A stretch of DNA of 64,000 bases from an uncultured Erysipelotrichaceae bacterium. Its GTDB lineage: Bacteria > Bacillota_I > Bacilli_A > RF39 > UBA660. Positions within the stretch are counted from its first letter, which is position 1, and each line of letters starts with the position of its first letter. The notes beneath the pieces were generated by a model, which saw nothing but the letters and a program-made list of their open reading frames with translations, had not been told where the DNA came from and searched no databases. Positions 1 through 64,000 of this stretch are shown piece by piece. The position numbers and the translations under genes are program-made. Location: assembly GCA_902789225.1 (NCBI GenBank), contig CADANC010000002.1, positions 124,001 to 188,000 on the forward strand. The letters run 5' to 3'.

Positions 1-225
1 TGTATAATTTTCTCTTTTATTATATGAAAACTCAATAATAATATCTGTAACATAATTATTCTTTACAACCATATTATATTTTGTATCAAAATTACCTTCT
101 TTTCCTTCACAAATAAAATTTCCGTTTTTTTCATCAAAATATAATATACCCACTATTTCAATGATTGATAATATTATTATAAGTAATACTATTGTTTTTA
201 TTAAATTTTTTCTTTTCTTTTTAAT
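1..225 (-). CDS. N-terminal part of a small membrane-anchored protein (runs off the left edge)
   Basis: Only the first 75 codons are in the window. The reading frame begins with a Lys/Arg-rich stretch, then a hydrophobic anchor (about residues 7-30: IVLLIIILSIIEIVGILYF), then a polar part beginning DEKNGNFICEGKEG. No ATG, GTG or TTG lies in this frame before the anchor, and two in-frame stops (positions 246-241) close it upstream. A good Shine-Dalgarno GGGAG (237-233) sits 7 bases before an ATT codon (225-223), so ATT is the apparent start. The gene follows the prenyl synthase by 18 bases on the same strand. Family not recognised; a DUF1307-like lipoprotein is one possibility but is a guess. 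Confidence 0.55.
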   Translation of the reverse strand, partial: MKKKRKNLIKTIVLLIIILSIIEIVGILYFDEKNGNFICEGKEGNFDTKYNMVVKNNYVTDIIIEFSYNKRENYT

Positions 226-243
226 AGTATCACTCCCTTTTTA

Positions 244-1260
244 TTATTTTTCTCTATTTTCTAAATAATCAACTAACTCCATTAAAATCTCTTTTGAATT
301 ATTATCTAAATCTATATCTCTTAATTCTTCTTTTGCTTCTTTGAATAATTCTTTCATTTTTAATTTAGCTTTTTCTAATGATTTAGTTTCTTCAAATAAT
401 ATCTTTACTTCTTCATTTTTATTCTTTTTACCATAGTTTTTCTTTAAATTTTCTTTGTCTTTTTCTTTTGCGTAAGAATATAATAATGTTTGTTTATATT
501 CTTCTATATCAGTTGTAGTTTTTCCTATATTGCTACCATATATACCTAGTATATCATCTTTTATTTGAAATGCGATACCTATTTTAATTAGTGGTTTATT
601 TATTTCATCTTTTATCATATTTCCTAATAATAAACCCAATCTATATGGACCTAATATAGAGTACCAAGCTGTTTTTAATTCAGCTATATTTAGTATTTCT
701 TTTTCTAATTCTTCAACATCATAAAATTCTTCTTGAAAAGGAATCATTATATCTAACATTTCACCTTTATATGTATTTTGTGATATATGAATAAATTCAT
801 CTAATAGATCTTTATTATTATATTTATTAATTATCTTAATACATTCATATAATCCATAATCTCCAATACATAGTGCCATTGAATTTGAAACATTATTCAA
901 TTTATGATTGAAATTATCAGTATTATCATCTTTTTTATATTCTTCTTTGTATTTTTCATGAATAGTAATTTTATCTCTTCTAAGAGATGATTCGTCTATT
1001 ATGTCATCATGGATAAGAATTGATGTTTCAAATAATTCATATGCCATTGCTAGATCTAGATATTTATCATCATTATTTCCTGATGCCATATATCCCATTC
1101 TAATTAGTGTTCCTCTGATGCATTTTCCTCCGCTATTCATTCTAAGTAATTCATTTAACGCTTCTTTTAAAAATGGGGATTTTTCTTCATTTTTATAATA
1201 TTGTTGGAATCTGTTTTTAACTTTTTCTCTTGTATCATTTATTAACTCTTTAAAATTCAT
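244..1260 (-). CDS. Polyprenyl diphosphate synthase (trans-isoprenyl chain elongation)
   Basis: This 338-residue protein matches the all-trans polyprenyl synthase family, which condenses isopentenyl diphosphate onto an allylic diphosphate to make lipid or quinone side-chain precursors. The GGKCIRG motif (about 44-50) precedes the first Asp-rich motif DDIID (about 85-89) followed by SSLRR. The second Asp-rich motif is QIKDDILGI (about 232-240), where the last Asp is replaced by Gly, a form I recall from other Firmicutes synthases. Start ATG at 1260 follows an AGAGGT Shine-Dalgarno. Chain length and end use (farnesyl, geranylgeranyl or longer) cannot be read from sequence. It lies between the ABC exporter terminator and the small membrane protein at the window edge. 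Confidence 0.88.
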   Translation of the reverse strand: MNFKELINDTREKVKNRFQQYYKNEEKSPFLKEALNELLRMNSGGKCIRGTLIRMGYMASGNNDDKYLDLAMAYELFETSILIHDDIIDESSLRRDKITIHEKYKEEYKKDDNTDNFNHKLNNVSNSMALCIGDYGLYECIKIINKYNNKDLLDEFIHISQNTYKGEMLDIMIPFQEEFYDVEELEKEILNIAELKTAWYSILGPYRLGLLLGNMIKDEINKPLIKIGIAFQIKDDILGIYGSNIGKTTTDIEEYKQTLLYSYAKEKDKENLKKNYGKKNKNEEVKILFEETKSLEKAKLKMKELFKEAKEELRDIDLDNNSKEILMELVDYLENREK

Positions 1261-1291
1261 AATTGTACCTCTATTTCATTATAACATAAGA

Positions 1292-1312
1292 AAAAGACCT
1301 TTGAGGTCTTTT
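1292..1312 (-). terminator. Intrinsic terminator of the fused ABC transporter gene
   Basis: Inverted repeat AAAAGACCT (1292-1300) / AGGTCTTTT (1304-1312) with a 3-base loop. Read leftward it is followed by a T-rich tail. It overlaps the stop codon of the ABC gene. Confidence 0.75.
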
Positions 1313-3896
1313 ATTCACTTCTTAGAGCAACAGCTGGATCTTGACGAGAGGCTACTCTAGATGGTATTAATCCTGCCATTAGGGTTAAAATTATACTTAG
1401 TATTATTAATCCTATGCCTCCGGCAATTGGCAATAAACATAAATTAGATACATCAAGTTGTTTTTCCCCAAATATGTTGATAGGTATTGATATAAGTAGA
1501 GTTATTACTATTCCGAATATTCCTGCTACAAATCCTTCTATTATAGTTTCTGCATTGAATACTCTTGAAACATCTTTTTTAGATGCTCCAATAGAACGAA
1601 GTATACCAATTTCTTTTGTTCTTTCTAGTACACTAATATATGTTATTATAGCAATCATTATTGATGATACTACCAAAGATATAGATACAAAAGCTATTAG
1701 TACATAACTAATAATATTAACTACTCTTGAAATTGAAGACATCATTATTCCTACAACATCTGTATAATTGATAACATTTTCTTCTTTATCTTTTGCCTTC
1801 TGCTTGTTATTGTAGTTTTCTATTTCATCAATTATTAATTCTTTTGAATCAAAATCCTTAGGATAAATATTAATTAAGAATGGATCCTCTAGATCTACTG
1901 CTCCTAGTTTTATTAGATTATTTTCATAACTAGATTCACTATTTTCTTTATATGCTTCTATTAATTTTGTCATTTCTTCTGTTGATAGCATAGCCAGATT
2001 TCTTTGTTCTTCTATAGATAAAGATGTCATATCAAATTCTTCATCTATACCTTTTGGAAATTCCATTCCAGTTAAAATATTTATTTTTTCATTTGCTTTT
2101 TGCTCTTTAACAATTTCTGATTCATTGGATTTATTAATTACATATTTTGTTAGGCTATTAGTATATCCTATTCCTCCAGTAGTTGTTGCGATAGAATCTT
2201 TGCTTTGTTTAATTATTCCAACTATTTTTATTGTTTCTGCATTATCCACTAAATTCTTCATATATTCTTTATCTTCTGATTTATCTAACCAAATATTATT
2301 TTGTTTTTTATAATAATCACTATTTAATACTAATTTAAATTCTATGTTTAATAAATCATCATAATTATATGAAGTAATTTTTTCTTTAGGTAGTTTTTCA
2401 CCATTTACTATTTTATTCCATCTTTCTTTTATTGTTTTTTGATCTTTTATTCCTATAGAATAAAGTGCATAATCACTTACATTTCCACCTTTGTCAACCA
2501 TTATAACTACTTCATTATATTCTTTTGGCCATTTTCCTGCTACTAAATCGTATTGTTTATGAAGCAATTCTTCATTTGTAAATAATTCTTGCCATACATT
2601 AGTTCCTGTCATCATAGATGAAAAACCTGACATATCTACAGTGTTTATATTATCTATAACTGTACTTGGATTAACTCTTTTTACTCCATCAGTTGTATCA
2701 CTTTCATAAATATTTAGATTTATATTATATGAATATTGAATATCATTACTATTACTTGCTATTTTATTATTATCTTTTTCTAGATATTTTTTTAATTCTT
2801 TTAAATTATTACTAGTTGCTTTTTCTGATAACGTAGTCATCATATCATCCATAACATTTGATGAATATATTTTATTAGAATCTCTTTTTTCTTCATCATT
2901 TTTCCTTTCACCCATCATTGTTTCTAGCATACTGTTAATATCAACAGATTCCTTTTCTATTGTTAATGGGTAAGATGATAGAGTATCTCTTTCAATTGTA
3001 TCTATATAATTTTGGATTCCATTTGATAAAGACATGATTAGAGCTATACCTATAATTCCTATAGATCCTGCAAAAGCTGTAAGGGCTGTTCTTCCTTTTT
3101 TTGTCATCAAATTACGAAAACTTAAAGATAAAGCTGTTGAAAATTTCATAAAAGTTTTCTTACTTGATACATTATAATTTGATTTTTCTAACTCTTCTTG
3201 AGTAGCATTATATGGATTTGAGTCATTAGTTATTTCTCCATCTAACAATTTTATTATTCTTGTTGAATACTTTATAGCAAGATCTGGATTATGAGTTACC
3301 ATTATGACTAATCTGTCTTTAGAAACCTTCTTTAATAAATCCATTATTTGAGTTGATGTTTCTGAATCTAAGGCTCCCGTAGGTTCATCTGCCAATAAAA
3401 TATCTGGATCACTTACTAAGGCTCTAGCTATTGCTACTCTTTGCATTTGTCCACCTGATAATTCAGATGGTTTTTTATTAATCTTTTCACTTAATCCAAC
3501 TATTTTTAATGCTTCTTTTGCTTTTCTTCTTCTTTCTTTTGCTTTCATACCTGCTAAAGTAAGTGCTAGTTCTACATTTTCTAGTACAGTTTGGTGTGAA
3601 ATTAAATTGTAACTTTGAAATACAAAACCAACTGAGTGATTGCGATATGTATCCCAGTCTCTATCAGTGTACTCTTTTGTAGATTTACCATTTATTATCA
3701 AATCACCAGATGTATATCTATCTAATCCACCAATGATATTTAATAAAGTCGTTTTTCCACATCCTGATGGACCTAATATAGAGACAAATTCATTGTCTCT
3801 AAAGTCTATTGATATACCTTTCAACGCATGAACGTGATCTGATGAATCTTTGCTATCAATTCCATAAGTCTTTCTTAGCTTATTTATTTGTAACAT
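1311..3896 (-). CDS. ABC exporter, ATPase fused to FtsX/MacB-type permease
   Basis: An 861-residue single-chain transporter. Residues 1-225 form a MacB/LolD-type ATPase: Walker A GPSGCGKTT (about 42-50), signature LSGGQ (146-150), Walker B ILLADEP (166-172), H-loop THNPD (about 201-205). A first membrane segment follows (about 271-291), then a large extracytoplasmic region of about 430 residues and three C-terminal membrane segments ending in an FtsX domain with the ERTKEIGILRSIGA coupling motif. By family this is a type VII (MacB-like) mechanotransmission system, which handles peptides, lipoproteins or cell-envelope signals rather than transporting across the bilayer core. The substrate is unknown. 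The start follows AGGGTGAT. Firmicutes usually encode ATPase and permease separately, so the fusion is notable. Confidence 0.9.
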   Translation of the reverse strand: MLQINKLRKTYGIDSKDSSDHVHALKGISIDFRDNEFVSILGPSGCGKTTLLNIIGGLDRYTSGDLIINGKSTKEYTDRDWDTYRNHSVGFVFQSYNLISHQTVLENVELALTLAGMKAKERRRKAKEALKIVGLSEKINKKPSELSGGQMQRVAIARALVSDPDILLADEPTGALDSETSTQIMDLLKKVSKDRLVIMVTHNPDLAIKYSTRIIKLLDGEITNDSNPYNATQEELEKSNYNVSSKKTFMKFSTALSLSFRNLMTKKGRTALTAFAGSIGIIGIALIMSLSNGIQNYIDTIERDTLSSYPLTIEKESVDINSMLETMMGERKNDEEKRDSNKIYSSNVMDDMMTTLSEKATSNNLKELKKYLEKDNNKIASNSNDIQYSYNINLNIYESDTTDGVKRVNPSTVIDNINTVDMSGFSSMMTGTNVWQELFTNEELLHKQYDLVAGKWPKEYNEVVIMVDKGGNVSDYALYSIGIKDQKTIKERWNKIVNGEKLPKEKITSYNYDDLLNIEFKLVLNSDYYKKQNNIWLDKSEDKEYMKNLVDNAETIKIVGIIKQSKDSIATTTGGIGYTNSLTKYVINKSNESEIVKEQKANEKINILTGMEFPKGIDEEFDMTSLSIEEQRNLAMLSTEEMTKLIEAYKENSESSYENNLIKLGAVDLEDPFLINIYPKDFDSKELIIDEIENYNNKQKAKDKEENVINYTDVVGIMMSSISRVVNIISYVLIAFVSISLVVSSIMIAIITYISVLERTKEIGILRSIGASKKDVSRVFNAETIIEGFVAGIFGIVITLLISIPINIFGEKQLDVSNLCLLPIAGGIGLIILSIILTLMAGLIPSRVASRQDPAVALRSE

Positions 3897-4012
3897 ACTA
3901 TCACCCTGTCTTTCATATATATTTTACTAAATTGTAATCTTTTTGTATACATTAATTATTGTTTGATTTAATTAATTGTAATATGTTATTCTTTAATTAG
4001 GATGTGATGTAT

Positions 4013-4273
4013 ATGAATTTTACTGATTTAAATAATAAACCAATGAATATAGAAGCAATTAAGATATTTAAAATTGATGAATTAGGAAAAGAATATATTA
4101 TTTATTCTATTATGGATAATGATGATTCTAATCCTGAAGGAGAACTATTATTTGGAGAAATATTAAGAGGCGATGATTCAATTCAAGTGTTAGGCATTCT
4201 TCCAGATGAAGAAGATATTGTAATTGCTTATTACAATGAGATAAAAGATCAATTAGGAGGTTCAAATGAATAA
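4013..4273 (+). CDS. Small acidic DUF1292-like protein
   Basis: About 86 residues, acidic and soluble. The pattern of a short beta-rich core (EYIIYSIMDND, GELLFGEIL, IQVLGILPDEED) ending in a helical tail (VIAYYNEIKDQL) resembles the DUF1292/YrzB family, whose function is unknown. ATG at 4013 is preferred over GTG 4004 and ATG 4007 because the extended Shine-Dalgarno AGGATGTGAT (3999-4008) would overlap the earlier codons. Its stop overlaps the next gene by 8 bases, so the two are probably translated together. It is divergent from the ABC exporter across a gap of about 110 bases. Confidence 0.6.
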   Translation: MNFTDLNNKPMNIEAIKIFKIDELGKEYIIYSIMDNDDSNPEGELLFGEILRGDDSIQVLGILPDEEDIVIAYYNEIKDQLGGSNE

Positions 4274-4637
4274 CGGGGATAGACAACCTTTAATTATAAA
4301 GGAAACTAAAGATACTATTAATAGAATTAAAAGTAGTAAAGTTGAAAGATTAGAGGTAGTTTCTAAAGTATTAGGTACTGCTACAATGGTAGCTGGAGTA
4401 ATTACAGCAATTGATTTAATTGTTCCAGATCCAGTATTTGGTCTTGATGAAGCTGCACTTACTGCTATAACTGCCCTTATTGGAACAGGTAAAGGGATTG
4501 TTGATAAACAAATAGCAAGTCTAAAAGAAAGTGATAATTATAGTTATGATCAAGATCAAGTTAATGATTTAGCTAAAAAAATAAAGGGTGTTCATGATGC
4601 ATTTAAAGCTTCTAAAGGAAATTCTTTTACAAAATAA
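4266..4637 (+). CDS. Unknown small protein with two hydrophobic helices
   Basis: A 123-residue protein I do not recognise. It has a charged N-terminus (about 1-32, KETKDTINRIKSSKVERLE), a hydrophobic stretch (about 33-55, VVSKVLGTATMVAGVITAIDLIV), a second weakly hydrophobic helix (about 63-76, AALTAITALIGTG) and a polar C-terminus rich in Lys, Asp and Ser. There is no signal peptidase site. A strong Shine-Dalgarno AGGAGG (4255-4260) precedes ATG 4266. The gene overlaps the DUF1292-like gene by 8 bases and ends at a strong terminator, so the two form a bicistron. A membrane or membrane-associated helper is plausible, but no function can be assigned. Confidence 0.6.
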   Translation: MNNGDRQPLIIKETKDTINRIKSSKVERLEVVSKVLGTATMVAGVITAIDLIVPDPVFGLDEAALTAITALIGTGKGIVDKQIASLKESDNYSYDQDQVNDLAKKIKGVHDAFKASKGNSFTK

Positions 4638-4664
4638 AAACTAACTAAAAAGTTAGTTTTTTTT
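4638..4664. terminator. Bidirectional terminator between convergent transcripts
   Basis: AAACTAACT (4638-4646), loop AAAA, AGTTAGTTT (4651-4659), then a T run. The complement also ends in T-rich sequence, so it can serve both the bicistron on the left and prs on the right. A second hairpin TCCACA/TGTGGA (4666-4682) lies just beyond, and its left arm is part of a perfect DnaA box (4663-4671). Confidence 0.75.
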
Positions 4665-4684
4665 ATCCACAAATTCTGTGGAAA

Positions 4685-5779
4685 TTATTTTTTCTTTTTA
4701 TTAATTAGTTTAACTATTTCTTCTTTTCCATCCATTAATGGAGAAGTAGATTCGTGATTATTTAATACATTTATTATTTTAGCAACAAACATTGAACAAT
4801 CTACACTATTAAACCATTTATTTTTAAAAGCTTGAGGGTCAGTATAAGTAAGATTTGTTGTATACAATTTATCAAATAATTTATTTTTATATGCTTTGTT
4901 AAATGATTCTAGTCCGCTAGTGAACATAGCAAATGTAGCAATTAAATATACTTTATTAGCACCTCTTCTTTTTAATTCTTCAGCTACTTCTAGCATTGAA
5001 CCTCCTGAAGCTATCATGTCATCAACTATAATTATATTTTTATCTTTAACATCTTTTCCTAGATATTCGTGTTGAACAACTGGATTTTTTCCATTAACTA
5101 CTTTAGTTAAATCCCTTCTTTTATAAAACATTCCTACATCTGTATTTAGCATATTAGCATAATAGATTGCTCTTTCCATAGCTCCAGTATCTGGACTAAC
5201 TACTAATAAATTTTCATAATCTAAATTTTCTTTTGTAACAAAGTCTTTTAAGATGATATGTGTAGGATAAAAGTTTTCAAATGAGAATACAGGAGTAGCA
5301 TTTTGAATATTTGGATCATGAACATCGAAAGTTATTATTACTTTTACTCCAAGGTTTTGTAATTCCTGTATAGCTAATGCACAATCAAGGGACTCTCTTC
5401 CTTTTCTTCTATGTTGTCTAGATTCATATAACAATGGCATTATTACTGTTATTCTTGAAGCCTGTCCTTTTATTGCTGAAACAACTCTTTTAATATCTTG
5501 GAAATGTTCATCTGGTCCCATATGGTTTTCATAACCATACATTTTATATTTAATACTATGATTACCTATATCTGAAATAATATAAACATCTTTATTTCTT
5601 ATAGTATCATTTATTATTATTTTACCTTCACCATTACTAAATCTGTCTTCTGTAATTGGTACTATATAAGATTTTGTATTTCCTCTTAGTCCCTGGATGT
5701 GATCGTCAATTTTTTTACCTAATTCTTTACAATTACTCATGATTATGATTCTTAATTCATCATTTGATAATACTAACAT
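4685..5779 (-). CDS. prs: Ribose-phosphate pyrophosphokinase (PRPP synthase), divergent long form
   Basis: Makes 5-phosphoribosyl 1-diphosphate from ribose 5-phosphate and ATP, feeding nucleotide, His, Trp and NAD synthesis. The PRPP-binding loop IIIVDDMIASGGSM is intact and the N-terminal phosphoribosyltransferase-like half contains DRFSNGEGKI. At 364 residues it is about 50 longer than the usual bacterial enzyme of about 315. The catalytic flexible loop region reads YESRQHRRKGRESLD instead of the common FGYARQDRK form, so it belongs to a divergent subfamily. Start ATG 5779 has a perfect AAGGAGGT Shine-Dalgarno. It is monocistronic, between a bidirectional terminator and a divergent promoter region. 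Confidence 0.88.
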   Translation of the reverse strand: MLVLSNDELRIIIMSNCKELGKKIDDHIQGLRGNTKSYIVPITEDRFSNGEGKIIINDTIRNKDVYIISDIGNHSIKYKMYGYENHMGPDEHFQDIKRVVSAIKGQASRITVIMPLLYESRQHRRKGRESLDCALAIQELQNLGVKVIITFDVHDPNIQNATPVFSFENFYPTHIILKDFVTKENLDYENLLVVSPDTGAMERAIYYANMLNTDVGMFYKRRDLTKVVNGKNPVVQHEYLGKDVKDKNIIIVDDMIASGGSMLEVAEELKRRGANKVYLIATFAMFTSGLESFNKAYKNKLFDKLYTTNLTYTDPQAFKNKWFNSVDCSMFVAKIINVLNNHESTSPLMDGKEEIVKLINKKKK

Positions 5780-5973
5780 ATAACCTCCTTAATAAAAGTT
5801 GTTTAACTACTATGAATAATCTACAAGATTATTATAACAATTTTATAACAATTTTTCTTTATTTTTTGTCTATTCTTTTCTTTTATTTTTTATTATAATT
5901 AATTATTATAGTTATTAATTATGTAACTTGAAAACAATTATTATTCTATATTATAATTATAAAGGTGTGAAAA

Positions 5974-6996
5974 ATGAAAGATAAGAAAAAACTGTTAATG
6001 AATTTTATTTTTTTCTCTCTTCTTTTTATAGGAACATATTATATTATATTTAAAGATCAAGATATTTATTCATTAGTAGAAAATTTAAAACATGTTAATT
6101 TAGTATATATTTTTATTGGTTTTATGCTTATGATTTGTTTTTATTTATTAGAAGCAATAAATGTTAAAAATATATTAAATTCTTTTGGTGAAAAGATTAC
6201 TTTGAAGCAAACTTTTAATTCAACTTTGATAGGAGCTTTCTTTAGTGCTATAACTCCTGCTTCTTCAGGTGGACAACCAATGCAAGTATATTATTTATCT
6301 AAAAAAGATGGAATTAAAGTATCTCATTCAACTTTAGCGTTACTAATACATTTATTAGGTCATCAATTTAGTATTGTTTCTATTGGAATAATATGTGCAG
6401 TACTAAATCCAATAATATTTGAAACAAAATTAATGTATTTATTTATAATTGGAACTTCATTTAATTTAATTGTTTTGCTTTTATACTTTGTACTTATATT
6501 TTCAAATAAAATTACAAACAAATTAGTTAATTTAGCTAGAAGAATAATAAAATTATTAAAACTAAATAACTATAAAGAAATTGATAAAAAAATAAATGAT
6601 GAGTTAAAGTTATTTCATGAAAGTTCTAAATATATAAAGAATCATAGAAAAGAATTCTTTAAAGCTATGTTTATAGCAATTCTTCAAGTCCTTTCTAATT
6701 ATAGTGTTGCTTACTTTGTCTATAGATCTTTTGGATTAAATGATTTTAGCTTCCTTTATATTATTTCATTACAAGCAATACTTTTTTGTACAGTTTCTTG
6801 CATTCCTTTACCAGGTTCAGTTGGAATTAGTGAAACAGTATTCTTAATTATCTATTCATTAATATATCCTGAAATGCTACTTCATAATGCATTGTTATTA
6901 CATAGAGGAGTTTCATTCTATATATTTGTATTAATTAACTTAATTGTTGTTTTAGTAAATAGCATTAAAATATCAAAAAGAGATTCTCATAAATGA
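5974..6996 (+). CDS. Flippase-like integral membrane protein (UPF0104 / MprF-N type)
   Basis: A 340-residue polytopic membrane protein with seven to eight hydrophobic segments and very few large loops. The motifs PASSGGQPMQVYYLSK (about 92-107) and PLPGSVGISETVF (about 276-288) are typical of the lysylphosphatidylglycerol-synthase transmembrane family (PF03706), related to the flippase half of MprF. There is no C-terminal synthase domain, so it probably moves a lipid or lipid-linked molecule rather than modifying one. Start ATG 5974 follows AAAGGTGTG. It stands alone, with a bidirectional terminator overlapping its end. Confidence 0.82.
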   Translation: MKDKKKLLMNFIFFSLLFIGTYYIIFKDQDIYSLVENLKHVNLVYIFIGFMLMICFYLLEAINVKNILNSFGEKITLKQTFNSTLIGAFFSAITPASSGGQPMQVYYLSKKDGIKVSHSTLALLIHLLGHQFSIVSIGIICAVLNPIIFETKLMYLFIIGTSFNLIVLLLYFVLIFSNKITNKLVNLARRIIKLLKLNNYKEIDKKINDELKLFHESSKYIKNHRKEFFKAMFIAILQVLSNYSVAYFVYRSFGLNDFSFLYIISLQAILFCTVSCIPLPGSVGISETVFLIIYSLIYPEMLLHNALLLHRGVSFYIFVLINLIVVLVNSIKISKRDSHK

Positions 6997-7005
6997 ATCT
7001 CTTTT
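6976..7005. terminator. Bidirectional terminator, flippase-like gene / GNAT gene
   Basis: AAAAGAGATTC (6976-6986) pairs with GAATCTCTTTT (6995-7005) around an 8-base loop, with T runs on both strands. It separates two convergent genes. Confidence 0.8.
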
Positions 7006-7602
7006 TTATTTATCATTATTATTTGTATATATGTATTGTTCATATTTATCTTTATAATTACATATTGTTTCATCAACATTAAACCAATATACATTTGTAA
7101 GAATTCCATCATATGGGTCAACTTCTGTTCTTTCTAATTTTCCACCTAATGCTTTTAAAGTTTTATCAGAAGCAATATTATCAACATCACAATCTAGCAT
7201 TACTTTTTCTAGTCCTAGTTTTTTAGCTTCTATCATGCCCAAATATAGATTTATTTTGTTATATCCTTTTCTTCGTTCTGTAGGTCTTATTCCATAACCT
7301 ATATGACCGCCAAACTTTAACATTTCTTCATTTAAATTCCATCTAACATTAATTGATCCTACTATTTTATTATCATTTTCTCTAATTAGTAAAAAAGTTT
7401 TACTTTGACATCTTTCTGAAAATCCTTTAATTTCCATATTCAAGCATCTTTCTAATGCTTCTTCAAATGTGTATCCTTCTAATATTTTATCTAATGATCC
7501 TGCCCCATTAATATCAGAATTATATTCAATAAATTCATTAATGAACTCTATTATTTCTTTTTTTCTTTCAATTGATGGTCTTTCTAAAAAAAATCTTTCC
7601 AT
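7006..7602 (-). CDS. GNAT family N-acetyltransferase
   Basis: A 198-residue GNAT protein that would transfer an acetyl group from acetyl-CoA to an unknown amine. The central strand SKTFLLIRENDNKIVGSINVRW leads to the acetyl-CoA pyrophosphate-binding region GYGIRPTERRKGYNKI (about 102-117), followed by MLDCDVDNIASDKTLKALGGK, the usual motif B region. The start has AAGGAAAATAAT upstream. It ends at the shared terminator with the flippase-like gene. The flavodoxin gene lies 17 bases upstream, so the two are probably co-transcribed. Confidence 0.85.
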   Translation of the reverse strand: MERFFLERPSIERKKEIIEFINEFIEYNSDINGAGSLDKILEGYTFEEALERCLNMEIKGFSERCQSKTFLLIRENDNKIVGSINVRWNLNEEMLKFGGHIGYGIRPTERRKGYNKINLYLGMIEAKKLGLEKVMLDCDVDNIASDKTLKALGGKLERTEVDPYDGILTNVYWFNVDETICNYKDKYEQYIYTNNNDK

Positions 7603-7619
7603 ATTATTTTCCTTATTCT

Positions 7620-8060
7620 TTATATTTTTAATTTCTTTAATTCTTCTTTATTTATTTTAGGTTCTTTTAAGATAATTGATTTTGCTCCATATAAATTTTT
7701 AACTTTTTCTATAGCATGATCTCCTTTTCCACTTGCACTATAAAAAACAAATGATAAATCTTTATCTTTTAAGTCTAGTAAGCTAAGTACACTATTAATA
7801 GGTGCACTTATCCTATCATTCCATATAGGAGAGCCAATTACTATTTTGTCATAATCAATTATACTCTTATTAAAATCTAATAATTTATCTTTCTTGTTAA
7901 ATGTTGCTTTATATCCTCCTGATAATATTAATAATATTTTATTATCTGGATATTTTTTACGAATTTTTACCTTTCTAATATCATATCCTTTTTCTTTTAA
8001 AGCTTCTGCTACAACATTACCATTATTTGTTAATGAAAAATATATAAAAAGTTTTTTCAT
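7620..8060 (-). CDS. Flavodoxin-fold protein
   Basis: A 146-residue flavodoxin-like protein. It begins with the strand and FMN phosphate-loop pattern KKLFIYFSLTNNGNVVAEAL (about 2-21). The middle part KIVIGSPIWNDRISAPINSVLSLL is the conserved flavodoxin segment in which an aromatic residue stacks on FMN. It probably carries electrons or acts as a small NAD(P)H quinone reductase-like protein; the partner is unknown. Good Shine-Dalgarno AAGGAGAC. It is first in a two-gene unit with the GNAT gene. Confidence 0.82.
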   Translation of the reverse strand: MKKLFIYFSLTNNGNVVAEALKEKGYDIRKVKIRKKYPDNKILLILSGGYKATFNKKDKLLDFNKSIIDYDKIVIGSPIWNDRISAPINSVLSLLDLKDKDLSFVFYSASGKGDHAIEKVKNLYGAKSIILKEPKINKEELKKLKI

Positions 8061-8092
8061 ATTACTTGTCTCCTTATTAATTATTATATCAA

Positions 8093-8113
8093 AAAAGACC
8101 TAATAGGTCTTTT
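8093..8113 (-). terminator. Intrinsic terminator after the NlpC/P60 gene
   Basis: AAAAGACCT (8093-8101) / AGGTCTTTT (8105-8113), 3-base loop. Leftward reading gives a run of six T. It ends the lipoprotein-NlpC/P60 transcript. Confidence 0.8.
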
Positions 8114-8129
8114 TATTTGTCTAAATAGA

Positions 8130-9053
8130 TTAAGTAGTTCCTGTATATCTTAAATAATGTACTCCACTAGAAGGGACACTTGAATGTTCAGAAACACCTA
8201 TTCCTGAAGTTCCACTTCCAGAAGAATCTATATAATGTCCATCTCCAATATATAATCCTACATGATAGCAACATGAATAACTACTATATGGATCACTACA
8301 ATTAACAAACGCCATAACATCTCCTGGTTGTGCTTCAGAATAACTTACTTCTACGAATGTTTTGTTCCATGGATTATATCCATCTCTAGTAACATTTCCC
8401 CAGTACTCATAAGTACTTCCATAAAATGCTCCTTCGTTCATATTTTGCCCACTCTTACCACCAAAATATACTTGATTATAACAGTATGACACAAACATTG
8501 CACAACCAAAGCCTTCATCTCCAGAACCTTTTGGTCCATAATGCATGGTATGATATTTAACACCTATTTGGCTTCGTGCTACCTCTACTAATTGTTGTTG
8601 TTTATCACCGCTTGTTCCTGTTTTATTTGGGTTAACTCCTGTACTACCTTTATCATATTCATCTGGATTAGTATAAACCTTGGTTGTCTCTTTATTTTCA
8701 TCACTTGTTTTCTTAATGTATCTAGGTGCTGCTTTAATATTATAATTGTCTGCTGCTGCCCAGCAATTAGCTATAGATATATTAGCACTACTAACGCCGT
8801 TTCCAACAGCATTTAATGTTACATTAACTATAGTTGGAATTAAGAAGATTATAACGCAAGCAATAAAAGCATTTGATATATTTTTTCTGTACTTCTTTTC
8901 ATCCTTTAAATCAGATGTAACTGATTTAAGAACAATAATACTAATACTAGTAATTAATAGTATTGGAGCTAATATTTGTGTTACTAATAATATATTCTTT
9001 AGTATTTTTATTAACGGAAGCATAGCATAATCATTACATGAATATAAAATCAT
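8130..9053 (-). CDS. Membrane-anchored NlpC/P60-type cell-wall hydrolase
   Basis: A 307-residue protein. Two N-terminal membrane segments (about 15-43 and 58-83) have a layout like small TrbC/VirB2-type pilin subunits. A polar linker (about 100-150) leads to a C-terminal NlpC/P60-like domain (about 151-305). Likely catalytic residues are Cys184 (GFGCAMFVSY) and His264 (YHVGLYIGDG); the usual third polar position looks like Asp276 in YIDSSG. By family it would cleave peptide bonds in the wall stem peptide. Several extra Cys (C191, C252, C261, C262) could form disulfides. The start overlaps the stop of the upstream lipoprotein gene (ATGA) and has AGGAGG upstream, so the two proteins are translationally coupled. 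Confidence 0.78.
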   Translation of the reverse strand: MILYSCNDYAMLPLIKILKNILLVTQILAPILLITSISIIVLKSVTSDLKDEKKYRKNISNAFIACVIIFLIPTIVNVTLNAVGNGVSSANISIANCWAAADNYNIKAAPRYIKKTSDENKETTKVYTNPDEYDKGSTGVNPNKTGTSGDKQQQLVEVARSQIGVKYHTMHYGPKGSGDEGFGCAMFVSYCYNQVYFGGKSGQNMNEGAFYGSTYEYWGNVTRDGYNPWNKTFVEVSYSEAQPGDVMAFVNCSDPYSSYSCCYHVGLYIGDGHYIDSSGSGTSGIGVSEHSSVPSSGVHYLRYTGTT

Positions 9054-9676
9054 ACTTTTTTCCTCCTTGTTTTTTTATTTCTTTTAAACAAAACAACAAT
9101 TAAACTTATTAATACTATTATTAATACTATAGAGGTAATTATATCCTTATTAAAATATTTTTTATTATAATCAATTACAAAACTAATATTAATATTATCT
9201 TTATTATTATCATTTATATCCCATATGTTTTTATTACCATTTACTATATGTGCAGAACTATTATAAATCTTATACTTACTATCAACGATTACTCTTAGAT
9301 TATCGCCTTGTAAACATTTAAATCCTGTAAGGCTAATAGTTTCAATACTACCATTAATATCATGGTCAATCTTATTAAAACAACTATTCATATTTAGTGA
9401 ATTAAAGTAATCTTCATGATTAAATTTATGACTATAAGTAACTAAATAATTATCTACATTATCTATTACTTCTATATCATAAAATGTACTATTATCATCA
9501 AATACACTCTTATTCGAAGCAATAGTCTCATAATTATTTTCGTACTCACTTCTAGACATAGTAATAGTTAATTTTTCTTCAATAGATTCTATATCAAAAT
9601 TTAAATCATAGTTTGAACTACAGCCTGTAACAAGAAGTGCAACAAAGGCTATTAATAAACATTTGATTTTTTTCAT
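9050..9676 (-). CDS. Lipoprotein with C-terminal membrane anchor, unknown function
   Basis: A 208-residue protein with a lipoprotein signal: charged MKKIKC, hydrophobic core, then lipobox LLVTGC with Cys about 19. A second anchor (about 180-198, IVLIIVLISLIVVLF) precedes a strongly basic tail (KRNKKTRRKKV). It is therefore tethered at both ends with a beta-rich outer domain between, a layout like LppM/DUF3153 proteins, though I cannot confirm that family. It overlaps the NlpC/P60 gene by 4 bases, which suggests the two act together at the cell surface. Confidence 0.65.
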   Translation of the reverse strand: MKKIKCLLIAFVALLVTGCSSNYDLNFDIESIEEKLTITMSRSEYENNYETIASNKSVFDDNSTFYDIEVIDNVDNYLVTYSHKFNHEDYFNSLNMNSCFNKIDHDINGSIETISLTGFKCLQGDNLRVIVDSKYKIYNSSAHIVNGNKNIWDINDNNKDNINISFVIDYNKKYFNKDIITSIVLIIVLISLIVVLFKRNKKTRRKKV

Positions 9677-9692
9677 ATTCTTTTCCTTTCTA

Positions 9693-10475
9693 TTATTCTA
9701 TTATTAAATTTCTCATTTTTTCTTTCTTTTCTTTTATTACACATAAGTAATATGTATATAGATGTGAATATATCTCATCATATGGGTAATTAGTTTGAAA
9801 TGGCTTTGGTGTCATAATATAATGTAATATTTTTTTATCTAAGTTTTTATTATCATATTCTTTTATTGGATGCTTTCTTATATTCCAATTTTCTGTATTA
9901 TTATTTTTAACCCAATTCGCTAATAAACGCATTAAATTATATTCCTGTGGAATAGTATTGATCGTTTTGAAATATTCATTTATTATGTCTTGATCTCCAA
10001 GTTGTATTTGATTTTTTATTTTTTCTTTCATTAATTCCATTAGATTATCATAATCATCTTTATTAGGTTCAATTACCATTACTCCTGAGTTATATAAATA
10101 ACTAAAAGGATAATCCTTTGCCATTGCGATACTATCATAATCAAATAAATTATCAATGTTTTCTAATATTAGTAAATCTAAGTCTAGATATACTATTTTC
10201 TCATATTCCGTTAAGTTAAATATAGATAATTTATTAAATGTGTTTTTATAATATGGTTGTAAATGGCCTTCATAATCTACGTCATAGTTAATTTTTTTTG
10301 TTTCTTTGTATTCTATTTTAAAGTAATCCAACATTTTTCTTGTTTCTTCATCTATGCTTTCATTTATTAAACATAATAATTCATATTGTGAATTAATATG
10401 TTTTAGATTTTCATTTAATACTAGACACCCATCTAAATAATCATTTGTTGCTAAAACACATACATACTTTCTCAT
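9693..10475 (-). CDS. Glycosyltransferase family 8 (glycogenin-like)
   Basis: A 260-residue GT8-type retaining glycosyltransferase. The N-terminal strand YVCVLATNDYLDGCLVL matches the glycogenin nucleotide-binding start. FNKLSIFNLTEYEKIVYLDLDLLIL carries the metal-binding DxD (DLD about 98-100). GDQDIINEYF and HYIMTPKPF provide the later conserved regions, with the His near residue 218 expected to bind metal. Donor and acceptor are unknown; a surface glycan is the likeliest target given the neighbouring envelope proteins. The gene is 17 bases upstream of the lipoprotein gene, so it probably leads a three-gene transcript ending at 8093-8113. Confidence 0.85.
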   Translation of the reverse strand: MRKYVCVLATNDYLDGCLVLNENLKHINSQYELLCLINESIDEETRKMLDYFKIEYKETKKINYDVDYEGHLQPYYKNTFNKLSIFNLTEYEKIVYLDLDLLILENIDNLFDYDSIAMAKDYPFSYLYNSGVMVIEPNKDDYDNLMELMKEKIKNQIQLGDQDIINEYFKTINTIPQEYNLMRLLANWVKNNNTENWNIRKHPIKEYDNKNLDKKILHYIMTPKPFQTNYPYDEIYSHLYTYYLCVIKEKKEKMRNLIIE

Positions 10476-10546
10476 ATACTACTCCATTATTATTCTATTT
10501 ATAGTATATAAAAAAAAAACAAGTATTACAATTGTTATTAAGACAT

Positions 10547-10578
10547 AAAAAAAAGAATTGTAATCAATTCTTTTTTTT
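10547..10578. terminator. Intrinsic terminator downstream of the 10577-11254 gene
   Basis: A-rich arm ending GAATTG (10547-10560), loop TAAT, CAATTC plus eight T (10565-10578). It is symmetrical, with A and T runs on both sides, and overlaps the stop of the leftward gene. Confidence 0.75.
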
Positions 10579-11254
10579 AATTATAGTTACCTGTTGCACT
10601 TAAAGCTTCATTTAAATCGATAACAGTTCCATCTACTTGTCTTGCTAATATTGTATGGTATCCATCTGCTTCTGCTGGGATTAGACTAATTATATCTTTT
10701 ATTCCATCTAGTTTACCATAAGAATTAGCTTTTTTAGCATTATCTTGTTGACCCCAATTATCATTAATGTCTTTTAATAGTGGGATATATTCAACTGTAC
10801 CATCTTCCATTAGATATAATACTGATAAATTAGATGCATCTTGTCCAGGACCATCTATTAATACTTGAGTAATTTTTTTATCAAATTTCTTTGTATCAAT
10901 TGATTCATAAACACTTGTATCTGCTCCTGAAACCCATCCTAGACTAAATGTGCTTGATACTGTTGCTGCGTTGTATGAAATAGTAGCATTTTTTCTTGTT
11001 TTATCTACTAAAACGCTAACTCCTCCAGCTCTATTACCTAATCCATATTCATTTGTGTTTAAGTCATAGCTTATATCAGTACATTTAGTTGTTTTGTCAT
11101 TTGTTCCTTTCTTTTCATTTTTTACTATTGTTGAATCACTAGAGAATATTTTATCTTTGTTTATAAAGATAAATGCTCCCATTCCAACACATGCTAATAA
11201 TAGAATAACAACAAGTACAATTAGTCCACCATTACCTTTTTTCTTTTCTTCCAT
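10577..11254 (-). CDS. Unknown single-pass membrane protein with extracytoplasmic domain
   Basis: A 225-residue protein I do not recognise. A short basic N-terminus (MEEKKKGNGG) leads to one membrane helix (about 11-31, LIVLVVILLLACVGMGAFIFI), then a Ser/Lys/Thr linker and a beta-rich domain (about 57-225) containing TVEYIPLLKDI and YHTILARQVDGTVIDLNEAL. The outside orientation is inferred from the positive-inside rule. Shine-Dalgarno AGAGGAG lies 7 bases before the ATG. It is monocistronic, flanked by terminators. A surface sensor or binding protein is possible but unproven. Confidence 0.65.
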   Translation of the reverse strand: MEEKKKGNGGLIVLVVILLLACVGMGAFIFINKDKIFSSDSTIVKNEKKGTNDKTTKCTDISYDLNTNEYGLGNRAGGVSVLVDKTRKNATISYNAATVSSTFSLGWVSGADTSVYESIDTKKFDKKITQVLIDGPGQDASNLSVLYLMEDGTVEYIPLLKDINDNWGQQDNAKKANSYGKLDGIKDIISLIPAEADGYHTILARQVDGTVIDLNEALSATGNYN

Positions 11255-11310
11255 AAGTTTCTCCTCTCTTATAATATAATAATATCACAATTTTAATTTA
11301 TTGATTAAAA

Positions 11311-11335
11311 AAAAAGACCCAATTGATCTTTTTTA
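11311..11335 (-). terminator. Probable terminator of the 11432-12283 lipoprotein gene
   Basis: Imperfect stem AAAAAGATC / GGTCTTTTT with one G-T pair and loop AATTG in leftward reading, followed by further T. It is about 100 bases past the stop codon. Confidence 0.55.
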
Positions 11336-11431
11336 AGCTTAATTATGATTTTTAACAAACATACTATTTATAGATAGTTATAGTTTCTGCAGTTTTTAAA
11401 TTTACTGGTAATGTATCATTATATTTTTCTT

Positions 11432-12283
11432 TTATTCACCTTTATATTCTAATACAAAATCATCAACAGAAAATTTCACTTTATTGTTTCCTACTATTTC
11501 AATAGTATTATTACCTACTTTTATAGAATTATTTTCAATTGTATATGAATAATCTTCTTCTTCACCCATCGGACCATACATTGTAATAGTATTATTTGCA
11601 TTGATTTTAATCTTTTTTTCTGAAGTATATTCACTACTTCCATTTTGTGATGTTTTATATTTTCCAGAATATGTTCCATATTTTATATTATAATTATTAA
11701 TCTTAATTCCATCTTCTGTTTTTGTATCTTCTCCTGAATCATTAGTTTTTTCATTGGTGTTGTTTGTAAAGTTTACTTCAGGTATTTCATCATCTGCATA
11801 ACTACCTGCAGTTGTTTCTGGATCTTTTTCAAAGAATATATAAGCATCAAAATCATAGCCATATAATTTCATTTTCATAAATTTATGATTATTATATTCA
11901 ATATATTCTAATTTTAGATTTTCTTCCCTTTCCTTTAAACTATTTTCATTTGCAACATTTTTATCTTTAATATTATTAAAAGTAATTATATTATCATCAA
12001 TTTTATAATTGCCTGTTGTGTTATATGCTAAAGCAATTGTAAGAGAAAAAGTGTTATCTTCGTTTAATATTAAGGCTCCTTCTCCGCTTCCTAAAGAATC
12101 ACCAAATAAATCTCTTAGATTGGCATATCTAGTATCTTCTACTGCTACTTTTCTACTTAATGTCCATGAACCTGTAACATCAATTTTCTTTTCTTCTTTT
12201 GCTTCTTCTGTTTTTTTACCACATCCTGTTAGTCCTATTAATAGTATCCCAATAAATATAATACTTAATACTACTTTTTTCAT
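11432..12283 (-). CDS. Lipoprotein with two lipocalin-like beta domains
   Basis: A 283-residue predicted lipoprotein. ATG 12283 is chosen because AAGGAGAG lies just upstream and the signal peptide begins there (MKKVVLSIIFIGILLIGLTGC, lipobox LTGC, Cys 21). The open frame extends about 35 codons further upstream but lacks any signal. After a Lys/Glu linker comes a first beta domain (VTGSWTLSRKV through about residue 150). An acidic Asn/Thr-rich spacer follows, then a second beta domain starting GTYSGKYKT and ending DDFVLEYKGE. Both start like lipocalin or META-type sheets. Function unknown. A possible frameshifted C-terminal extension follows (see findings). Confidence 0.65.
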   Translation of the reverse strand: MKKVVLSIIFIGILLIGLTGCGKKTEEAKEEKKIDVTGSWTLSRKVAVEDTRYANLRDLFGDSLGSGEGALILNEDNTFSLTIALAYNTTGNYKIDDNIITFNNIKDKNVANENSLKEREENLKLEYIEYNNHKFMKMKLYGYDFDAYIFFEKDPETTAGSYADDEIPEVNFTNNTNEKTNDSGEDTKTEDGIKINNYNIKYGTYSGKYKTSQNGSSEYTSEKKIKINANNTITMYGPMGEEEDYSYTIENNSIKVGNNTIEIVGNNKVKFSVDDFVLEYKGE

Positions 12284-12320
12284 ATAATTTTCTCTCCTTA
12301 CATTAATCAATTTACTAAAA

Positions 12321-12346
12321 AATCTATGTAGTAGACTACATAGATT
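12321..12346 (-). terminator. Terminator after the SIS-domain gene
   Basis: Perfect 12-bp inverted repeat AATCTATGTAGT (12321-12332) / ACTACATAGATT (12335-12346) with a 2-base centre. Leftward reading ends in TTTTTT. It separates the SIS gene from the lipoprotein gene. Confidence 0.75.
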
Positions 12347-12460
12347 ATAACATAATTTTCTAACTATAATAATTTTATTAAAAAACAATTAATTGTTAAT
12401 ATTAAATCTTATTCTATCTAAATAATTGAATAAATCTTCTATTTCTTTTTTTTGTAATTT

Positions 12461-13384
12461 TTATATCGTTCCTTTGTATTTGTACAGTTTTTTTACTATT
12501 GGGGAATAATCTACTTTAGATAAGTCTTTATTCTTTTTTTCTGCAATATATTTAGTTAAATACATACTTTGTATAAGCATTTGGTAATCATCTAATATTT
12601 GATCTTCATATTTTGAATCAATAGTTATTATCCTTCTATAATACTGTTTTAATTCTTCTAACATTAGTTCATCAAATTCTGTATTTCTATTATAATAGAT
12701 AGCTATTCCATTGTAATTTATACCTAGTGTACTTCTTCCATGACAATATGCATATTTATCATGAACTATAGGTATTCCTATTCCTGATTCAACCATTGTT
12801 GATTCTAAGTATTTTGATGCTGTGCTTGTATCATAGCCACTAAATATTTCATAGACGTCGCTTTCTAAGTCAAAATTGAATGGTGATTCTTCTATACAAT
12901 CTAATATTAGACTATCTTGTCCATTCAAATAATAATCCATTAGTATACTTACTGGAATAATTGTTGCTCCTAAAGAAATGAAACTTCTTTCTTTATCAAT
13001 ATTAGTATCATATTTTAAGTAAGTTACGTCTTCTTCATCAAATGAATTATTTGATAATAGATACTTCCTTAAACCTCTTAAAAATGATAATTCTACACCA
13101 TAGTTATTTCCACTATAGCTACACGCTACTACATTTTTAAATGCGTTGTTATTTCGATATATAAAATCTCTTGGTTCACTATTTACTGAAACTATAGCAT
13201 TCTTTGCATTAATAACTTTAGCACCAAATTCACTTACTACACTTGAGCCACCAACTCCACTAAATAATGTAGGCTCTTCTAATTTAGATAATTCATTTCT
13301 AATGAATTCTAAATCTGTACTATTTAATGAATCTACCACCCTTTCTTTTAAAAATTCAAAATTTGTTTTCATGCTTTTTTCCAT
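12461..13384 (-). CDS. SIS-domain (sugar isomerase-fold) protein
   Basis: A 307-residue protein with a sugar-isomerase domain fold, as used for binding phosphosugars in isomerases, deaminases and sugar-sensing proteins. The first strand-loop TLFSGVGGSSVVSEFGAKVI (about 39-58) and the phosphosugar loop NVVACSYSGNNYGVELSF (about 84-101, with SxSG) are the clearest signs. A second half contains YAYCHGRSTLGINYNG, similar to the HGR segment of SIS enzymes. The substrate cannot be read. Start ATG 13384 follows AAAGGAGA. The WYL regulator gene is about 50 bases upstream on the same strand, so it may control this gene. Confidence 0.75.
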   Translation of the reverse strand: MEKSMKTNFEFLKERVVDSLNSTDLEFIRNELSKLEEPTLFSGVGGSSVVSEFGAKVINAKNAIVSVNSEPRDFIYRNNNAFKNVVACSYSGNNYGVELSFLRGLRKYLLSNNSFDEEDVTYLKYDTNIDKERSFISLGATIIPVSILMDYYLNGQDSLILDCIEESPFNFDLESDVYEIFSGYDTSTASKYLESTMVESGIGIPIVHDKYAYCHGRSTLGINYNGIAIYYNRNTEFDELMLEELKQYYRRIITIDSKYEDQILDDYQMLIQSMYLTKYIAEKKNKDLSKVDYSPIVKKLYKYKGTI

Positions 13385-13435
13385 AAAAAATCTCCTTTCA
13401 AGTTCAATATAACTTAAAAGGAGGCAATATTTCGT

Positions 13436-14038
13436 CTACTCATATTTTTCATCTAATAATTCATATTTTATTATTCTTTTTAATTCAAAATGTCTAATAT
13501 CTTGTTTTTTCTCACAAAAGGCTGCACAATACCAACCATCTTGAAATAAAAACATTTCTGCAGGATCAATGACTCTTTCATTTTCTCCTTTACCATAAGA
13601 ATAATACAATATTTTAACTTTTCTTTTTTCTTTTATTGCTCTAGTTAACAGATTGTATTTTTTTCCTATTTCATCTTTTAGATTTAATTCTTTTTCTTCT
13701 TGCTTACTTCCTATATATACACCTTTAATTTTATCTTGAAGTAATATAAGTTCATCCTTTATTTCTTTATCTTTCTCATTAGTAATATATTTATCTAACA
13801 ATTTAGCATCTTTCATTTTAAATTTTCTTACTGGTATACGAACTGATTGATTTAATACATATCCTCCGTATGGACCCATTATTGTATCAATATAGATACC
13901 TGCTTTTTCTAAATCTTCTTTATATACTCTAATCATTCTTTCTGAAACTTCAAGCTCATTTGATAATTCACTTATACTATATTTTCTTCCTGATTGTAAA
14001 AGCTGTATCATTGTTAACATGTTAGATATTTTAGACAT
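13436..14038 (-). CDS. HTH/WYL-domain transcriptional regulator
   Basis: A 200-residue regulator. The N-terminus is a DeoR-like winged helix (HTH_11): MLQSGRKYSISELSNELEVSERMIRVYKEDLEKAGI, followed by the wing GPYGGYVL (about 58-65). The C-terminus is a WYL domain (about 128-195): KVKILYYSYGKGENERVIDPAEMFLFQDGWYCAAFCEKKQDIRHFELKRI, where the basic and aromatic residues would bind a nucleotide or nucleic-acid-like ligand. The third C-terminal domain of longer WYL proteins is absent. It probably controls the adjacent SIS-domain gene. Confidence 0.82.
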   Translation of the reverse strand: MSKISNMLTMIQLLQSGRKYSISELSNELEVSERMIRVYKEDLEKAGIYIDTIMGPYGGYVLNQSVRIPVRKFKMKDAKLLDKYITNEKDKEIKDELILLQDKIKGVYIGSKQEEKELNLKDEIGKKYNLLTRAIKEKRKVKILYYSYGKGENERVIDPAEMFLFQDGWYCAAFCEKKQDIRHFELKRIIKYELLDEKYE

Positions 14039-14182
14039 AGAACCACCTACATCAATTATATCATTATTATCATTCTATTCATTTTTTCTTTTTATATATA
14101 TTATTTCTAAAAGTTCTTATTTTTGGTTATTTTTCATGCTATTTGTTTATACTTCTTGCCTGAGTCAAAAGTATCTAATATT

Positions 14183-14926
14183 TTATTTTAATAACTTTTC
14201 AAAAGCATTTGCATTTAGTATTGTATTAGAAACAAACTCTCCTTTATAGAAGTTAGCCCAATTATTTATAATACATGGAGCATTTTTAGCTTTCTCTAAA
14301 GAATCTATTTTTATAAAATATAATTTAATACCTTTATCTTTTGCATAATCAGATAATTCTTTAACTTCATATTCTACATAAGGGCATTCATTAGAATAAT
14401 AGATTGTAAAATCTTTATTTTCTATTTTCATCGCTCTAGCATTATCATTAAATCTTGGTGTTTCTTTATCATCAAAAGAAAGTGCCATTAATTCATAATC
14501 ATTAATAGTATCTACTACTTTAAATCCAAAATGTTCGAAAAATTTCTTATCACCAATGAATGGTTTTTTCTTTTGTGTAACTATTGTACAAATTCCACTC
14601 ATTTTTTTCTTTTTAGCATCTTCTATAGCATATTCTAATAATTCTTTGCCAATACCTTTTCCTTTAAAACTACCTGCTACCCATAAACAATAAATATACA
14701 TATAGTTTTTACCATTAATAGGTGCCCAAGCAGTTTCTATTGGTTCATATTCAATAAAGATTTTTCCTCTAGCGTTTAGTTTTCTAAATATATGTCCGTC
14801 TTTTAATTTACTTTTAATCCATTCTTTCTTTTTATCTACACCCTCTTGATGTTTAGGATCTCCTATAGCACAACAAATATGTTCTTCATCAATATTTTTT
14901 TCATCTAAATTAATATATTCATTCAT
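14183..14926 (-). CDS. GNAT acetyltransferase with C-terminal YoaP domain
   Basis: About 247 residues in two parts. The first 150 form a GNAT fold with acetyl-CoA loop AGSFKGKGIGKELLEYAI. The last 90 (ETPRFNDNARAM through NAFEKLLK) match the YoaP-like domain, which has a thioredoxin-like pattern (FTIYYSNECPYVEYEVKEL) with a Cys near the place of the thioredoxin active-site cysteine. ATG 14926 is preferred over ATG 14941 because AAGGTGAGAG lies 6 bases upstream. Substrate unknown. It is not obviously in an operon. Confidence 0.8.
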   Translation of the reverse strand: MNEYINLDEKNIDEEHICCAIGDPKHQEGVDKKKEWIKSKLKDGHIFRKLNARGKIFIEYEPIETAWAPINGKNYMYIYCLWVAGSFKGKGIGKELLEYAIEDAKKKKMSGICTIVTQKKKPFIGDKKFFEHFGFKVVDTINDYELMALSFDDKETPRFNDNARAMKIENKDFTIYYSNECPYVEYEVKELSDYAKDKGIKLYFIKIDSLEKAKNAPCIINNWANFYKGEFVSNTILNANAFEKLLK

Positions 14927-15003
14927 CTCTCTCACCTTCATTTTTATTATATAACAAAAAACATTAGTTTAATACTCTATTATTGCAATTATAAAGCAAA
15001 TTA

Positions 15004-15028
15004 AAAAGCCCTTATTTTATGGGCTTTT
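15004..15028 (-). terminator. Intrinsic terminator downstream of the SEC-C micro-ORF
   Basis: AAAAGCCC (15004-15011) / GGGCTTTT (15021-15028), 9-base loop. Leftward reading ends in five T. It sits 2 bases past the TAA of the micro-ORF, which supports transcription of that small gene. Confidence 0.75.
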
Positions 15029-15030
15029 AA

Positions 15031-15183
15031 TTATTTACCATGACATTGTTTGTACTTTTTCCCGCTGCCACATGCGGGCCAAATTAGTATATTATCCATA
15101 CTTATAATATTATGAGTATTTCCTTTATTTTCAAGGGTTTGTGGACAGGTAACTTTTTGTATTTTAAGTACTATTTTTGTCAT
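15031..15183 (-). CDS. 50-residue SEC-C zinc-binding micro-ORF (small protein or relic)
   Basis: A continuous 50-codon frame from ATG 15183 to TAA 15031. Its last 13 residues are CGSGKKYKQCHGK, identical to the SEC-C zinc tail of the SecA at 19572-22064. At DNA level the two stretches differ at synonymous positions (AGC against TCA for Ser, AAG against AAA, TGT against TGC), so it is not a recent copy. The first Cys pair is altered: where SecA has CPCGSG this has PACGSG, so one ligand is missing unless Cys13 (VTCPQT) replaces it. No convincing Shine-Dalgarno precedes the ATG, but a good terminator follows. It could be a genuine zinc microprotein or the remnant of a larger SEC-C protein. Confidence 0.45.
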   Translation of the reverse strand: MTKIVLKIQKVTCPQTLENKGNTHNIISMDNILIWPACGSGKKYKQCHGK

Positions 15184-15326
15184 TTTTTATATAAAATATT
15201 CATCTAATGTGCACAAATTGTGCACAAATTTCTAGCATATTCTATATTTTCTTTGTCACTGTTATTATACATAATATAAGGATATTAATCAATTAATCTT
15301 TATCGTAATATCTTAATCTGATCGTT
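15184..15326. other. Intergenic stretch with repeated GTGCACAA motif
   Basis: The gene-free interval 14927-15326 holds the micro-ORF and its terminator. Upstream of the micro-ORF are two direct copies of GTGCACAAATT (15210-15231), each one base from the DnaA box pattern, which could also pair as a hairpin. A 14-base motif TAATATCTTAATCT lies at 15306-15319. I see no other gene here. Confidence 0.4.
15306..15319. repeat. Left copy of a 14-bp direct repeat flanking the XRE gene
   Basis: TAATATCTTAATCT occurs here and again at 15981-15994, one copy on each side of the XRE regulator gene. It could be a regulator site or the mark of a small inserted cassette; it might also be chance in AT-rich DNA. 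Confidence 0.4.
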
Positions 15327-15842
15327 TTATTTTTCTCTTTTTATAAATAATATTATTAATATAGCTGTAATTACAATAATCAATAATGGTGCTATTCTAA
15401 AAAATGTCCACTCAAATGAATGCCATAATGTTCCAATAACAGACCATTCAGGATTACCATAATCCCATGTTAAATAGGGACTACCTAATAATGCTAATAA
15501 AACGAAGAAAAATATTAAACATATGTCTATTATTAGTAATACTATAATTTTTGTTTTTCTTTTTTGTTTTTGACTAATCGATAATTGTTCATTAATTACT
15601 TCCAATTTTTCAGATATTACTTTTAAATCATTTGTTTCTTTTTCCTCTATACTTTCTCCAAGAATTTCACTAACTGGCGTTTCAAAAAGTTCTGATATTT
15701 TTATTAGCATTTCAGCATCTGGAACAGATAATCCTGTTTCCCATTTTGAAATTGTTTGTCTTACAACATTTAACTTAATACTTAATTCTTCTTGTGAAAG
15801 TCCCTTGTTTTTTCTTAATGTTTTTAGATTATCTTTTAACAT
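15327..15842 (-). CDS. XRE-family regulator with membrane C-terminus
   Basis: A 171-residue protein with a clear Cro/CI helix-turn-helix at residues 5-60 (LKTLRKNKGLSQEELSIKLNVVRQTISKWETGLSVPD). A short coiled linker follows, then two membrane segments (about 97-119 and 145-167). Such HTH-plus-membrane proteins are common in Firmicutes and are thought to sense an envelope or membrane signal, but the ligand is unknown. Shine-Dalgarno AAAGGAGA precedes ATG 15842. The gene is monocistronic and bracketed by a 14-bp direct repeat. Confidence 0.85.
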   Translation of the reverse strand: MLKDNLKTLRKNKGLSQEELSIKLNVVRQTISKWETGLSVPDAEMLIKISELFETPVSEILGESIEEKETNDLKVISEKLEVINEQLSISQKQKRKTKIIVLLIIDICLIFFFVLLALLGSPYLTWDYGNPEWSVIGTLWHSFEWTFFRIAPLLIIVITAILIILFIKREK

Positions 15843-15965
15843 ATTACAATTTCTCCTTTCATCAAGTTAAGTTTATTACAAATATGCCGTTGCTACAAGC
15901 AATGTATTTTAACATTTGATTTTGCAATTAATTGAACTATTTCATAACTATTTTACCATACAAAA

Positions 15966-15981
15966 AGGAACTTTCGTTCCT
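15966..15981 (-). terminator. Intrinsic terminator of the radical-SAM operon
   Basis: AGGAAC, loop TTTC, GTTCCT; leftward reading continues TTTTTG. It is about 45 bases past the stop of the radical-SAM gene. Confidence 0.7.
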
Positions 15982-15994
15982 AATATCTTAATCT
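15981..15994. repeat. Right copy of the 14-bp direct repeat flanking the XRE gene
   Basis: Second copy of TAATATCTTAATCT, adjoining the terminator of the radical-SAM gene and upstream of the XRE gene. Confidence 0.4.
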
Positions 15995-16027
15995 TGCGAA
16001 CTAAACGATAAATTGTAATTTATCTTT

Positions 16028-16921
16028 CTACTTGTTTTTTGATGATTGTCTAATTTTTTCGTGGTAAAAATAGTTTATTATAATAGGTTTTCCAGTAGGG
16101 TTTTTCAAAAATGGTTCTTCATCTATAACATACATAAATCCATTTTTATCTGCATATTCTTGTACCTTTTTATCTAATTCTTCCCAATAAAACATATCTT
16201 TTTTAATATAAATCTTATTATATAAATCGTTTAATTCAGGATATTTTTCATTTATATAATTTATTATAGTAGGTTTAAATGTTCCTCTTAAATTCAAATT
16301 TTCAAGCCATATATAATCGCAAAAGTCCTTTATTTCTTCAATTATTGGAAATACATCAGTAATGCCAGGAAATATTGGAGATATAAAGCAAGTTGTTCTT
16401 ATTCCTGCCTCGTGTACTTGTTTCATTGCTTCAATTCTTGATTTTATTGTTGGTGCTGAATCCATATCTTTCTTAAATTCTTCATCTAATGTATTTATTG
16501 ACCAAGAAACTAAAGGATTAGGGTATGTTTTTATCAAATCAATATCTCTTGTAACTAAATTTGATTTAGTTGTTATAATTAAGTTAATTCCACTTCCTTG
16601 CATTTCTTCTAAAAATGCTCTTGTTCTTTTATATTTTGCTTCAAAATAGTTATATCCATCTGTTACAGATCCAACTATCATTGTTTTGCCTTTATATTTT
16701 TCAGGATTTTTTATTTTATCCCACATTTTTACATCTAAAAACATTCCCCAATCTTCTGTATGTCCTGTAAACCTTTTCATAAATGTAGCATAGCAATATT
16801 CACAGCCAAAAGGGCAGCCAACATAAGGATTTATTGAGTAACCTGCAATAGGCAAATTTGATTTTGTTAAAACTGTATCTACTTTCTTTTCTTTAATTAC
16901 AACTTTTTTTAAATCTATCAT
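16028..16921 (-). CDS. Radical SAM protein (SPL/Rv2578c-like)
   Basis: A 297-residue radical S-adenosylmethionine protein. The [4Fe-4S] cluster motif is C36-PFG-C40-EY-C43. GSVTDGYNYFEAKYKRTRAFLEEM and LIITTKSNLVTRDIDLI are typical of the spore photoproduct lyase-like group, which includes many uncharacterised proteins. It lacks convincing evidence for DNA repair, so the reaction is unknown. Its start overlaps the stop of the DUF5131 gene by 4 bases (ATGA), so the two radical-SAM-type proteins are translationally coupled. The operon ends at 15966-15981. Confidence 0.85.
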   Translation of the reverse strand: MIDLKKVVIKEKKVDTVLTKSNLPIAGYSINPYVGCPFGCEYCYATFMKRFTGHTEDWGMFLDVKMWDKIKNPEKYKGKTMIVGSVTDGYNYFEAKYKRTRAFLEEMQGSGINLIITTKSNLVTRDIDLIKTYPNPLVSWSINTLDEEFKKDMDSAPTIKSRIEAMKQVHEAGIRTTCFISPIFPGITDVFPIIEEIKDFCDYIWLENLNLRGTFKPTIINYINEKYPELNDLYNKIYIKKDMFYWEELDKKVQEYADKNGFMYVIDEEPFLKNPTGKPIIINYFYHEKIRQSSKNK

Positions 16922-17586
16922 TTTATTCCTCCAAACTCTTTAGGAAATTCTTGCACAAATTCATCTTCATCTAAAATACCTAATAAATCTTCTTTCATAA
17001 ATACTGGTATATTTTTCTCTTTTGCTTGATTATAAATATTAAATACCCATTCTCTTTTTGATGATATTTTGCCTTTTCTATTTCCTGTTTCAGTTCCTAT
17101 TACAATCCAAGAAATATTAGTTAAATCTAATTTTCCTACATCATCAAACATTGGCTCAAAAGTAATATGATAATGTTTTGCTTTAATATTATTTCTTAAA
17201 TAATCAATTCTTGTTTTTTCTTTTGAAGAAGTAACAGTTACACCAAACCAACCATTATCAGGAGTTTCTTTTAAGTTAATATTTTCAGGTCTTTTAGTTA
17301 AAAATATATATTGTGTATCTTTATTTTCTTTCATTTTAGAAAAAACTTTATCTTTCCATTCTTCATTCCAACCTGATAAATCACTTTGCCCAGTTAGTAA
17401 ATAAGCAATATGCCTTTTATTGTCAAGCATTTTTAATTTATTTTCAAAAAATACTGGATTATTAAAATTATCTATTGTATGGAATCTATTATTATTCATT
17501 CTTGCATAACAATAAGAACAGCCTATATTACAACCAATGACAATATTTATATTTTTTATATAATCTTTTATACATTTTACTGACAT
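16918..17586 (-). CDS. DUF5131 family protein (phage Gp37/Gp68-like, CxxxCxxC)
   Basis: A 222-residue DUF5131 protein, a family first noted in phages (Gp37/Gp68) that carries a radical-SAM-type cysteine motif, here C19-NIG-C23-SY-C26. Other family marks are YIFLTKRPENI, WFGVTVTSSKEK and ISWIVIGTETGNR. Biochemical function is unknown. The start is 2 bases after the HxlR stop, with GGGAGG upstream. Tight coupling to a second radical-SAM gene suggests a joint reaction or cluster-bearing complex. Confidence 0.85.
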   Translation of the reverse strand: MSVKCIKDYIKNINIVIGCNIGCSYCYARMNNNRFHTIDNFNNPVFFENKLKMLDNKRHIAYLLTGQSDLSGWNEEWKDKVFSKMKENKDTQYIFLTKRPENINLKETPDNGWFGVTVTSSKEKTRIDYLRNNIKAKHYHITFEPMFDDVGKLDLTNISWIVIGTETGNRKGKISSKREWVFNIYNQAKEKNIPVFMKEDLLGILDEDEFVQEFPKEFGGIK

Positions 17587-17588
17587 TA

Positions 17589-17903
17589 TTATTCCTCCCT
17601 ATATTTTAAGCCGAACTTTTCCATCTCTTTTAATATTTGTTTTAATTCTTGTCCTTTTTCTGTTAAAGAATACTCAACTTTTGGTGGAACAACTGCATAT
17701 ACTTTTCTATTTATAATTCCATCTTGTTCTAATTCTCTTAAATTCTTTGCTAGAACTTTATCAGAAATTCCTACAACACTTTTCATAAGTTCACTATATC
17801 TTTTTTCTTTTTCTAATAGATCTCTAATTATCAAAACTTTCCACTTATCTGAAATAATGCTAACTGTATATTCAACAGGACATTTTGTATATAACTTTTT
17901 CAT
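17589..17903 (-). CDS. HxlR-family winged-helix regulator
   Basis: About 104 residues, the full length of this family. KCPVEYTVSIISDKWKVLIIRDLLEKEKRYSELMKSV and ISDKVLAKNLRELEQDGIINRKVY are the diagnostic HxlR helices. The N-terminal Cys (Cys8 counted from the chosen start) is the position used for thiol or aldehyde sensing in several DUF24 regulators, so redox or electrophile control is plausible. ATG 17903 is chosen because GGAGGAAT lies 8 bases upstream; an ATG at 17918 is too close to its own Shine-Dalgarno. Matching inverted repeats at its own promoter and at the MBL gene promoter suggest it controls both. Confidence 0.88.
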   Translation of the reverse strand: MKKLYTKCPVEYTVSIISDKWKVLIIRDLLEKEKRYSELMKSVVGISDKVLAKNLRELEQDGIINRKVYAVVPPKVEYSLTEKGQELKQILKEMEKFGLKYREE

Positions 17904-17919
17904 TCTATATTCCTCCATA

Positions 17920-17935
17920 TTCCTTTTAGAAAGTA
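17920..17935. promoter_or_regulatory. Candidate HxlR operator upstream of hxlR (imperfect)
   Basis: TTCCTT-TTAG-AAAGTA, one perfect half-site (AAAGTA) and one degraded, with the same 6-4-6 spacing as the perfect copy at 18871-18886. It lies directly upstream of the HxlR start, as expected for autoregulation. Confidence 0.4.
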
Positions 17936-17970
17936 ACTAGCAAAAATAAAGTTATAAATTTAAAATATTA

Positions 17971-17988
17971 AGGTGGAATATTCCACCT
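17971..17988. promoter_or_regulatory. Perfect 18-bp palindrome between the MBL-like gene and hxlR
   Basis: AGGTGGAATATTCCACCT is fully self-complementary and follows the MBL stop by 6 bases. It can act as a transcript-ending hairpin, but the tail is only moderately T-rich, so an operator role is equally possible. Confidence 0.5.
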
Positions 17989-17994
17989 AATGAT

Positions 17995-18783
17995 TTATGC
18001 AAATAGGCTATTTGCTGTCATTTCTAAATAATTTTCACATTTATAATCACTATATTTTTCTTTTACATTTTTGATAAATTCTTCTTTTGTGTTAGATTCA
18101 TTAGCAATTTGTTTTACATTTTTTAAATAATCAATTTTAGTTTTTACATCTTCTAAATTCTCTGGTGTATGATGACTTGTTAAAATAAGTTCATATCCTT
18201 TTTCTAAATATCCTTCTAATTGATGAATAAATCCATCTATTGCTTCTTTGCTTGGTAAAATTGAATGACATTCGTGTCCTAACATATGAGTATATACACT
18301 ATTTATTTGTGGAAATACAATTTCAACATCTTCATCGTGATATGTTATTTCTAAATCAAATCCACCAATTTTTACTTTTGATTCTTCTAATATATCTGTA
18401 ATTTCGTGAAATTCACTTGCAAAGCTACCATTAAAAGCAGTTTTAAACCCTTCTACAATATGGAATATTTCTCCTTCTTGCATTGATTTTATAGTTCCTC
18501 TTGAAGCGTAAGATTTAACATCTTTAAATTCATTTCCTCCACTTGGGTGATTTGAAAATACTTTTGCAATAACTTTTTTATTCAAACCTAAAATATAATT
18601 TTTAAATTCTTCCATATCTTCATAGAAAGAGGGAAATTCTAATAAAAAAACTTCACTATCATTTTCTAAAATAAAACATTCATCAGCCATTACATCGCTT
18701 GTTTGATATGCGTGTAATTTTATTTCTCCAAAGTCATAAACTTGAACAAAACTCTTTTTTAAATCAATTCTTTTACTATCCAT
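17995..18783 (-). CDS. MBL-fold-like protein with degenerate metal motif
   Basis: A 262-residue protein whose strand and loop order suggests a metallo-beta-lactamase fold: early sheet (AYQTSDVMADECFILENDSEVFLLEF), the motif-2 region KVFSNHPSGGNEF (about 75-86), YTHMLGHECHSILP and LILTSHHTPEN. The canonical HxHxDH is not present; SNHPSGGN takes its place, so metal binding may be altered or lost. Family assignment is therefore moderate. The start has TGGAGG upstream. It is first in line with hxlR, DUF5131 and radical SAM. A perfect TACTTT/AAAGTA palindrome lies about 90 bases upstream. Confidence 0.6.
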   Translation of the reverse strand: MDSKRIDLKKSFVQVYDFGEIKLHAYQTSDVMADECFILENDSEVFLLEFPSFYEDMEEFKNYILGLNKKVIAKVFSNHPSGGNEFKDVKSYASRGTIKSMQEGEIFHIVEGFKTAFNGSFASEFHEITDILEESKVKIGGFDLEITYHDEDVEIVFPQINSVYTHMLGHECHSILPSKEAIDGFIHQLEGYLEKGYELILTSHHTPENLEDVKTKIDYLKNVKQIANESNTKEEFIKNVKEKYSDYKCENYLEMTANSLFA

Positions 18784-18870
18784 TTTTAACCTCCATATAT
18801 TTTATTTTTTTGAACAACCTTATTATATATCGGTTCTATTAAAAATGGAAGAACGCACTTTTTTGTAAGA

Positions 18871-18886
18871 TACTTTCTTAAAAGTA
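18871..18886. promoter_or_regulatory. Candidate HxlR operator at the MBL-like gene promoter
   Basis: Perfect inverted repeat TACTTT-CTTA-AAAGTA. The TACT...AGTA half-sites resemble, from memory, sites reported for Bacillus DUF24/HxlR regulators such as YodB. A degraded copy sits at the HxlR promoter. Confidence 0.5.
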
Positions 18887-19016
18887 AGTTTTATTGTATT
18901 TTATTGTTTTTAGTAGAAAAAAATTTTTTATCCGAGCGATAACTTACTATTTGTCTTTCTAATTATACCACATTTTTTTAATTTTAATTGAGCGTAATAT
19001 TACTATATTCCGATAT

Positions 19017-19043
19017 AAATCAAGTAATATTATTGCTTGATTT
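19017..19043. repeat. 27-bp near-perfect palindrome
   Basis: AAATCAAG (19017-19024) pairs with CTTGATTT (19036-19043), and the inner TAATA/TATTG extends the stem with one wobble. It could be an operator or terminator stem; the transcript it belongs to is unclear. Confidence 0.45.
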
Positions 19044-19131
19044 AGAATTAAAATACGTGGCACGTTTTGTCATTTTACTGATGAAAGTGGCGATAGTATT
19101 TTTTCTTTTTTATGAATCTAGATGATGAAAT

Positions 19132-19319
19132 AAAAAAGGCACCTTTACTACTTACGATAGTTTGTAGTATTGGTGCTTTATGGGATTCCAAAGGGTTTAT
19201 CCTTGGCACACATTGTTATTGGCTCTGCCAATATCATAGTGTGTTACTATCTTGTCATAATGATAGTCTTATAAAGAAAGGCCATCATCTCTACTTTTTT
19301 CTTTATAAGGTTTATAACC
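19132..19319 (-). ncRNA. Candidate structured RNA between secA and the MBL-like gene
   Basis: Five stems follow each other. E: 12-bp CTTATAAAGAAA (19268-19279) with 19298-19309. D: ACTATC/GATAGT (19246-19251, 19262-19267). C: ACACA and TATTGGC stems (19208-19244) closed by a TCT loop. B: CCAAAGG/CCTTGG (about 19188-19206). A: GGCACC and ACTAC arms (19135-19179). Read leftward, the last stem ends in TTTTTT, like an intrinsic terminator, so a leftward RNA of about 190-280 bases is likely. It lacks the landmark sequences I know for tmRNA, RNase P RNA and small SRP RNA; I could not match it to 6S RNA. Identity unknown. Confidence 0.4.
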
Positions 19320-19390
19320 ATTACCCAATATATTTGATGTAATTCTTCTTCGGTATTAATCCATTCCCTACTCTAGAATTGGTAAACAAA

Positions 19391-19415
19391 AAATGCCATC
19401 ATTTAGAGGGCATTT
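19391..19415 (-). terminator. Probable secA terminator
   Basis: AAATGCC (19391-19397) / GGCATTT (19409-19415), 11-base loop, followed leftward by TTTTTTG. It lies about 160 bases past the secA stop, beyond the DnaA-box-like cluster. Confidence 0.65.
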
Positions 19416-19425
19416 GTCTTTATTT

Positions 19426-19543
19426 TTATCCACAAATATTGAGGAAAAATATCACAACACTTTTTGTCTTCTGTCCACATTGCTCAAAATATGTGGACAA
19501 AATGTGGACAAACAGCTAATTTTAACGATTTTTTACGTGGACA
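19426..19543. promoter_or_regulatory. Cluster of DnaA-box-like motifs downstream of secA
   Basis: A perfect DnaA box TTATCCACA (19426-19434) is followed by TGTCCACAT (19472-19480), ATGTGGACA (19491-19499), ATGTGGACA (19502-19510) and ACGTGGACA (19535-19543). The latter four are one or two mismatches from consensus. The second and third also form a 9-bp inverted repeat. Binding would need testing. Confidence 0.45.
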
Positions 19544-19571
19544 AAATCCTCGCAAAACCGCATAAAATCAA

Positions 19572-22064
19572 CTACTTACCATGGCATTGTTTGTATTTTT
19601 TCCCTGAGCCACATGGACATGGATCATTTCTACCAACCTTTTTAACTCTTTTTGGTTGTGATTTAGTACTTCCTTTGTCAGGGTCATTTGTTTGAATATT
19701 TTTTGATGTTTCTTTTCTTTCTATATTTTGTCTTATTTCTGCTTTAATTAGTGTGATAGAAACATCTTTATCTATTTTTTGTAACATTTGATCAAATAAG
19801 TCATAACCTTCCATAGTATATGCTCTTAATGGATCTTCTTGTGCATATCCTCTTAAATGAATACCTTCTCTTAAATGAGACATTGTATTAATATGTTCCA
19901 TCCAATAATGATCTACTATTTGAAGAGTTATTACTTTTTCAAATTCTTGAGTTATTTCTTCTGGTAATTTTTCTAATTTAGCATCATATTCTTCTGTTAC
20001 TCTCTTAACTATTAAATCTATTACTTCATCTGCAGATAAATCTTTTATTTCTTCTACTTTAAAATCTTTCTTTAATAAGTTTTCATTTGCAAATTCAGCT
20101 ATATCTTCATAATCTTTTTCATTTAATACTTGTTCTGTTACTAAATGTGATTTTACTAAATCTTCTATATGGTGTCTAAATGTTTCTAGTACCATCTCAT
20201 GAATTGATTCTTGATCTAGTATTCTATTTCTTTTCTTGTAGATAATATCTCTTTGATCATTCATGACATTATCATATTCAAGTAATTGCTTACGTATATC
20301 GAAGTTATTTCCTTCAACTCTTTTTTGAGCAGATTCAATAGAACGAGAGAATGTTTTTGATGTTATTGCTTGGTCTTCCATACCCATATTTTTCATCATT
20401 TCTCCGATTCTATCTGAACCGAATCTTACCATTAGGTCATCTTTCATTGAAACGAAGAATTGAGTATATCCTGGATCTCCTTGACGTCCTGAACGTCCAC
20501 GTAACTGATTATCAATACGACGTGATTCATGACGTTCTGTACCTATAACACAAAGTCCACCTAAGGCTCTTATTTCATCTGATAATTTGATATCTGTACC
20601 ACGACCAGCCATATTTGTTGCGATTGTTACTGATTTATGTAGACCGATATTTGCAATTATTTCAGCTTCACGTTCATGGTTCTTAGCATTTAATGTTTCA
20701 TGAGGTATTCCTGCTTTAGTTAATAAATCTGATATTAACTCAGATGTTTCTATTGCTATAGTACCTATTAATACAGGTTGTCCTTTTCCATATAATTCTT
20801 TTACTTTTTCAATAATTGCTTTATATTTAGCCTCTTTAGTTGCATAAACTATATCTGGAGCATCTATTCTAATTACTGGTTTATTAGTAGGTATTTCTAT
20901 AACATACATATTATATATATTTCTAAATTCTTCTTCTTCTGTTTTAGCTGTACCTGTCATACCAGATAGTTTGTTATACATTCTGAATAAGTTTTGGAAT
21001 GTAATTGTTGCTAGAGTCTTTGTTTCTTCATTGATAGTTACTCCTTCTTTAGCTTCAATTGCTTGATGAAGTCCATCAGAGTATGCTCTACCTTTCATTA
21101 AACGTCCAGTAAATTGATCGACTATAACGATTTGTCCATCTTGAACTACATAGTCTACATCATTCTTCATAGCATAGTTTGCACGTAGCGCTTGGTTGAT
21201 AAAATGTAGTAGTGTAGCATTTTCTATATCGTATAAATTGTCTATATGAAACATTTTTTCTGCTTTTTCTGATCCTTTTTCATTTAAGTTAACGCTCTTT
21301 GTTTTTTCATCATAAATGAAATCTACATCTTCTTTAATACTTTTAGCAAATCTATCTGCTTCTTTATATAGATTGGCATTTTTCATTTCTCCACCTGAAA
21401 TGATTAATGGTGTTCTAGCTTCATCTATTAATACTGAGTCAACCTCGTCTACAATAGCAAAGTTAAGAGGACGTTGTACTCTATCTTCTTTTCTAACTAC
21501 CATATTATCTCTTAGGTAATCGAATCCAACTTCGTTATTTGTAGAATATAAGATATCACAGTTATATGCATCTTGTTTTTCTTGTGGAGACATATCTCTT
21601 TTATTAACACCTACTGTTAATCCTAAAAATCTATGAATTCCACCCATCCATTCAGCATCACGACTTGCTAAGTATTCATTAACTGTAATTATATGAACAC
21701 CTTTTCCTTCTAATGCATTTAAATATGCTGGTAATACAGCTGTTAATGTTTTACCTTCACCTGTTTTCATTTCAGCAATATTACCATAATGAATTGCTAA
21801 GGCACCTAACAATTGTACAGGGAATGGTTTTTCTCCTATTACTCTGTATGCAGCTTCTCTAGCAGTAGCGAATGCTTCTACTAATATATCTTCTAGAGTT
21901 TCCCCTTTATCTAGTCTCTCTTTGAATTCGCTTGTTTTATCTTGTAATTCTGTATCTGTCATTTTTGAATATTCATCTTCTAATGCGATGATTTGATCAG
22001 CAATTTTTTGGAATCTTTTTAATTCTTTATATTCATGATCAAGTAGTCTTCTTAATATTCCCAA
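19572..22064 (-). CDS. secA: Preprotein translocase ATPase SecA
   Basis: The 830-residue motor that drives proteins through SecYEG. Visible marks include AEMKTGEGKTLTAVLPAYL (Walker A), VDEVDSVLIDEARTPLIISG (Walker B/DEVD), TNMAGRGTDIKL, RGRSGRQGDPG and the C-terminal zinc-binding SEC-C tail CPCGSGKKYKQCHGK. The start is TTG 22064, in frame with the expected GILRRLLD N-terminus and preceded by AAAGGTTGGTG. Length is normal. The SEC-C tail repeats in a separate micro-ORF at 15031-15183. hpf lies upstream, separated by a terminator. Confidence 0.98.
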   Translation of the reverse strand: MGILRRLLDHEYKELKRFQKIADQIIALEDEYSKMTDTELQDKTSEFKERLDKGETLEDILVEAFATAREAAYRVIGEKPFPVQLLGALAIHYGNIAEMKTGEGKTLTAVLPAYLNALEGKGVHIITVNEYLASRDAEWMGGIHRFLGLTVGVNKRDMSPQEKQDAYNCDILYSTNNEVGFDYLRDNMVVRKEDRVQRPLNFAIVDEVDSVLIDEARTPLIISGGEMKNANLYKEADRFAKSIKEDVDFIYDEKTKSVNLNEKGSEKAEKMFHIDNLYDIENATLLHFINQALRANYAMKNDVDYVVQDGQIVIVDQFTGRLMKGRAYSDGLHQAIEAKEGVTINEETKTLATITFQNLFRMYNKLSGMTGTAKTEEEEFRNIYNMYVIEIPTNKPVIRIDAPDIVYATKEAKYKAIIEKVKELYGKGQPVLIGTIAIETSELISDLLTKAGIPHETLNAKNHEREAEIIANIGLHKSVTIATNMAGRGTDIKLSDEIRALGGLCVIGTERHESRRIDNQLRGRSGRQGDPGYTQFFVSMKDDLMVRFGSDRIGEMMKNMGMEDQAITSKTFSRSIESAQKRVEGNNFDIRKQLLEYDNVMNDQRDIIYKKRNRILDQESIHEMVLETFRHHIEDLVKSHLVTEQVLNEKDYEDIAEFANENLLKKDFKVEEIKDLSADEVIDLIVKRVTEEYDAKLEKLPEEITQEFEKVITLQIVDHYWMEHINTMSHLREGIHLRGYAQEDPLRAYTMEGYDLFDQMLQKIDKDVSITLIKAEIRQNIERKETSKNIQTNDPDKGSTKSQPKRVKKVGRNDPCPCGSGKKYKQCHGK

Positions 22065-22166
22065 TTAAATTACACCAACCTTTCTTTTTCGAGCTATTCG
22101 TAGATTATTATATCAAATTTTTATTAACTTTTAAAGATTATTTATATATCATAGGTTTCAAACAAA

Positions 22167-22191
22167 AAAAGGTCTATTTTTTAGACCTTTT
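22167..22191 (-). terminator. Intrinsic terminator of hpf
   Basis: AAAAGGTCTA / TAGACCTTTT with a 5-base T loop; leftward reading ends in seven T. Confidence 0.8.
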
Positions 22192-22199
22192 AATTACAA

Positions 22200-22721
22200 T
22201 TATTCTTCTGTTATTAGACCATAATCTTTATCTTTTCTTCTATATACTACTGCTGCTTTTCCTGTTTCACTATCATGGTACATAAAGAAATCATGACCTA
22301 ATAATTCCATTTGAAGTATAGCTTCATCTTCATCCATTGGCTTAACTTCAATTGTCTTTCTTTTTGTAATTTTCTTTTCCCCTTGAACTGGTTCAATAGC
22401 ATCTATTGTGAAATCAATTGCGTTAGTTTTCTTAGTTGCTAACCTAGTCTTATTCTTTCTAATTTGTCTTTCTAATTTGTCTATTGTCTTATCAACTGCT
22501 GCATAGAAATCTGCATTTCCTTCTTCAGAACGTAAAATATACGATTTTAATGGAATAGTTACCTCAACTCTTTGATTCTTTTTATCACTTTTTACTATTA
22601 CTTTAGCTCGAACATCTTCCGCATTCTTTAGGTATTTATCTAATTTCCCTAACTTTTCTTCGATATAACTCTTCATAGCATCAGTGATTTTAATCTTATC
22701 ACCTCTTATGATGAACTCCAT
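22200..22721 (-). CDS. hpf: Ribosome hibernation-promoting factor, long form
   Basis: A 173-residue long HPF. The N-terminal S30AE/YfiA domain (EFIIRGDKIKITDAMKSYIEEKLGKLDKYL) binds the decoding region of resting ribosomes. The C-terminal domain (about 118-170, IEVKPMDEDEAILQMELLGHDFFMYHDSETGKAAVVYRRKDKDYGLI) mediates 100S ribosome dimers. AAGGAGGCGAT precedes ATG 22721. Position just upstream of secA matches the usual Firmicutes order. Confidence 0.96.
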   Translation of the reverse strand: MEFIIRGDKIKITDAMKSYIEEKLGKLDKYLKNAEDVRAKVIVKSDKKNQRVEVTIPLKSYILRSEEGNADFYAAVDKTIDKLERQIRKNKTRLATKKTNAIDFTIDAIEPVQGEKKITKRKTIEVKPMDEDEAILQMELLGHDFFMYHDSETGKAAVVYRRKDKDYGLITEE

Positions 22722-22776
22722 AATATCGCCTCCTTGTAACTTTAGTATAACATAATTAATCTAGAAAAAAAAGAAG

Positions 22777-23862
22777 TTATCGTCTAACTCCTTTGATTTT
22801 ATTAGAAATTCTCTCTAACAGTTTTGGATTTTTTTCTGAAATAATTGAAGTATGAAATACAAACCAAACTGCTAATATGAATAAAACTATATATAATATT
22901 TGTCCTACTTCTTTGTCTTTTGTTATATAAAAGATTGAAGCTAATGAGAACATTATATTTATTGCATATATTATTAATACTGTTACTACTGGAGAGAAAT
23001 TCATTCCTAGTAGTTGATGATGGAAATGTTCTTTATCTGCTTTAAATGGTGCTTGTTTTCTAAGGAGTCTTCTTATTATTGCAAATAATGTATCTAATAT
23101 TGGAATTGCTAGAACTGATACAGGTACAAAGAATGAAATCAATGCAGGTCCTTTAAATTCTAATAAAGTAATTATTCCTATAATAAATCCCATGAATGTT
23201 GCACAATCTCCTGCAAATATCTTTGCTGGATGAAAATTATGTAGTAAGAATCCTAAAGTGGATCCTAACATTATTAGAGATAATATTAATACTAGCGAAT
23301 TATATCTTCCTTGATAAAAAGCTATAAAAGCAATAGTTGCGAAGAATATTGAACATATTCCTCCACTTAATCCATCTAGTCCATCAATTAAGTTAATTAT
23401 ATTGGTACATGCTACAATAAAGAATAGTGTTATTGGATATGCCCATATACCGAAATCAAATGTTAATCCAAATATTGTTATATTATTTAATAATATTTTT
23501 CCATAGAATACTATTACACATGCTGCAATGATATGTCCTATTAGTTTTTGATATGCTCTAATTGATTTTATATCATCTGTTATTCCTGTAAGAATTACAA
23601 TAAAACTACCAATAAGTATTGAATTCATTCTTAAACTTTGTTCTCCAAAGAGCATATATCCTACTAGAAAAGCTAGGAAGATGCCTACTCCTCCGAGTTT
23701 TGGCATTGTTCTTTTGTGAATATGCCTGTGTCCTTCTTTATTTGTTGGTATATCTAATGCTCCTACATGCACTGCAATTTTTTTCATAAAAATCATTATT
23801 ATTGCGGATACTATGAATGTTGTTATTACAATCATTGATCCGTGTATTATTTGTTCTTTCAT
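22777..23862 (-). CDS. tagO: TagO/WecA-type undecaprenyl-phosphate sugar-1-phosphate transferase
   Basis: A 361-residue membrane enzyme with about ten hydrophobic segments. It transfers a HexNAc-1-phosphate from UDP-sugar to undecaprenyl phosphate, the first step of wall teichoic acid or related glycan synthesis. Key loops are HIHKRTMPKLGGVGI, LTGITDDIKSI, NLIDGLDGLSGG (catalytic Asp residues) and KEHFHHQLL. The loop AGDCATFMGF replaces the more common GDxGSxxLGF. The symbol follows Firmicutes TagO; the exact sugar is not shown by sequence. AGGAGACT precedes the start. It belongs to a run with rpiB and the DUF1146 gene. Confidence 0.88.
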   Translation of the reverse strand: MKEQIIHGSMIVITTFIVSAIIMIFMKKIAVHVGALDIPTNKEGHRHIHKRTMPKLGGVGIFLAFLVGYMLFGEQSLRMNSILIGSFIVILTGITDDIKSIRAYQKLIGHIIAACVIVFYGKILLNNITIFGLTFDFGIWAYPITLFFIVACTNIINLIDGLDGLSGGICSIFFATIAFIAFYQGRYNSLVLILSLIMLGSTLGFLLHNFHPAKIFAGDCATFMGFIIGIITLLEFKGPALISFFVPVSVLAIPILDTLFAIIRRLLRKQAPFKADKEHFHHQLLGMNFSPVVTVLIIYAINIMFSLASIFYITKDKEVGQILYIVLFILAVWFVFHTSIISEKNPKLLERISNKIKGVRR

Positions 23863-23871
23863 ATTAGTCTC

Positions 23872-24069
23872 CTAAAACATTCTAAATGTAGTAAATACAT
23901 CCATTATAAAATTTGTTACTAAATATATGATTGATATTGTTAATAAAAAATAAAATAAAGTTGATTGAAAAGGTCTATTTTTTTTAAATATTTGATTAAT
24001 ATTAACTGAGTCTATTGCCCAGATTGTTAATATTGATACTATTATATATACAAAAAACTTACCTTTCAT
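23872..24069 (-). CDS. DUF1146 (YwzB-like) small membrane protein
   Basis: About 65 residues with two membrane segments and the conserved linker NINQIFKKNRPFQSTLFYFLL. This is the DUF1146/YwzB family, common near the ATP synthase or murA genes in Firmicutes and of unknown function. ATG 24069 is chosen because GAGGAAGG lies 5 bases upstream; a further ATG at 24084 lacks one. The start overlaps the end of rpiB, so translation is coupled. Confidence 0.82.
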   Translation of the reverse strand: MKGKFFVYIIVSILTIWAIDSVNINQIFKKNRPFQSTLFYFLLTISIIYLVTNFIMDVFTTFRMF

Positions 24070-24508
24070 AATTACCTTCCTCATACATAGATATTTTGTT
24101 TATTCTACGATTATGTTTTTCTAAATTAGAAAATGGTGTATTAATAAATGTTTTTACTATTTCAATAGCATCTTCTAAAGATGTCTTTTCTCCAAAAGCA
24201 ACTATATTACTATTATTATCATTTCTTGTATATTTTGCCTCTTCTGAATTAGATACTTTTGCACATCTTATTCCTTTGACTTTATTACATGCTATAGATA
24301 TTCCTATTCCAGAACCACAGATAGCTACTCCAAAATCAACATCACCTCTTACAACTGATTCTCCTAATTTAAAGGCATAATCTGGATAATCTGTTGATTC
24401 TTCACTATTTGTTCCATAGTCTTCTATTTCATATGAGTCTTTAAAATAATTAATTAATTCTTCTTTTAATTTTAATCCTCTATGATCACTAGCAAATCCT
24501 ATTTTCAT
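24059..24508 (-). CDS. rpiB: Ribose-5-phosphate isomerase B
   Basis: A 149-residue RpiB/LacB-family isomerase interconverting ribose 5-phosphate and ribulose 5-phosphate in the pentose phosphate pathway. KIGFASDHRGLKLKEEL, DYGTNSEESTDYPDYA and VAICGSGIGISIACNKVKGIRCA are family hallmarks; Cys69 in ICGSGIG is the expected catalytic Cys. AAAGGTGAAAA precedes the start. Supplying ribose 5-phosphate links it to prs elsewhere in the window. Confidence 0.93.
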   Translation of the reverse strand: MKIGFASDHRGLKLKEELINYFKDSYEIEDYGTNSEESTDYPDYAFKLGESVVRGDVDFGVAICGSGIGISIACNKVKGIRCAKVSNSEEAKYTRNDNNSNIVAFGEKTSLEDAIEIVKTFINTPFSNLEKHNRRINKISMYEEGNYER

Positions 24509-24950
24509 TTTTTTTCACCTTTTTCTTTCCTAGCTTAATAAAATTCATTTCTCCATATTCTTGAGATAATAGTAACAATTCAGCTTTTGTAGTATCATTT
24601 ATAACTCCATTATTATACTCATCTATTTCTCTTATATTTGATGGTAACTCGGTAGCATAATAATCAGATTCTAATATTATATCTCTACTTAGTACGTATT
24701 TTTCATTACTATTTATGTTTTCTAGAAAAATTGAATATCTATAATATCTAGTTCCTATGTTTATCCTAGCTCCGGACATATGGCAAGTATATGTTTTCTT
24801 TGCTTTAGCCTCTTTAATTCTTGGATAACATAACAAAACTCTTCCATGAGAACAATTATCTATTAAACTTTGTTCATATAATTCATATGACTTTTGTTCT
24901 GATAATCCTTCTATATATCCATTTTTTAATATCTCTCTAACTTCATTCAT
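24489..24950 (-). CDS. Unknown 153-residue soluble protein
   Basis: I do not recognise this protein. It is soluble, begins with a helix (MNEVREILKNGYIEGLSEQKSYELYEQSLIDNC), has a central KTYTCHMSGARINIGTRYYRYSIFLEN segment that could be a small beta barrel, and ends in a basic tail (LGKKKVKKNENRIC). Four Cys at residues about 33, 41, 56 and 153 do not form an obvious zinc knuckle. Shine-Dalgarno GGGAGTAC precedes ATG 24950. Its 3' end overlaps rpiB by 20 bases, so the two are co-expressed. Confidence 0.65.
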   Translation of the reverse strand: MNEVREILKNGYIEGLSEQKSYELYEQSLIDNCSHGRVLLCYPRIKEAKAKKTYTCHMSGARINIGTRYYRYSIFLENINSNEKYVLSRDIILESDYYATELPSNIREIDEYNNGVINDTTKAELLLLSQEYGEMNFIKLGKKKVKKNENRIC

Positions 24951-24994
24951 CCTGTACTCCCTACTTGAATTATAACATTAGATAAAAAAAAAGA

Positions 24995-25015
24995 AAACTG
25001 ATTATTATTCAGCTT
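24995..25015 (-). terminator. Intrinsic terminator of rpmE
   Basis: AAACTGA / TCAGCTT around a 7-base loop (one G-T pair). Leftward reading ends in a long T run. It overlaps the rpmE stop. Confidence 0.7.
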
Positions 25016-25223
25016 CTTGTTTAGTATCAAAACCATATTTCTTGTTGAATTTATCTACACGACCAGCATGAGATGCTCTAGTTTGTTGTCCTGTATAGAA
25101 TGGATGACAAGCTGAACAAACTTCAACATTAATTTCTTCTTTGATTGATTTTGTTTTGAAAGTATTTCCACATGCACAAGTAACTGTACATTCTTTCATT
25201 TCAGGATGAATTCCTTTTTTCAT
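25005..25223 (-). CDS. rpmE: Ribosomal protein bL31, zinc-type
   Basis: A 72-residue L31 with the zinc-binding set CACGNTF (CxC) and [13 protein letters not shown] (CxxC), so it is the Cys-containing, zinc-replete form. ATG 25223 is chosen because GGGAGGAAG lies upstream and the protein then begins [14 protein letters not shown], the normal L31 start. A strong promoter is visible upstream (25282-25310). Confidence 0.96.
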
Positions 25224-25281
25224 TAATACTTCCTCCCTTCGCCATGACCAAAAATAAGTCATAGATATGAATTGCTTTTAT

Positions 25282-25310
25282 ATTGTAGCAAGTTTTCCTT
25301 ATTTTTGCAA
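25282..25310 (-). promoter_or_regulatory. Sigma-A-type promoter of rpmE
   Basis: Leftward: -35 TTGCAA (25310-25305), 17-base spacer, -10 TACAAT (25287-25282). This is a near-ideal housekeeping promoter about 60 bases before the rpmE start. Confidence 0.65.
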
Positions 25311-25367
25311 GGTTTTTGTCATTTTATTTTTTTAAAATATATATTATAATTAAATGGAGGTGTTAAG

Positions 25368-26657
25368 ATGGAACTTGTTATTGATATACCTAAAGAAGAA
25401 TATGAATCTTTTGTAGAGAAAAGTCCTTATGGTCATTTCATGCAAAGTTATTATTTTGGTCAAATAAGAAAATATAAAAATTTTATTCCTCATTATGTAG
25501 GACTTCGTAATAATAAGAAGTTAGTTTGTGTTGCTTTATTACTTGAAAAGAAACTTTTAATGGGTTATTCATATTACTATTGTCCTAGAGGATATGTTAT
25601 AGATTTTAACAATCATGAATTAGTTAAAGATTTTACTGAACAATTGAAATTCTATGCTAAGAAAAATAAAGCAATCTTCATTAAACTAGATCCTGCTATT
25701 AAATTACATGATTTAGATCCTGAAGGTAATGTTATTGGTAATGATAATACTGAAATTGTTAATTATTTAAAAAGTATTGGATATAAACATCTTGGATATA
25801 ATTTGGGATTTGAAAGAGAACAGCCTAGATTTACTTTTAGAATAGATTTAGATAAACCTTTTGATGAGGTATATTCTAATATGCATCCTACTACTAGAAA
25901 AATATTAAATAAGGGTAATCAATATGATTTAGATGTTTATAAAGGTAATATTAAAGATATGAATGATTTTTATATTACTATGAGTGAAACATCTAAAAGA
26001 GAAGGTATTATACAAGCACCTATCGACTATTATAAAACATTCTATAAAGAATTTAATGATGTTGGAATGAGTGATTTATATATAGTTAAAGCAAATATTA
26101 AAAAGGTTAAAGCTTCATTTAATAATAAAATCAAAGAAGTTAAGAGTACTATTGATACTCTTAATGATAAGATTGTTAAAGGAAAAGACGTAGAAAAAAA
26201 TCAAAATAAAATAAATGATTTAGAAAAGCAATTAGATAAACTTAAAACTATGTTAAGTAATATAAATAATATTAAAGAAAAAGAAATTGTTCTTTCTTCT
26301 ATTATTACTGTTAAATATGGTGATAAAGTATGGACTGTTCATGGTGGAAACAATTCAAAACTAATGGAATTAAATGGTAATTATTTATGTTATTACACTA
26401 TTATGAGGGATGCTCATGAGGAAGGATATAAGTGTATGGATTGTTTTGGTACATGTGGTTATGCTAATCCAGATAAAAATAATCCAATTTATGGAATCCA
26501 CTCTTTTAAAAAGAGACTTGGTGGTGAATATACTGAGTTTATTGGAGAGTTTGATCTAATTACTAATAAATATATGTATTTTATGTTTAAAACATTAATT
26601 CCTATATATAGAAAAATTAAAAGAAATAAAAGTATAAGTAAAAAGGATGAAGATTAG
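25368..26657 (+). CDS. FemX/MurM-type aminoacyl transferase (peptidoglycan bridge)
   Basis: A 429-residue FemAB-family protein with two GNAT-like halves. These enzymes add amino acids from aminoacyl-tRNA to the stem peptide of lipid II to build the interpeptide bridge. Conserved parts include FMQSYYFGQIRK, NMHPTTRKILNKG, DLYIVKANI, WTVHGGNNSKLMELNGNYLCYYTIM, CFGTCGYANPDKN and the final HSFKKRLGGEYTEFIGEFDL. A lysine-rich coiled-coil arm (about 243-306), as in other Fem proteins, is inserted. AATGGAGGTG precedes the ATG. Which residue it adds is not shown. It converges with murA at a shared hairpin. Confidence 0.9.
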   Translation: MELVIDIPKEEYESFVEKSPYGHFMQSYYFGQIRKYKNFIPHYVGLRNNKKLVCVALLLEKKLLMGYSYYYCPRGYVIDFNNHELVKDFTEQLKFYAKKNKAIFIKLDPAIKLHDLDPEGNVIGNDNTEIVNYLKSIGYKHLGYNLGFEREQPRFTFRIDLDKPFDEVYSNMHPTTRKILNKGNQYDLDVYKGNIKDMNDFYITMSETSKREGIIQAPIDYYKTFYKEFNDVGMSDLYIVKANIKKVKASFNNKIKEVKSTIDTLNDKIVKGKDVEKNQNKINDLEKQLDKLKTMLSNINNIKEKEIVLSSIITVKYGDKVWTVHGGNNSKLMELNGNYLCYYTIMRDAHEEGYKCMDCFGTCGYANPDKNNPIYGIHSFKKRLGGEYTEFIGEFDLITNKYMYFMFKTLIPIYRKIKRNKSISKKDED

Positions 26658-26669
26658 TCTTCATCCTTT
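26642..26669. terminator. Bidirectional terminator whose loop holds both stop codons
   Basis: AAAGGATGAAGA (26642-26653), loop TTAG, TCTTCATCCTTT (26658-26669). The rightward FemX-type gene stops with TAG and the leftward murA with TAA, both in the loop. Each arm encodes Lys-Asp-Glu-Asp on its own strand. Confidence 0.85.
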
Positions 26670-27919
26670 ATTTCTTTTAGTTTTACTTTGGCGCCTACGC
26701 TAGTTAATTTTTCAATAATTTGCTCATATCCTCTTAAGATGTGTTCTACGTTAGTTACTGTTGTTTTACCTGATGCAACTAATCCTGCTGCTACCATAGC
26801 TGCTCCTGCTCTTAGGTCTGTTGCAACTACTTGGTGTCCTTTTAATTCTGTTGGGCCCATAATTGTTGCTGTTTGATTTTTAATAGTAATATCTGATCCC
26901 ATCATATTTAAATAATTTATATGCATAAATCTATTTTCCCAGATTGTTTCTGTTAATTTTGATTTTCCATTACATTGAGTTAATAAAACTGTTAATGGTT
27001 GTTGTAGGTCTGTTGGAAATCCAGGATATACAGCTGTTTTTATATTAGTAGGTTTTAGATTTGTTCCTTTGCTAACTATTACATAATCTTGACCTACTTC
27101 TAGATCTATTCCGATTTCTTCTAATTTTGATAATAGAGCTTCTAAATGTTCTGGAATTAAATTATCTATTTTTAGATTCTTTCCGCATAATGCTCCCATT
27201 ATAATATAAGTTCCTGCTTCAATTCTATCTGGTATTATTTCATGGAAGCATTTATGTAAGCTTTCTACTCCTTCTATTTTTATTGATGAAGTTCCTGCTC
27301 CTGTTATCTTTGCTCCCATATTATTTAAGAATGTAGCAACACTAACTATTTCTGGTTCTTTAGCAGCATTATCTATAACTGTTTTTCCTTTAGCTAATAC
27401 AGCAGCTAACATAATATTAATAGTTGCTCCTACTGAAGCTATATCTAAATAAATGTTAGCTCCTTTTAATTCTTTGGCTTCGACAGTATACTTACTCTTA
27501 TTCTTTGTAACTACTGCTCCTAATGCTTCAAATCCTTTTAAGTGTAAGTCTATTGGTCTTGCTCCTATTGAACATCCGCCTGGGAAAAACATTGATACTT
27601 TATGATATTTTCCTAATAATGCACCCATGAAATAATAAGATGCTCTTAATTTCTTAGAATGTTCTTCTGCAATTTCTGTATTTACCATATTTTTTGGATT
27701 TATAACTAAACTTCCACTTGCACGTGTAGTTTCTACTTTTAAATCATGTAATATATCACATAATGCATCTGTATCTGTTATTTCAGGAATATTACAAATA
27801 GTAACTTCTTCATCTGCTAAAATTGCAGCAGGAATAATTGCAACAGTTGCATTTTTTGCACCGCTTACTCTTATGGTCCCCTCTAAATCTCTTCCGCCTT
27901 CAATTTCAATTATCTTCAT
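26654..27919 (-). CDS. murA: UDP-N-acetylglucosamine 1-carboxyvinyltransferase
   Basis: A 421-residue MurA, the first committed step of peptidoglycan synthesis: it moves enolpyruvate from PEP to UDP-GlcNAc. SGAKNATVAIIPAAILADEEV is the conserved start, FFPGGCSIGARPIDLHLKGFEALGA carries the active-site Cys that reacts with fosfomycin, and TDLQQPLTVLLTQ and DLRAGAAMVAAGLVASG complete the set. AGGAGAGT precedes ATG 27919. The last residues KDED are coded by one arm of the shared terminator. Confidence 0.96.
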   Translation of the reverse strand: MKIIEIEGGRDLEGTIRVSGAKNATVAIIPAAILADEEVTICNIPEITDTDALCDILHDLKVETTRASGSLVINPKNMVNTEIAEEHSKKLRASYYFMGALLGKYHKVSMFFPGGCSIGARPIDLHLKGFEALGAVVTKNKSKYTVEAKELKGANIYLDIASVGATINIMLAAVLAKGKTVIDNAAKEPEIVSVATFLNNMGAKITGAGTSSIKIEGVESLHKCFHEIIPDRIEAGTYIIMGALCGKNLKIDNLIPEHLEALLSKLEEIGIDLEVGQDYVIVSKGTNLKPTNIKTAVYPGFPTDLQQPLTVLLTQCNGKSKLTETIWENRFMHINYLNMMGSDITIKNQTATIMGPTELKGHQVVATDLRAGAAMVAAGLVASGKTTVTNVEHILRGYEQIIEKLTSVGAKVKLKEIKDED

Positions 27920-27995
27920 ATATACTCTCCTATCTGATAGTTCTACAATTTTATAATAATTTGTAAGATAGTTTTTGTCAAATATAGTAACACTT

Positions 27996-28820
27996 TTAAT
28001 GTAAATTTGGTGTTACAAATATCATTCTATCTCTTCCCTGTAAATCCTTTTTTATTACTATTTGTACATCTTTCAAATAGTTGTTAATTAAAGTCTCTAT
28101 ATCTTTTGCTTGATCTGCACCTATTTCAAAAGCTATTAAAAACTTATCTTTAAGATTTTTATTAATATCTTTTAATATTTTCTTATAACAGTCTAGTCCA
28201 TCTTTTCCTGCATATAGGGCAAGATGAGGTTCATTTGTTTTTACTATATCTTCTATTTCTTCATCATCTTTTATATATGGTGGATTTGAAATAATGATAT
28301 CATATTTTCTTTTCACATTAGATAAGCAATCACTTTGAAAAACATTTGCTTTAGAATTTAAATTTCCACAGTTTTTGTTAGTAACTTCTAATGCTTTTTC
28401 AGATATATCTATTAAATCCACAGTTTTTGTTAATAATTTCTTTTCTAATGTTAATCCGATTACTCCACTGCCACATCCTATATCTAAAATTTCCACAGGA
28501 TTTGTGAATAAAGTTTTTGCTATTGAGATTGTATTTTCTACTAATTCTTCTGTTTCAAATCTAGGAATTAATACATTTTCATTAATATAGAAATCTTGTC
28601 CATAAAAATTTATATGACCTAATACATATTGAATTGGTTTATTATTCTTTAATGCTTCTATTTCTTTTGTATATATTTTCATTTTGTCTTCAGGCACTTC
28701 ATCATTTAAATGAACTAATAATTCTAATGGATTTAGATTTAGTAAGTCACCTAACAATATCTTGGCGTGTTCTGAATGAATTTCTTTTTTAGCATATATT
28801 AGAGCTTGCTCAATCGTCAC
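27996..28820 (-). CDS. prmC: Release factor glutamine methyltransferase
   Basis: A 274-residue PrmC/HemK. It N5-methylates the Gln of the GGQ loop of release factors. EILDIGCGSGVIGLTLEKK is the SAM-binding loop and IIISNPPYIKDDEE is the catalytic NPPY motif. The start is GTG 28820 with AAGGAGAAG upstream, and it overlaps prfA by 11 bases, as in most Firmicutes. Its substrate is the product of the overlapping gene. Confidence 0.95.
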   Translation of the reverse strand: MTIEQALIYAKKEIHSEHAKILLGDLLNLNPLELLVHLNDEVPEDKMKIYTKEIEALKNNKPIQYVLGHINFYGQDFYINENVLIPRFETEELVENTISIAKTLFTNPVEILDIGCGSGVIGLTLEKKLLTKTVDLIDISEKALEVTNKNCGNLNSKANVFQSDCLSNVKRKYDIIISNPPYIKDDEEIEDIVKTNEPHLALYAGKDGLDCYKKILKDINKNLKDKFLIAFEIGADQAKDIETLINNYLKDVQIVIKKDLQGRDRMIFVTPNLH

Positions 28821-29880
28821 TTTCTTCTCCTTGAAGCTTCTTTAATTGTTCAGCTTCTCTTAGCGCTGTAAATAATTCATTTAAGTCTCCATCCATAATT
28901 CTGTCTAGATTTTTACTAGTAAATCCTATTCTATGATCTGTTACTCTATTTTGTGGATAGTTATATGTTCTTATTTTTTCTGCTCTATCTCCAGTTCCTA
29001 TTTTATTTCTTCTTTCTGCACCTGATGCTTCTTCTTGCTCTTGTAATTTCATTTCATATAATCTAGATTTTAATACTTTCATAGCTTGTTCTTTATTTTG
29101 AATTTGACTTCTTTCATTTTGACAAGTTACTACTGTATTTGTAGGTAGATGGGTAATTCTAACTGCTGAGTCTGTTGTATTTACTCCTTGTCCACCTTTA
29201 CCACTTGATCTATAGATATCTATTCTTAAATCTCCTGGATTTATTTCTATATCTATTTCATCATCTACTTCAGGCATAGCAAGAACTGTTGCTGTAGAAG
29301 TTTGTAATCTACCATTTGCTTCTGTTACTGGTACTCTTTGAACTCTATGAGATCCACTTTCATATTTAAAGAATGAATAAGCATCTTTTCCTGATATAAT
29401 GAATTCTATTTGGCTATATCCTCCTGCAGTTCCTTCTATTGAGTTGTATACATCATATTTAAATCCTTGTTTTTCAGCATATCTTGTATACATTCTGAAT
29501 AGATCCCCTGCAAAGATATTTGCTTCGTCTCCTCCGGCTGCTCCTCTAATTTCCATAACTACATTTTTGTTATCATTAGGATCTTTTGGAATTAATAATA
29601 TTTCTAATTCTCCTTCTAATTTTGCTTTTTCTGAAGTTAGATTATTAAATTCTTCTTTAGCCATTTCTCCTAAATCAGGATCATTCATCATTTCTTTAGC
29701 TTCTTCAATATCATTTAATACTTTCTTATATTGTTTATAACATGCTATTAATTCTTCTAAATTAGCTAATTCTTTGGAATATTCCTTTGTTTTATTAACA
29801 TCACTTAATACCTCTTGTTTTGTTAGTTCTGTTTCCAAAAAATTATATCTCTCAAGTATTTTGTCTAATCTTTCTATCAT
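28810..29880 (-). CDS. prfA: Peptide chain release factor 1
   Basis: About 356 residues, standard RF1 length. It reads UAA and UAG stop codons. SSGKGGQGVNTTDSAVRITHLPT contains the GGQ peptidyl hydrolysis loop methylated by PrmC. The region AEKIRTYNYPQNRVTDHRI is conserved. ATG 29880 is used because AAAGGATT lies upstream; an alternative upstream ATG at 29898 adds six residues not seen in the family. Confidence 0.96.
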   Translation of the reverse strand: MIERLDKILERYNFLETELTKQEVLSDVNKTKEYSKELANLEELIACYKQYKKVLNDIEEAKEMMNDPDLGEMAKEEFNNLTSEKAKLEGELEILLIPKDPNDNKNVVMEIRGAAGGDEANIFAGDLFRMYTRYAEKQGFKYDVYNSIEGTAGGYSQIEFIISGKDAYSFFKYESGSHRVQRVPVTEANGRLQTSTATVLAMPEVDDEIDIEINPGDLRIDIYRSSGKGGQGVNTTDSAVRITHLPTNTVVTCQNERSQIQNKEQAMKVLKSRLYEMKLQEQEEASGAERRNKIGTGDRAEKIRTYNYPQNRVTDHRIGFTSKNLDRIMDGDLNELFTALREAEQLKKLQGEESDD

Positions 29881-29934
29881 ATAATATAATCCTTTCAATC
29901 AGTTTGTATTATAACATAATAATTAGCAGAAAAA

Positions 29935-29955
29935 AACTAGATTAATTATCTAGTT
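29935..29955 (-). terminator. Intrinsic terminator of rpoE
   Basis: AACTAGAT / ATCTAGTT with a 5-base loop containing the rpoE stop. Leftward reading continues TTTTTC. Confidence 0.65.
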
Positions 29956-30388
29956 CTAATTCATCTTCATCAATAATTACAAGATCTTTTAAATCTTCAT
30001 CTGTTGAATCATCAGAATAAGCATCATCAGTGTCATCATAATTGTCTTCTTCTGACATTTCCATATCACTTTGAGATACATTATCTTCTTCTTCAAGATC
30101 TTCATCATCTTCTTCGTCTTCATCGATATTTGATGAAGATTTATGATTAACTCTTAAATCTAATTTTCCATTATCTAATAAAATAAAATCTTTATCTGTT
30201 GATATTTGTGTGTAATATTCAGCAATTTTGTTTTCAAATGTTGATTCTGGTAATTCTAATAGACTTATTATTTTCTTAAATAAATCTGCAATTGTTTGTG
30301 GTTTTTTTGCATCTTGAATAATTAATTTAGTTATTTCTTTATTTGTTAATTGTTCTAATTCTTCTTTTTTCATTTTTTTTAGGCTCAT
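29942..30388 (-). CDS. rpoE: RNA polymerase delta subunit
   Basis: A 148-residue delta factor. The N-terminal domain (about 1-85, KKMKKEELEQLTNKEITKLIIQDAKKPQTIADLFKKIISLLELP) is the folded HARE-HTH part that binds RNA polymerase. The C-terminal 60 residues are almost all Asp and Glu, the disordered tail that displaces nucleic acid and increases promoter recycling. AAGGAGGGCC precedes the start. Its place beside argS, prfA and prmC is a rearranged version of the Bacillus order. Confidence 0.93.
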   Translation of the reverse strand: MSLKKMKKEELEQLTNKEITKLIIQDAKKPQTIADLFKKIISLLELPESTFENKIAEYYTQISTDKDFILLDNGKLDLRVNHKSSSNIDEDEEDDEDLEEEDNVSQSDMEMSEEDNYDDTDDAYSDDSTDEDLKDLVIIDEDELELDN

Positions 30389-30482
30389 TTTTTGGCCCTC
30401 CTTGCGACATTTTGCTTAATTAAATTTACCATTAAACTTATAACACATATCTTTTATACGTGCAATAGTTTTTTTTAATATT

Positions 30483-31148
30483 TTATGCATATATTTTTCT
30501 ATATTGATTATTTTTTTCTTCTTTTTCAAATGAGCTTGCCATTTGAGTATAGAAATATGCTTCATTTTCCTCAGGAGATTCACTTAATGGTAATCCTCTT
30601 CTATTTAATATTATTATATTTACTAGTTCCTTTTGAACAGACTTAGATGTGCTTACTTTTTCTAGATTATCTTTATTAACATTATCATTTAATAAGACAT
30701 CAAAACTATCATATACAGCTTTTAGTCCTTCTATTCCATTTTTTTCATATTCTCTTTTATATACAGCTTCCGCTTTTACTGCTAATTTTCTATATTCCTT
30801 TATCGGAGCATAGAAATCTTGTATCTTATCATATTTTGTATTTAATTGTTTTATTAAATGAGCTAGAGTTATTTTTACATTTTCATCTTCAAAAATAGTA
30901 TTATCATCATTAAATATTGAATCTACCATATCCAAAGTAAAATCTTCTCTTTTTGCTGTTTCAGGACTTTCATTATAAATTCCTGATAATAATACTAATT
31001 GTACTAATGTTGATTCTAAATATCTTTCTATTTCTTTCTTTAAATATTCATCTCTATAAATTTTATGATATTTTTTCTTTTCTCCTACTACTTCTTTTAT
31101 ATGATTTCTAATGTTGTTTGGAAAAGTTGACTCTTCTATTTTTTCCAT
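30483..31148 (-). CDS. Unknown 221-residue helical protein
   Basis: I do not recognise this protein. It is soluble and almost all helical, with Lys/Glu-rich helices (KKEIERYLESTLVQLVLLSGIY, LKQLNTKYDKIQDFYAPIKEYRKLAVKAEAVY) and a conserved-looking LNRRGLPLSESPEENEAYFYTQM stretch near the C-terminus. ATG 31148 is chosen because it follows an AAGGAGAA Shine-Dalgarno; the frame continues upstream through a probable -10 element TATAAT (31185-31180), which would not be translated. It sits alone between argS and rpoE. Confidence 0.6.
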   Translation of the reverse strand: MEKIEESTFPNNIRNHIKEVVGEKKKYHKIYRDEYLKKEIERYLESTLVQLVLLSGIYNESPETAKREDFTLDMVDSIFNDDNTIFEDENVKITLAHLIKQLNTKYDKIQDFYAPIKEYRKLAVKAEAVYKREYEKNGIEGLKAVYDSFDVLLNDNVNKDNLEKVSTSKSVQKELVNIIILNRRGLPLSESPEENEAYFYTQMASSFEKEEKNNQYRKIYA

Positions 31149-31221
31149 TTTTTTCCATTTCTCCTTAATGACTAGAATATTATACACTTATTTATAAAAA
31201 TATCAATACTTTTATTAAAAA

Positions 31222-31240
31222 AGATTGCATAACGCAATCT
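31222..31240 (-). terminator. Intrinsic terminator of argS
   Basis: AGATTGC / GCAATCT with loop ATAAC. Leftward reading ends TTTTTT. It overlaps the argS stop. Confidence 0.75.
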
Positions 31241-32981
31241 ACATTTTATCAGGTACTTTAATAGCTAAAATATCTAATAATATACTACATATATTATAAG
31301 TTAGTTTAGTCATAGTTAACCAGTTTGTTCTTTTTTCAATATCTTCTTCTGTTAATACCTTGTTTTTAGCATAAAAAGTATTATATAGTGAACAAATATT
31401 GAATATATAATCTGCTATTTCATTTAATGATCTTGTTTTTAATGCTTTATTAATTATATTTGGTAAATCTAATATTAATAGTACTAGATCTTTATAATCA
31501 TCTTCAATCTTAGTAATTTTAGATTTATCCATATCAGCTGCATTATTTAGAAGGGATTTCATTCTAATTGTTGTATATAGAATATATGGGCCAGTTTTGC
31601 CTTCAATATCAGTGAATTTTTCTACTTCAAAGATATAATCTGTTTCTCTATATGGTACTAAATCTGCATACTTTAGAGCAGCTATTGCTACTGTTTTAGC
31701 TATTTCTGGAGCCTCTTCTTCAGTAACTTTATCATTATTAATTCTAGTAATTGTAGAATTATAAACTAAATCAATTAATCCTTTTAGAGTCATTACTCCG
31801 CCATCTCTAGTTTTAAATGGTTTTCCATCTTTACCATTCATTGTACCAAAGCCTATATGTTCCATTTGTTCTTTTTTAAATAAACCTAGTTTTTCTATAG
31901 CTCTAAATACTTGTTCAAAGTGTAGTCCTTGACGAGAATCTACTACATACCATATTTCATCTGGATTAATTTCTTCTTTTCTTTGTAGTAATGTTAATAA
32001 ATCAGTTGTTTCATAAGAAATTGTTCCATTTGATTTAATATATAGAAGTGGTGGTATTTCAATCTTGTCACTTTCTTCTTTTACTTCTATTACTTTAGCT
32101 CCTTCACTTTCAACTAAAATATTCTTTTCTTCAATTATTTTATCTAATTTATCTTGATATTCTATGGCATCACTTTCGCCATTCCAAAGTTCAAAGTCTA
32201 CGTTTATATCATTATAAACTTCTCTTATATCTGCCTTTGATATTTCAACTATCTTTTTCCATAAGTCATAATATCCTCTTTCATGGTGTTGTATCTTATT
32301 TGTTATATCTCTTCCATCTTCTAGATAGGCTTCATCATCTTTTGCTCTTTGTGATGCATATGGATATATTTCTTCTAAATCTTCATTAGATATAGGTAAT
32401 TCTACTTCTGAATAATCTCCTTCATATTTTTCATCAAAATATGGTAGATCAGGATATCTTTCTTTTAATTCTTTAACTACAAAACCTAATGGTCTTCCAT
32501 AATCTCCTAGATGAGCATCTCCTATTACCTCATATCCTACTGATTTAGCTAAACGTTTTAGTGCTTCACCAATGTTTGCACTTCTCAAATGTCCTACATG
32601 TAATGCTTTCGCAACATTAGCTCCACCATAATCAATAACTATCTTCTTAGGATCTTTTTTCTCAATAAGATCTTTTGGATTATTAACTGCTTTATTGATG
32701 TTTTCTATTAAGTATTCTTCACTTAATTTTAGATTGATAAAACCTGGACCCGCAATATTAATATCAGTAAATATTTTATTGCTTTCTAATTCTTTTACTA
32801 CATTTTCAGCTATTTCTCTTGGATTAGCATGATAGATTGAAGCTAGGGCCATACAATCATTAATTTGATAATCACCTAAATCTTTTCTAGCAGAAGGTTT
32901 TAATTCAACTTTTTCTACTTTGTATCCGGCTTTTTCAAAAGTTTTTATTAATTCATTATTTATCTCAGTAATTATATTCAT
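31239..32981 (-). CDS. argS: Arginyl-tRNA synthetase
   Basis: A 580-residue class I ArgRS that charges tRNA-Arg. NVAKALHVGHLRSANIGEALKRL contains the HIGH-type motif (HVGH), and the N-terminal Add-1 domain that grips the tRNA D-loop is present. The C-terminal anticodon domain ends AIKVPDKM, close to the standard VLGVxxPxxM ending. The start overlaps ywiB by 4 bases with TAAAGGAGAT upstream, the same pairing as ywiB-argS in Bacillus. No T-box leader is seen. Confidence 0.96.
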   Translation of the reverse strand: MNIITEINNELIKTFEKAGYKVEKVELKPSARKDLGDYQINDCMALASIYHANPREIAENVVKELESNKIFTDINIAGPGFINLKLSEEYLIENINKAVNNPKDLIEKKDPKKIVIDYGGANVAKALHVGHLRSANIGEALKRLAKSVGYEVIGDAHLGDYGRPLGFVVKELKERYPDLPYFDEKYEGDYSEVELPISNEDLEEIYPYASQRAKDDEAYLEDGRDITNKIQHHERGYYDLWKKIVEISKADIREVYNDINVDFELWNGESDAIEYQDKLDKIIEEKNILVESEGAKVIEVKEESDKIEIPPLLYIKSNGTISYETTDLLTLLQRKEEINPDEIWYVVDSRQGLHFEQVFRAIEKLGLFKKEQMEHIGFGTMNGKDGKPFKTRDGGVMTLKGLIDLVYNSTITRINNDKVTEEEAPEIAKTVAIAALKYADLVPYRETDYIFEVEKFTDIEGKTGPYILYTTIRMKSLLNNAADMDKSKITKIEDDYKDLVLLILDLPNIINKALKTRSLNEIADYIFNICSLYNTFYAKNKVLTEEDIEKRTNWLTMTKLTYNICSILLDILAIKVPDKM

Positions 32982-33316
32982 TTTATCTCCTTTAATTCAT
33001 ATTCTATTATTTCTTCTTCTAATTTATACTTTATTTTTATATTATTGTCTTTTTTATCAATGTTTATTACCTGTAAGATAGGATTCATTTCTGAATGTAA
33101 TTCTTTTATAAATATATTAGCTTTTTCTTCATTAAAATCATAATCTAGTATTAAATCATTATTTTCCTTATGAAGAATATTGTTATTATAATTATATTTT
33201 ACTAATGAACCATCTTCATTATAGGTAATTATTCCATCTAAAAAAATAGCCCGAACTTTATCCGACTTAATATTATCATTATTCCTTATTTTATAAATAA
33301 TATTAATCTTAGACAT
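32978..33316 (-). CDS. ywiB: DUF1934 (YwiB-like) beta-barrel protein
   Basis: A 112-residue small calycin-like barrel of the DUF1934/YwiB family (function unknown). It begins INIIYKIRNNDNIKS and has regular alternating strands up to IIEYELKEIK. The argS start overlaps its stop, matching the ywiB-argS order of Bacillus, which supports the identification despite low sequence similarity. Gene symbol is by synteny and family. Confidence 0.72.
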   Translation of the reverse strand: MSKINIIYKIRNNDNIKSDKVRAIFLDGIITYNEDGSLVKYNYNNNILHKENNDLILDYDFNEEKANIFIKELHSEMNPILQVINIDKKDNNIKIKYKLEEEIIEYELKEIK

Positions 33317-33413
33317 ACTTTCCCTCTTTTTAACGAATATATTATAACATATTTTATTATAATTTTCTTAATATTAAACCTTTTTTTTGATATACTTATA
33401 ATGAGGTGATGAT

Positions 33414-34277
33414 ATGCCATATCAAATTATTATTGGTATTGTTATTGTAGTATGTATTTTATTAATATTAATATTATTAGGTAAGAATAAATTTAATTTT
33501 TCCATTATAAAGATTGAAGAAGCAGAATCTAATATTGAAATATACTTAGAAAAGAAGAGAAATTTATTAGAAAGAGCTATTCCAATATTAAAGAAAGAAT
33601 TAAAACAAGATGACTTTTTAAAAAGTCTTGATAAGTTAGATAAAGAAGTTTTAAATCATTTTCAAACTAATGCTTTATTACATAATGCTTATTTAGAGTT
33701 ATTAGGTATTATTGATGAAAATGAGAAATTACTTAAAAGTAAAACTATAAAGAAGATAATAAATGATTTAGATTCAAATGAACAAAATAGAATTGGTAGT
33801 GTTAAATATTATAATGATAATGTTACTAATTTTAATAAATTAGTTAATTCTTTTCCAACTAGTATTATTGCTTTCTTTTGTAGATATAAAAATAAAGATT
33901 ATTATAACGATGAAGATAAAGAAATTGATGAATTATTAGAAAATGATGATAATGAAGTTATAGAAACTAATGATAAATTTGGTGAAGATAATCAAAAATA
34001 TGAATCAGTTAAAAATGTAGAAAATGACGATAACGAAGAAGCTGATGAGTTAGTTTTAGATAATGATGATGAAAATGAAGATGAAGAAGATTTTGATGAA
34101 GAATATCCTGATGATGAGGAAAATGAAGAGAAATTAGAAGAAGAAATAGAAGATGACGATGATGATGAAAATGAAGATGAAGACGACTCTGAAGATGATC
34201 AAAATACTGATACATTAGATGAGATTATTATTGATAATCAAGATATTGAAGAATATGATGAGGAGAAAGACAAATAA
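33414..34277 (+). CDS. LemA-like membrane protein with very acidic tail
   Basis: A 287-residue protein. One N-terminal membrane helix (about 3-23, YQIIIGIVIVVCILLILILLG) is followed by a helical bundle (about 30-165) whose LEKKRNLLERAIPILKKEL and GSVKYYNDNVTNFNKLVNSFPTSIIA match the LemA family ending motif. Residues about 170-287 are extremely acidic and disordered (runs of Asp and Glu), which normal LemA proteins lack. Shine-Dalgarno GAGGTGATG. The stop overlaps the pta start by one base (TAATG), so they form an operon. Function of LemA proteins is not settled. Confidence 0.78.
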   Translation: MPYQIIIGIVIVVCILLILILLGKNKFNFSIIKIEEAESNIEIYLEKKRNLLERAIPILKKELKQDDFLKSLDKLDKEVLNHFQTNALLHNAYLELLGIIDENEKLLKSKTIKKIINDLDSNEQNRIGSVKYYNDNVTNFNKLVNSFPTSIIAFFCRYKNKDYYNDEDKEIDELLENDDNEVIETNDKFGEDNQKYESVKNVENDDNEEADELVLDNDDENEDEEDFDEEYPDDEENEEKLEEEIEDDDDDENEDEDDSEDDQNTDTLDEIIIDNQDIEEYDEEKDK

Positions 34278-35266
34278 TGAGTTTTATAGATAATATTATT
34301 ACTAGAGCTAAAGCGGATAAAAAGACTATAGTTCTTCCTGAAACTATGGATGATAGAGTTTTAGGAGCTGCTGAAAAAATTGTTAATGAAGATGTTGCTA
34401 ATGTTATACTAATTGGTAATAAAGAAGAAATATTAGAAAAAAATAGTAGTTTAAATAAATGTGTTATTATTGATCCTATTGAAGATTCTGTCTTAACTGA
34501 TGAATTAACTTTAAAGTTATATGATCTAAGAAAAGAAAAAGGATTAAGTGAAGAAGAAGCTAGAAAACTATTAACTGAAGATTATATGTATTTTGCTTGT
34601 ATGTTAGTTAAAACAGGAAGAGCAGATGGGGTTGTTAGTGGTGCTTGTCATTCTACTGCTAATACCCTTCGTCCTGCATTACAAATTATTAAAACTAAAG
34701 AGAATTGTAAATTAGTTAGTGCTTTCTTCTTAATGGTTGTTCCTGATTGTCAATATGGTTCTAATGGAACCTTTATATTTGCAGATTCTGGATTAGTTCA
34801 AGATCCTACTAGTGAAGAACTTGCTTATATAGCTAATAGTAGTGCTGATAGTTTTGAATTACTTGTTCAAGATAAAGCTAGAGTTGCTATGCTATCTCAT
34901 TCAAGTATGGGTAGTGCAAAACATGAATTAGTTGATAAAGTAGTTAATGGAGTAAATCTTGCTAAAGAAATGTATCCTAAGTTAGAAATAGATGGAGAGT
35001 TACAATTAGATGCTGCTATAGTTCCTGAGGTTGCAAATAGTAAGGCACCTAATTCTAAAGTAGCAGGACATGCTAATGTTTTGATTTTTCCTAATTTAGA
35101 TGCTGGAAATATTGGATATAAATTAGTTCAAAGACTTGCTAAAGCTGAGGCTTATGGACCTATTACACAAGGTATAGCTGCTCCAATCAATGATTTAAGT
35201 AGAGGTTGCTCTGTAGATGATATAGTTGGAGTTGTTGCAATAACTTGTGTGCAAGCTCAAGGCTAA
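34277..35266 (+). CDS. pta: Phosphate acetyltransferase
   Basis: A 329-residue Pta converting acetyl-CoA and phosphate to acetyl phosphate, the first half of the acetate-ATP pathway. KKTIVLPETMDDRVLGAAEKI is the standard N-terminus; DGVVSGACHSTANTLRPALQIIKT and VAGHANVLIFPNLDAGNIGYKLVQRLA are diagnostic. No acetate kinase gene is in the window. It is translationally coupled to the LemA-like gene and ends at a bidirectional terminator. Confidence 0.95.
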   Translation: MSFIDNIITRAKADKKTIVLPETMDDRVLGAAEKIVNEDVANVILIGNKEEILEKNSSLNKCVIIDPIEDSVLTDELTLKLYDLRKEKGLSEEEARKLLTEDYMYFACMLVKTGRADGVVSGACHSTANTLRPALQIIKTKENCKLVSAFFLMVVPDCQYGSNGTFIFADSGLVQDPTSEELAYIANSSADSFELLVQDKARVAMLSHSSMGSAKHELVDKVVNGVNLAKEMYPKLEIDGELQLDAAIVPEVANSKAPNSKVAGHANVLIFPNLDAGNIGYKLVQRLAKAEAYGPITQGIAAPINDLSRGCSVDDIVGVVAITCVQAQG

Positions 35267-35276
35267 TTATAAAAAT

Positions 35277-35305
35277 AAAATATCCACAAATAATGTGGAT
35301 ATTTT
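35277..35305. terminator. Bidirectional terminator between pta and the LURP-like gene
   Basis: AAAATATCCACA / TGTGGATATTTT with a 5-base loop and T runs on both strands. The arms contain near-DnaA-box sequence (TATCCACA), similar to the hairpin at 4666-4682. Confidence 0.8.
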
Positions 35306-35309
35306 TTTA

Positions 35310-35795
35310 TTATGATGAAGAAGCTGCTTGAGCTCTATCTATGTCATTAGTTATAGCAACAATTATTGTTAGTATTAATATATAATCTTTCTCATCAAAT
35401 ATATCAATAATATATTGGTCTCCTATTGTTATATATTTTCTAGTTATTTCACCAACTTTTTCGCCTTTATCATTAAATACAGTAAAATTATGACTTAAGA
35501 AATTACCTTCTACTCTATAATTGTTTGATAATTCATAGTCGTTTTTAAAAAATTTAAATTTCTTCTTTATATTGAATTCTTTTTGCCCATTGATAAAGAC
35601 ATTATAGTTTGGCATTAGATGTAATAGTTCTTGTTCTATATAAGCAAGTTCTTTTCCATTAGGATCTTTTATCCATGTTTTTGAACCTAATGATATTGCT
35701 TTACTAGATATCTCTAGAATATTCTTGTCTTGTTCATCTTTAATAAAATATCTGTTGTGAAATGAGAATACTTTTTCTTTTATATATAATTTCAT
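35310..35795 (-). CDS. LURP-one/YxjI-like protein
   Basis: About 161 residues with a Tubby-like C2 barrel fold. KEKVFSFHNRYFIKDEQDKNILEISSKAISLGSKTWIKD and KEFNIKKKFKFFKNDYEL are typical of the LURP-one-related family (PF04525). The C-terminus has a hydrophobic strand (DYILILTIIVAITND) that fills the barrel. Function in bacteria is unknown. ATG 35795 overlaps the ung stop (ATGA) with GGAGAG upstream, so it is the last gene of the operon that starts at the DHH gene. Confidence 0.75.
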   Translation of the reverse strand: MKLYIKEKVFSFHNRYFIKDEQDKNILEISSKAISLGSKTWIKDPNGKELAYIEQELLHLMPNYNVFINGQKEFNIKKKFKFFKNDYELSNNYRVEGNFLSHNFTVFNDKGEKVGEITRKYITIGDQYIIDIFDEKDYILILTIIVAITNDIDRAQAASSS

Positions 35796-36454
35796 TCTAC
35801 TCTCCAATCTATTTCTTCTATTCCTTGACTTTTTAAAAACTCATTAGTCTTAGAAAACGGTTTACTACCGAAGAATCCATTTCTTGCTGAAAAAGGTGAT
35901 GGATGAGCCGATTCTATTATTAAATGTTTTGAGTTTGTAATTAGTTCTTTCTTTTTTCTAGCATATGCTCCCCATAGTATAAATACTATTGGGGTTTCTT
36001 TTTCATTTAAAATTTTAATAACATTATCTGTGAATAATTCCCATCCTCTGTTAGCGTGTGAAGTAGGTTTATGTTCTTCTACTGTTAATACTGCATTTAA
36101 AAGTAGTACTCCTTCTTTCGCCCATGGTTTAAGTGAATTAGATTTAGGAAATTGTATTCCTAAATCACTTTCTAGTTCCTTAAAAATGTTTTGTAGTGAG
36201 GGTGGCTTTAATACTTCATTTGATACTGAGAAAGATAATCCTTCTGCTTGATTAGGTCCATGATATGGATCTTGGCCTAGTATAACTACCTTTACTTTGT
36301 CAAAATCAGTATATCTAAATGCATTAAACACTTCGTTTTGTGGTGGATAAATTGTCTTACTTTTATATTCTTCTTTTATAAAGTCTAATAATTTCTCAAA
36401 ATATTCTTTTTTGAATTCATTAGATAATACTTTATCCCAACTGTTTCCTATCAT
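35792..36454 (-). CDS. ung: Uracil-DNA glycosylase, family 1
   Basis: A 220-residue family-1 UDG that removes uracil from DNA. VVILGQDPYHGPNQAEGLSFSV contains the catalytic Asp-bearing GQDPYH motif, and IIESAHPSPFSARNGFFGSKPFSKTNEFL contains the HPSPLSA-type motif with the catalytic His. ATG 36454 is chosen from TAGGTG upstream and the canonical start; the frame extends nine codons further with no support. Confidence 0.95.
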   Translation of the reverse strand: MIGNSWDKVLSNEFKKEYFEKLLDFIKEEYKSKTIYPPQNEVFNAFRYTDFDKVKVVILGQDPYHGPNQAEGLSFSVSNEVLKPPSLQNIFKELESDLGIQFPKSNSLKPWAKEGVLLLNAVLTVEEHKPTSHANRGWELFTDNVIKILNEKETPIVFILWGAYARKKKELITNSKHLIIESAHPSPFSARNGFFGSKPFSKTNEFLKSQGIEEIDWRVE

Positions 36455-36461
36455 ATAACAC

Positions 36462-36917
36462 CTACTTATGGTATGATTCATTATTTAATATTTTAAATGA
36501 TCTATATATTTGTTCTAATAATATTATTCTAAATAATTGATGTGGAAAAGTCATTTTAGAAAATGATAGTTTAAAATTACTTCTTTCCTTTATACTATTT
36601 GATAATCCGTAACTACCACCTATTACAAAAGTGATATTTGGGTTAATTGTTTGTATAGATTCTATTCTTTGGGCAAATTCTTCTGAAGATAATTCTTTTC
36701 CTTCTATTTCTAAAGTTATTACATAGTCTTTAGAATCTATATGCTTTAATATCTCTATTCCTTCTAAATTAATTGATTTATCTATATCATCATATGATAT
36801 ATCTTTTACTTCAATTATTTCTATTTTAGTATATCTTGTTAGTCTTTTTTTATATTCTTCTATAGCATCTCTAAAAAACTCTTCTTTTATATTTCCTACA
36901 CATATTATTTTTATCAT
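36462..36917 (-). CDS. rlmH: 23S rRNA pseudouridine-1915 methyltransferase
   Basis: A 151-residue SPOUT enzyme that methylates pseudouridine 1915 in helix 69 of 23S rRNA. FVIGGSYGLSNSIKERSNFKLSFSKMTFPHQLFRIILLEQIYRSFKILNNESYHK is the conserved SAM-binding trefoil knot and C-terminus (usual form NNEPYHK). GAGGTTT precedes the start. It neighbours walJ as in Bacillus, where rlmH follows the walJ/htrC region. Confidence 0.95.
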   Translation of the reverse strand: MIKIICVGNIKEEFFRDAIEEYKKRLTRYTKIEIIEVKDISYDDIDKSINLEGIEILKHIDSKDYVITLEIEGKELSSEEFAQRIESIQTINPNITFVIGGSYGLSNSIKERSNFKLSFSKMTFPHQLFRIILLEQIYRSFKILNNESYHK

Positions 36918-36918
36918 A

Positions 36919-37680
36919 TTAAACCTCTATTAATTCTGTTCCTGTATCCTGGTAAGCTATTGTTACTCTTATATTATCATCTATTTCATTTCTTACTGTA
37001 TTATATGCTAATTCTTTAGTATTGTTTGTTTCACTTATATGTGCTAATACTATATTTTTTGTATTAGATCCTATAATCTTCTTAAGATATTTAGCTGTTG
37101 TGTAATTAGATAGATGACCATAATCAGATATAACTCTTTCTTTTAAGAATCTAGGATATGGTCCATTCATTAACATTTCTTCATCATGATTAGTTTCTAT
37201 TATATACATATCTTTATTTATCATAGTATTTAGAAATTTTCTATTAATATAGCCTGTATCTGTTACATATGTAATTGTTTTTCCTTCACACGTTATATTA
37301 TATCCTACTGAACATGGAGCATCATGAGATGTATGAATTAAATTAATATGCATTCCATTAATATCTGTATCATCATCTATATATATACAATCTTCTTCTG
37401 TAAGTATAGGTATAAATTCTTGTAGAGATTTAAACATTTTTTGTGGAATAAATAATTTCAAATTACTTTTCTTAATAAATGTTTCTACGCCTTTTATATG
37501 GTCTTTATGATTATGTGTTATTAACAATCCAGCAAAATCATTTATATCTAAATTTAACTTTGTAATTTCTTCTATTAATTTTTTGTAAGATATTCCTAAG
37601 TCAATTATTATCTTTATAGTGTCAGAAAGGATAATTGTACAATTACCCTTTGATCCACTTTGTATAACTTTTATTTTCAT
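36919..37680 (-). CDS. walJ: MBL-fold hydrolase WalJ/YycJ type
   Basis: A 253-residue metallo-beta-lactamase-fold protein with intact metal motif LLITHNHKDHIKG (HxHxDH, about 54-66). Later ligand regions are LIHTSHDAPCSVGYNI and VLAHISETNNTKELA. This is the WalJ (YycJ) family, possibly a nuclease linked to replication and wall control in Bacillus. Unlike Bacillus, the walRK two-component genes are not adjacent. The start overlaps the M23 peptidase stop. Confidence 0.88.
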   Translation of the reverse strand: MKIKVIQSGSKGNCTIILSDTIKIIIDLGISYKKLIEEITKLNLDINDFAGLLITHNHKDHIKGVETFIKKSNLKLFIPQKMFKSLQEFIPILTEEDCIYIDDDTDINGMHINLIHTSHDAPCSVGYNITCEGKTITYVTDTGYINRKFLNTMINKDMYIIETNHDEEMLMNGPYPRFLKERVISDYGHLSNYTTAKYLKKIIGSNTKNIVLAHISETNNTKELAYNTVRNEIDDNIRVTIAYQDTGTELIEV

Positions 37681-39188
37681 GAATATAATGCCATTGAGTT
37701 AAATGAGTTTCCACCTGAACCATATTTTATTGGATATCCACTATATGCTCCAAAGTGTAAGTGTACTCCATAGGCTACACCTGTATTACCCATAGCACCA
37801 ATTACCTGTCCTTTTGATACTGTATCATTTGCACTAACATATCTTTGACTTAGGTGACCATAATATGTATATATTCCGTTGTGATGATCTATAACTATAT
37901 ATTGACCATTTATTGATTGATATCCTGATTCTTTTACTGTTCCAGCGTTTGCTGCAAAGATTGCTGAACCATATCCACAACCTGCAATGTCATTTCCATC
38001 ATGTAATGTTCCCCAACGATAACCATATCCACTTGATATAGATGATGGTGAACCACATGTAGCTGGCCATCCCCAGTTACCAGATATTGCGACAGGTCTA
38101 CCATAAGCTGAACTTGCTCTTCTCTTAGTACCTTTAACAATAATTTCTTTTATAGGTTCCTTTAAAACTTTTGTTTCTATGGTAACTGTATTTACTGTTA
38201 CTCCGTTTACTTTTTGAATTTGTTGAGTAACTCTATTCTTACCATTTACTCCAGCTTGTGTTACTTCTTGATAATCTGTATATTGATTAGGATCTTCTTG
38301 TGTTTCTGTTGTATATTGTTTATCTTCATCCTTAATAATGTAATCTTCTTCAACAACATCTACTTGAGGTTGTACTATACCTACTTTTAATACTTGTCCT
38401 GGATACAATAATGTTTTAACATCTGTTATATCATTATTTGCTATCATAAGTTCTTCTGTAGACATTTGGTTATTAAATGCTACTTTTTCTATTGTATCTC
38501 CTGGTTGAACAACATAATTTGATTGTTCTTCTGTTGTTCCGAAAAGTAGATATTTACTTAATTCTTCTTCATCTAAATATATCTTTTTATCTATTGGAAT
38601 TCTTTGTTTTGAAATAGATATTTTATTTTTGATATATATATTTTCTATAAGTGAACCTGTTTCTTTAATTTCTAATTGTGTTTTATTAGCATATGCATCA
38701 TATAAGTCTGATGTTACAAATGCTTTAGCAGTATTTACTGCTGCATTAGTAAATGTTCCTTTTTTTATTACATAAATTGTTTGAGCATCAGTTTTTACTT
38801 TTTCACTATCTGCTTGAGTTTTAGTTACTCCACCAATTCTAATTCTATATCCATTGATAGTTAATGGTGAAATATCTTTTATTTTTTCATATATTTCTTC
38901 TACTGTATAAATATTATTATTATATGTATATTCTTGTTTAATTTCTAAATCTTTTGGAGTATATACTTTATCAACATTATATTTCTTTTTAACTTCTTCT
39001 TCTTTTTTATTTATATATTTCTCTAGTTCAGTTTTAGATTCTATTAATCCTATATATTTACCTTTAAGATATACTCTATATACTTTCTGTGGTTTTGTTA
39101 ATTTGTTTGTAGTTGTGGTAAATCCTAATGATAAGGGAATTAACATTATTAATAATATTAACAATATACTTTTTATTTTCTTATTCAT
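37677..39188 (-). CDS. Secreted LysM-G5-M23 peptidoglycan endopeptidase
   Basis: A 503-residue exported enzyme. N-terminal signal peptide (about 1-22), then a coiled-coil-like region, a LysM domain (about 235-280, NYVVQPGDTIEKVAFNNQMSTEELMIANN) for glycan binding, a G5 domain (about 285-360) and a C-terminal M23 metallopeptidase. Zinc ligands are HDGNDIAG (His and Asp) and HLHFGAY; the middle His is in YYGHLSQRY. It probably cleaves peptide cross-links. Position between dnaB and walJ is reminiscent of wall hydrolases near this locus in relatives. The start overlaps dnaB by 8 bases. Confidence 0.9.
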   Translation of the reverse strand: MNKKIKSILLILLIMLIPLSLGFTTTTNKLTKPQKVYRVYLKGKYIGLIESKTELEKYINKKEEEVKKKYNVDKVYTPKDLEIKQEYTYNNNIYTVEEIYEKIKDISPLTINGYRIRIGGVTKTQADSEKVKTDAQTIYVIKKGTFTNAAVNTAKAFVTSDLYDAYANKTQLEIKETGSLIENIYIKNKISISKQRIPIDKKIYLDEEELSKYLLFGTTEEQSNYVVQPGDTIEKVAFNNQMSTEELMIANNDITDVKTLLYPGQVLKVGIVQPQVDVVEEDYIIKDEDKQYTTETQEDPNQYTDYQEVTQAGVNGKNRVTQQIQKVNGVTVNTVTIETKVLKEPIKEIIVKGTKRRASSAYGRPVAISGNWGWPATCGSPSSISSGYGYRWGTLHDGNDIAGCGYGSAIFAANAGTVKESGYQSINGQYIVIDHHNGIYTYYGHLSQRYVSANDTVSKGQVIGAMGNTGVAYGVHLHFGAYSGYPIKYGSGGNSFNSMALYS

Positions 39189-40539
39189 ATGATTCTTCCT
39201 TTTTATCTTCTCTTCTTAAACTTAAGAATGTAGATGTATTCTTCTTAAATAATAGTTCTATTGTAGCAGTTGATCCATTACGATGTTTTCCTATTATTAA
39301 TTCTGAAATGCTATTATTATCTTCAGTTCTAGCTTCTTTATTATAATAATCATCTCTATATAAGAATGCTACTATATCGGCATCTTGTTCAATAGATCCT
39401 GATTCTCTTAAGTCTGACATAATTGGTCTTTTATCTTCTCTCGTTTCAACACTACGAGATAATTGTGATAAAGCAATTATTGGAACATTTAATTCTAAAG
39501 CAAGTGTCTTTAGGCTTCTTGATATATCAGATACCTCTTGTTGTCTATTTGTACCATAGTTTTTTCCACCTGATATTAATTGTAAGTAGTCTATTACTAT
39601 CAATGATAAACCATGTTCTGAAGATGCTAGTCTACGGCACTTTGCTCTTATTTCGCCGATTGAAATTCCTGCAGTATCATCAATCATTAGATTAGTTCCT
39701 GATAGTTGTGACATAGCTTCATTTACTCTTTTCCAATCTTCATTAAGAAGTCTTCCTGTTCTTAATTTGTATCCATCTATTTGCCCTAATGAAGAAATAA
39801 TTCTTGTTGCTAATTGTTCTGCTGGCATTTCTAAGTTAAATACTGCAACAGCTTTATCTTGAATTTTAGCTGCATTTGTTGCTATATTTAGAGCAAATGC
39901 AGTTTTACCCATAGCAGGACGAGCAGCTATAATTATTAATTCACCAGCATGAAGTCCTGTTGTTAGTCTATCAAAGTCATATAATCCAGTAGCAAGTCCA
40001 GTAATTTCATTTTTATTTTCTGCTAAAAATTCTAAATTTGCTTCAGTTTTTTGTAAAACGTCTTTAATAGTTCTAAACTCTGTTGATTTTCTATTTTTTA
40101 CTATATCTAAAATCTTTTTTTCTGAATTATCTAAAATATCATTAACAGTTTCATCTGTTGAATATCCATCGCTAGCAATTTCTTCTGCTGTTGTTATTAG
40201 TCTCCTTAATATAGATGATTCTTGTACTATGTTAATGTAGTAATCTATATTTGAGGCTGTTGGTACAAAGTTTACTATTTCTGTTAAATATTCTACTCCT
40301 CCAACTTCATTTAATTCTTTTTTCTTTTGAAGTTTTGCTGTTAGTGTTGTTAAATCTAAGGGAGTAGACTCATCTGATAATTCAATAATACTTTTAAATA
40401 TCTTTTGGTTTTTTTCATCATAAAAGTCTTCTGGTGACACACTCTCGATTGCTTTTTGCATAGCATATTTAGTTAAAAAGCATGCGCCTAATACAGATTC
40501 TTCAGCTTCTAAATTGTTAGGTAATGTCCTTATAGGCAT
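39181..40539 (-). CDS. dnaB: Replicative DNA helicase DnaB
   Basis: A 452-residue DnaB-family hexameric helicase (called dnaC in Bacillus). The N-terminal domain begins PIRTLPNNLEAEESVLGACFL; the RecA-like domain has Walker A IIAARPAMGKTAFALNIATN and Walker B LIVIDYLQLISG. It is essential for fork unwinding and is the usual gene after rplI. Start ATG 40539 with AGAGGTGATAAC. Confidence 0.97.
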   Translation of the reverse strand: MPIRTLPNNLEAEESVLGACFLTKYAMQKAIESVSPEDFYDEKNQKIFKSIIELSDESTPLDLTTLTAKLQKKKELNEVGGVEYLTEIVNFVPTASNIDYYINIVQESSILRRLITTAEEIASDGYSTDETVNDILDNSEKKILDIVKNRKSTEFRTIKDVLQKTEANLEFLAENKNEITGLATGLYDFDRLTTGLHAGELIIIAARPAMGKTAFALNIATNAAKIQDKAVAVFNLEMPAEQLATRIISSLGQIDGYKLRTGRLLNEDWKRVNEAMSQLSGTNLMIDDTAGISIGEIRAKCRRLASSEHGLSLIVIDYLQLISGGKNYGTNRQQEVSDISRSLKTLALELNVPIIALSQLSRSVETREDKRPIMSDLRESGSIEQDADIVAFLYRDDYYNKEARTEDNNSISELIIGKHRNGSTATIELLFKKNTSTFLSLRREDKKEESYE

Positions 40540-40549
40540 GTTATCACCT

Positions 40550-40990
40550 CTACTTTATTAAGTGTACTTTTACTGTTGCTACAATTTTTGGATATAGTTC
40601 TATTTCTACATTATGAAATCCTAAACTAGAAATAGAATTATCCATTTTAATCATATTCTTTTCTATCTTTATATCTTTCTTTCCTAATTCATCTTTTATT
40701 TGTTTAGCACTTACACTTCCAAATACTTTGTCTCCTGCTCCTGTTTTTACTTGGAATTCTAGCACTTCTTTATCAATTAATTTCTTTAATTCTTTTGCTT
40801 TTTCTTGTTCTTCTAGATCTTTTGCTTTCTTTTCTTTATTTTCTTTTTCTAATTGTCTTAAAGAGTCTTTTGTTTTTAAAACGGCATATCCGTTTTTTAT
40901 TAGGTAATTTTCTGCATAACCAGTTTTTACATCCTTAATATCCCCTTTTTTTCCTTGGCCACGTAAATCTTTAATGAATATTACTTCCAT
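40550..40990 (-). CDS. rplI: Ribosomal protein bL9
   Basis: A 146-residue L9 with two globular parts joined by a long helix. MEVIFIKDLRGQGKKGDIKDVKTGYAENYLIKNGYAV is the conserved N-terminal domain. The C-terminal domain ends AKVHLIK-type. Overlaps the DHH gene stop by 1 base (start ATG 40990) and precedes dnaB by 10 bases, the standard gdpP-rplI-dnaB arrangement. Confidence 0.96.
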   Translation of the reverse strand: MEVIFIKDLRGQGKKGDIKDVKTGYAENYLIKNGYAVLKTKDSLRQLEKENKEKKAKDLEEQEKAKELKKLIDKEVLEFQVKTGAGDKVFGSVSAKQIKDELGKKDIKIEKNMIKMDNSISSLGFHNVEIELYPKIVATVKVHLIK

Positions 40991-41973
40991 TATTTTACCT
41001 CCTCTTCAATTATTTTTTTCAACTTATCATGTACTTTGCTTATTTTGTCTTCTTTGACAGTTGCTGCTCCATGATAAGCATCTCCTCCTCCTTTAAAGTT
41101 TGATAATATTTTGTTTATATCAAATTCTCCTAGACTTCTTGCACTTATTCCTATTTCTTCTTTTGATAGTTTTGCTATTACAAATGAAGCTTCAATATTA
41201 TTAAAATATAGAAGTGTGTCTGCTACTTTAGCTATATCTTCTCTCCTATATAATGTATATGGAGATCCTTTTGTTATAGCTATATTTCCTATTGTTTCAA
41301 CACTTGTTAATAATTTTTCTCTTTCTGTATATTCTTCTAAATCTTGTTTTAGAAGATATTGTACTTTTTGGGCACTTGCTCCTAAACAAGATAAATAATA
41401 TGCTGAATAATATGTTTCTCTTGTTGTTTTTAGTATAAAGTTGTTTGTATCTAATACTATACCTGCTAATAATACTGTTGAATAATATGGATCTAATTCT
41501 AAATCATATTTTTCTATTAATGTAGTTATCATTTCACAAGTACTTGATACTTCTGGTTCTATTATTTGATATGCATCTTTAATTGTTGTTTTTCCGGTGT
41601 TGTGATGATCTAAAATTACTTTTCTATCAAATTTTTTAAGTGCTTCTGCACTTTGTACTAATTCTGTTTTGTTAGTATCTAATATTATTAATAGATTTTT
41701 ACTATTCTTTGGATGCATCTTTTCTTCTATTTCTTCTGTTTTTACTATTTCTATACATCCAGTTAATTCTATAAGAACTTTTGCCACTCCTGCTTCATGT
41801 TTCTTTTCATCTATTATGATATAAACGTTTTTACGTTTCTTTTTAATTATTTCATATAATCCTATAGTACTTCCTAAAGCATCTAAATCTAAGTTTTTAT
41901 GAGCCATTAAAAATACATTTTTAGAATTTCTTATGAATTTCATCAGTTTATTAATGTTGTTTTTTTCTTCCAT
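40990..41973 (-). CDS. DHH/DHHA1 phosphoesterase, GdpP core without sensor domains
   Basis: A 327-residue protein matching only the C-terminal half of GdpP, the cyclic-di-AMP phosphodiesterase that normally lies at this site. Metal motifs are MAHKNLDLDALGS (DxD), LIILDTNK, VILDHHNTG and GIVLDTNNF; the DHHA1 domain ends with SNFKGGGDAYHGAA, the usual GGGHxxAA-type motif. The two membrane helices, PAS and degenerate GGDEF domains of normal GdpP (about 655 residues) are missing. A good Shine-Dalgarno (GGAAGGAG) precedes ATG 41973, and the start looks native, so this is not a truncated pseudogene. Substrate could be c-di-AMP or its breakdown product pApA. Confidence 0.82.
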   Translation of the reverse strand: MEEKNNINKLMKFIRNSKNVFLMAHKNLDLDALGSTIGLYEIIKKKRKNVYIIIDEKKHEAGVAKVLIELTGCIEIVKTEEIEEKMHPKNSKNLLIILDTNKTELVQSAEALKKFDRKVILDHHNTGKTTIKDAYQIIEPEVSSTCEMITTLIEKYDLELDPYYSTVLLAGIVLDTNNFILKTTRETYYSAYYLSCLGASAQKVQYLLKQDLEEYTEREKLLTSVETIGNIAITKGSPYTLYRREDIAKVADTLLYFNNIEASFVIAKLSKEEIGISARSLGEFDINKILSNFKGGGDAYHGAATVKEDKISKVHDKLKKIIEEEVK

Positions 41974-42064
41974 AATTTGCTCCTTCCACTAGAAATACGC
42001 ACTTTTCATTACATAATATATTTTACTATAATATAATGAGTAATTCAAATAAAGAGAACAAAAA

Positions 42065-42089
42065 AAGTAGTTATTTTTCATAACTACTT
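42065..42089 (-). terminator. Intrinsic terminator of the rpsF-ssb-rpsR operon
   Basis: AAGTAGTTAT / ATAACTACTT with loop TTTTC; leftward reading ends CTTTTTTTG. It overlaps the rpsR stop. Confidence 0.8.
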
Positions 42090-42299
42090 AGTATATGGTA
42101 AATATGCTATTGCACGAGCTCTTTTGATTTCTCTTGCTACTACTCTTTGATGACGAGCGCATGTACCAGTTACTCTTCTAGGAACAATTTTTCCTCTTTC
42201 ATTAATATATTTTTTAAGAGTTTCTGGATCTTTATAATCAACTGTTTTACCAGCACATAATTGACATACTTTTTTTCTTCTTCTATTAAATTCTGCCAT
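42084..42299 (-). CDS. rpsR: Ribosomal protein bS18
   Basis: A 71-residue S18 with [64 protein letters not shown], a very conserved sequence. It retains Cys residues (CQLC and TGTC) of the possibly zinc-binding form. AAGGAGGAT precedes the start. Last gene of the rpsF-ssb-rpsR set. Confidence 0.97.
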
Positions 42300-42318
42300 G
42301 ACTATCCTCCTTTTTTAG

Positions 42319-42801
42319 TTAGAATGGTAATTCATCATCGCTAATTTCAATATTTTGTCCAAAGTCAGCAAATGGATTTGAATCTACATCTGTGCTTTGT
42401 GGAGCCTCATCCTTAAAATCATAAGGGGTTGGTTCTGATGATGAACTTGTTTCTCCTGATGGCATAGATGAACCATTATTAGAATTTTTACTACCCATGA
42501 ATTCTACTGAATTTGCTATAACTTCTGTTACATATCTTTTTTGTCCATTATTATCATCGTAATTTCTTACTTGAATTCTTCCTTCTACAGCAACTTGTGA
42601 ACCTTTAGCTAAATAGTTCTTAACATTTTCAGCTTGTTTATTCCAAACAACGATTGGTATAAAATCAGTTCCTCTTTCTTGTGTATTTGAATTAAATGGT
42701 CTATCGACAGCTATTGTGAAATTACAAACAGCTGCATTTCCAGAAGTGTATCTTAATTCTGGGTCTCTTGTTAATCTTCCTATTAAAACTACTTTATTCA
42801 T
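42319..42801 (-). CDS. ssb: Single-stranded DNA-binding protein
   Basis: A 160-residue SSB. The OB fold spans about 1-104 (MNKVVLIGRLTRDPELRYTSGNAAVCNFTIAVDRPF). A Ser/Pro/Asn-rich linker leads to the acidic tip ISDDELPF, the docking peptide for repair and replication proteins (consensus DDDLPF). AAGAGGTATAG precedes the start. Standard place between rpsF and rpsR. Confidence 0.96.
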   Translation of the reverse strand: MNKVVLIGRLTRDPELRYTSGNAAVCNFTIAVDRPFNSNTQERGTDFIPIVVWNKQAENVKNYLAKGSQVAVEGRIQVRNYDDNNGQKRYVTEVIANSVEFMGSKNSNNGSSMPSGETSSSSEPTPYDFKDEAPQSTDVDSNPFADFGQNIEISDDELPF

Positions 42802-42818
42802 ACTATACCTCTTTTTTA

Positions 42819-43106
42819 TTAATCTTCTACTCTAATAATTAAATGACGAAGTAAATTCTCATTTAATCTTGCAACACGATCAAATTCTTCAATTGTTTCT
42901 TTATTAGCTTCTATTTCATAATAGAAATAATATCCAGTATTAAACTTTTTAATTTCATAAGCTAATTCTTTTTGACCTATTGCTTTTTCTGTAGTGATGT
43001 TAGCTTTATCATTTACTAATACTTCCTTTAATGCATCTGCAGTCTTAGTAACTTCAGCTTCTTCCATATCAGGTCTAACAATAAAAGTTATTTCATATTT
43101 ATTCAT
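42819..43106 (-). CDS. rpsF: Ribosomal protein bS6
   Basis: A 95-residue S6. MNKYEITFIVRPDMEEAEVTKTADALKEVL is the conserved start and FYYEIEANKETIEEFDRVARLNENLLRHLIIRVED the end. ATG 43106 has a perfect AAAGGAGGTG Shine-Dalgarno; the frame reads further upstream but that part is leader. First gene of the rpsF-ssb-rpsR operon, so its leader probably hosts autoregulation. Confidence 0.96.
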   Translation of the reverse strand: MNKYEITFIVRPDMEEAEVTKTADALKEVLVNDKANITTEKAIGQKELAYEIKKFNTGYYFYYEIEANKETIEEFDRVARLNENLLRHLIIRVED

Positions 43107-43204
43107 GACTACACCTCCTTTTGGTCTATTGGCTATATATTTTATAGCAAGGAGTATTTTAAATACTCGCATGTATTATAGCAAAGTTATTTTTGTTTGT
43201 CTAG

Positions 43205-43978
43205 TTATTTGTAGAAGAAACCTACAAAATTTTGTCCCTTCTTTGATAGATTTCCTTTACTAAATTCTGAATGAGAATAATATCTATCGTCTTTAGCAAC
43301 ATCTATATCATTCATCTTAATATTTTTTATACCATAATCTTGTAATTGTTTTTTTATTGCTCCTGTTAAATCTATGTGATATCCATCATTTTCTTTTGTA
43401 ATATAGTCTTTCCATACATCTTCATTTGTAGCCCATGATGGATATTTATCATATACATATGACTCTTTTTTTATGGAACTACCTATATAGATATATAAAT
43501 CATCTAAATTACTATTAATTTCTTTTTCTAATGCTTTTATTGTATCTATTGGTAATAACCTATTTATGTATGGTGCCCCACAATGAGATAGAGCTGTATA
43601 TCCTTTATTTCTATCTTCTACTATTAGTATTGGACAATCTGCTTGAGGATTTCCTATACCAACTCCTTTATATTTAGAAGGTAGAATTAATATATCTGCT
43701 TCTAAATTTTCTATATAATAATCATCTTTATCCATATATTTATCGTTTAACAATATATAATGTCCGTCTGGATAATCTAATTTATTTGTTACACTCTTTT
43801 GATTTGCATGAAATATCTTGTTTCCATCAAAATTATATTTATTACCTAATTTTATTCTATTTTGATGAAATAATTCTTTTCTTTCTTCTTCTGAGGTGTT
43901 TTCTTCATAAAATTTAGATGCAGTAGACATTATTCCTATATCTTTTCCAGATTCAAATATTATAATTTTACTTTCCAT
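43205..43978 (-). CDS. YfiH/PgeF-like (multicopper polyphenol oxidase fold) protein, divergent
   Basis: A 257-residue protein with the YfiH/LACC1 zinc-site pattern: NPQADCPILIVEDRNKGYTALSHCGAPYINRLLP, where ADCP and SHCG take the place of ADC and AxHAGWRG. Known members remove L-Ser from wrongly made wall precursors (PgeF) or cleave purine nucleosides. Cys and His ligands are partly present (ADC, SHCG), but the usual HAGWRG is not, so activity may differ. It overlaps the ychF stop by one base and sits between ychF and rpsF, which is unusual. Moderate confidence. Confidence 0.65.
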   Translation of the reverse strand: MESKIIIFESGKDIGIMSTASKFYEENTSEEERKELFHQNRIKLGNKYNFDGNKIFHANQKSVTNKLDYPDGHYILLNDKYMDKDDYYIENLEADILILPSKYKGVGIGNPQADCPILIVEDRNKGYTALSHCGAPYINRLLPIDTIKALEKEINSNLDDLYIYIGSSIKKESYVYDKYPSWATNEDVWKDYITKENDGYHIDLTGAIKKQLQDYGIKNIKMNDIDVAKDDRYYSHSEFSKGNLSKKGQNFVGFFYK

Positions 43979-45078
43979 TAAACGTTAAATCTAAAATGAC
44001 AGATGTCTCCATCTTGCATTAGATAGTCCTTTCCTTCTAATCTAAGTCTTCCTGCTTCTTTAACTTTTAACTCATCGCCATATTTTATTAAGTCTTCATA
44101 TGACATTACTTCTGCTTTTATGAATCCTTTTTCAAAGTCTGTATGGATTATTCCAGCACATTTTTTAGCATTCATTCCTTCTTTGAAAGTCCATGCTCTT
44201 ACTTCGTCTGGTCCTACTGTGAAGAATGTTCTTAATCCTAGTATTTTATATGTTGCTTGAACTAGTTTTTCTAATCCTGATTCTTCTATTCCTAAGGCTT
44301 CTAACATTTCTTTTTTATCTGCATCATCTAATTCTGATAGATCTTCTTCTACTTTTGCACATAATTTAACTACTTGAGAGTTTTCTTTTTCTGCATATTC
44401 TTTTACTGCTTTTACGTATTCATTATCTTCTTTACCTAGTTCATCTTCTTCAATATTTGCTAGATAAATGATAGGTTTTAGTGTTAGAAAACTAAATGAT
44501 TTAATAGCTGATAACTCTTCATCAGTGAAATCTACTGATCTTAAAGATATTCCTTTTTCTAGATTTTCTTTTGCTTTTTCTAGAGCGTTTAATTCTAATA
44601 AATCATTCTTATCTTTTGTAGTTCTTGCTTTCTTTCCTACTTTTTCTAATCTATTATTAACTATATCTAAGTCTGCTATAGTTAATTCTAAATTTATTGT
44701 TTCTATATCTCTTATTGGATCAATATTTCCTTCTACATGGATTATTTTTCCATTTTCAAAGCATCTTACTGCTTCTACGATAGCATCTGTTTCTCTTATA
44801 TGTGATAAGAATTTATTACCTAATCCTTCTCCTTTAGATGCTCCTTTTACTAATCCAGCTATATCAGTAAATTCATAAGCTGTAGGTATAAACTTCTTTG
44901 GATTGTACATATCTCTTAGTTTATCCATTCTATCATCATGTACAGTTACTACTCCTACATTTGGTTCTATTGTTGCAAAAGGATAGTTTTCTGCTAATAT
45001 TTTTTGATTAGTTATTGCATTAAATAAAGTTGATTTACCTACATTAGGTAATCCTACTATTCCGGCTGTTAAACTCAT
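43978..45078 (-). CDS. ychF: Ribosome-associated ATPase YchF (OLA1)
   Basis: A 366-residue OBG-type NTPase. GLPNVGKSTLFNAITNQ is the P-loop, DIAGLVKGASKGEGLGNKFLSHIRETDAI the switch region; the C-terminal TGS domain ends with EGKDYLMQDGDICHFRFNV. Lacks the NKxD Asp, as YchF proteins bind ATP. Shine-Dalgarno GAGGGATG. Located between parB-region genes and rpsF as in Bacillus (yyaF). Confidence 0.96.
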   Translation of the reverse strand: MSLTAGIVGLPNVGKSTLFNAITNQKILAENYPFATIEPNVGVVTVHDDRMDKLRDMYNPKKFIPTAYEFTDIAGLVKGASKGEGLGNKFLSHIRETDAIVEAVRCFENGKIIHVEGNIDPIRDIETINLELTIADLDIVNNRLEKVGKKARTTKDKNDLLELNALEKAKENLEKGISLRSVDFTDEELSAIKSFSFLTLKPIIYLANIEEDELGKEDNEYVKAVKEYAEKENSQVVKLCAKVEEDLSELDDADKKEMLEALGIEESGLEKLVQATYKILGLRTFFTVGPDEVRAWTFKEGMNAKKCAGIIHTDFEKGFIKAEVMSYEDLIKYGDELKVKEAGRLRLEGKDYLMQDGDICHFRFNV

Positions 45079-45121
45079 TTACATCCCTCATTTCTTGCTT
45101 TATTATATCATAATAAAAGAA

Positions 45122-45146
45122 AAAAGTTCTAATTATTAGAACTTTT
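45122..45146. terminator. Terminator of the parA-parB-mscS-DUF951-abgT operon
   Basis: AAAAGTTCTAA / TTAGAACTTTT with a 3-base loop; T tail on the leftward strand. It overlaps the abgT stop. Confidence 0.8.
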
Positions 45147-46740
45147 ATAATGTTGGAAGTGCTCCTTTTCCTAAAGGTATTCCTAATATATACCATCCTA
45201 CTACTAATAATATCCATGTTAGAGACATTATTAAGAAGTATGGGCTTATTAATTTTAATGAAGATCCTATTGTATATGGTTTCTTCTTATTTAAGTTATA
45301 TATATTTAAGAATCCTATATATATAACAAAACTTGCTAATAATGGTGTAATTCCATTAGTCATTGAAATTCCTGCTCTCATTACAATTTGGGCAAACTCT
45401 GGTGAGATATTTGCTTGCATAAATTTTGGAACTAAAACAGGTGAAATTATCATCCATTTTTGTGAAGGACTAGTTAAGAATAAATTAGATATTCCAACTA
45501 GTATTAATGATACTATAACTAGAGTTACTCCACTTAAATTCATTGATTCTAATAGGTTTGTTATCCATGTTGTAATAATTGGTCCTATATTAGTTTGTTT
45601 ATATACATTAATAAATTGACTTACAAAGAACATTAATAATAGTATACTTCCTATATTTTTAAATTTTTCACTTGCTTCTTCTATTAATTCTTTATCATTT
45701 TTGAATGATCTTGCTCCTATACCATATGCTAGACCTGTAATCATAAAGAATAATGATACCATTACAGTAAAGCTATCTTGGAAATATGCATTTTCTCCAA
45801 ATAACTGATCTACATATGTTGTTGCATCATTATCAAGTAATAATCCTGATGATGGTAATCCTGGAATTAATGAATATATATAAATTAATAATAGAACTAT
45901 TGAAACTATAAGAGCAAATCTTAAACCTCTTTTTTCGTTTCTTTCTCTCTCTATTTTCTTTTGTTCTTCTTCTTCTAGATTAATAACTCTATATTGTTCT
46001 GTTTTAGCAAATTCTTCTTCTTTTTTATAATGTCCAATTTTTGGAGCTATAATCTTTTCTATTATAATTGTTCCTATAATTGAAGTTATTATTGAAGCAA
46101 CAACTATAAATACTAAGTTTGATGATAAAGCTACATGATGTGCATCATCTATTAAGTGTGCTGCTGCTGAAGTATAATCAAGCAAACTTATATCTAGAGA
46201 TCCAACAAATATTGATACTCCATAACCAAATGCTATTCCACAAAATGAAGTTACTATACCTAGTATAGGGTTTCTTCCATTTATGAAATATATTAGAGCA
46301 AACATAGGAATTAGTATTGAATAACCAACTTCATTTATTAATGAAGATGAAATTCCTGCAAATAATACTAGTAATGTTAATACCCAGTTTGGTATCTTTT
46401 TTAGATATCTTTTTGAAAATACTTCTATAAGGCCTGATCCTTCAGCTATAGATAATCCAATCAATGATATTAATAAAGTTCCTAATGGTGAGAAACTTAA
46501 GTAGTTAGTTAATGAATTACTTAGTATATACTTTATTTCTTTAAAATTAAACAATCCTTCTACTGCTATTAAGATTGGATCTAAGGTGTGAGTATTTTCA
46601 TTAATAGTATTATATGTTGCTTGCATTTGAAATGCTGATAATATTTGACTTATTACTATTAATATAATTGTTAAGAATAAATATGTTGTTATTGGATGAA
46701 AATAGAATTTCTTTAATTTTCTTTTCTTTTTCTCATTCAT
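45145..46740 (-). CDS. AbgT-family transporter
   Basis: A 531-residue membrane protein of the AbgT family, which handles p-aminobenzoyl-glutamate or exports antifolate drugs. SPLGTLLISLIGLSIAEGSGLIEVFSKRY, FAGISSSLINEVGYSILIPMFALIYF and GRNPILGIVTSFCGIAFGYGVSIFVGSLD are conserved. About 11-12 hydrophobic segments. The start overlaps the DUF951 stop by 4 bases, so it is the last gene of an operon led by parA. This joins a small-molecule transporter to segregation genes, a link with no known reason. Confidence 0.9.
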   Translation of the reverse strand: MNEKKKRKLKKFYFHPITTYLFLTIILIVISQILSAFQMQATYNTINENTHTLDPILIAVEGLFNFKEIKYILSNSLTNYLSFSPLGTLLISLIGLSIAEGSGLIEVFSKRYLKKIPNWVLTLLVLFAGISSSLINEVGYSILIPMFALIYFINGRNPILGIVTSFCGIAFGYGVSIFVGSLDISLLDYTSAAAHLIDDAHHVALSSNLVFIVVASIITSIIGTIIIEKIIAPKIGHYKKEEEFAKTEQYRVINLEEEEQKKIERERNEKRGLRFALIVSIVLLLIYIYSLIPGLPSSGLLLDNDATTYVDQLFGENAYFQDSFTVMVSLFFMITGLAYGIGARSFKNDKELIEEASEKFKNIGSILLLMFFVSQFINVYKQTNIGPIITTWITNLLESMNLSGVTLVIVSLILVGISNLFLTSPSQKWMIISPVLVPKFMQANISPEFAQIVMRAGISMTNGITPLLASFVIYIGFLNIYNLNKKKPYTIGSSLKLISPYFLIMSLTWILLVVGWYILGIPLGKGALPTL

Positions 46741-46940
46741 TCATTTTCCTCCTTAACTATTCTTTTTAATTTTTTATTAAATTCTATTCTAGGAAGCATT
46801 ATTATTCTTCCACAGTTAACACATTTTATTTTAATATCGGCACCTAATCTAACAATTTCCCATAAATTAGTTCCACATGGATGTTGTTTTTTCATTATTA
46901 CTTTTGTGCCTAATTCATAATTTAAATCTTTATTTTCCAT
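46737..46940 (-). CDS. DUF951 family small protein with zinc-type CxxC
   Basis: 67 residues, matching DUF951 (found beside ychF and parB in many Firmicutes; function unknown). YELGTKVIMKKQHPCGTNLWEIVRLGADIKIKCVNCGRIIMLPR has the Cys pattern HPCG and CVNCG typical of a zinc ribbon. ATG 46940 is chosen because GAGGTGC lies 4 bases upstream; the longer frame would start at 46952. It overlaps the end of mscS and the start of abgT. Confidence 0.88.
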   Translation of the reverse strand: MENKDLNYELGTKVIMKKQHPCGTNLWEIVRLGADIKIKCVNCGRIIMLPRIEFNKKLKRIVKEENE

Positions 46941-47742
46941 GATGCACCTCAATTTGATTATAAGGAATAGATATTCCAGCTTTATCTAAATGATCTTTTA
47001 TTTGTTTTCTTAAATATCTTTCTGTTTCGAAATGTTTCATTGACTTTGCTGGAACAGAAATTCTATATACTACAGAAGATTCTGATAATGATTGAATTCC
47101 CCATAATAATAAATCACCTTCTGAATTTGGTACTTTATCATTAATTTCTTCTATCATATCTTTCAATACCTTTTCAACTTTATCTGTTTTTTCTTCATAT
47201 GGTGTTGATATATCTACTATTGCTAATAAAGGATTATCTGAATAATTGATTACTTTATCCATATAACGATTAGATACAATATATTTAGCTCCTTTGAAAT
47301 TTGTTATTTCTGTTGTTTTTAAACTTATAGAAGTTACTTCTCCCATAAAATTATCTATTTCAATAGTATCTCCTACTTCATATTGTCCTTCTGTTATTAT
47401 AGCAAATCCAGCAATAAGGTCTTTTGCTAAATCTTGGAAAGCTAATCCTATTATAGCTGTTCCTAATCCTAATCCAGCTACTAATGTTGTAACATTAAAT
47501 CCCCATACTGATAGTATTGTTACAATAGTAATAATAATTATTGTATATTTAACTATACTTAAAATTAAATTTTGAATAGTTTTAACTCTTTGAAAATGTA
47601 CATTATTTAGTCTTTTTTGATTTCTACTTAGCGATTTTATAACTATTTTTCTTATTATTTCATAAACTATTATTGCAACTATTATGTATATTAGAGATTT
47701 TATTAATGCTATGAAATTTATACTATTAATAATTTTTACCAT
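46930..47742 (-). CDS. Small-conductance mechanosensitive channel
   Basis: A 270-residue MscS-family channel. Three N-terminal membrane helices are followed by the pore helix and beta domain: LSVWGFNVTTLVAGLGLGTAIIGLAFQDLAKDLIAGFAIITEGQYEVGDTIEIDNFMGEVTSISLKTTEI. The pore helix keeps the Gly/Ala packing (VAGLGLGTAIIGLA). It relieves osmotic pressure. Start overlaps parB by 1 base. It continues the parA-parB unit. Confidence 0.92.
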   Translation of the reverse strand: MVKIINSINFIALIKSLIYIIVAIIVYEIIRKIVIKSLSRNQKRLNNVHFQRVKTIQNLILSIVKYTIIIITIVTILSVWGFNVTTLVAGLGLGTAIIGLAFQDLAKDLIAGFAIITEGQYEVGDTIEIDNFMGEVTSISLKTTEITNFKGAKYIVSNRYMDKVINYSDNPLLAIVDISTPYEEKTDKVEKVLKDMIEEINDKVPNSEGDLLLWGIQSLSESSVVYRISVPAKSMKHFETERYLRKQIKDHLDKAGISIPYNQIEVHHGK

Positions 47743-48641
47743 TAATTATCACTTTCCAAATTCATAATTTCTAATAATCTATTTAAATCATTAGAATTAA
47801 CAAAACTAATTTCTATTTTATTTTTCTTTATTTTTACTTTTGTTCCTAATTTTTCACATAATTCATTTTCTATAAATTGATATTCATTATTCTTTTTTGT
47901 TGTTTTGTTTATTTTGTTCTTTCTTTCATATTTTTCATTTGATGTCATATTTTCTAGCTCATGAACACTAATTTTTTCATCTTTTATTTTCTTTACTAGA
48001 TTTTCTTGTTGTTCTTTGTTTTCTAATTTACTTAGTACTCTAGCATGAGCCATAGATATATTTTTTTCTTGAACATCTTTTTGAATATCATCTGGTAATG
48101 ATAATAAACCTAACATATTTGTTATATGAGATCTACTCTTACCTAATCTTTTAGCTAATTCTTCTTGAGTTATATTTAAATTTTCTTGTAATTTTTTATA
48201 TGCATTAGCTTCTTCTATTGCTGTTAGATTTTCTCTTTGTAGATTTTCTAGTAAAGCTATTTCCATCATTTCTTGATCATTGAAATCTCTTACTATTGCA
48301 GGAATTTCTTTTAATCCTGCCATAATAGAAGCTTTTACTCTACGTTCTCCGGCAATTATTTCATATCCTTTAATACCTTTTTTTACTATAATTGGTTGAA
48401 ATACTCCGTGTTCTTTAATTGAATCAGATAATTCTTGTAATGCTTCTTCATCAAATGTTTTTCTTGGCTGATAAGGATTTGATCTTAATTCATCTAATTT
48501 AATATTTTGAATAGAGTCTTTTGTAGCTTCATTTAGAATTTTTTCTTCTACTTTTCCATAATCTAAAGGTTCATTATTAAATAATTCTTCTAAACCTCTA
48601 CCTAAAGCTCTTCTTTTACTATCATTTTCCATTTCTAGCAA
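47742..48641 (-). CDS. parB: Chromosome segregation protein ParB (Spo0J)
   Basis: A 299-residue ParB. It starts with the ParA-activating motif KRRALGRGLEELF, followed by the CTP-binding box NPYQPRKTFDEEALQELSDSIKEHGVFQPIIVKK and GERRVKASIMAGL, the HTH TQEELAKRLGKSRSHITNMLGLLSLP and a C-terminal dimer domain. It loads at parS, slides as a clamp and recruits SMC. Start may be TTG 48641 (AAGGAAGTGA just upstream) or ATG 48632; they differ by three residues. It overlaps parA by about 11-20 bases. Confidence 0.95.
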   Translation of the reverse strand: MLEMENDSKRRALGRGLEELFNNEPLDYGKVEEKILNEATKDSIQNIKLDELRSNPYQPRKTFDEEALQELSDSIKEHGVFQPIIVKKGIKGYEIIAGERRVKASIMAGLKEIPAIVRDFNDQEMMEIALLENLQRENLTAIEEANAYKKLQENLNITQEELAKRLGKSRSHITNMLGLLSLPDDIQKDVQEKNISMAHARVLSKLENKEQQENLVKKIKDEKISVHELENMTSNEKYERKNKINKTTKKNNEYQFIENELCEKLGTKVKIKKNKIEISFVNSNDLNRLLEIMNLESDN

Positions 48642-49407
48642 TCACTTCCTTTGCTAAATTTAAATATGCTTCAGATCCTCTACTCTTTGGATCGTAAGCA
48701 ATTATTGGCTCTCCATGTGATGGAGCCTCTGTTAATCTTACTAATCTTGGAATTATTGTATTATATACTTTTTCTTTGAAGAATTTTCTGATTTCTTCAA
48801 CTACTTCAAAACCTAGATTTGTTCTGGAATCTAGCATAGTTAATAATACTCCTTCTATATTTAATGTAGGATTTAAATTTTTTTGTGCTAACATTATTGT
48901 TCTTAGTAATTGTGTAATTCCTTCTAAAGCAAAGAATTCACATTGTACAGGTATTATAACTGAATTAGAAGCAGTTAATGCATTAGTTGTTATTACTCCT
49001 AATGAAGGTGGACAATCTATAATTATAAAGTCATAATTATCCTTGATAGGCTCTAGACTTTTTTTCAATTGTTCTCCTTTAGAGAAATTCTCTTCTGTTT
49101 TACTTTTCTCAACTAACTCTATATCTAATCCTGCTAAATTTATTGTTGCTGGAATTACATATAAGTCTTTATATTTAGTTTTAATCATAGCATCATCTAT
49201 TGTGCTTTCTCCTACTAAAACGTCATATATACTTTTTTCTATATCTCCTTTATTGATGCCTACTCCAGTAGTTGTATTTCCTTGAGGATCTAAATCTATT
49301 AATAATACTTTTTTACCTAGAACAGCTAATGATGCAGAAAGATTTATACTTGTAGTAGTCTTTCCTACTCCACCCTTTTGATTTACTAAAGAAATAACCT
49401 TTCCCAT
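48622..49407 (-). CDS. parA: Chromosome segregation ATPase ParA (Soj)
   Basis: A 261-residue deviant Walker-A ATPase: VINQKGGVGKTTTSINLSASLA with the signature Lys. IIDCPPSLGVITTNALTAS is the Walker B region. It cooperates with ParB to separate origins and may also control DnaA. Shine-Dalgarno AAGGGTGAT. The upstream gene is noc, with a terminator at 49484-49503 between. Confidence 0.96.
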   Translation of the reverse strand: MGKVISLVNQKGGVGKTTTSINLSASLAVLGKKVLLIDLDPQGNTTTGVGINKGDIEKSIYDVLVGESTIDDAMIKTKYKDLYVIPATINLAGLDIELVEKSKTEENFSKGEQLKKSLEPIKDNYDFIIIDCPPSLGVITTNALTASNSVIIPVQCEFFALEGITQLLRTIMLAQKNLNPTLNIEGVLLTMLDSRTNLGFEVVEEIRKFFKEKVYNTIIPRLVRLTEAPSHGEPIIAYDPKSRGSEAYLNLAKEVIARNGK

Positions 49408-49483
49408 CTAATCACCCTTTTCTTAATATTACTAGTTTATTGTATCAAATATAACTTCTTTTTGAAATGCTTTTAGAAAAAAA

Positions 49484-49503
49484 AGTAGAAATAATTTTCT
49501 ACT
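49484..49503 (-). terminator. Intrinsic terminator of noc
   Basis: AGTAGAAA / TTTCTACT with loop TAAT. Leftward reading ends TTTTTTTT. Confidence 0.8.
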
Positions 49504-50842
49504 ATTCTTTATCTATCTTAATCATAAATTGTGTTGCTTTTTCGAAGTCCATTTCATCACATGATATACTTATACCTTTTAGTTTTAATCTTTCTACTAA
49601 TTCTCTTATTTCATTCTTAGCTTCAGTAATAGTCATATCATGTTCTTCTTGTTTCATACTAGCAACAACTTCTTGAATTGAAGTATCTGCTTTACTTGTT
49701 GTATTTATTTCATTAGGTAAATTTATATTTGATAAATCATTACTCTTGAAATAATCTTCTATTTTTCTATCAGGAATATCATTTTGATCTGATGTTTTTA
49801 CAATTGCTTCAGCTGGTGTTAAGAATTTAGATTTATTACCAAATTCATTATTTTCAATTGATGGTATTGTTGGTTTTCCACTGTTTATATTTAAGAAACT
49901 ATCTAATGATGAACCGTTAGCATCATTAATTACTGTATTTATATCAGTAGCATTATCTCTAATCTTATTTATATCAACAGGCAATGTAGGTTGTAAGAAA
50001 TTTTGTCCACCAACTACATCTTTAACATCATCATCTTCATCATCTTTAACTTCACCATAATTTAAGAATTTTGGTGTTCCTTCTCCATCACTATCATCTT
50101 CTTCATCAGTATTAAGAATTTTAATTTTTCCATAATTATCTTCAGGTCTTTCAATTTTCATTGTTGGATTTAATGGAGCATTATTTAAATATGTATTAAT
50201 ATTAGATACATCTTCTTTCTCTTTAGAATCAGGATACATTTCTTTTATTCTCCTATCTACTTCTTTTACACTTAATTTTTCAGTAACAATTTGCTTGAAT
50301 AATTCTTTTTGTTTTTTTGGATCTTCTACTTTTAATAGAAGTCTTGCATGATGTTCGGGAATTTGTTTTTTTAATATAGCATCTTGAATAGTATCAGGTA
50401 ATTGTAACAATCTTAGTTTGTTAGCTACAGCTGATTGACTCTTTCCCATCGTTTTAGCAAGTTCTTCTTGTGTCATCTCATCCAATTCAAGAATCTTTTG
50501 AAATGTTCTAGCTTCTTCTATAGGATTTAAATTCTTTCTTTGTAGATTTTCTAATAACGCTACTTTTGAAGCTTCTTTATCATCTAAGTTATTTACTATT
50601 GCTGGTATTGTTGTTTTTCCTGCTAAAGCTGATGCTTTATATCTTCTTTCTCCAGCAATTATTTCATATTTTCCGTTAACACTACGAACTATAATTGGTT
50701 GAATTACACCATGTTCTTTAATAGATAAAGCTAATTCTTTTAATTCTTGTTCGTCAAATACTTCTCTAGGTTGAAATCTGTTAGGAATTATGTCATCTAA
50801 GTTTAGTTGTAATATTTCTTTATTATTACTCTCATTGTTCAT
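49502..50842 (-). CDS. noc: Nucleoid occlusion protein Noc with long acidic insertion
   Basis: A 446-residue ParB paralogue. LDDIIPNRFQPREVF matches Noc (IVPNRFQPR) better than ParB, and the end FEKATQFMIKI aligns with the Noc terminus. The CTP-binding domain (about 10-120), HTH (about 120-205) and C-terminal dimer domain (about 400-446) are in place. Between them lies about 170 extra residues (about 220-395), rich in Asp, Asn and Ser and apparently disordered. The N-terminal amphipathic membrane helix of Bacillus Noc is absent; the protein starts MNNESNNKEILQLN. It lies directly after rsmG, the Bacillus noc position. Normal Noc is about 283 residues. Confidence 0.85.
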   Translation of the reverse strand: MNNESNNKEILQLNLDDIIPNRFQPREVFDEQELKELALSIKEHGVIQPIIVRSVNGKYEIIAGERRYKASALAGKTTIPAIVNNLDDKEASKVALLENLQRKNLNPIEEARTFQKILELDEMTQEELAKTMGKSQSAVANKLRLLQLPDTIQDAILKKQIPEHHARLLLKVEDPKKQKELFKQIVTEKLSVKEVDRRIKEMYPDSKEKEDVSNINTYLNNAPLNPTMKIERPEDNYGKIKILNTDEEDDSDGEGTPKFLNYGEVKDDEDDDVKDVVGGQNFLQPTLPVDINKIRDNATDINTVINDANGSSLDSFLNINSGKPTIPSIENNEFGNKSKFLTPAEAIVKTSDQNDIPDRKIEDYFKSNDLSNINLPNEINTTSKADTSIQEVVASMKQEEHDMTITEAKNEIRELVERLKLKGISISCDEMDFEKATQFMIKIDKE

Positions 50843-50932
50843 AGCTTTCCCTCTATTCTTTTATACTATGTTATCATTATATTATATTTTTTTCATTCTT
50901 TCAACTTTTAATTCAAAATAAAAGAAGTTTAA

Positions 50933-51565
50933 TTATTTGTTTTTTATTATAATTAAACTTCTTTTTATATCATCTTTTAGATAAAATTTATCTATTTTTA
51001 TTATGTTATATTTCTTTTGAATATTTTTTTCCACATCTTTTGTTAATTCTTTATCTATATCACCTTTCATAGCTATTAACTTACCATCTTTATTTAGTAA
51101 GTGCATAGTATATTTTAATAAAGTTTCTATATTAGCTACTGCTCGTGATACTACTAAATCGTATTTTTCTTTATATTCTTCTGCTCTAGTATGAACTGTC
51201 TTTGTATCTTTTAAATCTAGTCTTTTGATAACTTCATCAATAAATCTTAATTTTTTTTCTTTAGAATCTATTAATGTTAATTTTAGATGAGGATAGAATA
51301 TTTTTAAGATTATTCCAGGTATACCTGCTCCAGTACCAACATCACAAATAGTGCTAATTTCTTCTAATTTTTGTATTCTTACAACAGTTAATGAGTCATA
51401 AAAATGTTTTAAATATGCATCTTCTTTATCTATAATTCTAGTTAGATTTATTTTATTATTCCATTCAATCAGCATATCATAATATGTTTCAAGATCAGCT
51501 AGTTGTTTATCTGTTGGATTAATCCCTAGACTTTTTATACTTTCTATAAATTCATTATTGTTCAT
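50933..51565 (-). CDS. rsmG: 16S rRNA (guanine527-N7) methyltransferase
   Basis: A 210-residue RsmG/GidB. It makes m7G527 in 16S rRNA; loss gives low-level streptomycin resistance in other bacteria. ISTICDVGTGAGIPGIILKIF is the SAM-binding loop. TAAGGAGAAAATATA precedes ATG 51565, which overlaps mnmG by 11 bases. Standard mnmE-mnmG-rsmG order. Confidence 0.95.
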   Translation of the reverse strand: MNNNEFIESIKSLGINPTDKQLADLETYYDMLIEWNNKINLTRIIDKEDAYLKHFYDSLTVVRIQKLEEISTICDVGTGAGIPGIILKIFYPHLKLTLIDSKEKKLRFIDEVIKRLDLKDTKTVHTRAEEYKEKYDLVVSRAVANIETLLKYTMHLLNKDGKLIAMKGDIDKELTKDVEKNIQKKYNIIKIDKFYLKDDIKRSLIIIKNK

Positions 51566-53435
51566 TATATTTTCTCCTTAGATATACCATTAATATTGAG
51601 ATATCTGCTGGATTAACTCCACTAATACGTGATGCTTGGCCTAATGTTGTTGGCATTACCTTAATTAATTTTTCTCTAGCCTCACTAGCTAGATTAGATA
51701 CTTTGTTATAATCTATATCTTTTGGAATTTGTTTTTCTTCTAAAGATAACATTTTTTCTGCTTCTTTTGTTGCTTTTTTGATATAACCTTCATACTTACA
51801 TTCTATTTCTATTTCTTCTAGAACTTCTTTATCATAATCTAAATTTATATATTCTTTTAAATCTTTTATTTTTATTTCAGGTCTTTTTAATAACTCATAT
51901 AGACTAATTCCTTCTTTTAGAGGTGTTGTTCCTAATTTATCTAAATATTCTAATACATCTTTCTTTGGTGTTATTCTAACTTCTTTTAACTCATTTGTTA
52001 GTTTTTCTATATTATTAATTTTTTCTTTATACTTAGAATAATCTTCGTCATTAATTAAACCTATTTCATGACCATAATCTTTTAATCTAATATCAGCATT
52101 ATCATTTCTTAGAAGTAATCTATACTCTGCTCTACTTGTTAATAATCTATATGGATCTTTTATTCCTTTAGTTACTAAATCATCTATTAGTACTCCAATA
52201 TAAGCTTCATTTCTTTTTAATACTAATGGTTCTTGATTATTTATTTTTCTTGATGCATTTATTCCTGCTATTAAACCTTGACCTGCTGCTTCTTCATAAC
52301 CACTTGTTCCATTTATTTGTCCTGCTGTGAATAAGTTTTCTATTACTTTTGTTTCTAAAGATTGATTTAATTGTAATGAATCTATTGCATCATATTCTAT
52401 AGCATAAGCATATTTTAATATTTTAGCGTTTTCTAAACCTGGAAGTGAGTGAACCATTTCTTCTTGTACTTCATATGGCATACTAGTTGAAAAACCTTGT
52501 ATATAGATACTATTTCCATATTCAGGATCATCTTCTACTAAACTTTCAGGTTCTAAGAATAATTGATGTCTTTCTTTATCAGAAAATCTTACTACTTTAT
52601 CTTCAATTGATGGACAATATCTTGGTCCTACTCCAGTTACATATCCTCCATACATACTTGATTCATTTAAGTGTTCTTTAATTATTTCATGAGTTTTTTC
52701 ATTAGTATATATTAAATGACATGGGGTTTGATTATTCACATCATAATATACTTTGTTACTAAATGAGAAAGTATATTCTTCTTTATCTCCTTCTTCTACT
52801 GATGTTTTAGTAAAATCTATTGTATTTTTATCTACACGTTGTGGTGTTCCTGTTTTTAATCTTAATATTGTGAAACCATATTCTTTTAACTTATCTGAAA
52901 GAGAGTTTGATCTTCTTTCTCCATGTGGTCCTCCTGGAGTTCTATTTGATCCTGTTAATATATCTGCTTTTAAATAAGTTCCTGTAGTTAATATTACTGC
53001 TTTTGAAGTAATTTTATTTCCATCTTCTAATACTACTCCACCTATTTTATTGTCATTAACTATTAAATCTTCTACTAAAGATTCTTTTATTTCTAAATTT
53101 TCTGTATCTTTTAGAGTTTTTAACATTTCTTTTGGATATATATTTTTATCTGCTTGGGCACGTAGTGCTTGTACTGCTGGACCTTTTTTTGTATTTAACA
53201 TTTTTATTTGAATACAAGCTTTATCAGCATTTTTTGCCATTTCTCCACCTAAGGCATCTATTTCTCTTACAACTATACCTTTTGCTGGACCTCCAATTGA
53301 AGGATTACATGGCATATCAGCTATATTATTAATATTTCCTGTTATTAATAATGTTTTATTATTTAGTCTTGCTGAAGCTAAAGCTGCTTCACACCCAGCG
53401 TGTCCTCCACCTACTACTATAATGTCATAATCCAT
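51555..53435 (-). CDS. mnmG: tRNA uridine-34 modification enzyme MnmG
   Basis: A 626-residue FAD protein that with MnmE adds carboxymethylaminomethyl to U34 of tRNAs. IIVVGGGHAGCEAALASARL is the FAD dinucleotide loop, GTYLKADILTGSNRTPGGPHGERRSNSLS and GPRYCPSIEDKVVRFSDKERHQLFLEPE are diagnostic. ATG 53435 is supported by TAGGTGATA; a GTG at 53444 would overlap the Shine-Dalgarno. It follows mnmE by about 10 bases. Confidence 0.97.
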   Translation of the reverse strand: MDYDIIVVGGGHAGCEAALASARLNNKTLLITGNINNIADMPCNPSIGGPAKGIVVREIDALGGEMAKNADKACIQIKMLNTKKGPAVQALRAQADKNIYPKEMLKTLKDTENLEIKESLVEDLIVNDNKIGGVVLEDGNKITSKAVILTTGTYLKADILTGSNRTPGGPHGERRSNSLSDKLKEYGFTILRLKTGTPQRVDKNTIDFTKTSVEEGDKEEYTFSFSNKVYYDVNNQTPCHLIYTNEKTHEIIKEHLNESSMYGGYVTGVGPRYCPSIEDKVVRFSDKERHQLFLEPESLVEDDPEYGNSIYIQGFSTSMPYEVQEEMVHSLPGLENAKILKYAYAIEYDAIDSLQLNQSLETKVIENLFTAGQINGTSGYEEAAGQGLIAGINASRKINNQEPLVLKRNEAYIGVLIDDLVTKGIKDPYRLLTSRAEYRLLLRNDNADIRLKDYGHEIGLINDEDYSKYKEKINNIEKLTNELKEVRITPKKDVLEYLDKLGTTPLKEGISLYELLKRPEIKIKDLKEYINLDYDKEVLEEIEIECKYEGYIKKATKEAEKMLSLEEKQIPKDIDYNKVSNLASEAREKLIKVMPTTLGQASRISGVNPADISILMVYLRRKYNEQ

Positions 53436-53444
53436 ATATATCAC

Positions 53445-54797
53445 CTACTTTCCTACACAAAAGTTTTTAAATAAATTATCTATTATTTCTTCTGAATATG
53501 TTTCTCCAATTATTTCTCCTAATGTATTAAAACATTCATTTAAATCAATTTCAATTATATCTACTGGCATATTTTTATTAAGAGCTGTTTCTGCTTGTTT
53601 TATTTCTTTTAATGCTTTTTTAGCAAGAGATATTTGTCTTGTATTTGATAAGTATGTATAATCTTTTGATTTAATCTTTTCTATATTAAATAGTTCTTTA
53701 ATTTTATCTTTTAATTCATTTATTCCTTCTTCTTTAATTGTTGAAGTATAAACAACATTTTCAATATCTTTAGGTAAATCTATTTTTGAATCTAAATCTA
53801 CTTTATTTATTACAATTATTCTTTCTTTATTCTTTGTTTTTTCTAATATTTCTTTATCATCTTTAGATAATTTTTCATTATTATTTAAAACTACAATTAC
53901 TAAATCGGCATCTTTTATAAGAGATAAAGATTTCTCTACTCCTATGCTTTCTACAACATCGTTTGTACTTCTTATTCCTGCTGTATCAATAATGTTCATT
54001 AAAATTCCGTCTAAATTAATTTCTCCTTCTACTATATCTCTTGTTGTTCCAGCAATATTTGTTACTATTGCTTTATCTTCATTAAGTAGTTTATTTAAGA
54101 TAGAACTTTTTCCTACATTTGGTTTTCCTAATATTACTGTTTTAATACCTTGTTTCATAGGCATTACATTATTAGATTCTTTAATTAATTTATCTAAATC
54201 TTTTTTTAATACTTCTATACTGTTTTTAATATTATCTTTAGTTACTACTTCTATATCATAATATTCTGGATAATCTATATTTACTTCTATTTGAGATAAT
54301 AAATCTTTTAATGTTGATCTATATTCTCTAATTAATTTTGTTATATTTCCTTGTATTGTTGATATTGCAAGTCGCCTTGCATCATTAGTTTTTGATTCTA
54401 TTAAATCCATTACTGACTCTGATTCTACTAAATTTATTCTTCCATTTAAAAAAGCTCTTTTAGTAAATTCACCTGGTTCTGCTAATCTAGCACCGTTATT
54501 TAACATAGTTTCTAATATACGATTAGTTGCTATAATACCACCATGACAATTAATTTCAACGATATCTTCAGTAGTATATGTTTTAGGAGCTCTCATAATT
54601 GATACTAATACTTCATCTATTACTTCGTCATTATCTTTTATAAAACCATAATTAATAGTATGTGTTTTAACTTTAGTTAGATCTTTTCCATTGAAGCAAT
54701 TATTTACTATTGAAATAGCATCTTTTCCTGATAATCTAACTATTGATATTGCTCCTACTCCTAAAGCTGTTGAAATTGCTACTATTGTGTCATTCAT
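53445..54797 (-). CDS. mnmE: tRNA modification GTPase MnmE
   Basis: A 450-residue GTPase. The N-terminal formyl-THF-binding domain (MNDTIVAISTALGVGAISIVRLSG) leads to the G domain with GKPNVGKSSILNKLL and MNIIDTAGIRSTND, and the protein ends FCVGK, with the Cys needed for the modification. It works with MnmG, coded next. AAAGGAGAG precedes the start. Confidence 0.97.
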   Translation of the reverse strand: MNDTIVAISTALGVGAISIVRLSGKDAISIVNNCFNGKDLTKVKTHTINYGFIKDNDEVIDEVLVSIMRAPKTYTTEDIVEINCHGGIIATNRILETMLNNGARLAEPGEFTKRAFLNGRINLVESESVMDLIESKTNDARRLAISTIQGNITKLIREYRSTLKDLLSQIEVNIDYPEYYDIEVVTKDNIKNSIEVLKKDLDKLIKESNNVMPMKQGIKTVILGKPNVGKSSILNKLLNEDKAIVTNIAGTTRDIVEGEINLDGILMNIIDTAGIRSTNDVVESIGVEKSLSLIKDADLVIVVLNNNEKLSKDDKEILEKTKNKERIIVINKVDLDSKIDLPKDIENVVYTSTIKEEGINELKDKIKELFNIEKIKSKDYTYLSNTRQISLAKKALKEIKQAETALNKNMPVDIIEIDLNECFNTLGEIIGETYSEEIIDNLFKNFCVGK

Positions 54798-54964
54798 AGT
54801 TTTCTCTCCTTTTTCCTGGAATATTATAGCATATTTATAAAAATATCTAAATAATTTTATGTATAATACTCCATATTATTATAATTTTATCATTTATGGT
54901 TGTTTTCATTATTATAAATATATTTATTAAGTGTAAATAGTGTTAAATATTATTTTCAAATAAA

Positions 54965-54984
54965 AAAAGAGATTACTCTCTTTT
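54965..54984 (-). terminator. Intrinsic terminator of the rpmH-rnpA-yidC-jag unit
   Basis: AAAAGAGA / TCTCTTTT with loop TTAC. Leftward reading ends TTTTTTT. Confidence 0.75.
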
Positions 54985-54985
54985 A

Positions 54986-55600
54986 TTAATCTTCTTTAGG
55001 TTTAATTACTACTGCTCTATTTGGTTCTTCTCCTTCACTTTCAGTAGTAACATATTTATTATTAGTTAATGTGTTGTGAATTATTCTTCTTTCATAAGAA
55101 TTCATTGGATCTAGTTTAGCAGCTATTTTTGAGAATTTAACTTCTCTTGCTATTTTCTTAGCTAAACGTACTAATCTTTGATCATTTTTTTCTTTATAAT
55201 CACTTACATCTATTATGAATCTGTAGTTTTCTTTTATTTCTTTTTGTAAATTTTCTTTTACTATTAATGATAAAGCATTTAAATTTTTACCATTCTTTCC
55301 TATTAATAAGGAATCATTATCAGAATAGATTGTATAGTTAGGTGTTCCTTCTTTTGTTTTTACTTCAACATTTGCTTTAAAACCTAATTTCTTTAACAAT
55401 TCTATTAAGAATTCTTTAATGTATTTTGTTACTTCCCTTTTTTCTATAGCAATTATTTCTACTTTCTTACTTTTGAATAAACCACCTTTTTGTTCTTCAC
55501 CATCTAGAATTATCAAGTTTTCTTCTAATTCTTGTAGATTTTCTACAGCTTGTTGAATTGCTTCTTCTTTAGTTTTTCCTGTAAATTTATGCTTTTCCAT
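54986..55600 (-). CDS. jag: Jag/KhpB RNA-binding protein
   Basis: A 204-residue protein with three parts: Jag-N (HKFTGKTKEEAIQQAVENLQELEENLIIL), a KH domain (SLLIGKNGKNLNALSLIVKEN) and an R3H domain (RLVRLAKKIAREVKFSKIAAKLDPMNSYERRIIHNTL). In Firmicutes it binds many RNAs and works with KhpA in cell elongation and division. It overlaps yidC by 14 bases, the standard yidC-jag pair. Confidence 0.95.
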   Translation of the reverse strand: MEKHKFTGKTKEEAIQQAVENLQELEENLIILDGEEQKGGLFKSKKVEIIAIEKREVTKYIKEFLIELLKKLGFKANVEVKTKEGTPNYTIYSDNDSLLIGKNGKNLNALSLIVKENLQKEIKENYRFIIDVSDYKEKNDQRLVRLAKKIAREVKFSKIAAKLDPMNSYERRIIHNTLTNNKYVTTESEGEEPNRAVVIKPKED

Positions 55601-56540
55601 TTTTCTTTCTCCTTTTAACTGCTAGATTTTGAATAATAGTGAATAAATTTGATGTTACCCAATATATACATAATCCTGATGGCATAAATATTCCCATTAC
55701 AATTATCATTATTGACATCATATATGGCATCATTTTCATACTTGGCATTGCTTCTGAAGCTCCTGCTGGTTGAGCCATATCTGCTTGATTCATCTTAAAT
55801 GATAAGAATGTTGATCCTGCTATTAATACTAATAATATTAAATATACATAGAACATAGGTGTTTTTATACCAACATTAATTGTTGTTCCTAATTGCAATC
55901 CTAAGAAATTAGCTTCAAATATTGCAGGTGTTCTTTGTACTGCTTCAAAGAATCCTAATAATAATGGTAATTGTAAAAAGGAAAATATACATCCTAAAGC
56001 TGGATTAACATGAAATTCTTTATATAACATCATTGTTTCTTGTTGCATTTTCATCATAGATTCTTGATCATCTTTTCCTGCATATTTCTTTTGAATTTTT
56101 TTCATCTTTGGTTGCATTTCTTTCATTATCTCTGATTGTTTTGCCATATTAAGTGTTAATGGAAAAATTAATAATCTAATTATTAGTGTTAATATAATTA
56201 AGGATATTGCATAACTTTTTACAAATCCACCTATTTTAATTAATGTCCATGATAATGGTTTAACAATTAAACTACTCCATAATCCATCATATCCACCAGA
56301 GTTTATTTTTAAATCCTCACATTTTGGTAATTTTTCTATCTTTACTCCGGCCTTTTCATATGCTTTAATTGTTTCTTTGTCAGTTGGCTGACATAGTATA
56401 TTTTCTGTTAAGGTTTGACCTGTATTTGGATTTTTTACTGCTTTTTTATTTTCATCCACTAAACTTTTTGTACAACCAGTTGTTAATATTAATAATAGTA
56501 ATATTATTATTATCTTTATCTTATTTCTCTTTTTATTCAT
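55587..56540 (-). CDS. yidC: Membrane insertase YidC (lipoprotein form)
   Basis: A 317-residue YidC/SpoIIIJ. The signal has lipobox LTTGC (Cys23). Five membrane segments follow, beginning YDGLWSSLIVKPLSWTLIKIGG and RLLIFPLTLNMAKQSEIMKEMQPKMKKIQKKY, with the hydrophilic groove Arg expected in the first core helix. Inserts small membrane proteins alone or with SecYEG. Overlaps jag by 14 bases; rnpA is 12 bases upstream. Confidence 0.96.
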   Translation of the reverse strand: MNKKRNKIKIIIILLLLILTTGCTKSLVDENKKAVKNPNTGQTLTENILCQPTDKETIKAYEKAGVKIEKLPKCEDLKINSGGYDGLWSSLIVKPLSWTLIKIGGFVKSYAISLIILTLIIRLLIFPLTLNMAKQSEIMKEMQPKMKKIQKKYAGKDDQESMMKMQQETMMLYKEFHVNPALGCIFSFLQLPLLLGFFEAVQRTPAIFEANFLGLQLGTTINVGIKTPMFYVYLILLVLIAGSTFLSFKMNQADMAQPAGASEAMPSMKMMPYMMSIMIIVMGIFMPSGLCIYWVTSNLFTIIQNLAVKRRKKNGKA

Positions 56541-56552
56541 ATATGTACCTTT

Positions 56553-56873
56553 CTATTTAGTCATTATATTAAAGAAATCATCCTTTAATGTATTGTATGA
56601 ACTATCTATTCCTTTTCTTCTTAATATTATAATATAATTTTTGTGATTATTATAGTCTTTTTTATAATCATCAATTATATTTCTTATTCTTCTTTTCATT
56701 TTGTTTCTATATACTGCATTTCCTATTTTTTTACTAACAGATATTCCATAACAATCATATTTTTTATCATTATCTTCAGAATAAATAATAAAATAAGGAG
56801 AAACCTTTTTATTATTTAACTTTATAATTCTATCAAAATCTTGTTGATGCTTTACTACATATAATTTTTTCAT
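56553..56873 (-). CDS. rnpA: Ribonuclease P protein component
   Basis: A 106-residue RnpA that helps the RNase P RNA mature tRNA 5' ends. MKKLYVVKHQQDFDRIIKLNNKK and GISVSKKIGNAVYRNKMKRRIRNIIDDYK contain the conserved RNR helix. ATG 56873 has AAGGTGGATC upstream; the frame begins nine bases earlier with a GTG that overlaps this Shine-Dalgarno. The rpmH gene lies directly upstream. Confidence 0.95.
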   Translation of the reverse strand: MKKLYVVKHQQDFDRIIKLNNKKVSPYFIIYSEDNDKKYDCYGISVSKKIGNAVYRNKMKRRIRNIIDDYKKDYNNHKNYIIILRRKGIDSSYNTLKDDFFNIMTK

Positions 56874-56910
56874 AAGATCCACCTTAATTCTTTTTTAAGA
56901 GTAAAAAACC

Positions 56911-56924
56911 ACTGTTTAGACAGT
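56911..56924 (-). terminator. Weak hairpin between rpmH and rnpA
   Basis: ACTGT / ACAGT with a 4-base loop; leftward reading gives TTTTTT after GG. It may lower rnpA expression relative to rpmH, as an attenuator. Confidence 0.5.
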
Positions 56925-56930
56925 AGTATT

Positions 56931-57053
56931 TTATTTGCAAAGTCTTTTACGACCTTTACGACGACGGCGATTTAATATATTTGTTTTTTTACGTGCAAAA
57001 AAACCTAATTTTTTAGCTTTTTTACGGTTATTTGGTTGATATGTTCTTTTCAT
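56931..57053 (-). CDS. rpmH: Ribosomal protein bL34
   Basis: A 40-residue basic protein: [22 protein letters not shown], ending [13 protein letters not shown]. This is L34, conserved at the origin in most bacteria. It is slightly shorter than the usual 44 residues (a few residues missing in the middle). A strong Shine-Dalgarno TGGAGGTGG lies upstream. It is divergent from dnaA. Confidence 0.96.
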
Positions 57054-57351
57054 TCTTTCCACCTCCAGTTACAAATCTCCATTATTATAATAATAAAATT
57101 GTTATTTTGTCAATTCTATATTTAATTTTAACTGTTTCCACAGTATTGTTTATAACTTTTTTTGGCCTGTTATTTAAAAATTTGTGGAAAATGTGCAAAA
57201 CTATGTTTTATTTAGTAATATCAATATATTTATTTGTTGATAAAATTGTTAATATCCTGTGAATAAAAAAAGTTGGTATTTTTTTGTTTTTTTTATTCAC
57301 TTTTATGTTATAGTAAAATCAATATTAAATCTTTGTGGGGGAGATGGTAAC
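57054..57351. other. rpmH-dnaA intergenic region, probable oriC part
   Basis: 298 AT-rich bases without a gene. A perfect DnaA box TGTGAATAA (reverse of TTATTCACA) sits at 57258-57266. Near matches are TTTCCACA (57136-57143), TGTGGAAAA (57183-57191) and TTATTCACT (near 57292-57300). The dnaA promoter should lie near TTATAGT at about 57307-57313. The long AT run could serve as an unwinding element. This matches the left half of Bacillus-type bipartite origins. Confidence 0.55.
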
Positions 57352-58710
57352 TTGAATACAGATATTTTATGGTCTAATTTCTTATCTAGTATTAAAGATG
57401 AACTATCATCTTTATCCTACGATACTTGGTTTAGTGAAACTAAACTTAATAAAATAGTTGATGATAAAGCTTTTGTCATAGTTCCAATGCCTATACACAA
57501 AAGACATCTTCAAGAGAACTATTATGATTTAATACAAGATAGATTATTTGATATTACTGGAAGTACATATGAAATTGAATTTTTATTAGAAGAAGAGTTA
57601 AAAGCAGAGGAAGAAAAACAAAAAGTTATTTCCACAAATAATGTTGATAATGAATTTCATAGTAATTTAAACAAGAATCTTAATTTTGAAAACTTTGTTG
57701 TAGGTAATAGTAATAAATTTGCTCATGCTACAGCACTTAGTGTTGCTGAGAATCCTGGTAAAATGTATAATCCTTTATTTATATATGGAAATAGTGGGTT
57801 AGGGAAGACTCATTTGATGCAAGCTATTGGTAATTATATAGAAGAAAATTCTAATAATAAGGTATTATATGTTACCTGTGAACAATTTAAAGATGATTAT
57901 ATTAGTATTGCTAAAAAAGATGAAGATGGAACAAATTTCAATTATATTGACTTTTTTAGAGAAAAGTATAGGTCAGTAGATGTATTGATAATTGATGATA
58001 TCCAATTCTTAGCAGGTTCTAATAAAACTCAACATGAATTCTTTAATACATTTAATACATTACATAAAGATAATAAACAAATTATAATATCTTCTGATAG
58101 ATCACCAGATGATTTAAAGAATTTAGAAGATAGACTTAGAACTAGATTTTGTTGGGGATTAACTGTTAATATTTATCCTCCTGATTTAGAACTTAGAAAA
58201 GAAATACTTAAGAAAAAGATTAAAACAGCTGAATTTCCTAATGAAATAGAGGAAGATGTTATTCAATATATGGCATCTAATATAGGTAGTAATGTTAGAC
58301 AATTAGAAGGTGCTATCAATAGATTAGGCGCGTATTCAGCAATAATGGGAGGTCTTCCTATAACTTTAGATTTAGCAATTGATGCTTTAAAAGACTTTAC
58401 CAGTAAAGGAATGGGGGAGAATAACTCAATCCACAGGATACAGCGAATTGTATCTGAATACTTTCAAATATCTGTTGATGATATAAAAAGCAAGAAGAGA
58501 AGTTCAAATATTGCTTTTCCAAGACAAATTGCTATGTACTTATGTAGAACTATGACAGATGAGTCATTTCCTAAGATAGGCATTGAATTTGGTGGAAAAG
58601 ATCATTCAACAGTAATGCATTCAGTTGAAAAAATAGAAAATGAGATAAAAGTTAATAAAGATTTATCAAATATTATAGAAAAGTTAAAAAAAGATATTGG
58701 AGTTGTTTAA
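57352..58710 (+). CDS. dnaA: Chromosomal replication initiator DnaA
   Basis: A 452-residue DnaA. Domain I (about 1-85) binds helicase partners; the AAA+ domain has GNSGLGKTHLMQAI (Walker A) and DVLIIDDIQFLAG (Walker B); domain IV ends with the DNA-binding signature GIEFGGKDHSTVMHSVEKIE. Start is TTG 57352, preceded by GTGGGGGAG at the right distance; the frame runs 31 codons further upstream into the intergenic region without a start signal. Marks the replication origin. Confidence 0.97.
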   Translation: MNTDILWSNFLSSIKDELSSLSYDTWFSETKLNKIVDDKAFVIVPMPIHKRHLQENYYDLIQDRLFDITGSTYEIEFLLEEELKAEEEKQKVISTNNVDNEFHSNLNKNLNFENFVVGNSNKFAHATALSVAENPGKMYNPLFIYGNSGLGKTHLMQAIGNYIEENSNNKVLYVTCEQFKDDYISIAKKDEDGTNFNYIDFFREKYRSVDVLIIDDIQFLAGSNKTQHEFFNTFNTLHKDNKQIIISSDRSPDDLKNLEDRLRTRFCWGLTVNIYPPDLELRKEILKKKIKTAEFPNEIEEDVIQYMASNIGSNVRQLEGAINRLGAYSAIMGGLPITLDLAIDALKDFTSKGMGENNSIHRIQRIVSEYFQISVDDIKSKKRSSNIAFPRQIAMYLCRTMTDESFPKIGIEFGGKDHSTVMHSVEKIENEIKVNKDLSNIIEKLKKDIGVV

Positions 58711-58847
58711 AAAATCTGAAAAAAATGATTTTATCCACAACTATATGTTTATTAGAATAATTGAAATTAAAAGAAAATCTATTTTTATTAACTTTTTCCA
58801 CTCTATTAATAGTATTATTATAAATATAAAAGAAAGAAGGAATATAA
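58711..58847. promoter_or_regulatory. dnaA-dnaN spacer with a perfect DnaA box
   Basis: TTATCCACA lies at 58731-58739, followed by a very AT-rich stretch. In Bacillus the unwinding element lies in this spacer. The single clear box makes a minimal origin half. The dnaN Shine-Dalgarno AGAAGGAAT is at its right end. Confidence 0.5.
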
Positions 58848-59969
58848 ATGAAATTTAAAATAAAAAGAGAATTATTATTAGAAGCACTTAATAAAGTAAG
58901 TAAAGCTATTTCTACTAAGAATCTTATACCTGTTTTAGCTGGTATTAAATTTGATTTAAAGAAAACTAAATTAACTTTAACTGCTAGTGATAATGATATT
59001 ACTATTCAAACTAGTATTAGTTCTAGTGATGATTTTATTATTGAAAAAGAAGGATCTATTATTATTCAAGGTAAATATATATTAGATATAGTTAGAAAAT
59101 TACCTGATGAGTTTATTGATATTGAAGTAATTGATGATTTGAAAATATTAATTTCCACAGAAAATAGTGAATATAATTTAAATGGTATAAGTGAAAAAGA
59201 ATATCCTAATATTAGTTTAGAAGAATCAAAGAATAAGGTAATAGTTGATGCTTCTACTTTAATTGATATAGTTAATCAAACTGCTTTTGCTACTTCTAAT
59301 GAAGAAAACAAACCAATACTTACAGGTATTAACTTTAATATAGTAGGGGATATATTAGAATGTAATTCTACTGACTCTTATAGATTAGCTAGAAAAGTAA
59401 TAAAATTAGATGAAGAATCTAGTGAAACATATAATATTGTTATTCCTAGTAGAAATATAATTGAGTTTTCTAAAATAATTTCAAATAGTGAAGATAAAGT
59501 TGAGATTAATATATTTAGTAATAAAGTATTATTTAAATATAATAACTTATTATTTCAATCAAGATTAATTAATGGAACTTTCCCTAATACATCAAATTTA
59601 TTACCAAAAGAAGAGATGTTAATTATTTCAACTTCATTAAATGCCTTCTATGATGTTATAGATAGAGTTAGTATTCTTACTAGTGATAAAGAAAAGAATA
59701 TTGTTACATTAGAGACAAAAGATGATTATTTAATTCTAAGAAGTTCTTCTTCTGAAATAGGTAAAGTAGAAGAAAAGATGCCTATATCAAAGAATAATAA
59801 AGAAAATATAAAAATATCATTTAGTGCTAAATATATGATGGAAGCTTTAAAAAGTTTTTCAACAGAATCTGTTGATATTCATTTTATTGGTGAAATTAAA
59901 CCTATTTTAATTAAATCTAATGAAGATGAAACTTTAACTCAATTAGTTTTACCAATTAGAACTTATTAA
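58848..59969 (+). CDS. dnaN: DNA polymerase III beta subunit (sliding clamp)
   Basis: A 373-residue beta clamp with three repeated domains; MKFKIKRELLLEALNKVSKAISTKNLIPVLAGIKFDL is the conserved N-terminus, and the last domain ends with KPILIKSNEDETLTQLVLPIRTY, the usual peptide-binding C-terminus. It tethers polymerase to DNA. AGAAGGAATA precedes the start. A terminator follows, and then the ComK gene. Confidence 0.97.
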   Translation: MKFKIKRELLLEALNKVSKAISTKNLIPVLAGIKFDLKKTKLTLTASDNDITIQTSISSSDDFIIEKEGSIIIQGKYILDIVRKLPDEFIDIEVIDDLKILISTENSEYNLNGISEKEYPNISLEESKNKVIVDASTLIDIVNQTAFATSNEENKPILTGINFNIVGDILECNSTDSYRLARKVIKLDEESSETYNIVIPSRNIIEFSKIISNSEDKVEINIFSNKVLFKYNNLLFQSRLINGTFPNTSNLLPKEEMLIISTSLNAFYDVIDRVSILTSDKEKNIVTLETKDDYLILRSSSSEIGKVEEKMPISKNNKENIKISFSAKYMMEALKSFSTESVDIHFIGEIKPILIKSNEDETLTQLVLPIRTY

Positions 59970-59975
59970 TAAATT

Positions 59976-59996
59976 GACCTTTATGGTCTTTTTTTT
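59976..59996 (+). terminator. Intrinsic terminator of dnaN
   Basis: GACC, loop TTTAT, GGTC, then eight T. Short stem but clear T tail. Confidence 0.65.
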
Positions 59997-60007
59997 ATTT
60001 TGATTAG

Positions 60008-60032
60008 TCGACTAAAATCGACCAAAGTCGAC
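60008..60032. repeat. Three TCGAC units spaced 10 bp, upstream of comK
   Basis: TCGAC at 60008-60012, 60018-60022 and 60028-60032, within the unit WAGTCGACC. One turn apart, they lie on the same face of the DNA. The middle unit occupies the -35 position relative to a good -10 TATGAT (60041-60046, 17-base spacing), so a bound regulator would control comK. Confidence 0.6.
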
Positions 60033-60058
60033 CATGTAGGTATGATACTCTTTTTTTG

Positions 60059-60079
60059 AAAACGCATTAATGCTGTTTT
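60059..60079. promoter_or_regulatory. Inverted repeat in the comK leader
   Basis: AAAACGCAT pairs with ATGC-T-GTTTT around TA, with a one-base bulge. It carries AAAA and TTTT ends like ComK-type AT-boxes, although the spacing (13 bases) differs from the 5 of Bacillus AT-boxes. It could also fold as an RNA hairpin before the Shine-Dalgarno. Confidence 0.35.
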
Positions 60080-60107
60080 TAATTCATATTTTTAAGGGGG
60101 TATTTAT

Positions 60108-60554
60108 TTGAAATATGAAATTTCTAATGGAACTTTAGCAATAGTTCCTAATGAAGATGATAACAGTCTAATTTATGAAGATAATGAAAGGTTTATAGTA
60201 GAAGAGTCTCCTTTTAAAATAATGGAAGATTCTTGTAAGTATTTTGGATCTACTTATAAAGGAAGAAAAGATAGTGCTAAAGAAATATTAGGTGCTGAAT
60301 ATAAGATTCCTGTTGTTATTGAAGATTCTACTAATTTAATTGTTTTTCCTACTACTTCTCCTAAAGCAGAAGATTGTGCTTGGATTTGTTTAAATAGAGT
60401 GAAGAATATTAATAAAGTAGATTCATTTAATACTAAGATTACTTTTGATAATGATAAGGAATTAATAGTTCCTTGTTCATATAGGAGTATAGAAAATCAG
60501 TTATCTAGAGCTTCAAGATTAGATGTTATTTTAAGAAAAAGAAAAAAACTATAA
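60108..60554 (+). CDS. ComK-family competence regulator homologue
   Basis: A 148-residue ComK homologue. Its N-terminus YEISNGTLAIVPNEDDNS, then DSCKYFGSTYKGRKDSAKEIL (about 41-61) and LIVFPTTSPKAEDCAWICLNRV (about 77-98), align well with Bacillus ComK (DRSCRFFGSSYAGRK, FLFPTLSSTRPQCGWI). It stops about 40 residues earlier, after RASRLDVILRKRKKL, so the C-terminal part that includes the FMLYPK site bound by MecA is missing. TTG 60108 follows AAGGGGG. It lies between dnaN and recF, where Bacillus has a small S4 protein (YaaA). Good terminator after it. Confidence 0.8.
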   Translation: MKYEISNGTLAIVPNEDDNSLIYEDNERFIVEESPFKIMEDSCKYFGSTYKGRKDSAKEILGAEYKIPVVIEDSTNLIVFPTTSPKAEDCAWICLNRVKNINKVDSFNTKITFDNDKELIVPCSYRSIENQLSRASRLDVILRKRKKL

Positions 60555-60580
60555 AAAATAGCTATTTTTAGCTATTTTTT
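60553..60580 (+). terminator. Intrinsic terminator of the ComK-like gene
   Basis: AAAAAATAGCT / AGCTATTTTTT around a 6-base loop, with a T run. Confidence 0.8.
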
Positions 60581-60603
60581 GTGGTTTTTGGGGCATTTTA
60601 TGA

Positions 60604-60609
60604 TATAAT
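60604..60609 (+). promoter_or_regulatory. Candidate promoter of recF-gyrB-gyrA
   Basis: A perfect -10 TATAAT lies about 70 bases before recF. A clear -35 is hard to fix in the T/G-rich run; TTGTGG sits about 19 bases upstream. The comK terminator just before makes a new promoter here likely. Confidence 0.4.
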
Positions 60610-60654
60610 ATTACTGCATGTATAGGAATACTATAGATGGGGATAGGTGATTTT

Positions 60655-60690
60655 ATGGGTCTTTTTAATACGATTTTTGAAAATTACTAA
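60655..60690 (+). CDS. Leader mini-ORF (11 codons) overlapping the recF start
   Basis: ATG 60655 has a strong Shine-Dalgarno (AGGTGAT) and encodes [11 protein letters not shown] before TAA. Its stop lies 9-11 bases after the likely recF TTG (60677), so ribosomes ending it could restart on recF. This would couple recF to leader translation. It may also be chance, or the GTG 60647 may be used instead. Confidence 0.35.
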   Translation: MGLFNTIFENY

Positions 60691-61789
60691 GTTAAATCTA
60701 ATAAATTTTAGAAATTATTCCAATTTAAATGTTACTTTTGGGGAAAATATGAATATTTTTGTTGGAAATAATGCTCAAGGAAAGACAAATATTCTAGAAT
60801 CAATCATTATTTTAGCGTTAACAAAATCTCATAGGGTAGGAGTTAATCCTAATATTATCATGTTTAACAAGAAAAAATGTAAGATTAAAGGAGTAATAAA
60901 AAAAGAAAAAATAATATCTAAGCTAGAGTTTAGTCAAGATGATGAAAGTAAACAATTAAGTTTAAATGGTACTAAAATTAGAAAAGTATCTGATTATATA
61001 TCAAATTTAAATGTAATTGTGTTTACTCCTAATGATTTAGATATTATACAAGGATCACCTAACATAAGAAGAAATTTGTTAAATATTGAATTATCTCAGA
61101 TTTCTAAAACTTATTTAAATACTTTGAATCAATATAATAAAGTTCTTAAAACGAGAAATGAATATTTAAAAGTACTATATGGTAATAGTATAGGGGATAA
61201 AAAATATTTAGATATTCTTACTGATAAGTTAATTGAGAAAGCTATTATTATTTATCAATTAAGAAATGATTTCATTAATAAAATTAATAATGAAATAGAT
61301 AAGAATTATAGAAATATTAGTAATATTGGTAATTTAAAAATTCAATATTTACCAAATATTGAGATAGATAATTTTAGTGATGATGAAATTGAAAAGAAAC
61401 TTAGAAAGATAATAGTTAAAAATTATAATAAAGAATTAAAGTATGGGATGTCTTTATATGGACCTCATAGGGATGATTTTTCATTTATATTAGATGAGAA
61501 TGATTTAAAATATTTTGGTTCTCAAGGACAACAAAAGTTAGCAGTTTTATCATTTAAATTATCAGAAATAAGTATATTTAAAGATTATACAGATACTTAT
61601 CCTGTATTATTACTGGATGATATTTTTAGTGAGTTTGATTTAAATAAGAGAAAGAATTTACTTAAATTCATTAATTCTTTAGATATTCAAAGTATTTTAA
61701 CTACTACTGATTTAAAGAATATAAATAAAAGATATGTTAAAGATAGTTATATCTATAATGTACATAATGGAAATGTGGAAAGGATGTAG
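60677..61789 (+). CDS. recF: DNA repair and gap protein RecF
   Basis: A 370-residue SMC-like ATPase that loads RecA on gaps with Rec[21 protein letters not shown] is Walker [23 protein letters not shown] is Walker B with the signature region just before ([18 protein letters not shown]). The TTG 60677 start gives [14 protein letters not shown], the usual RecF beginning; GTG 60647 would add ten hydrophobic residues not seen in RecF. Overlaps the leader mini-ORF. Followed by gyrB 5 bases later. Confidence 0.94.
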
Positions 61790-61794
61790 GTTGT

Positions 61795-63723
61795 ATGGAT
61801 AATGAAAAAGTAGAAGGGTCATATGATGCTTCCTCAATACAAGTATTAGAGGGATTAGAAGCTGTTAGAAAAAGACCTGGAATGTATATTGGTACTACTA
61901 GTAGTAGGGGATTACACCATTTAGTTTGGGAAATAGTTGATAATGCGATAGATGAAGCTTTAGCAGGTTATTGTACTCATATTGAGGTTACTATTAATGA
62001 AGATAATAGTATTACTGTTAAAGATGATGGTCGTGGAATACCAACTGATATTCATCCTAAAACTGGTAAAAGTACTGTAGAAACAGTTTATACTGTATTA
62101 CATGCTGGAGGAAAATTCGGTGGAGGAGGATATAAAGTATCTGGAGGTCTTCATGGAGTTGGTGCCAGTGTAGTTAATGCATTAAGTGACTGGTTAGAAG
62201 TAAAAGTATATAGAGATGGAAATGTTTACTATCAAAGATATAGTAATGGTGGACATGTTGAAGAACCATTAAAAATAATTGATTCTTGTGATAAAGAGAG
62301 AACTGGTACTACTGTTACTTTTAAACCTGATGATCAAATTTTTACTGAAACATTAGTTTATGATTATGATGTATTAAAAACAAGACTTCAGGAATTAGCT
62401 TTTTTAAATAAAGGATTAAGATTAACATTATATGACGATAGAATAGATAAAAGAAAAGATACTTTCTATTATGAAGGTGGTTTAACTGAATATGTTCAAA
62501 TGTTAAATAAAAATAAAAATCCTATTCATGAAAATATAGTTGATATATCTGGATTTGAAAATGATATTTCAATAGAAGTTGCTCTTCAATATAATGATAC
62601 TTATAATTCTAATATTTATTCTTTTGTTAATAATATTATTACTCCTGAAGGTGGAACTCATGAAGATGGAGTTAAAAGAGCATTAACAAGAGTTATTAAT
62701 AAATATGCTGTATCTCAAAATATATTGAAAGAAAAAGATGATTCTCTTACTGGAGATGATGTTCAAGAAGGAATTACTATGATTATTTCTTGTAAGCATC
62801 CTAATCCTCAATTTGAAGGTCAAACTAAGACTAAACTAGGAAATAGTGAAGTTAGAAGTATTGCTGATAAGATTTTTAGTGAAGCATTAGAAAGATTTTT
62901 ATTAGAACATCCTGATGAAGCAAAAGTAATTGTTGAAAAAGCAATGACTGCAGGTAGAGCAAGAGTTGCTGCTAAAAAAGCTAGAGAATTAACTCGTAGA
63001 AAAGGTGATTTAGATATTACTAATTTCTATGGAAAACTATCAGATTGTAAGAGTAAAGATGCTTCTGTTTCTGAGATATTTATAGTCGAGGGTGATAGTG
63101 CCGGAGGTAGTGCTATTAAAGGAAGAGATTCAATGACTCAAGCAATATTGCCTTTAAGAGGAAAAATACTAAATGTTGAAAAAGCAAGACTTGATAGAGC
63201 TTTATCTAATGAAGAAATTAGAACTATTATTACTGCTTTTGGTACTGGTATTGGTGATGAATTTGATTTATCTAAATTAAGATATAACAAGATTATTATT
63301 ATGACTGATGCTGATGTAGATGGATCTCATATTAGAGTATTGTTATTAACATTATTCTATAGATTCTTTAGACCTATTGTTGAGGCTGGACATGTCTATG
63401 CTGCTCAACCACCATTATTTTGTATAAAGCATGGTAAAACAATTAAATATGTTCTAAATGAAGAAGAAAGAGATCAATATCTTGCTACATTATCTCCTAA
63501 TACTAAATATGATGTTTCTCGTATGAAAGGTTTAGGAGAAATGGATGCAGAAGAGTTAAATGAAACAACTATGGATATTACAAAGAGAGTATTAAGAAAA
63601 ATAACAGTTGATGATGCAATGGCAGCTGATGATGTATTTTCTAAATTAATGGGTGAGGAAGTAGAACCTAGAAGACAATTTATTGAAGAAAATGCTACAT
63701 TTGCTACTAATTTAGATTTTTAG
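61795..63723 (+). CDS. gyrB: DNA gyrase subunit B
   Basis: A 642-residue GyrB. GHKL ATP motifs are [33 protein letters not shown] and [15 protein letters not shown]; the TOPRIM motifs are [15 protein letters not shown] and [32 protein letters not shown] precedes the coupling region. It introduces negative supercoils with GyrA. The start is 5 bases after recF with AAGGATG upstream. Length is normal. Confidence 0.97.
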
Positions 63724-63734
63724 GAGGGTGAAGT

Positions 63735-64000
63735 ATGGATAGATTAGAATCAAATAATATTGTAAAAGAAGTAAAAGATTCATTTTTAGAATATTCAATG
63801 AGTGTAATTGTTGCTCGTGCTTTACCTGATCTTAGAGATGGTTTAAAGCCTGTTCATAGAAGAATTTTATATTCTATGTATGAATCTGGTTATACTCCTG
63901 ATAAACCTCATAAAAAGAGTGCTAGAATTGTTGGAGACGTTATGGGTAAATATCACCCACATGGTGACTCTTCAATTTATGAAGCAATGGTTAGAATGGC
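63735..64000 (+). CDS. gyrA: DNA gyrase subunit A (5' part, cut by the window edge)
   Basis: 88 codons visible. [35 protein letters not shown] and [30 protein letters not shown] are the conserved GyrA/ParC N-terminus, with Ser (quinolone position) at HPHGDSS. The catalytic Tyr lies past the edge. AGGAGGGTG precedes ATG 63735. Position after gyrB makes GyrA more likely than ParC. Confidence 0.95.

What the first reader, a model, noticed from the sequence alone, without database searches (positions are those of the whole stretch)
60008..60046. Three TCGAC units exactly 10 bp apart overlap the -35 region of the comK promoter
Spacing of one helical turn places all three on one face, as for cooperative binding of a regulator. 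The middle unit sits at the -35 position of a good TATGAT -10. The motif resembles neither the Spo0A box (TTCGACA) nor ComK AT-boxes, so the regulator may be unknown. The repeat is visible; the function is inferred.
Basis: partly seen in the sequence, partly recalled or inferred. Interest (0 to 1): 0.65.

Follow-up and report, generated by a model that had tools for sequence, protein, structure and literature searches.

The report
Spo0A-box array at a comK promoter
The three evenly spaced repeats before the DNA-uptake master gene comK are binding sites for Spo0A, the classic master regulator of spore formation, kept here in a gut bacterium that has lost spore genes and has trimmed Spo0A down to its DNA-binding half.

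Summary
In detail: TCGAC at 60008, 60018 and 60028, exactly 10 bp apart, the only perfect triple in the 1.6-Mb genome. The claim that it is not a Spo0A box and that the regulator is unknown is wrong. Across about 54 comK promoters of the same family, triples of TTCGACA (the Spo0A box) are strongly enriched at 10-bp spacing and far less at any other spacing. They sit at a fixed distance from an extended -10 (TGnTATAAT). All three base pairs that Spo0A contacts (C3, G4, C6 of TTCGACA) are intact in every unit of the window. Tandem boxes of the same kind precede spo0A itself, gerQ, histidine kinases and dnaA in relatives. The window's genome encodes a Spo0A ortholog at the conserved tpiA-spo0A locus. 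In all four genomes of this genus it has lost the receiver domain, and SpoIVA and the sporulation sigma factor are missing too. It is under purifying selection and folds like 1LQ1. Seven of nine lineages without spore genes keep both Spo0A and the array; two lost both. Best reading: a Spo0A operator, probably repressing or gating comK, and here phosphorylation-independent. Binding, and the sign of control, are untested.

The parts
60007..60013 (+). 0A box 1 (GTCGACT), core TCGAC 60008-60012
   Evidence: predicted about -50 to -44 from the family-aligned start site
60017..60023 (+). 0A box 2 (ATCGACC), core TCGAC 60018-60022; overlaps the -35 region
60027..60033 (+). 0A box 3 (GTCGACC), core TCGAC 60028-60032; lies in the -35/-10 spacer; the best conserved box in the family
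60043..60051 (+). extended -10 by family alignment (TG-A-TACTCT; TG-T-TAGTCT in G001; TGnTATAAT in the family)
60058..60080 (+). predicted hairpin at the start of the comK leader (GAAAAC...GTTTTT)
   Evidence: compensatory changes in relatives read by eye
60108..60554 (+). comK (148 aa, TTG start)
58848..59969 (+). dnaN, upstream neighbour

Best explanation
The array is three tandem Spo0A (0A) boxes, head to tail and one helical turn apart, at the comK promoter. The protein that binds it is the genome's Spo0A ortholog (contig C2, about 99.5 kb from comK, outside the window). In this genus that protein has lost its receiver domain and consists of a short stub plus the Spo0A_C DNA-binding domain. 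Neighbouring monomers would bind the direct repeats cooperatively on one DNA face. Boxes 2 and 3 cover the -35 region and the spacer upstream of an extended -10, so bound Spo0A most likely blocks RNA polymerase and represses or gates comK, as box R1 does in B. subtilis. Boxes 1-2 could still contribute activation at another protein level. Without a receiver, binding should not depend on phosphorylation and would be set by the amount of Spo0A. Shown by computation: array, conservation, spacing, ortholog, lost receiver, missing spore genes, purifying selection. Inferred: actual binding, repression as the sign, regulation by abundance. The confidence below is for the identification as a Spo0A operator; repression as the sign is about 0.6.
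For: In 54 comK upstream regions of the family, triples of TTCGACA score 15.06/21 at 10-bp spacing against 11.14 in shuffles (z 30.5); no other spacing from 7 to 16 exceeds z 6.2. The logo is TTCGACA-N3 x3 followed at a fixed distance by TGnTATAAT. Twenty-six further comK relatives, one of which (L180) appears to be G001 again, mostly show the same. TTCGACA pairs in relatives precede spo0A, gerQ, HisKA kinases, agrB/hpf and dnaA. Spo0A contacts G2, C4, G5 of TGTCGAA (= C6, G4, C3 of TTCGACA), and the isolated domain binds without phosphorylation (PMC3485338); all three are intact in each window unit. The 1LQ1 dimer forms on direct DNA repeats (PMC3358323). The G000 Spo0A hits PF08769 at E 1e-24 over the cut-off, 1LQ1 at E 1.8e-16 and by fold (TMt 0.87). 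tpiA-spo0A synteny holds in all four genomes of the genus. dN/dS is 0.16 and 0.19. Seven lineages without spore genes keep Spo0A and array, two lost both. Spo0A~P binds PcomK in B. subtilis and R1 overlaps the -35 and represses (PMC3297582).
Against: No binding or expression data. Window units differ from TTCGACA at the two outer positions, and the recognition helix has diverged (SRVERAIRHAI to KNIEKCIRYSI), so specificity could have shifted. TIGR02875 is below its cut-off (73.5 of 200 bits), as expected for one domain. Some relatives with full Spo0A have weak arrays. The start site is not mapped, so repression is inferred from position only; boxes 1-2 at about -50 and -40 could also suit activation. 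Relatives are not independent, so z values overstate.
Confidence: 0.8

Rival explanations
1. Same Spo0A operator, but Spo0A activates comK: boxes 1-2 at about -50 and -40 recruit RNA polymerase to a promoter that lacks a -35 element, and box 3 is auxiliary.
For: The family promoter has an extended -10 and no TTGACA at 17 bp; box 2 ends near -34. B. subtilis uses activating 0A sites upstream of comK.
Against: Box 3, the best conserved, sits at about -30 to -24 where polymerase must lie. In Spo0A regulons sites overlapping the promoter tend to repress (PMC4168254).
Confidence: 0.3
2. Another regulator (for example an OmpR-type response regulator or an Xre-type protein) binds the array in this genus, and the relict Spo0A acts elsewhere.
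For: Outer box bases changed in the genus (position 7 C/T in 9 of 9 units against 12 of 108) and the recognition helix diverged.
Against: The family arrays are canonical 0A boxes; the core contacted pairs are unchanged; Spo0A persists under purifying selection; array and Spo0A are lost together in two lineages.
Confidence: 0.1
3. Relict: the array is a fading remnant of ancestral Spo0A control with no present function.
For: Spore genes are gone from the genus.
Against: Units 2-3 are identical between G000 and G001 although silent sites differ (dS about 0.4); three units at exact spacing persist in G002; spo0A itself is constrained.
Confidence: 0.08
4. Chance repeat or a DNA-bending element with no specific protein.
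For: A-rich linkers.
Against: Chance expectation is negligible, and family conservation is by sequence and spacing.
Confidence: 0.02

Closest known systems
Spo0A~P control of PcomK in Bacillus subtilis (Mirouze et al. 2012, PMC3297582)
   Same: Same regulator family, same target gene, box overlapping the -35 (R1).
   Different: There five scattered degenerate boxes (A1-3, R1-2) act with Rok and require phosphorylation; here three contiguous 10-bp-phased boxes and, in this genus, a Spo0A without receiver and no spore genes.
Tandem 0A boxes bound by Spo0A C-domain (PDB 1LQ1; abrB, spo0A, sigH targets in PMC3485338)
   Same: TTCGACA core, direct repeats, asymmetric dimer; isolated domain binds.
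   Different: Three boxes here; outer positions changed in this genus; target is comK.
Receiver-less Spo0A homologs of gut phages (PMC10294663)
   Same: Truncated Spo0A with only the DNA-binding domain.
   Different: Here chromosomal, at the vertically conserved tpiA-spo0A locus, in a lineage lacking spore genes.

Membership tests
Spo0A (0A) box | 7-bp TTCGACA core with C3, G4, C6 contacted | tested here: met
   C3, G4 and C6 are present in 3/3 window units (outer positions differ); family consensus is TTCGACA.
Spo0A (0A) box | tandem direct repeats with 10-bp period | tested here: met
   Only 10-bp spacing strongly enriched.
Spo0A (0A) box | bound by Spo0A | not testable with these tools
   Needs gel shift or footprint.
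Spo0A protein | Spo0A_C effector domain and fold | tested here: met
   PF08769 86.8 bits over cut-off 25; 1LQ1 TMt 0.87.
Spo0A protein | N-terminal phospho-receiver domain | tested here: not met
   155 aa, only Spo0A_C found; receiver absent in G000-G003. So it is a Spo0A ortholog by synteny and domain, not a full response regulator.
Spo0A protein | orthologous gene position | tested here: met
   tpiA-spo0A in 4/4 genomes of the genus and most of the family.
B. subtilis-type Spo0A control of comK | box overlapping the -35 of comK that represses | tested here: inconclusive
   Overlap met in sequence; effect on expression not testable; start site unmapped.
ComK | ComK domain | tested here: met
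   PF06338 149.9 bits.
OmpR-type direct-repeat operator (PhoP, WalR/VicR) | 11-bp repeat period with the family's own hexamer | tested here: not met
   Period is 10 bp; 11 bp is not enriched; the 11-bp rule is from own knowledge.

The most novel reading that the evidence does not exclude
The comK array would be what keeps the gene alive, with box and recognition helix drifting together. The same retention of Spo0A plus comK array would have occurred in several lineages without spore genes.
Probability: 0.5. Interest if true: 0.72.

Novelty: new variant of a known kind. Interest (0 to 1): 0.6.

Why it matters
Non-spore-formers that retain Spo0A are a noted puzzle: PMC6136694 leaves open recent loss of sporulation or an alternate role for Spo0A. 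Here comparative evidence names a candidate alternate role, control of comK, and a natural receiver-less Spo0A with a defined operator in which this can be tested directly. It also shows that the Spo0A-comK link known from B. subtilis is present, in a much more regular form, in a family of uncultured gut Bacilli.

Tried and rejected
A second array in the genome (C31) lies in a relaxase gene and is chance. Two canonical TTCGACA pairs on contigs C13 and C33 lie among accessory genes and were not pursued. Rfam found nothing in the window. A phage origin of the truncated Spo0A was considered because gut phages carry such genes, and rejected on synteny. SpoIIIAE proved useless as a spore marker because it is absent from all 30 genomes tested. 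SpoIIID is patchy, so the case for lost sporulation rests on SpoIVA and the SigF-like sigma factor. G031 and G040 lack SpoIVA but have that sigma factor, so they were not counted as spore-gene-free. A weak Spo0A_C hit in G046 is not at the tpiA locus and was not counted as Spo0A. The idea that box position 7 and the recognition helix co-evolved is suggestive only: it rests on three promoters, two closely related, and position 7 is not a contacted base.

Full report
What is there. The dnaN-comK gap holds TTAGTCGACTAAAATCGACCAAAGTCGACCATG, with TCGAC at 60008, 60018 and 60028. The pattern search, the shuffles and the search of the whole genome make chance untenable. The downstream gene is comK, between dnaN and recF.

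What it is. The same search was made upstream of comK in relatives. Fifty-six of 59 genomes of the family have comK. A scoring of triples of TTCGACA at spacings 7 to 16 bp in 54 upstream regions singles out 10 bp (z 30.5; next best 6.2). The aligned promoters read TTCGACA-N3-TTCGACA-N3-TTCGACA, about 8 bp of variable sequence, then TGnTATAAT. TTCGACA is the Spo0A box (TGTCGAA on the other strand; PMC3485338). That these are working 0A boxes in the family is supported by tandem copies before spo0A itself, gerQ, histidine kinases, agrB/hpf and dnaA.

The window's boxes are GTCGACT, ATCGACC and GTCGACC. The outer letters differ from TTCGACA, but the three base pairs that Spo0A contacts are all present. 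Position 7 is C or T in 9 of 9 units of the genus and in 12 of 108 of the family (three promoters only, so not independent).

The protein. Spo0A_C was found in 54 of 59 family genomes including one below the cut-off, usually in a frame of about 260 aa. In the window's genus (G000-G003) the frame is 161-167 aa, the protein 155-156 aa, and the receiver is gone. The gene still follows tpiA as in the rest of the family. It is under purifying selection (dN/dS 0.16 for G000-G001, 0.19 for G002-G003). It matches 1LQ1 by sequence and by predicted fold.

Sporulation. A full SpoIVA is missing in all four genomes of the genus, and their best match to the SigF model is only at the level of a housekeeping sigma factor (E about 1e-36 to 1e-25, against 1e-72 or better in most genomes with SpoIVA). 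Counting lineages that lack both markers: the window's genus, G008, G039, G058, G110, G115 and G123 keep a Spo0A at the tpiA locus and a comK array of at least two boxes, some with altered cores (G008 TCTAC; G110 TCGAG). G041 and G046 have neither. Fisher p is 0.028, if the lineages are independent, which was not tested. G003 has no comK in its assembly. ComEC is present in G000, G001 and G003, so DNA uptake is plausible.

How it works. In B. subtilis Spo0A~P binds PcomK directly; upstream sites relieve Rok repression, while R1, which overlaps the -35, and R2 repress (PMC3297582). Here the three boxes would begin at about -50, -40 and -30 from a start site predicted from the family -10. The array therefore covers the -35 region and the spacer, and box 3 is the best conserved. 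Repression or gating is the simplest reading (about 60%), activation the main rival (30%). The isolated Spo0A domain binds its targets without phosphorylation (PMC3485338), so the receiver-less protein should act through its abundance. These last steps are inference.

Known or new. The regulator family, the box and the target are known. The regular three-box architecture across an uncultured gut family, its retention after loss of spore genes and the chromosomal receiver-less Spo0A are, as far as nine literature searches show, not described. Receiver-less Spo0A is known from gut phages (PMC10294663).

Limits. Relatives are metagenome assemblies, the sets are not phylogenetically independent, the start site is unmapped and nothing was tested at the bench. 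Organism names come only from record titles of relatives (rumen and gut 'Bacilli', 'Erysipelotrichaceae'); the window's own taxon is not named.

Noticed in passing
window 60058-60080; L180-L205:2938-2991: The comK leader begins with a hairpin about 8-11 nt after the -10. The stem sequence changes on both sides in relatives (GAAAAC/GTTTTC, GAAAGC/GCTTTC, GGAAAC/GTTTCC, GAGAACTT/AAGTTCTT), suggesting an RNA stem near the 5' end. Mean folding z over 80 leaders is only -1.26 against -0.71 for an upstream control.
   Followed up: partly
30 family genomes: SpoIIIAE is not found in any of 30 genomes of this family or its near relatives, although many carry SpoIVA, a SigF-like sigma factor and Spo0A: a reduced or divergent sporulation programme.
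   Followed up: no
L167:1500-1517 (G013): A tandem 0A-box pair lies upstream of dnaA in a relative, suggesting Spo0A control of replication initiation there.
   Followed up: no
G000:C13:15174-15188 and G000:C33:3543-3557: Canonical TTCGACA tandem pairs among accessory genes of the window's own genome, possibly acquired or contaminant contigs.
   Followed up: partly
L192 and L229 (G110): In another lineage without spore genes the boxes read TTCGAGA/ATCGAGA/TTCGGCA, and Spo0A has a changed recognition helix and an eroded receiver.
   Followed up: partly
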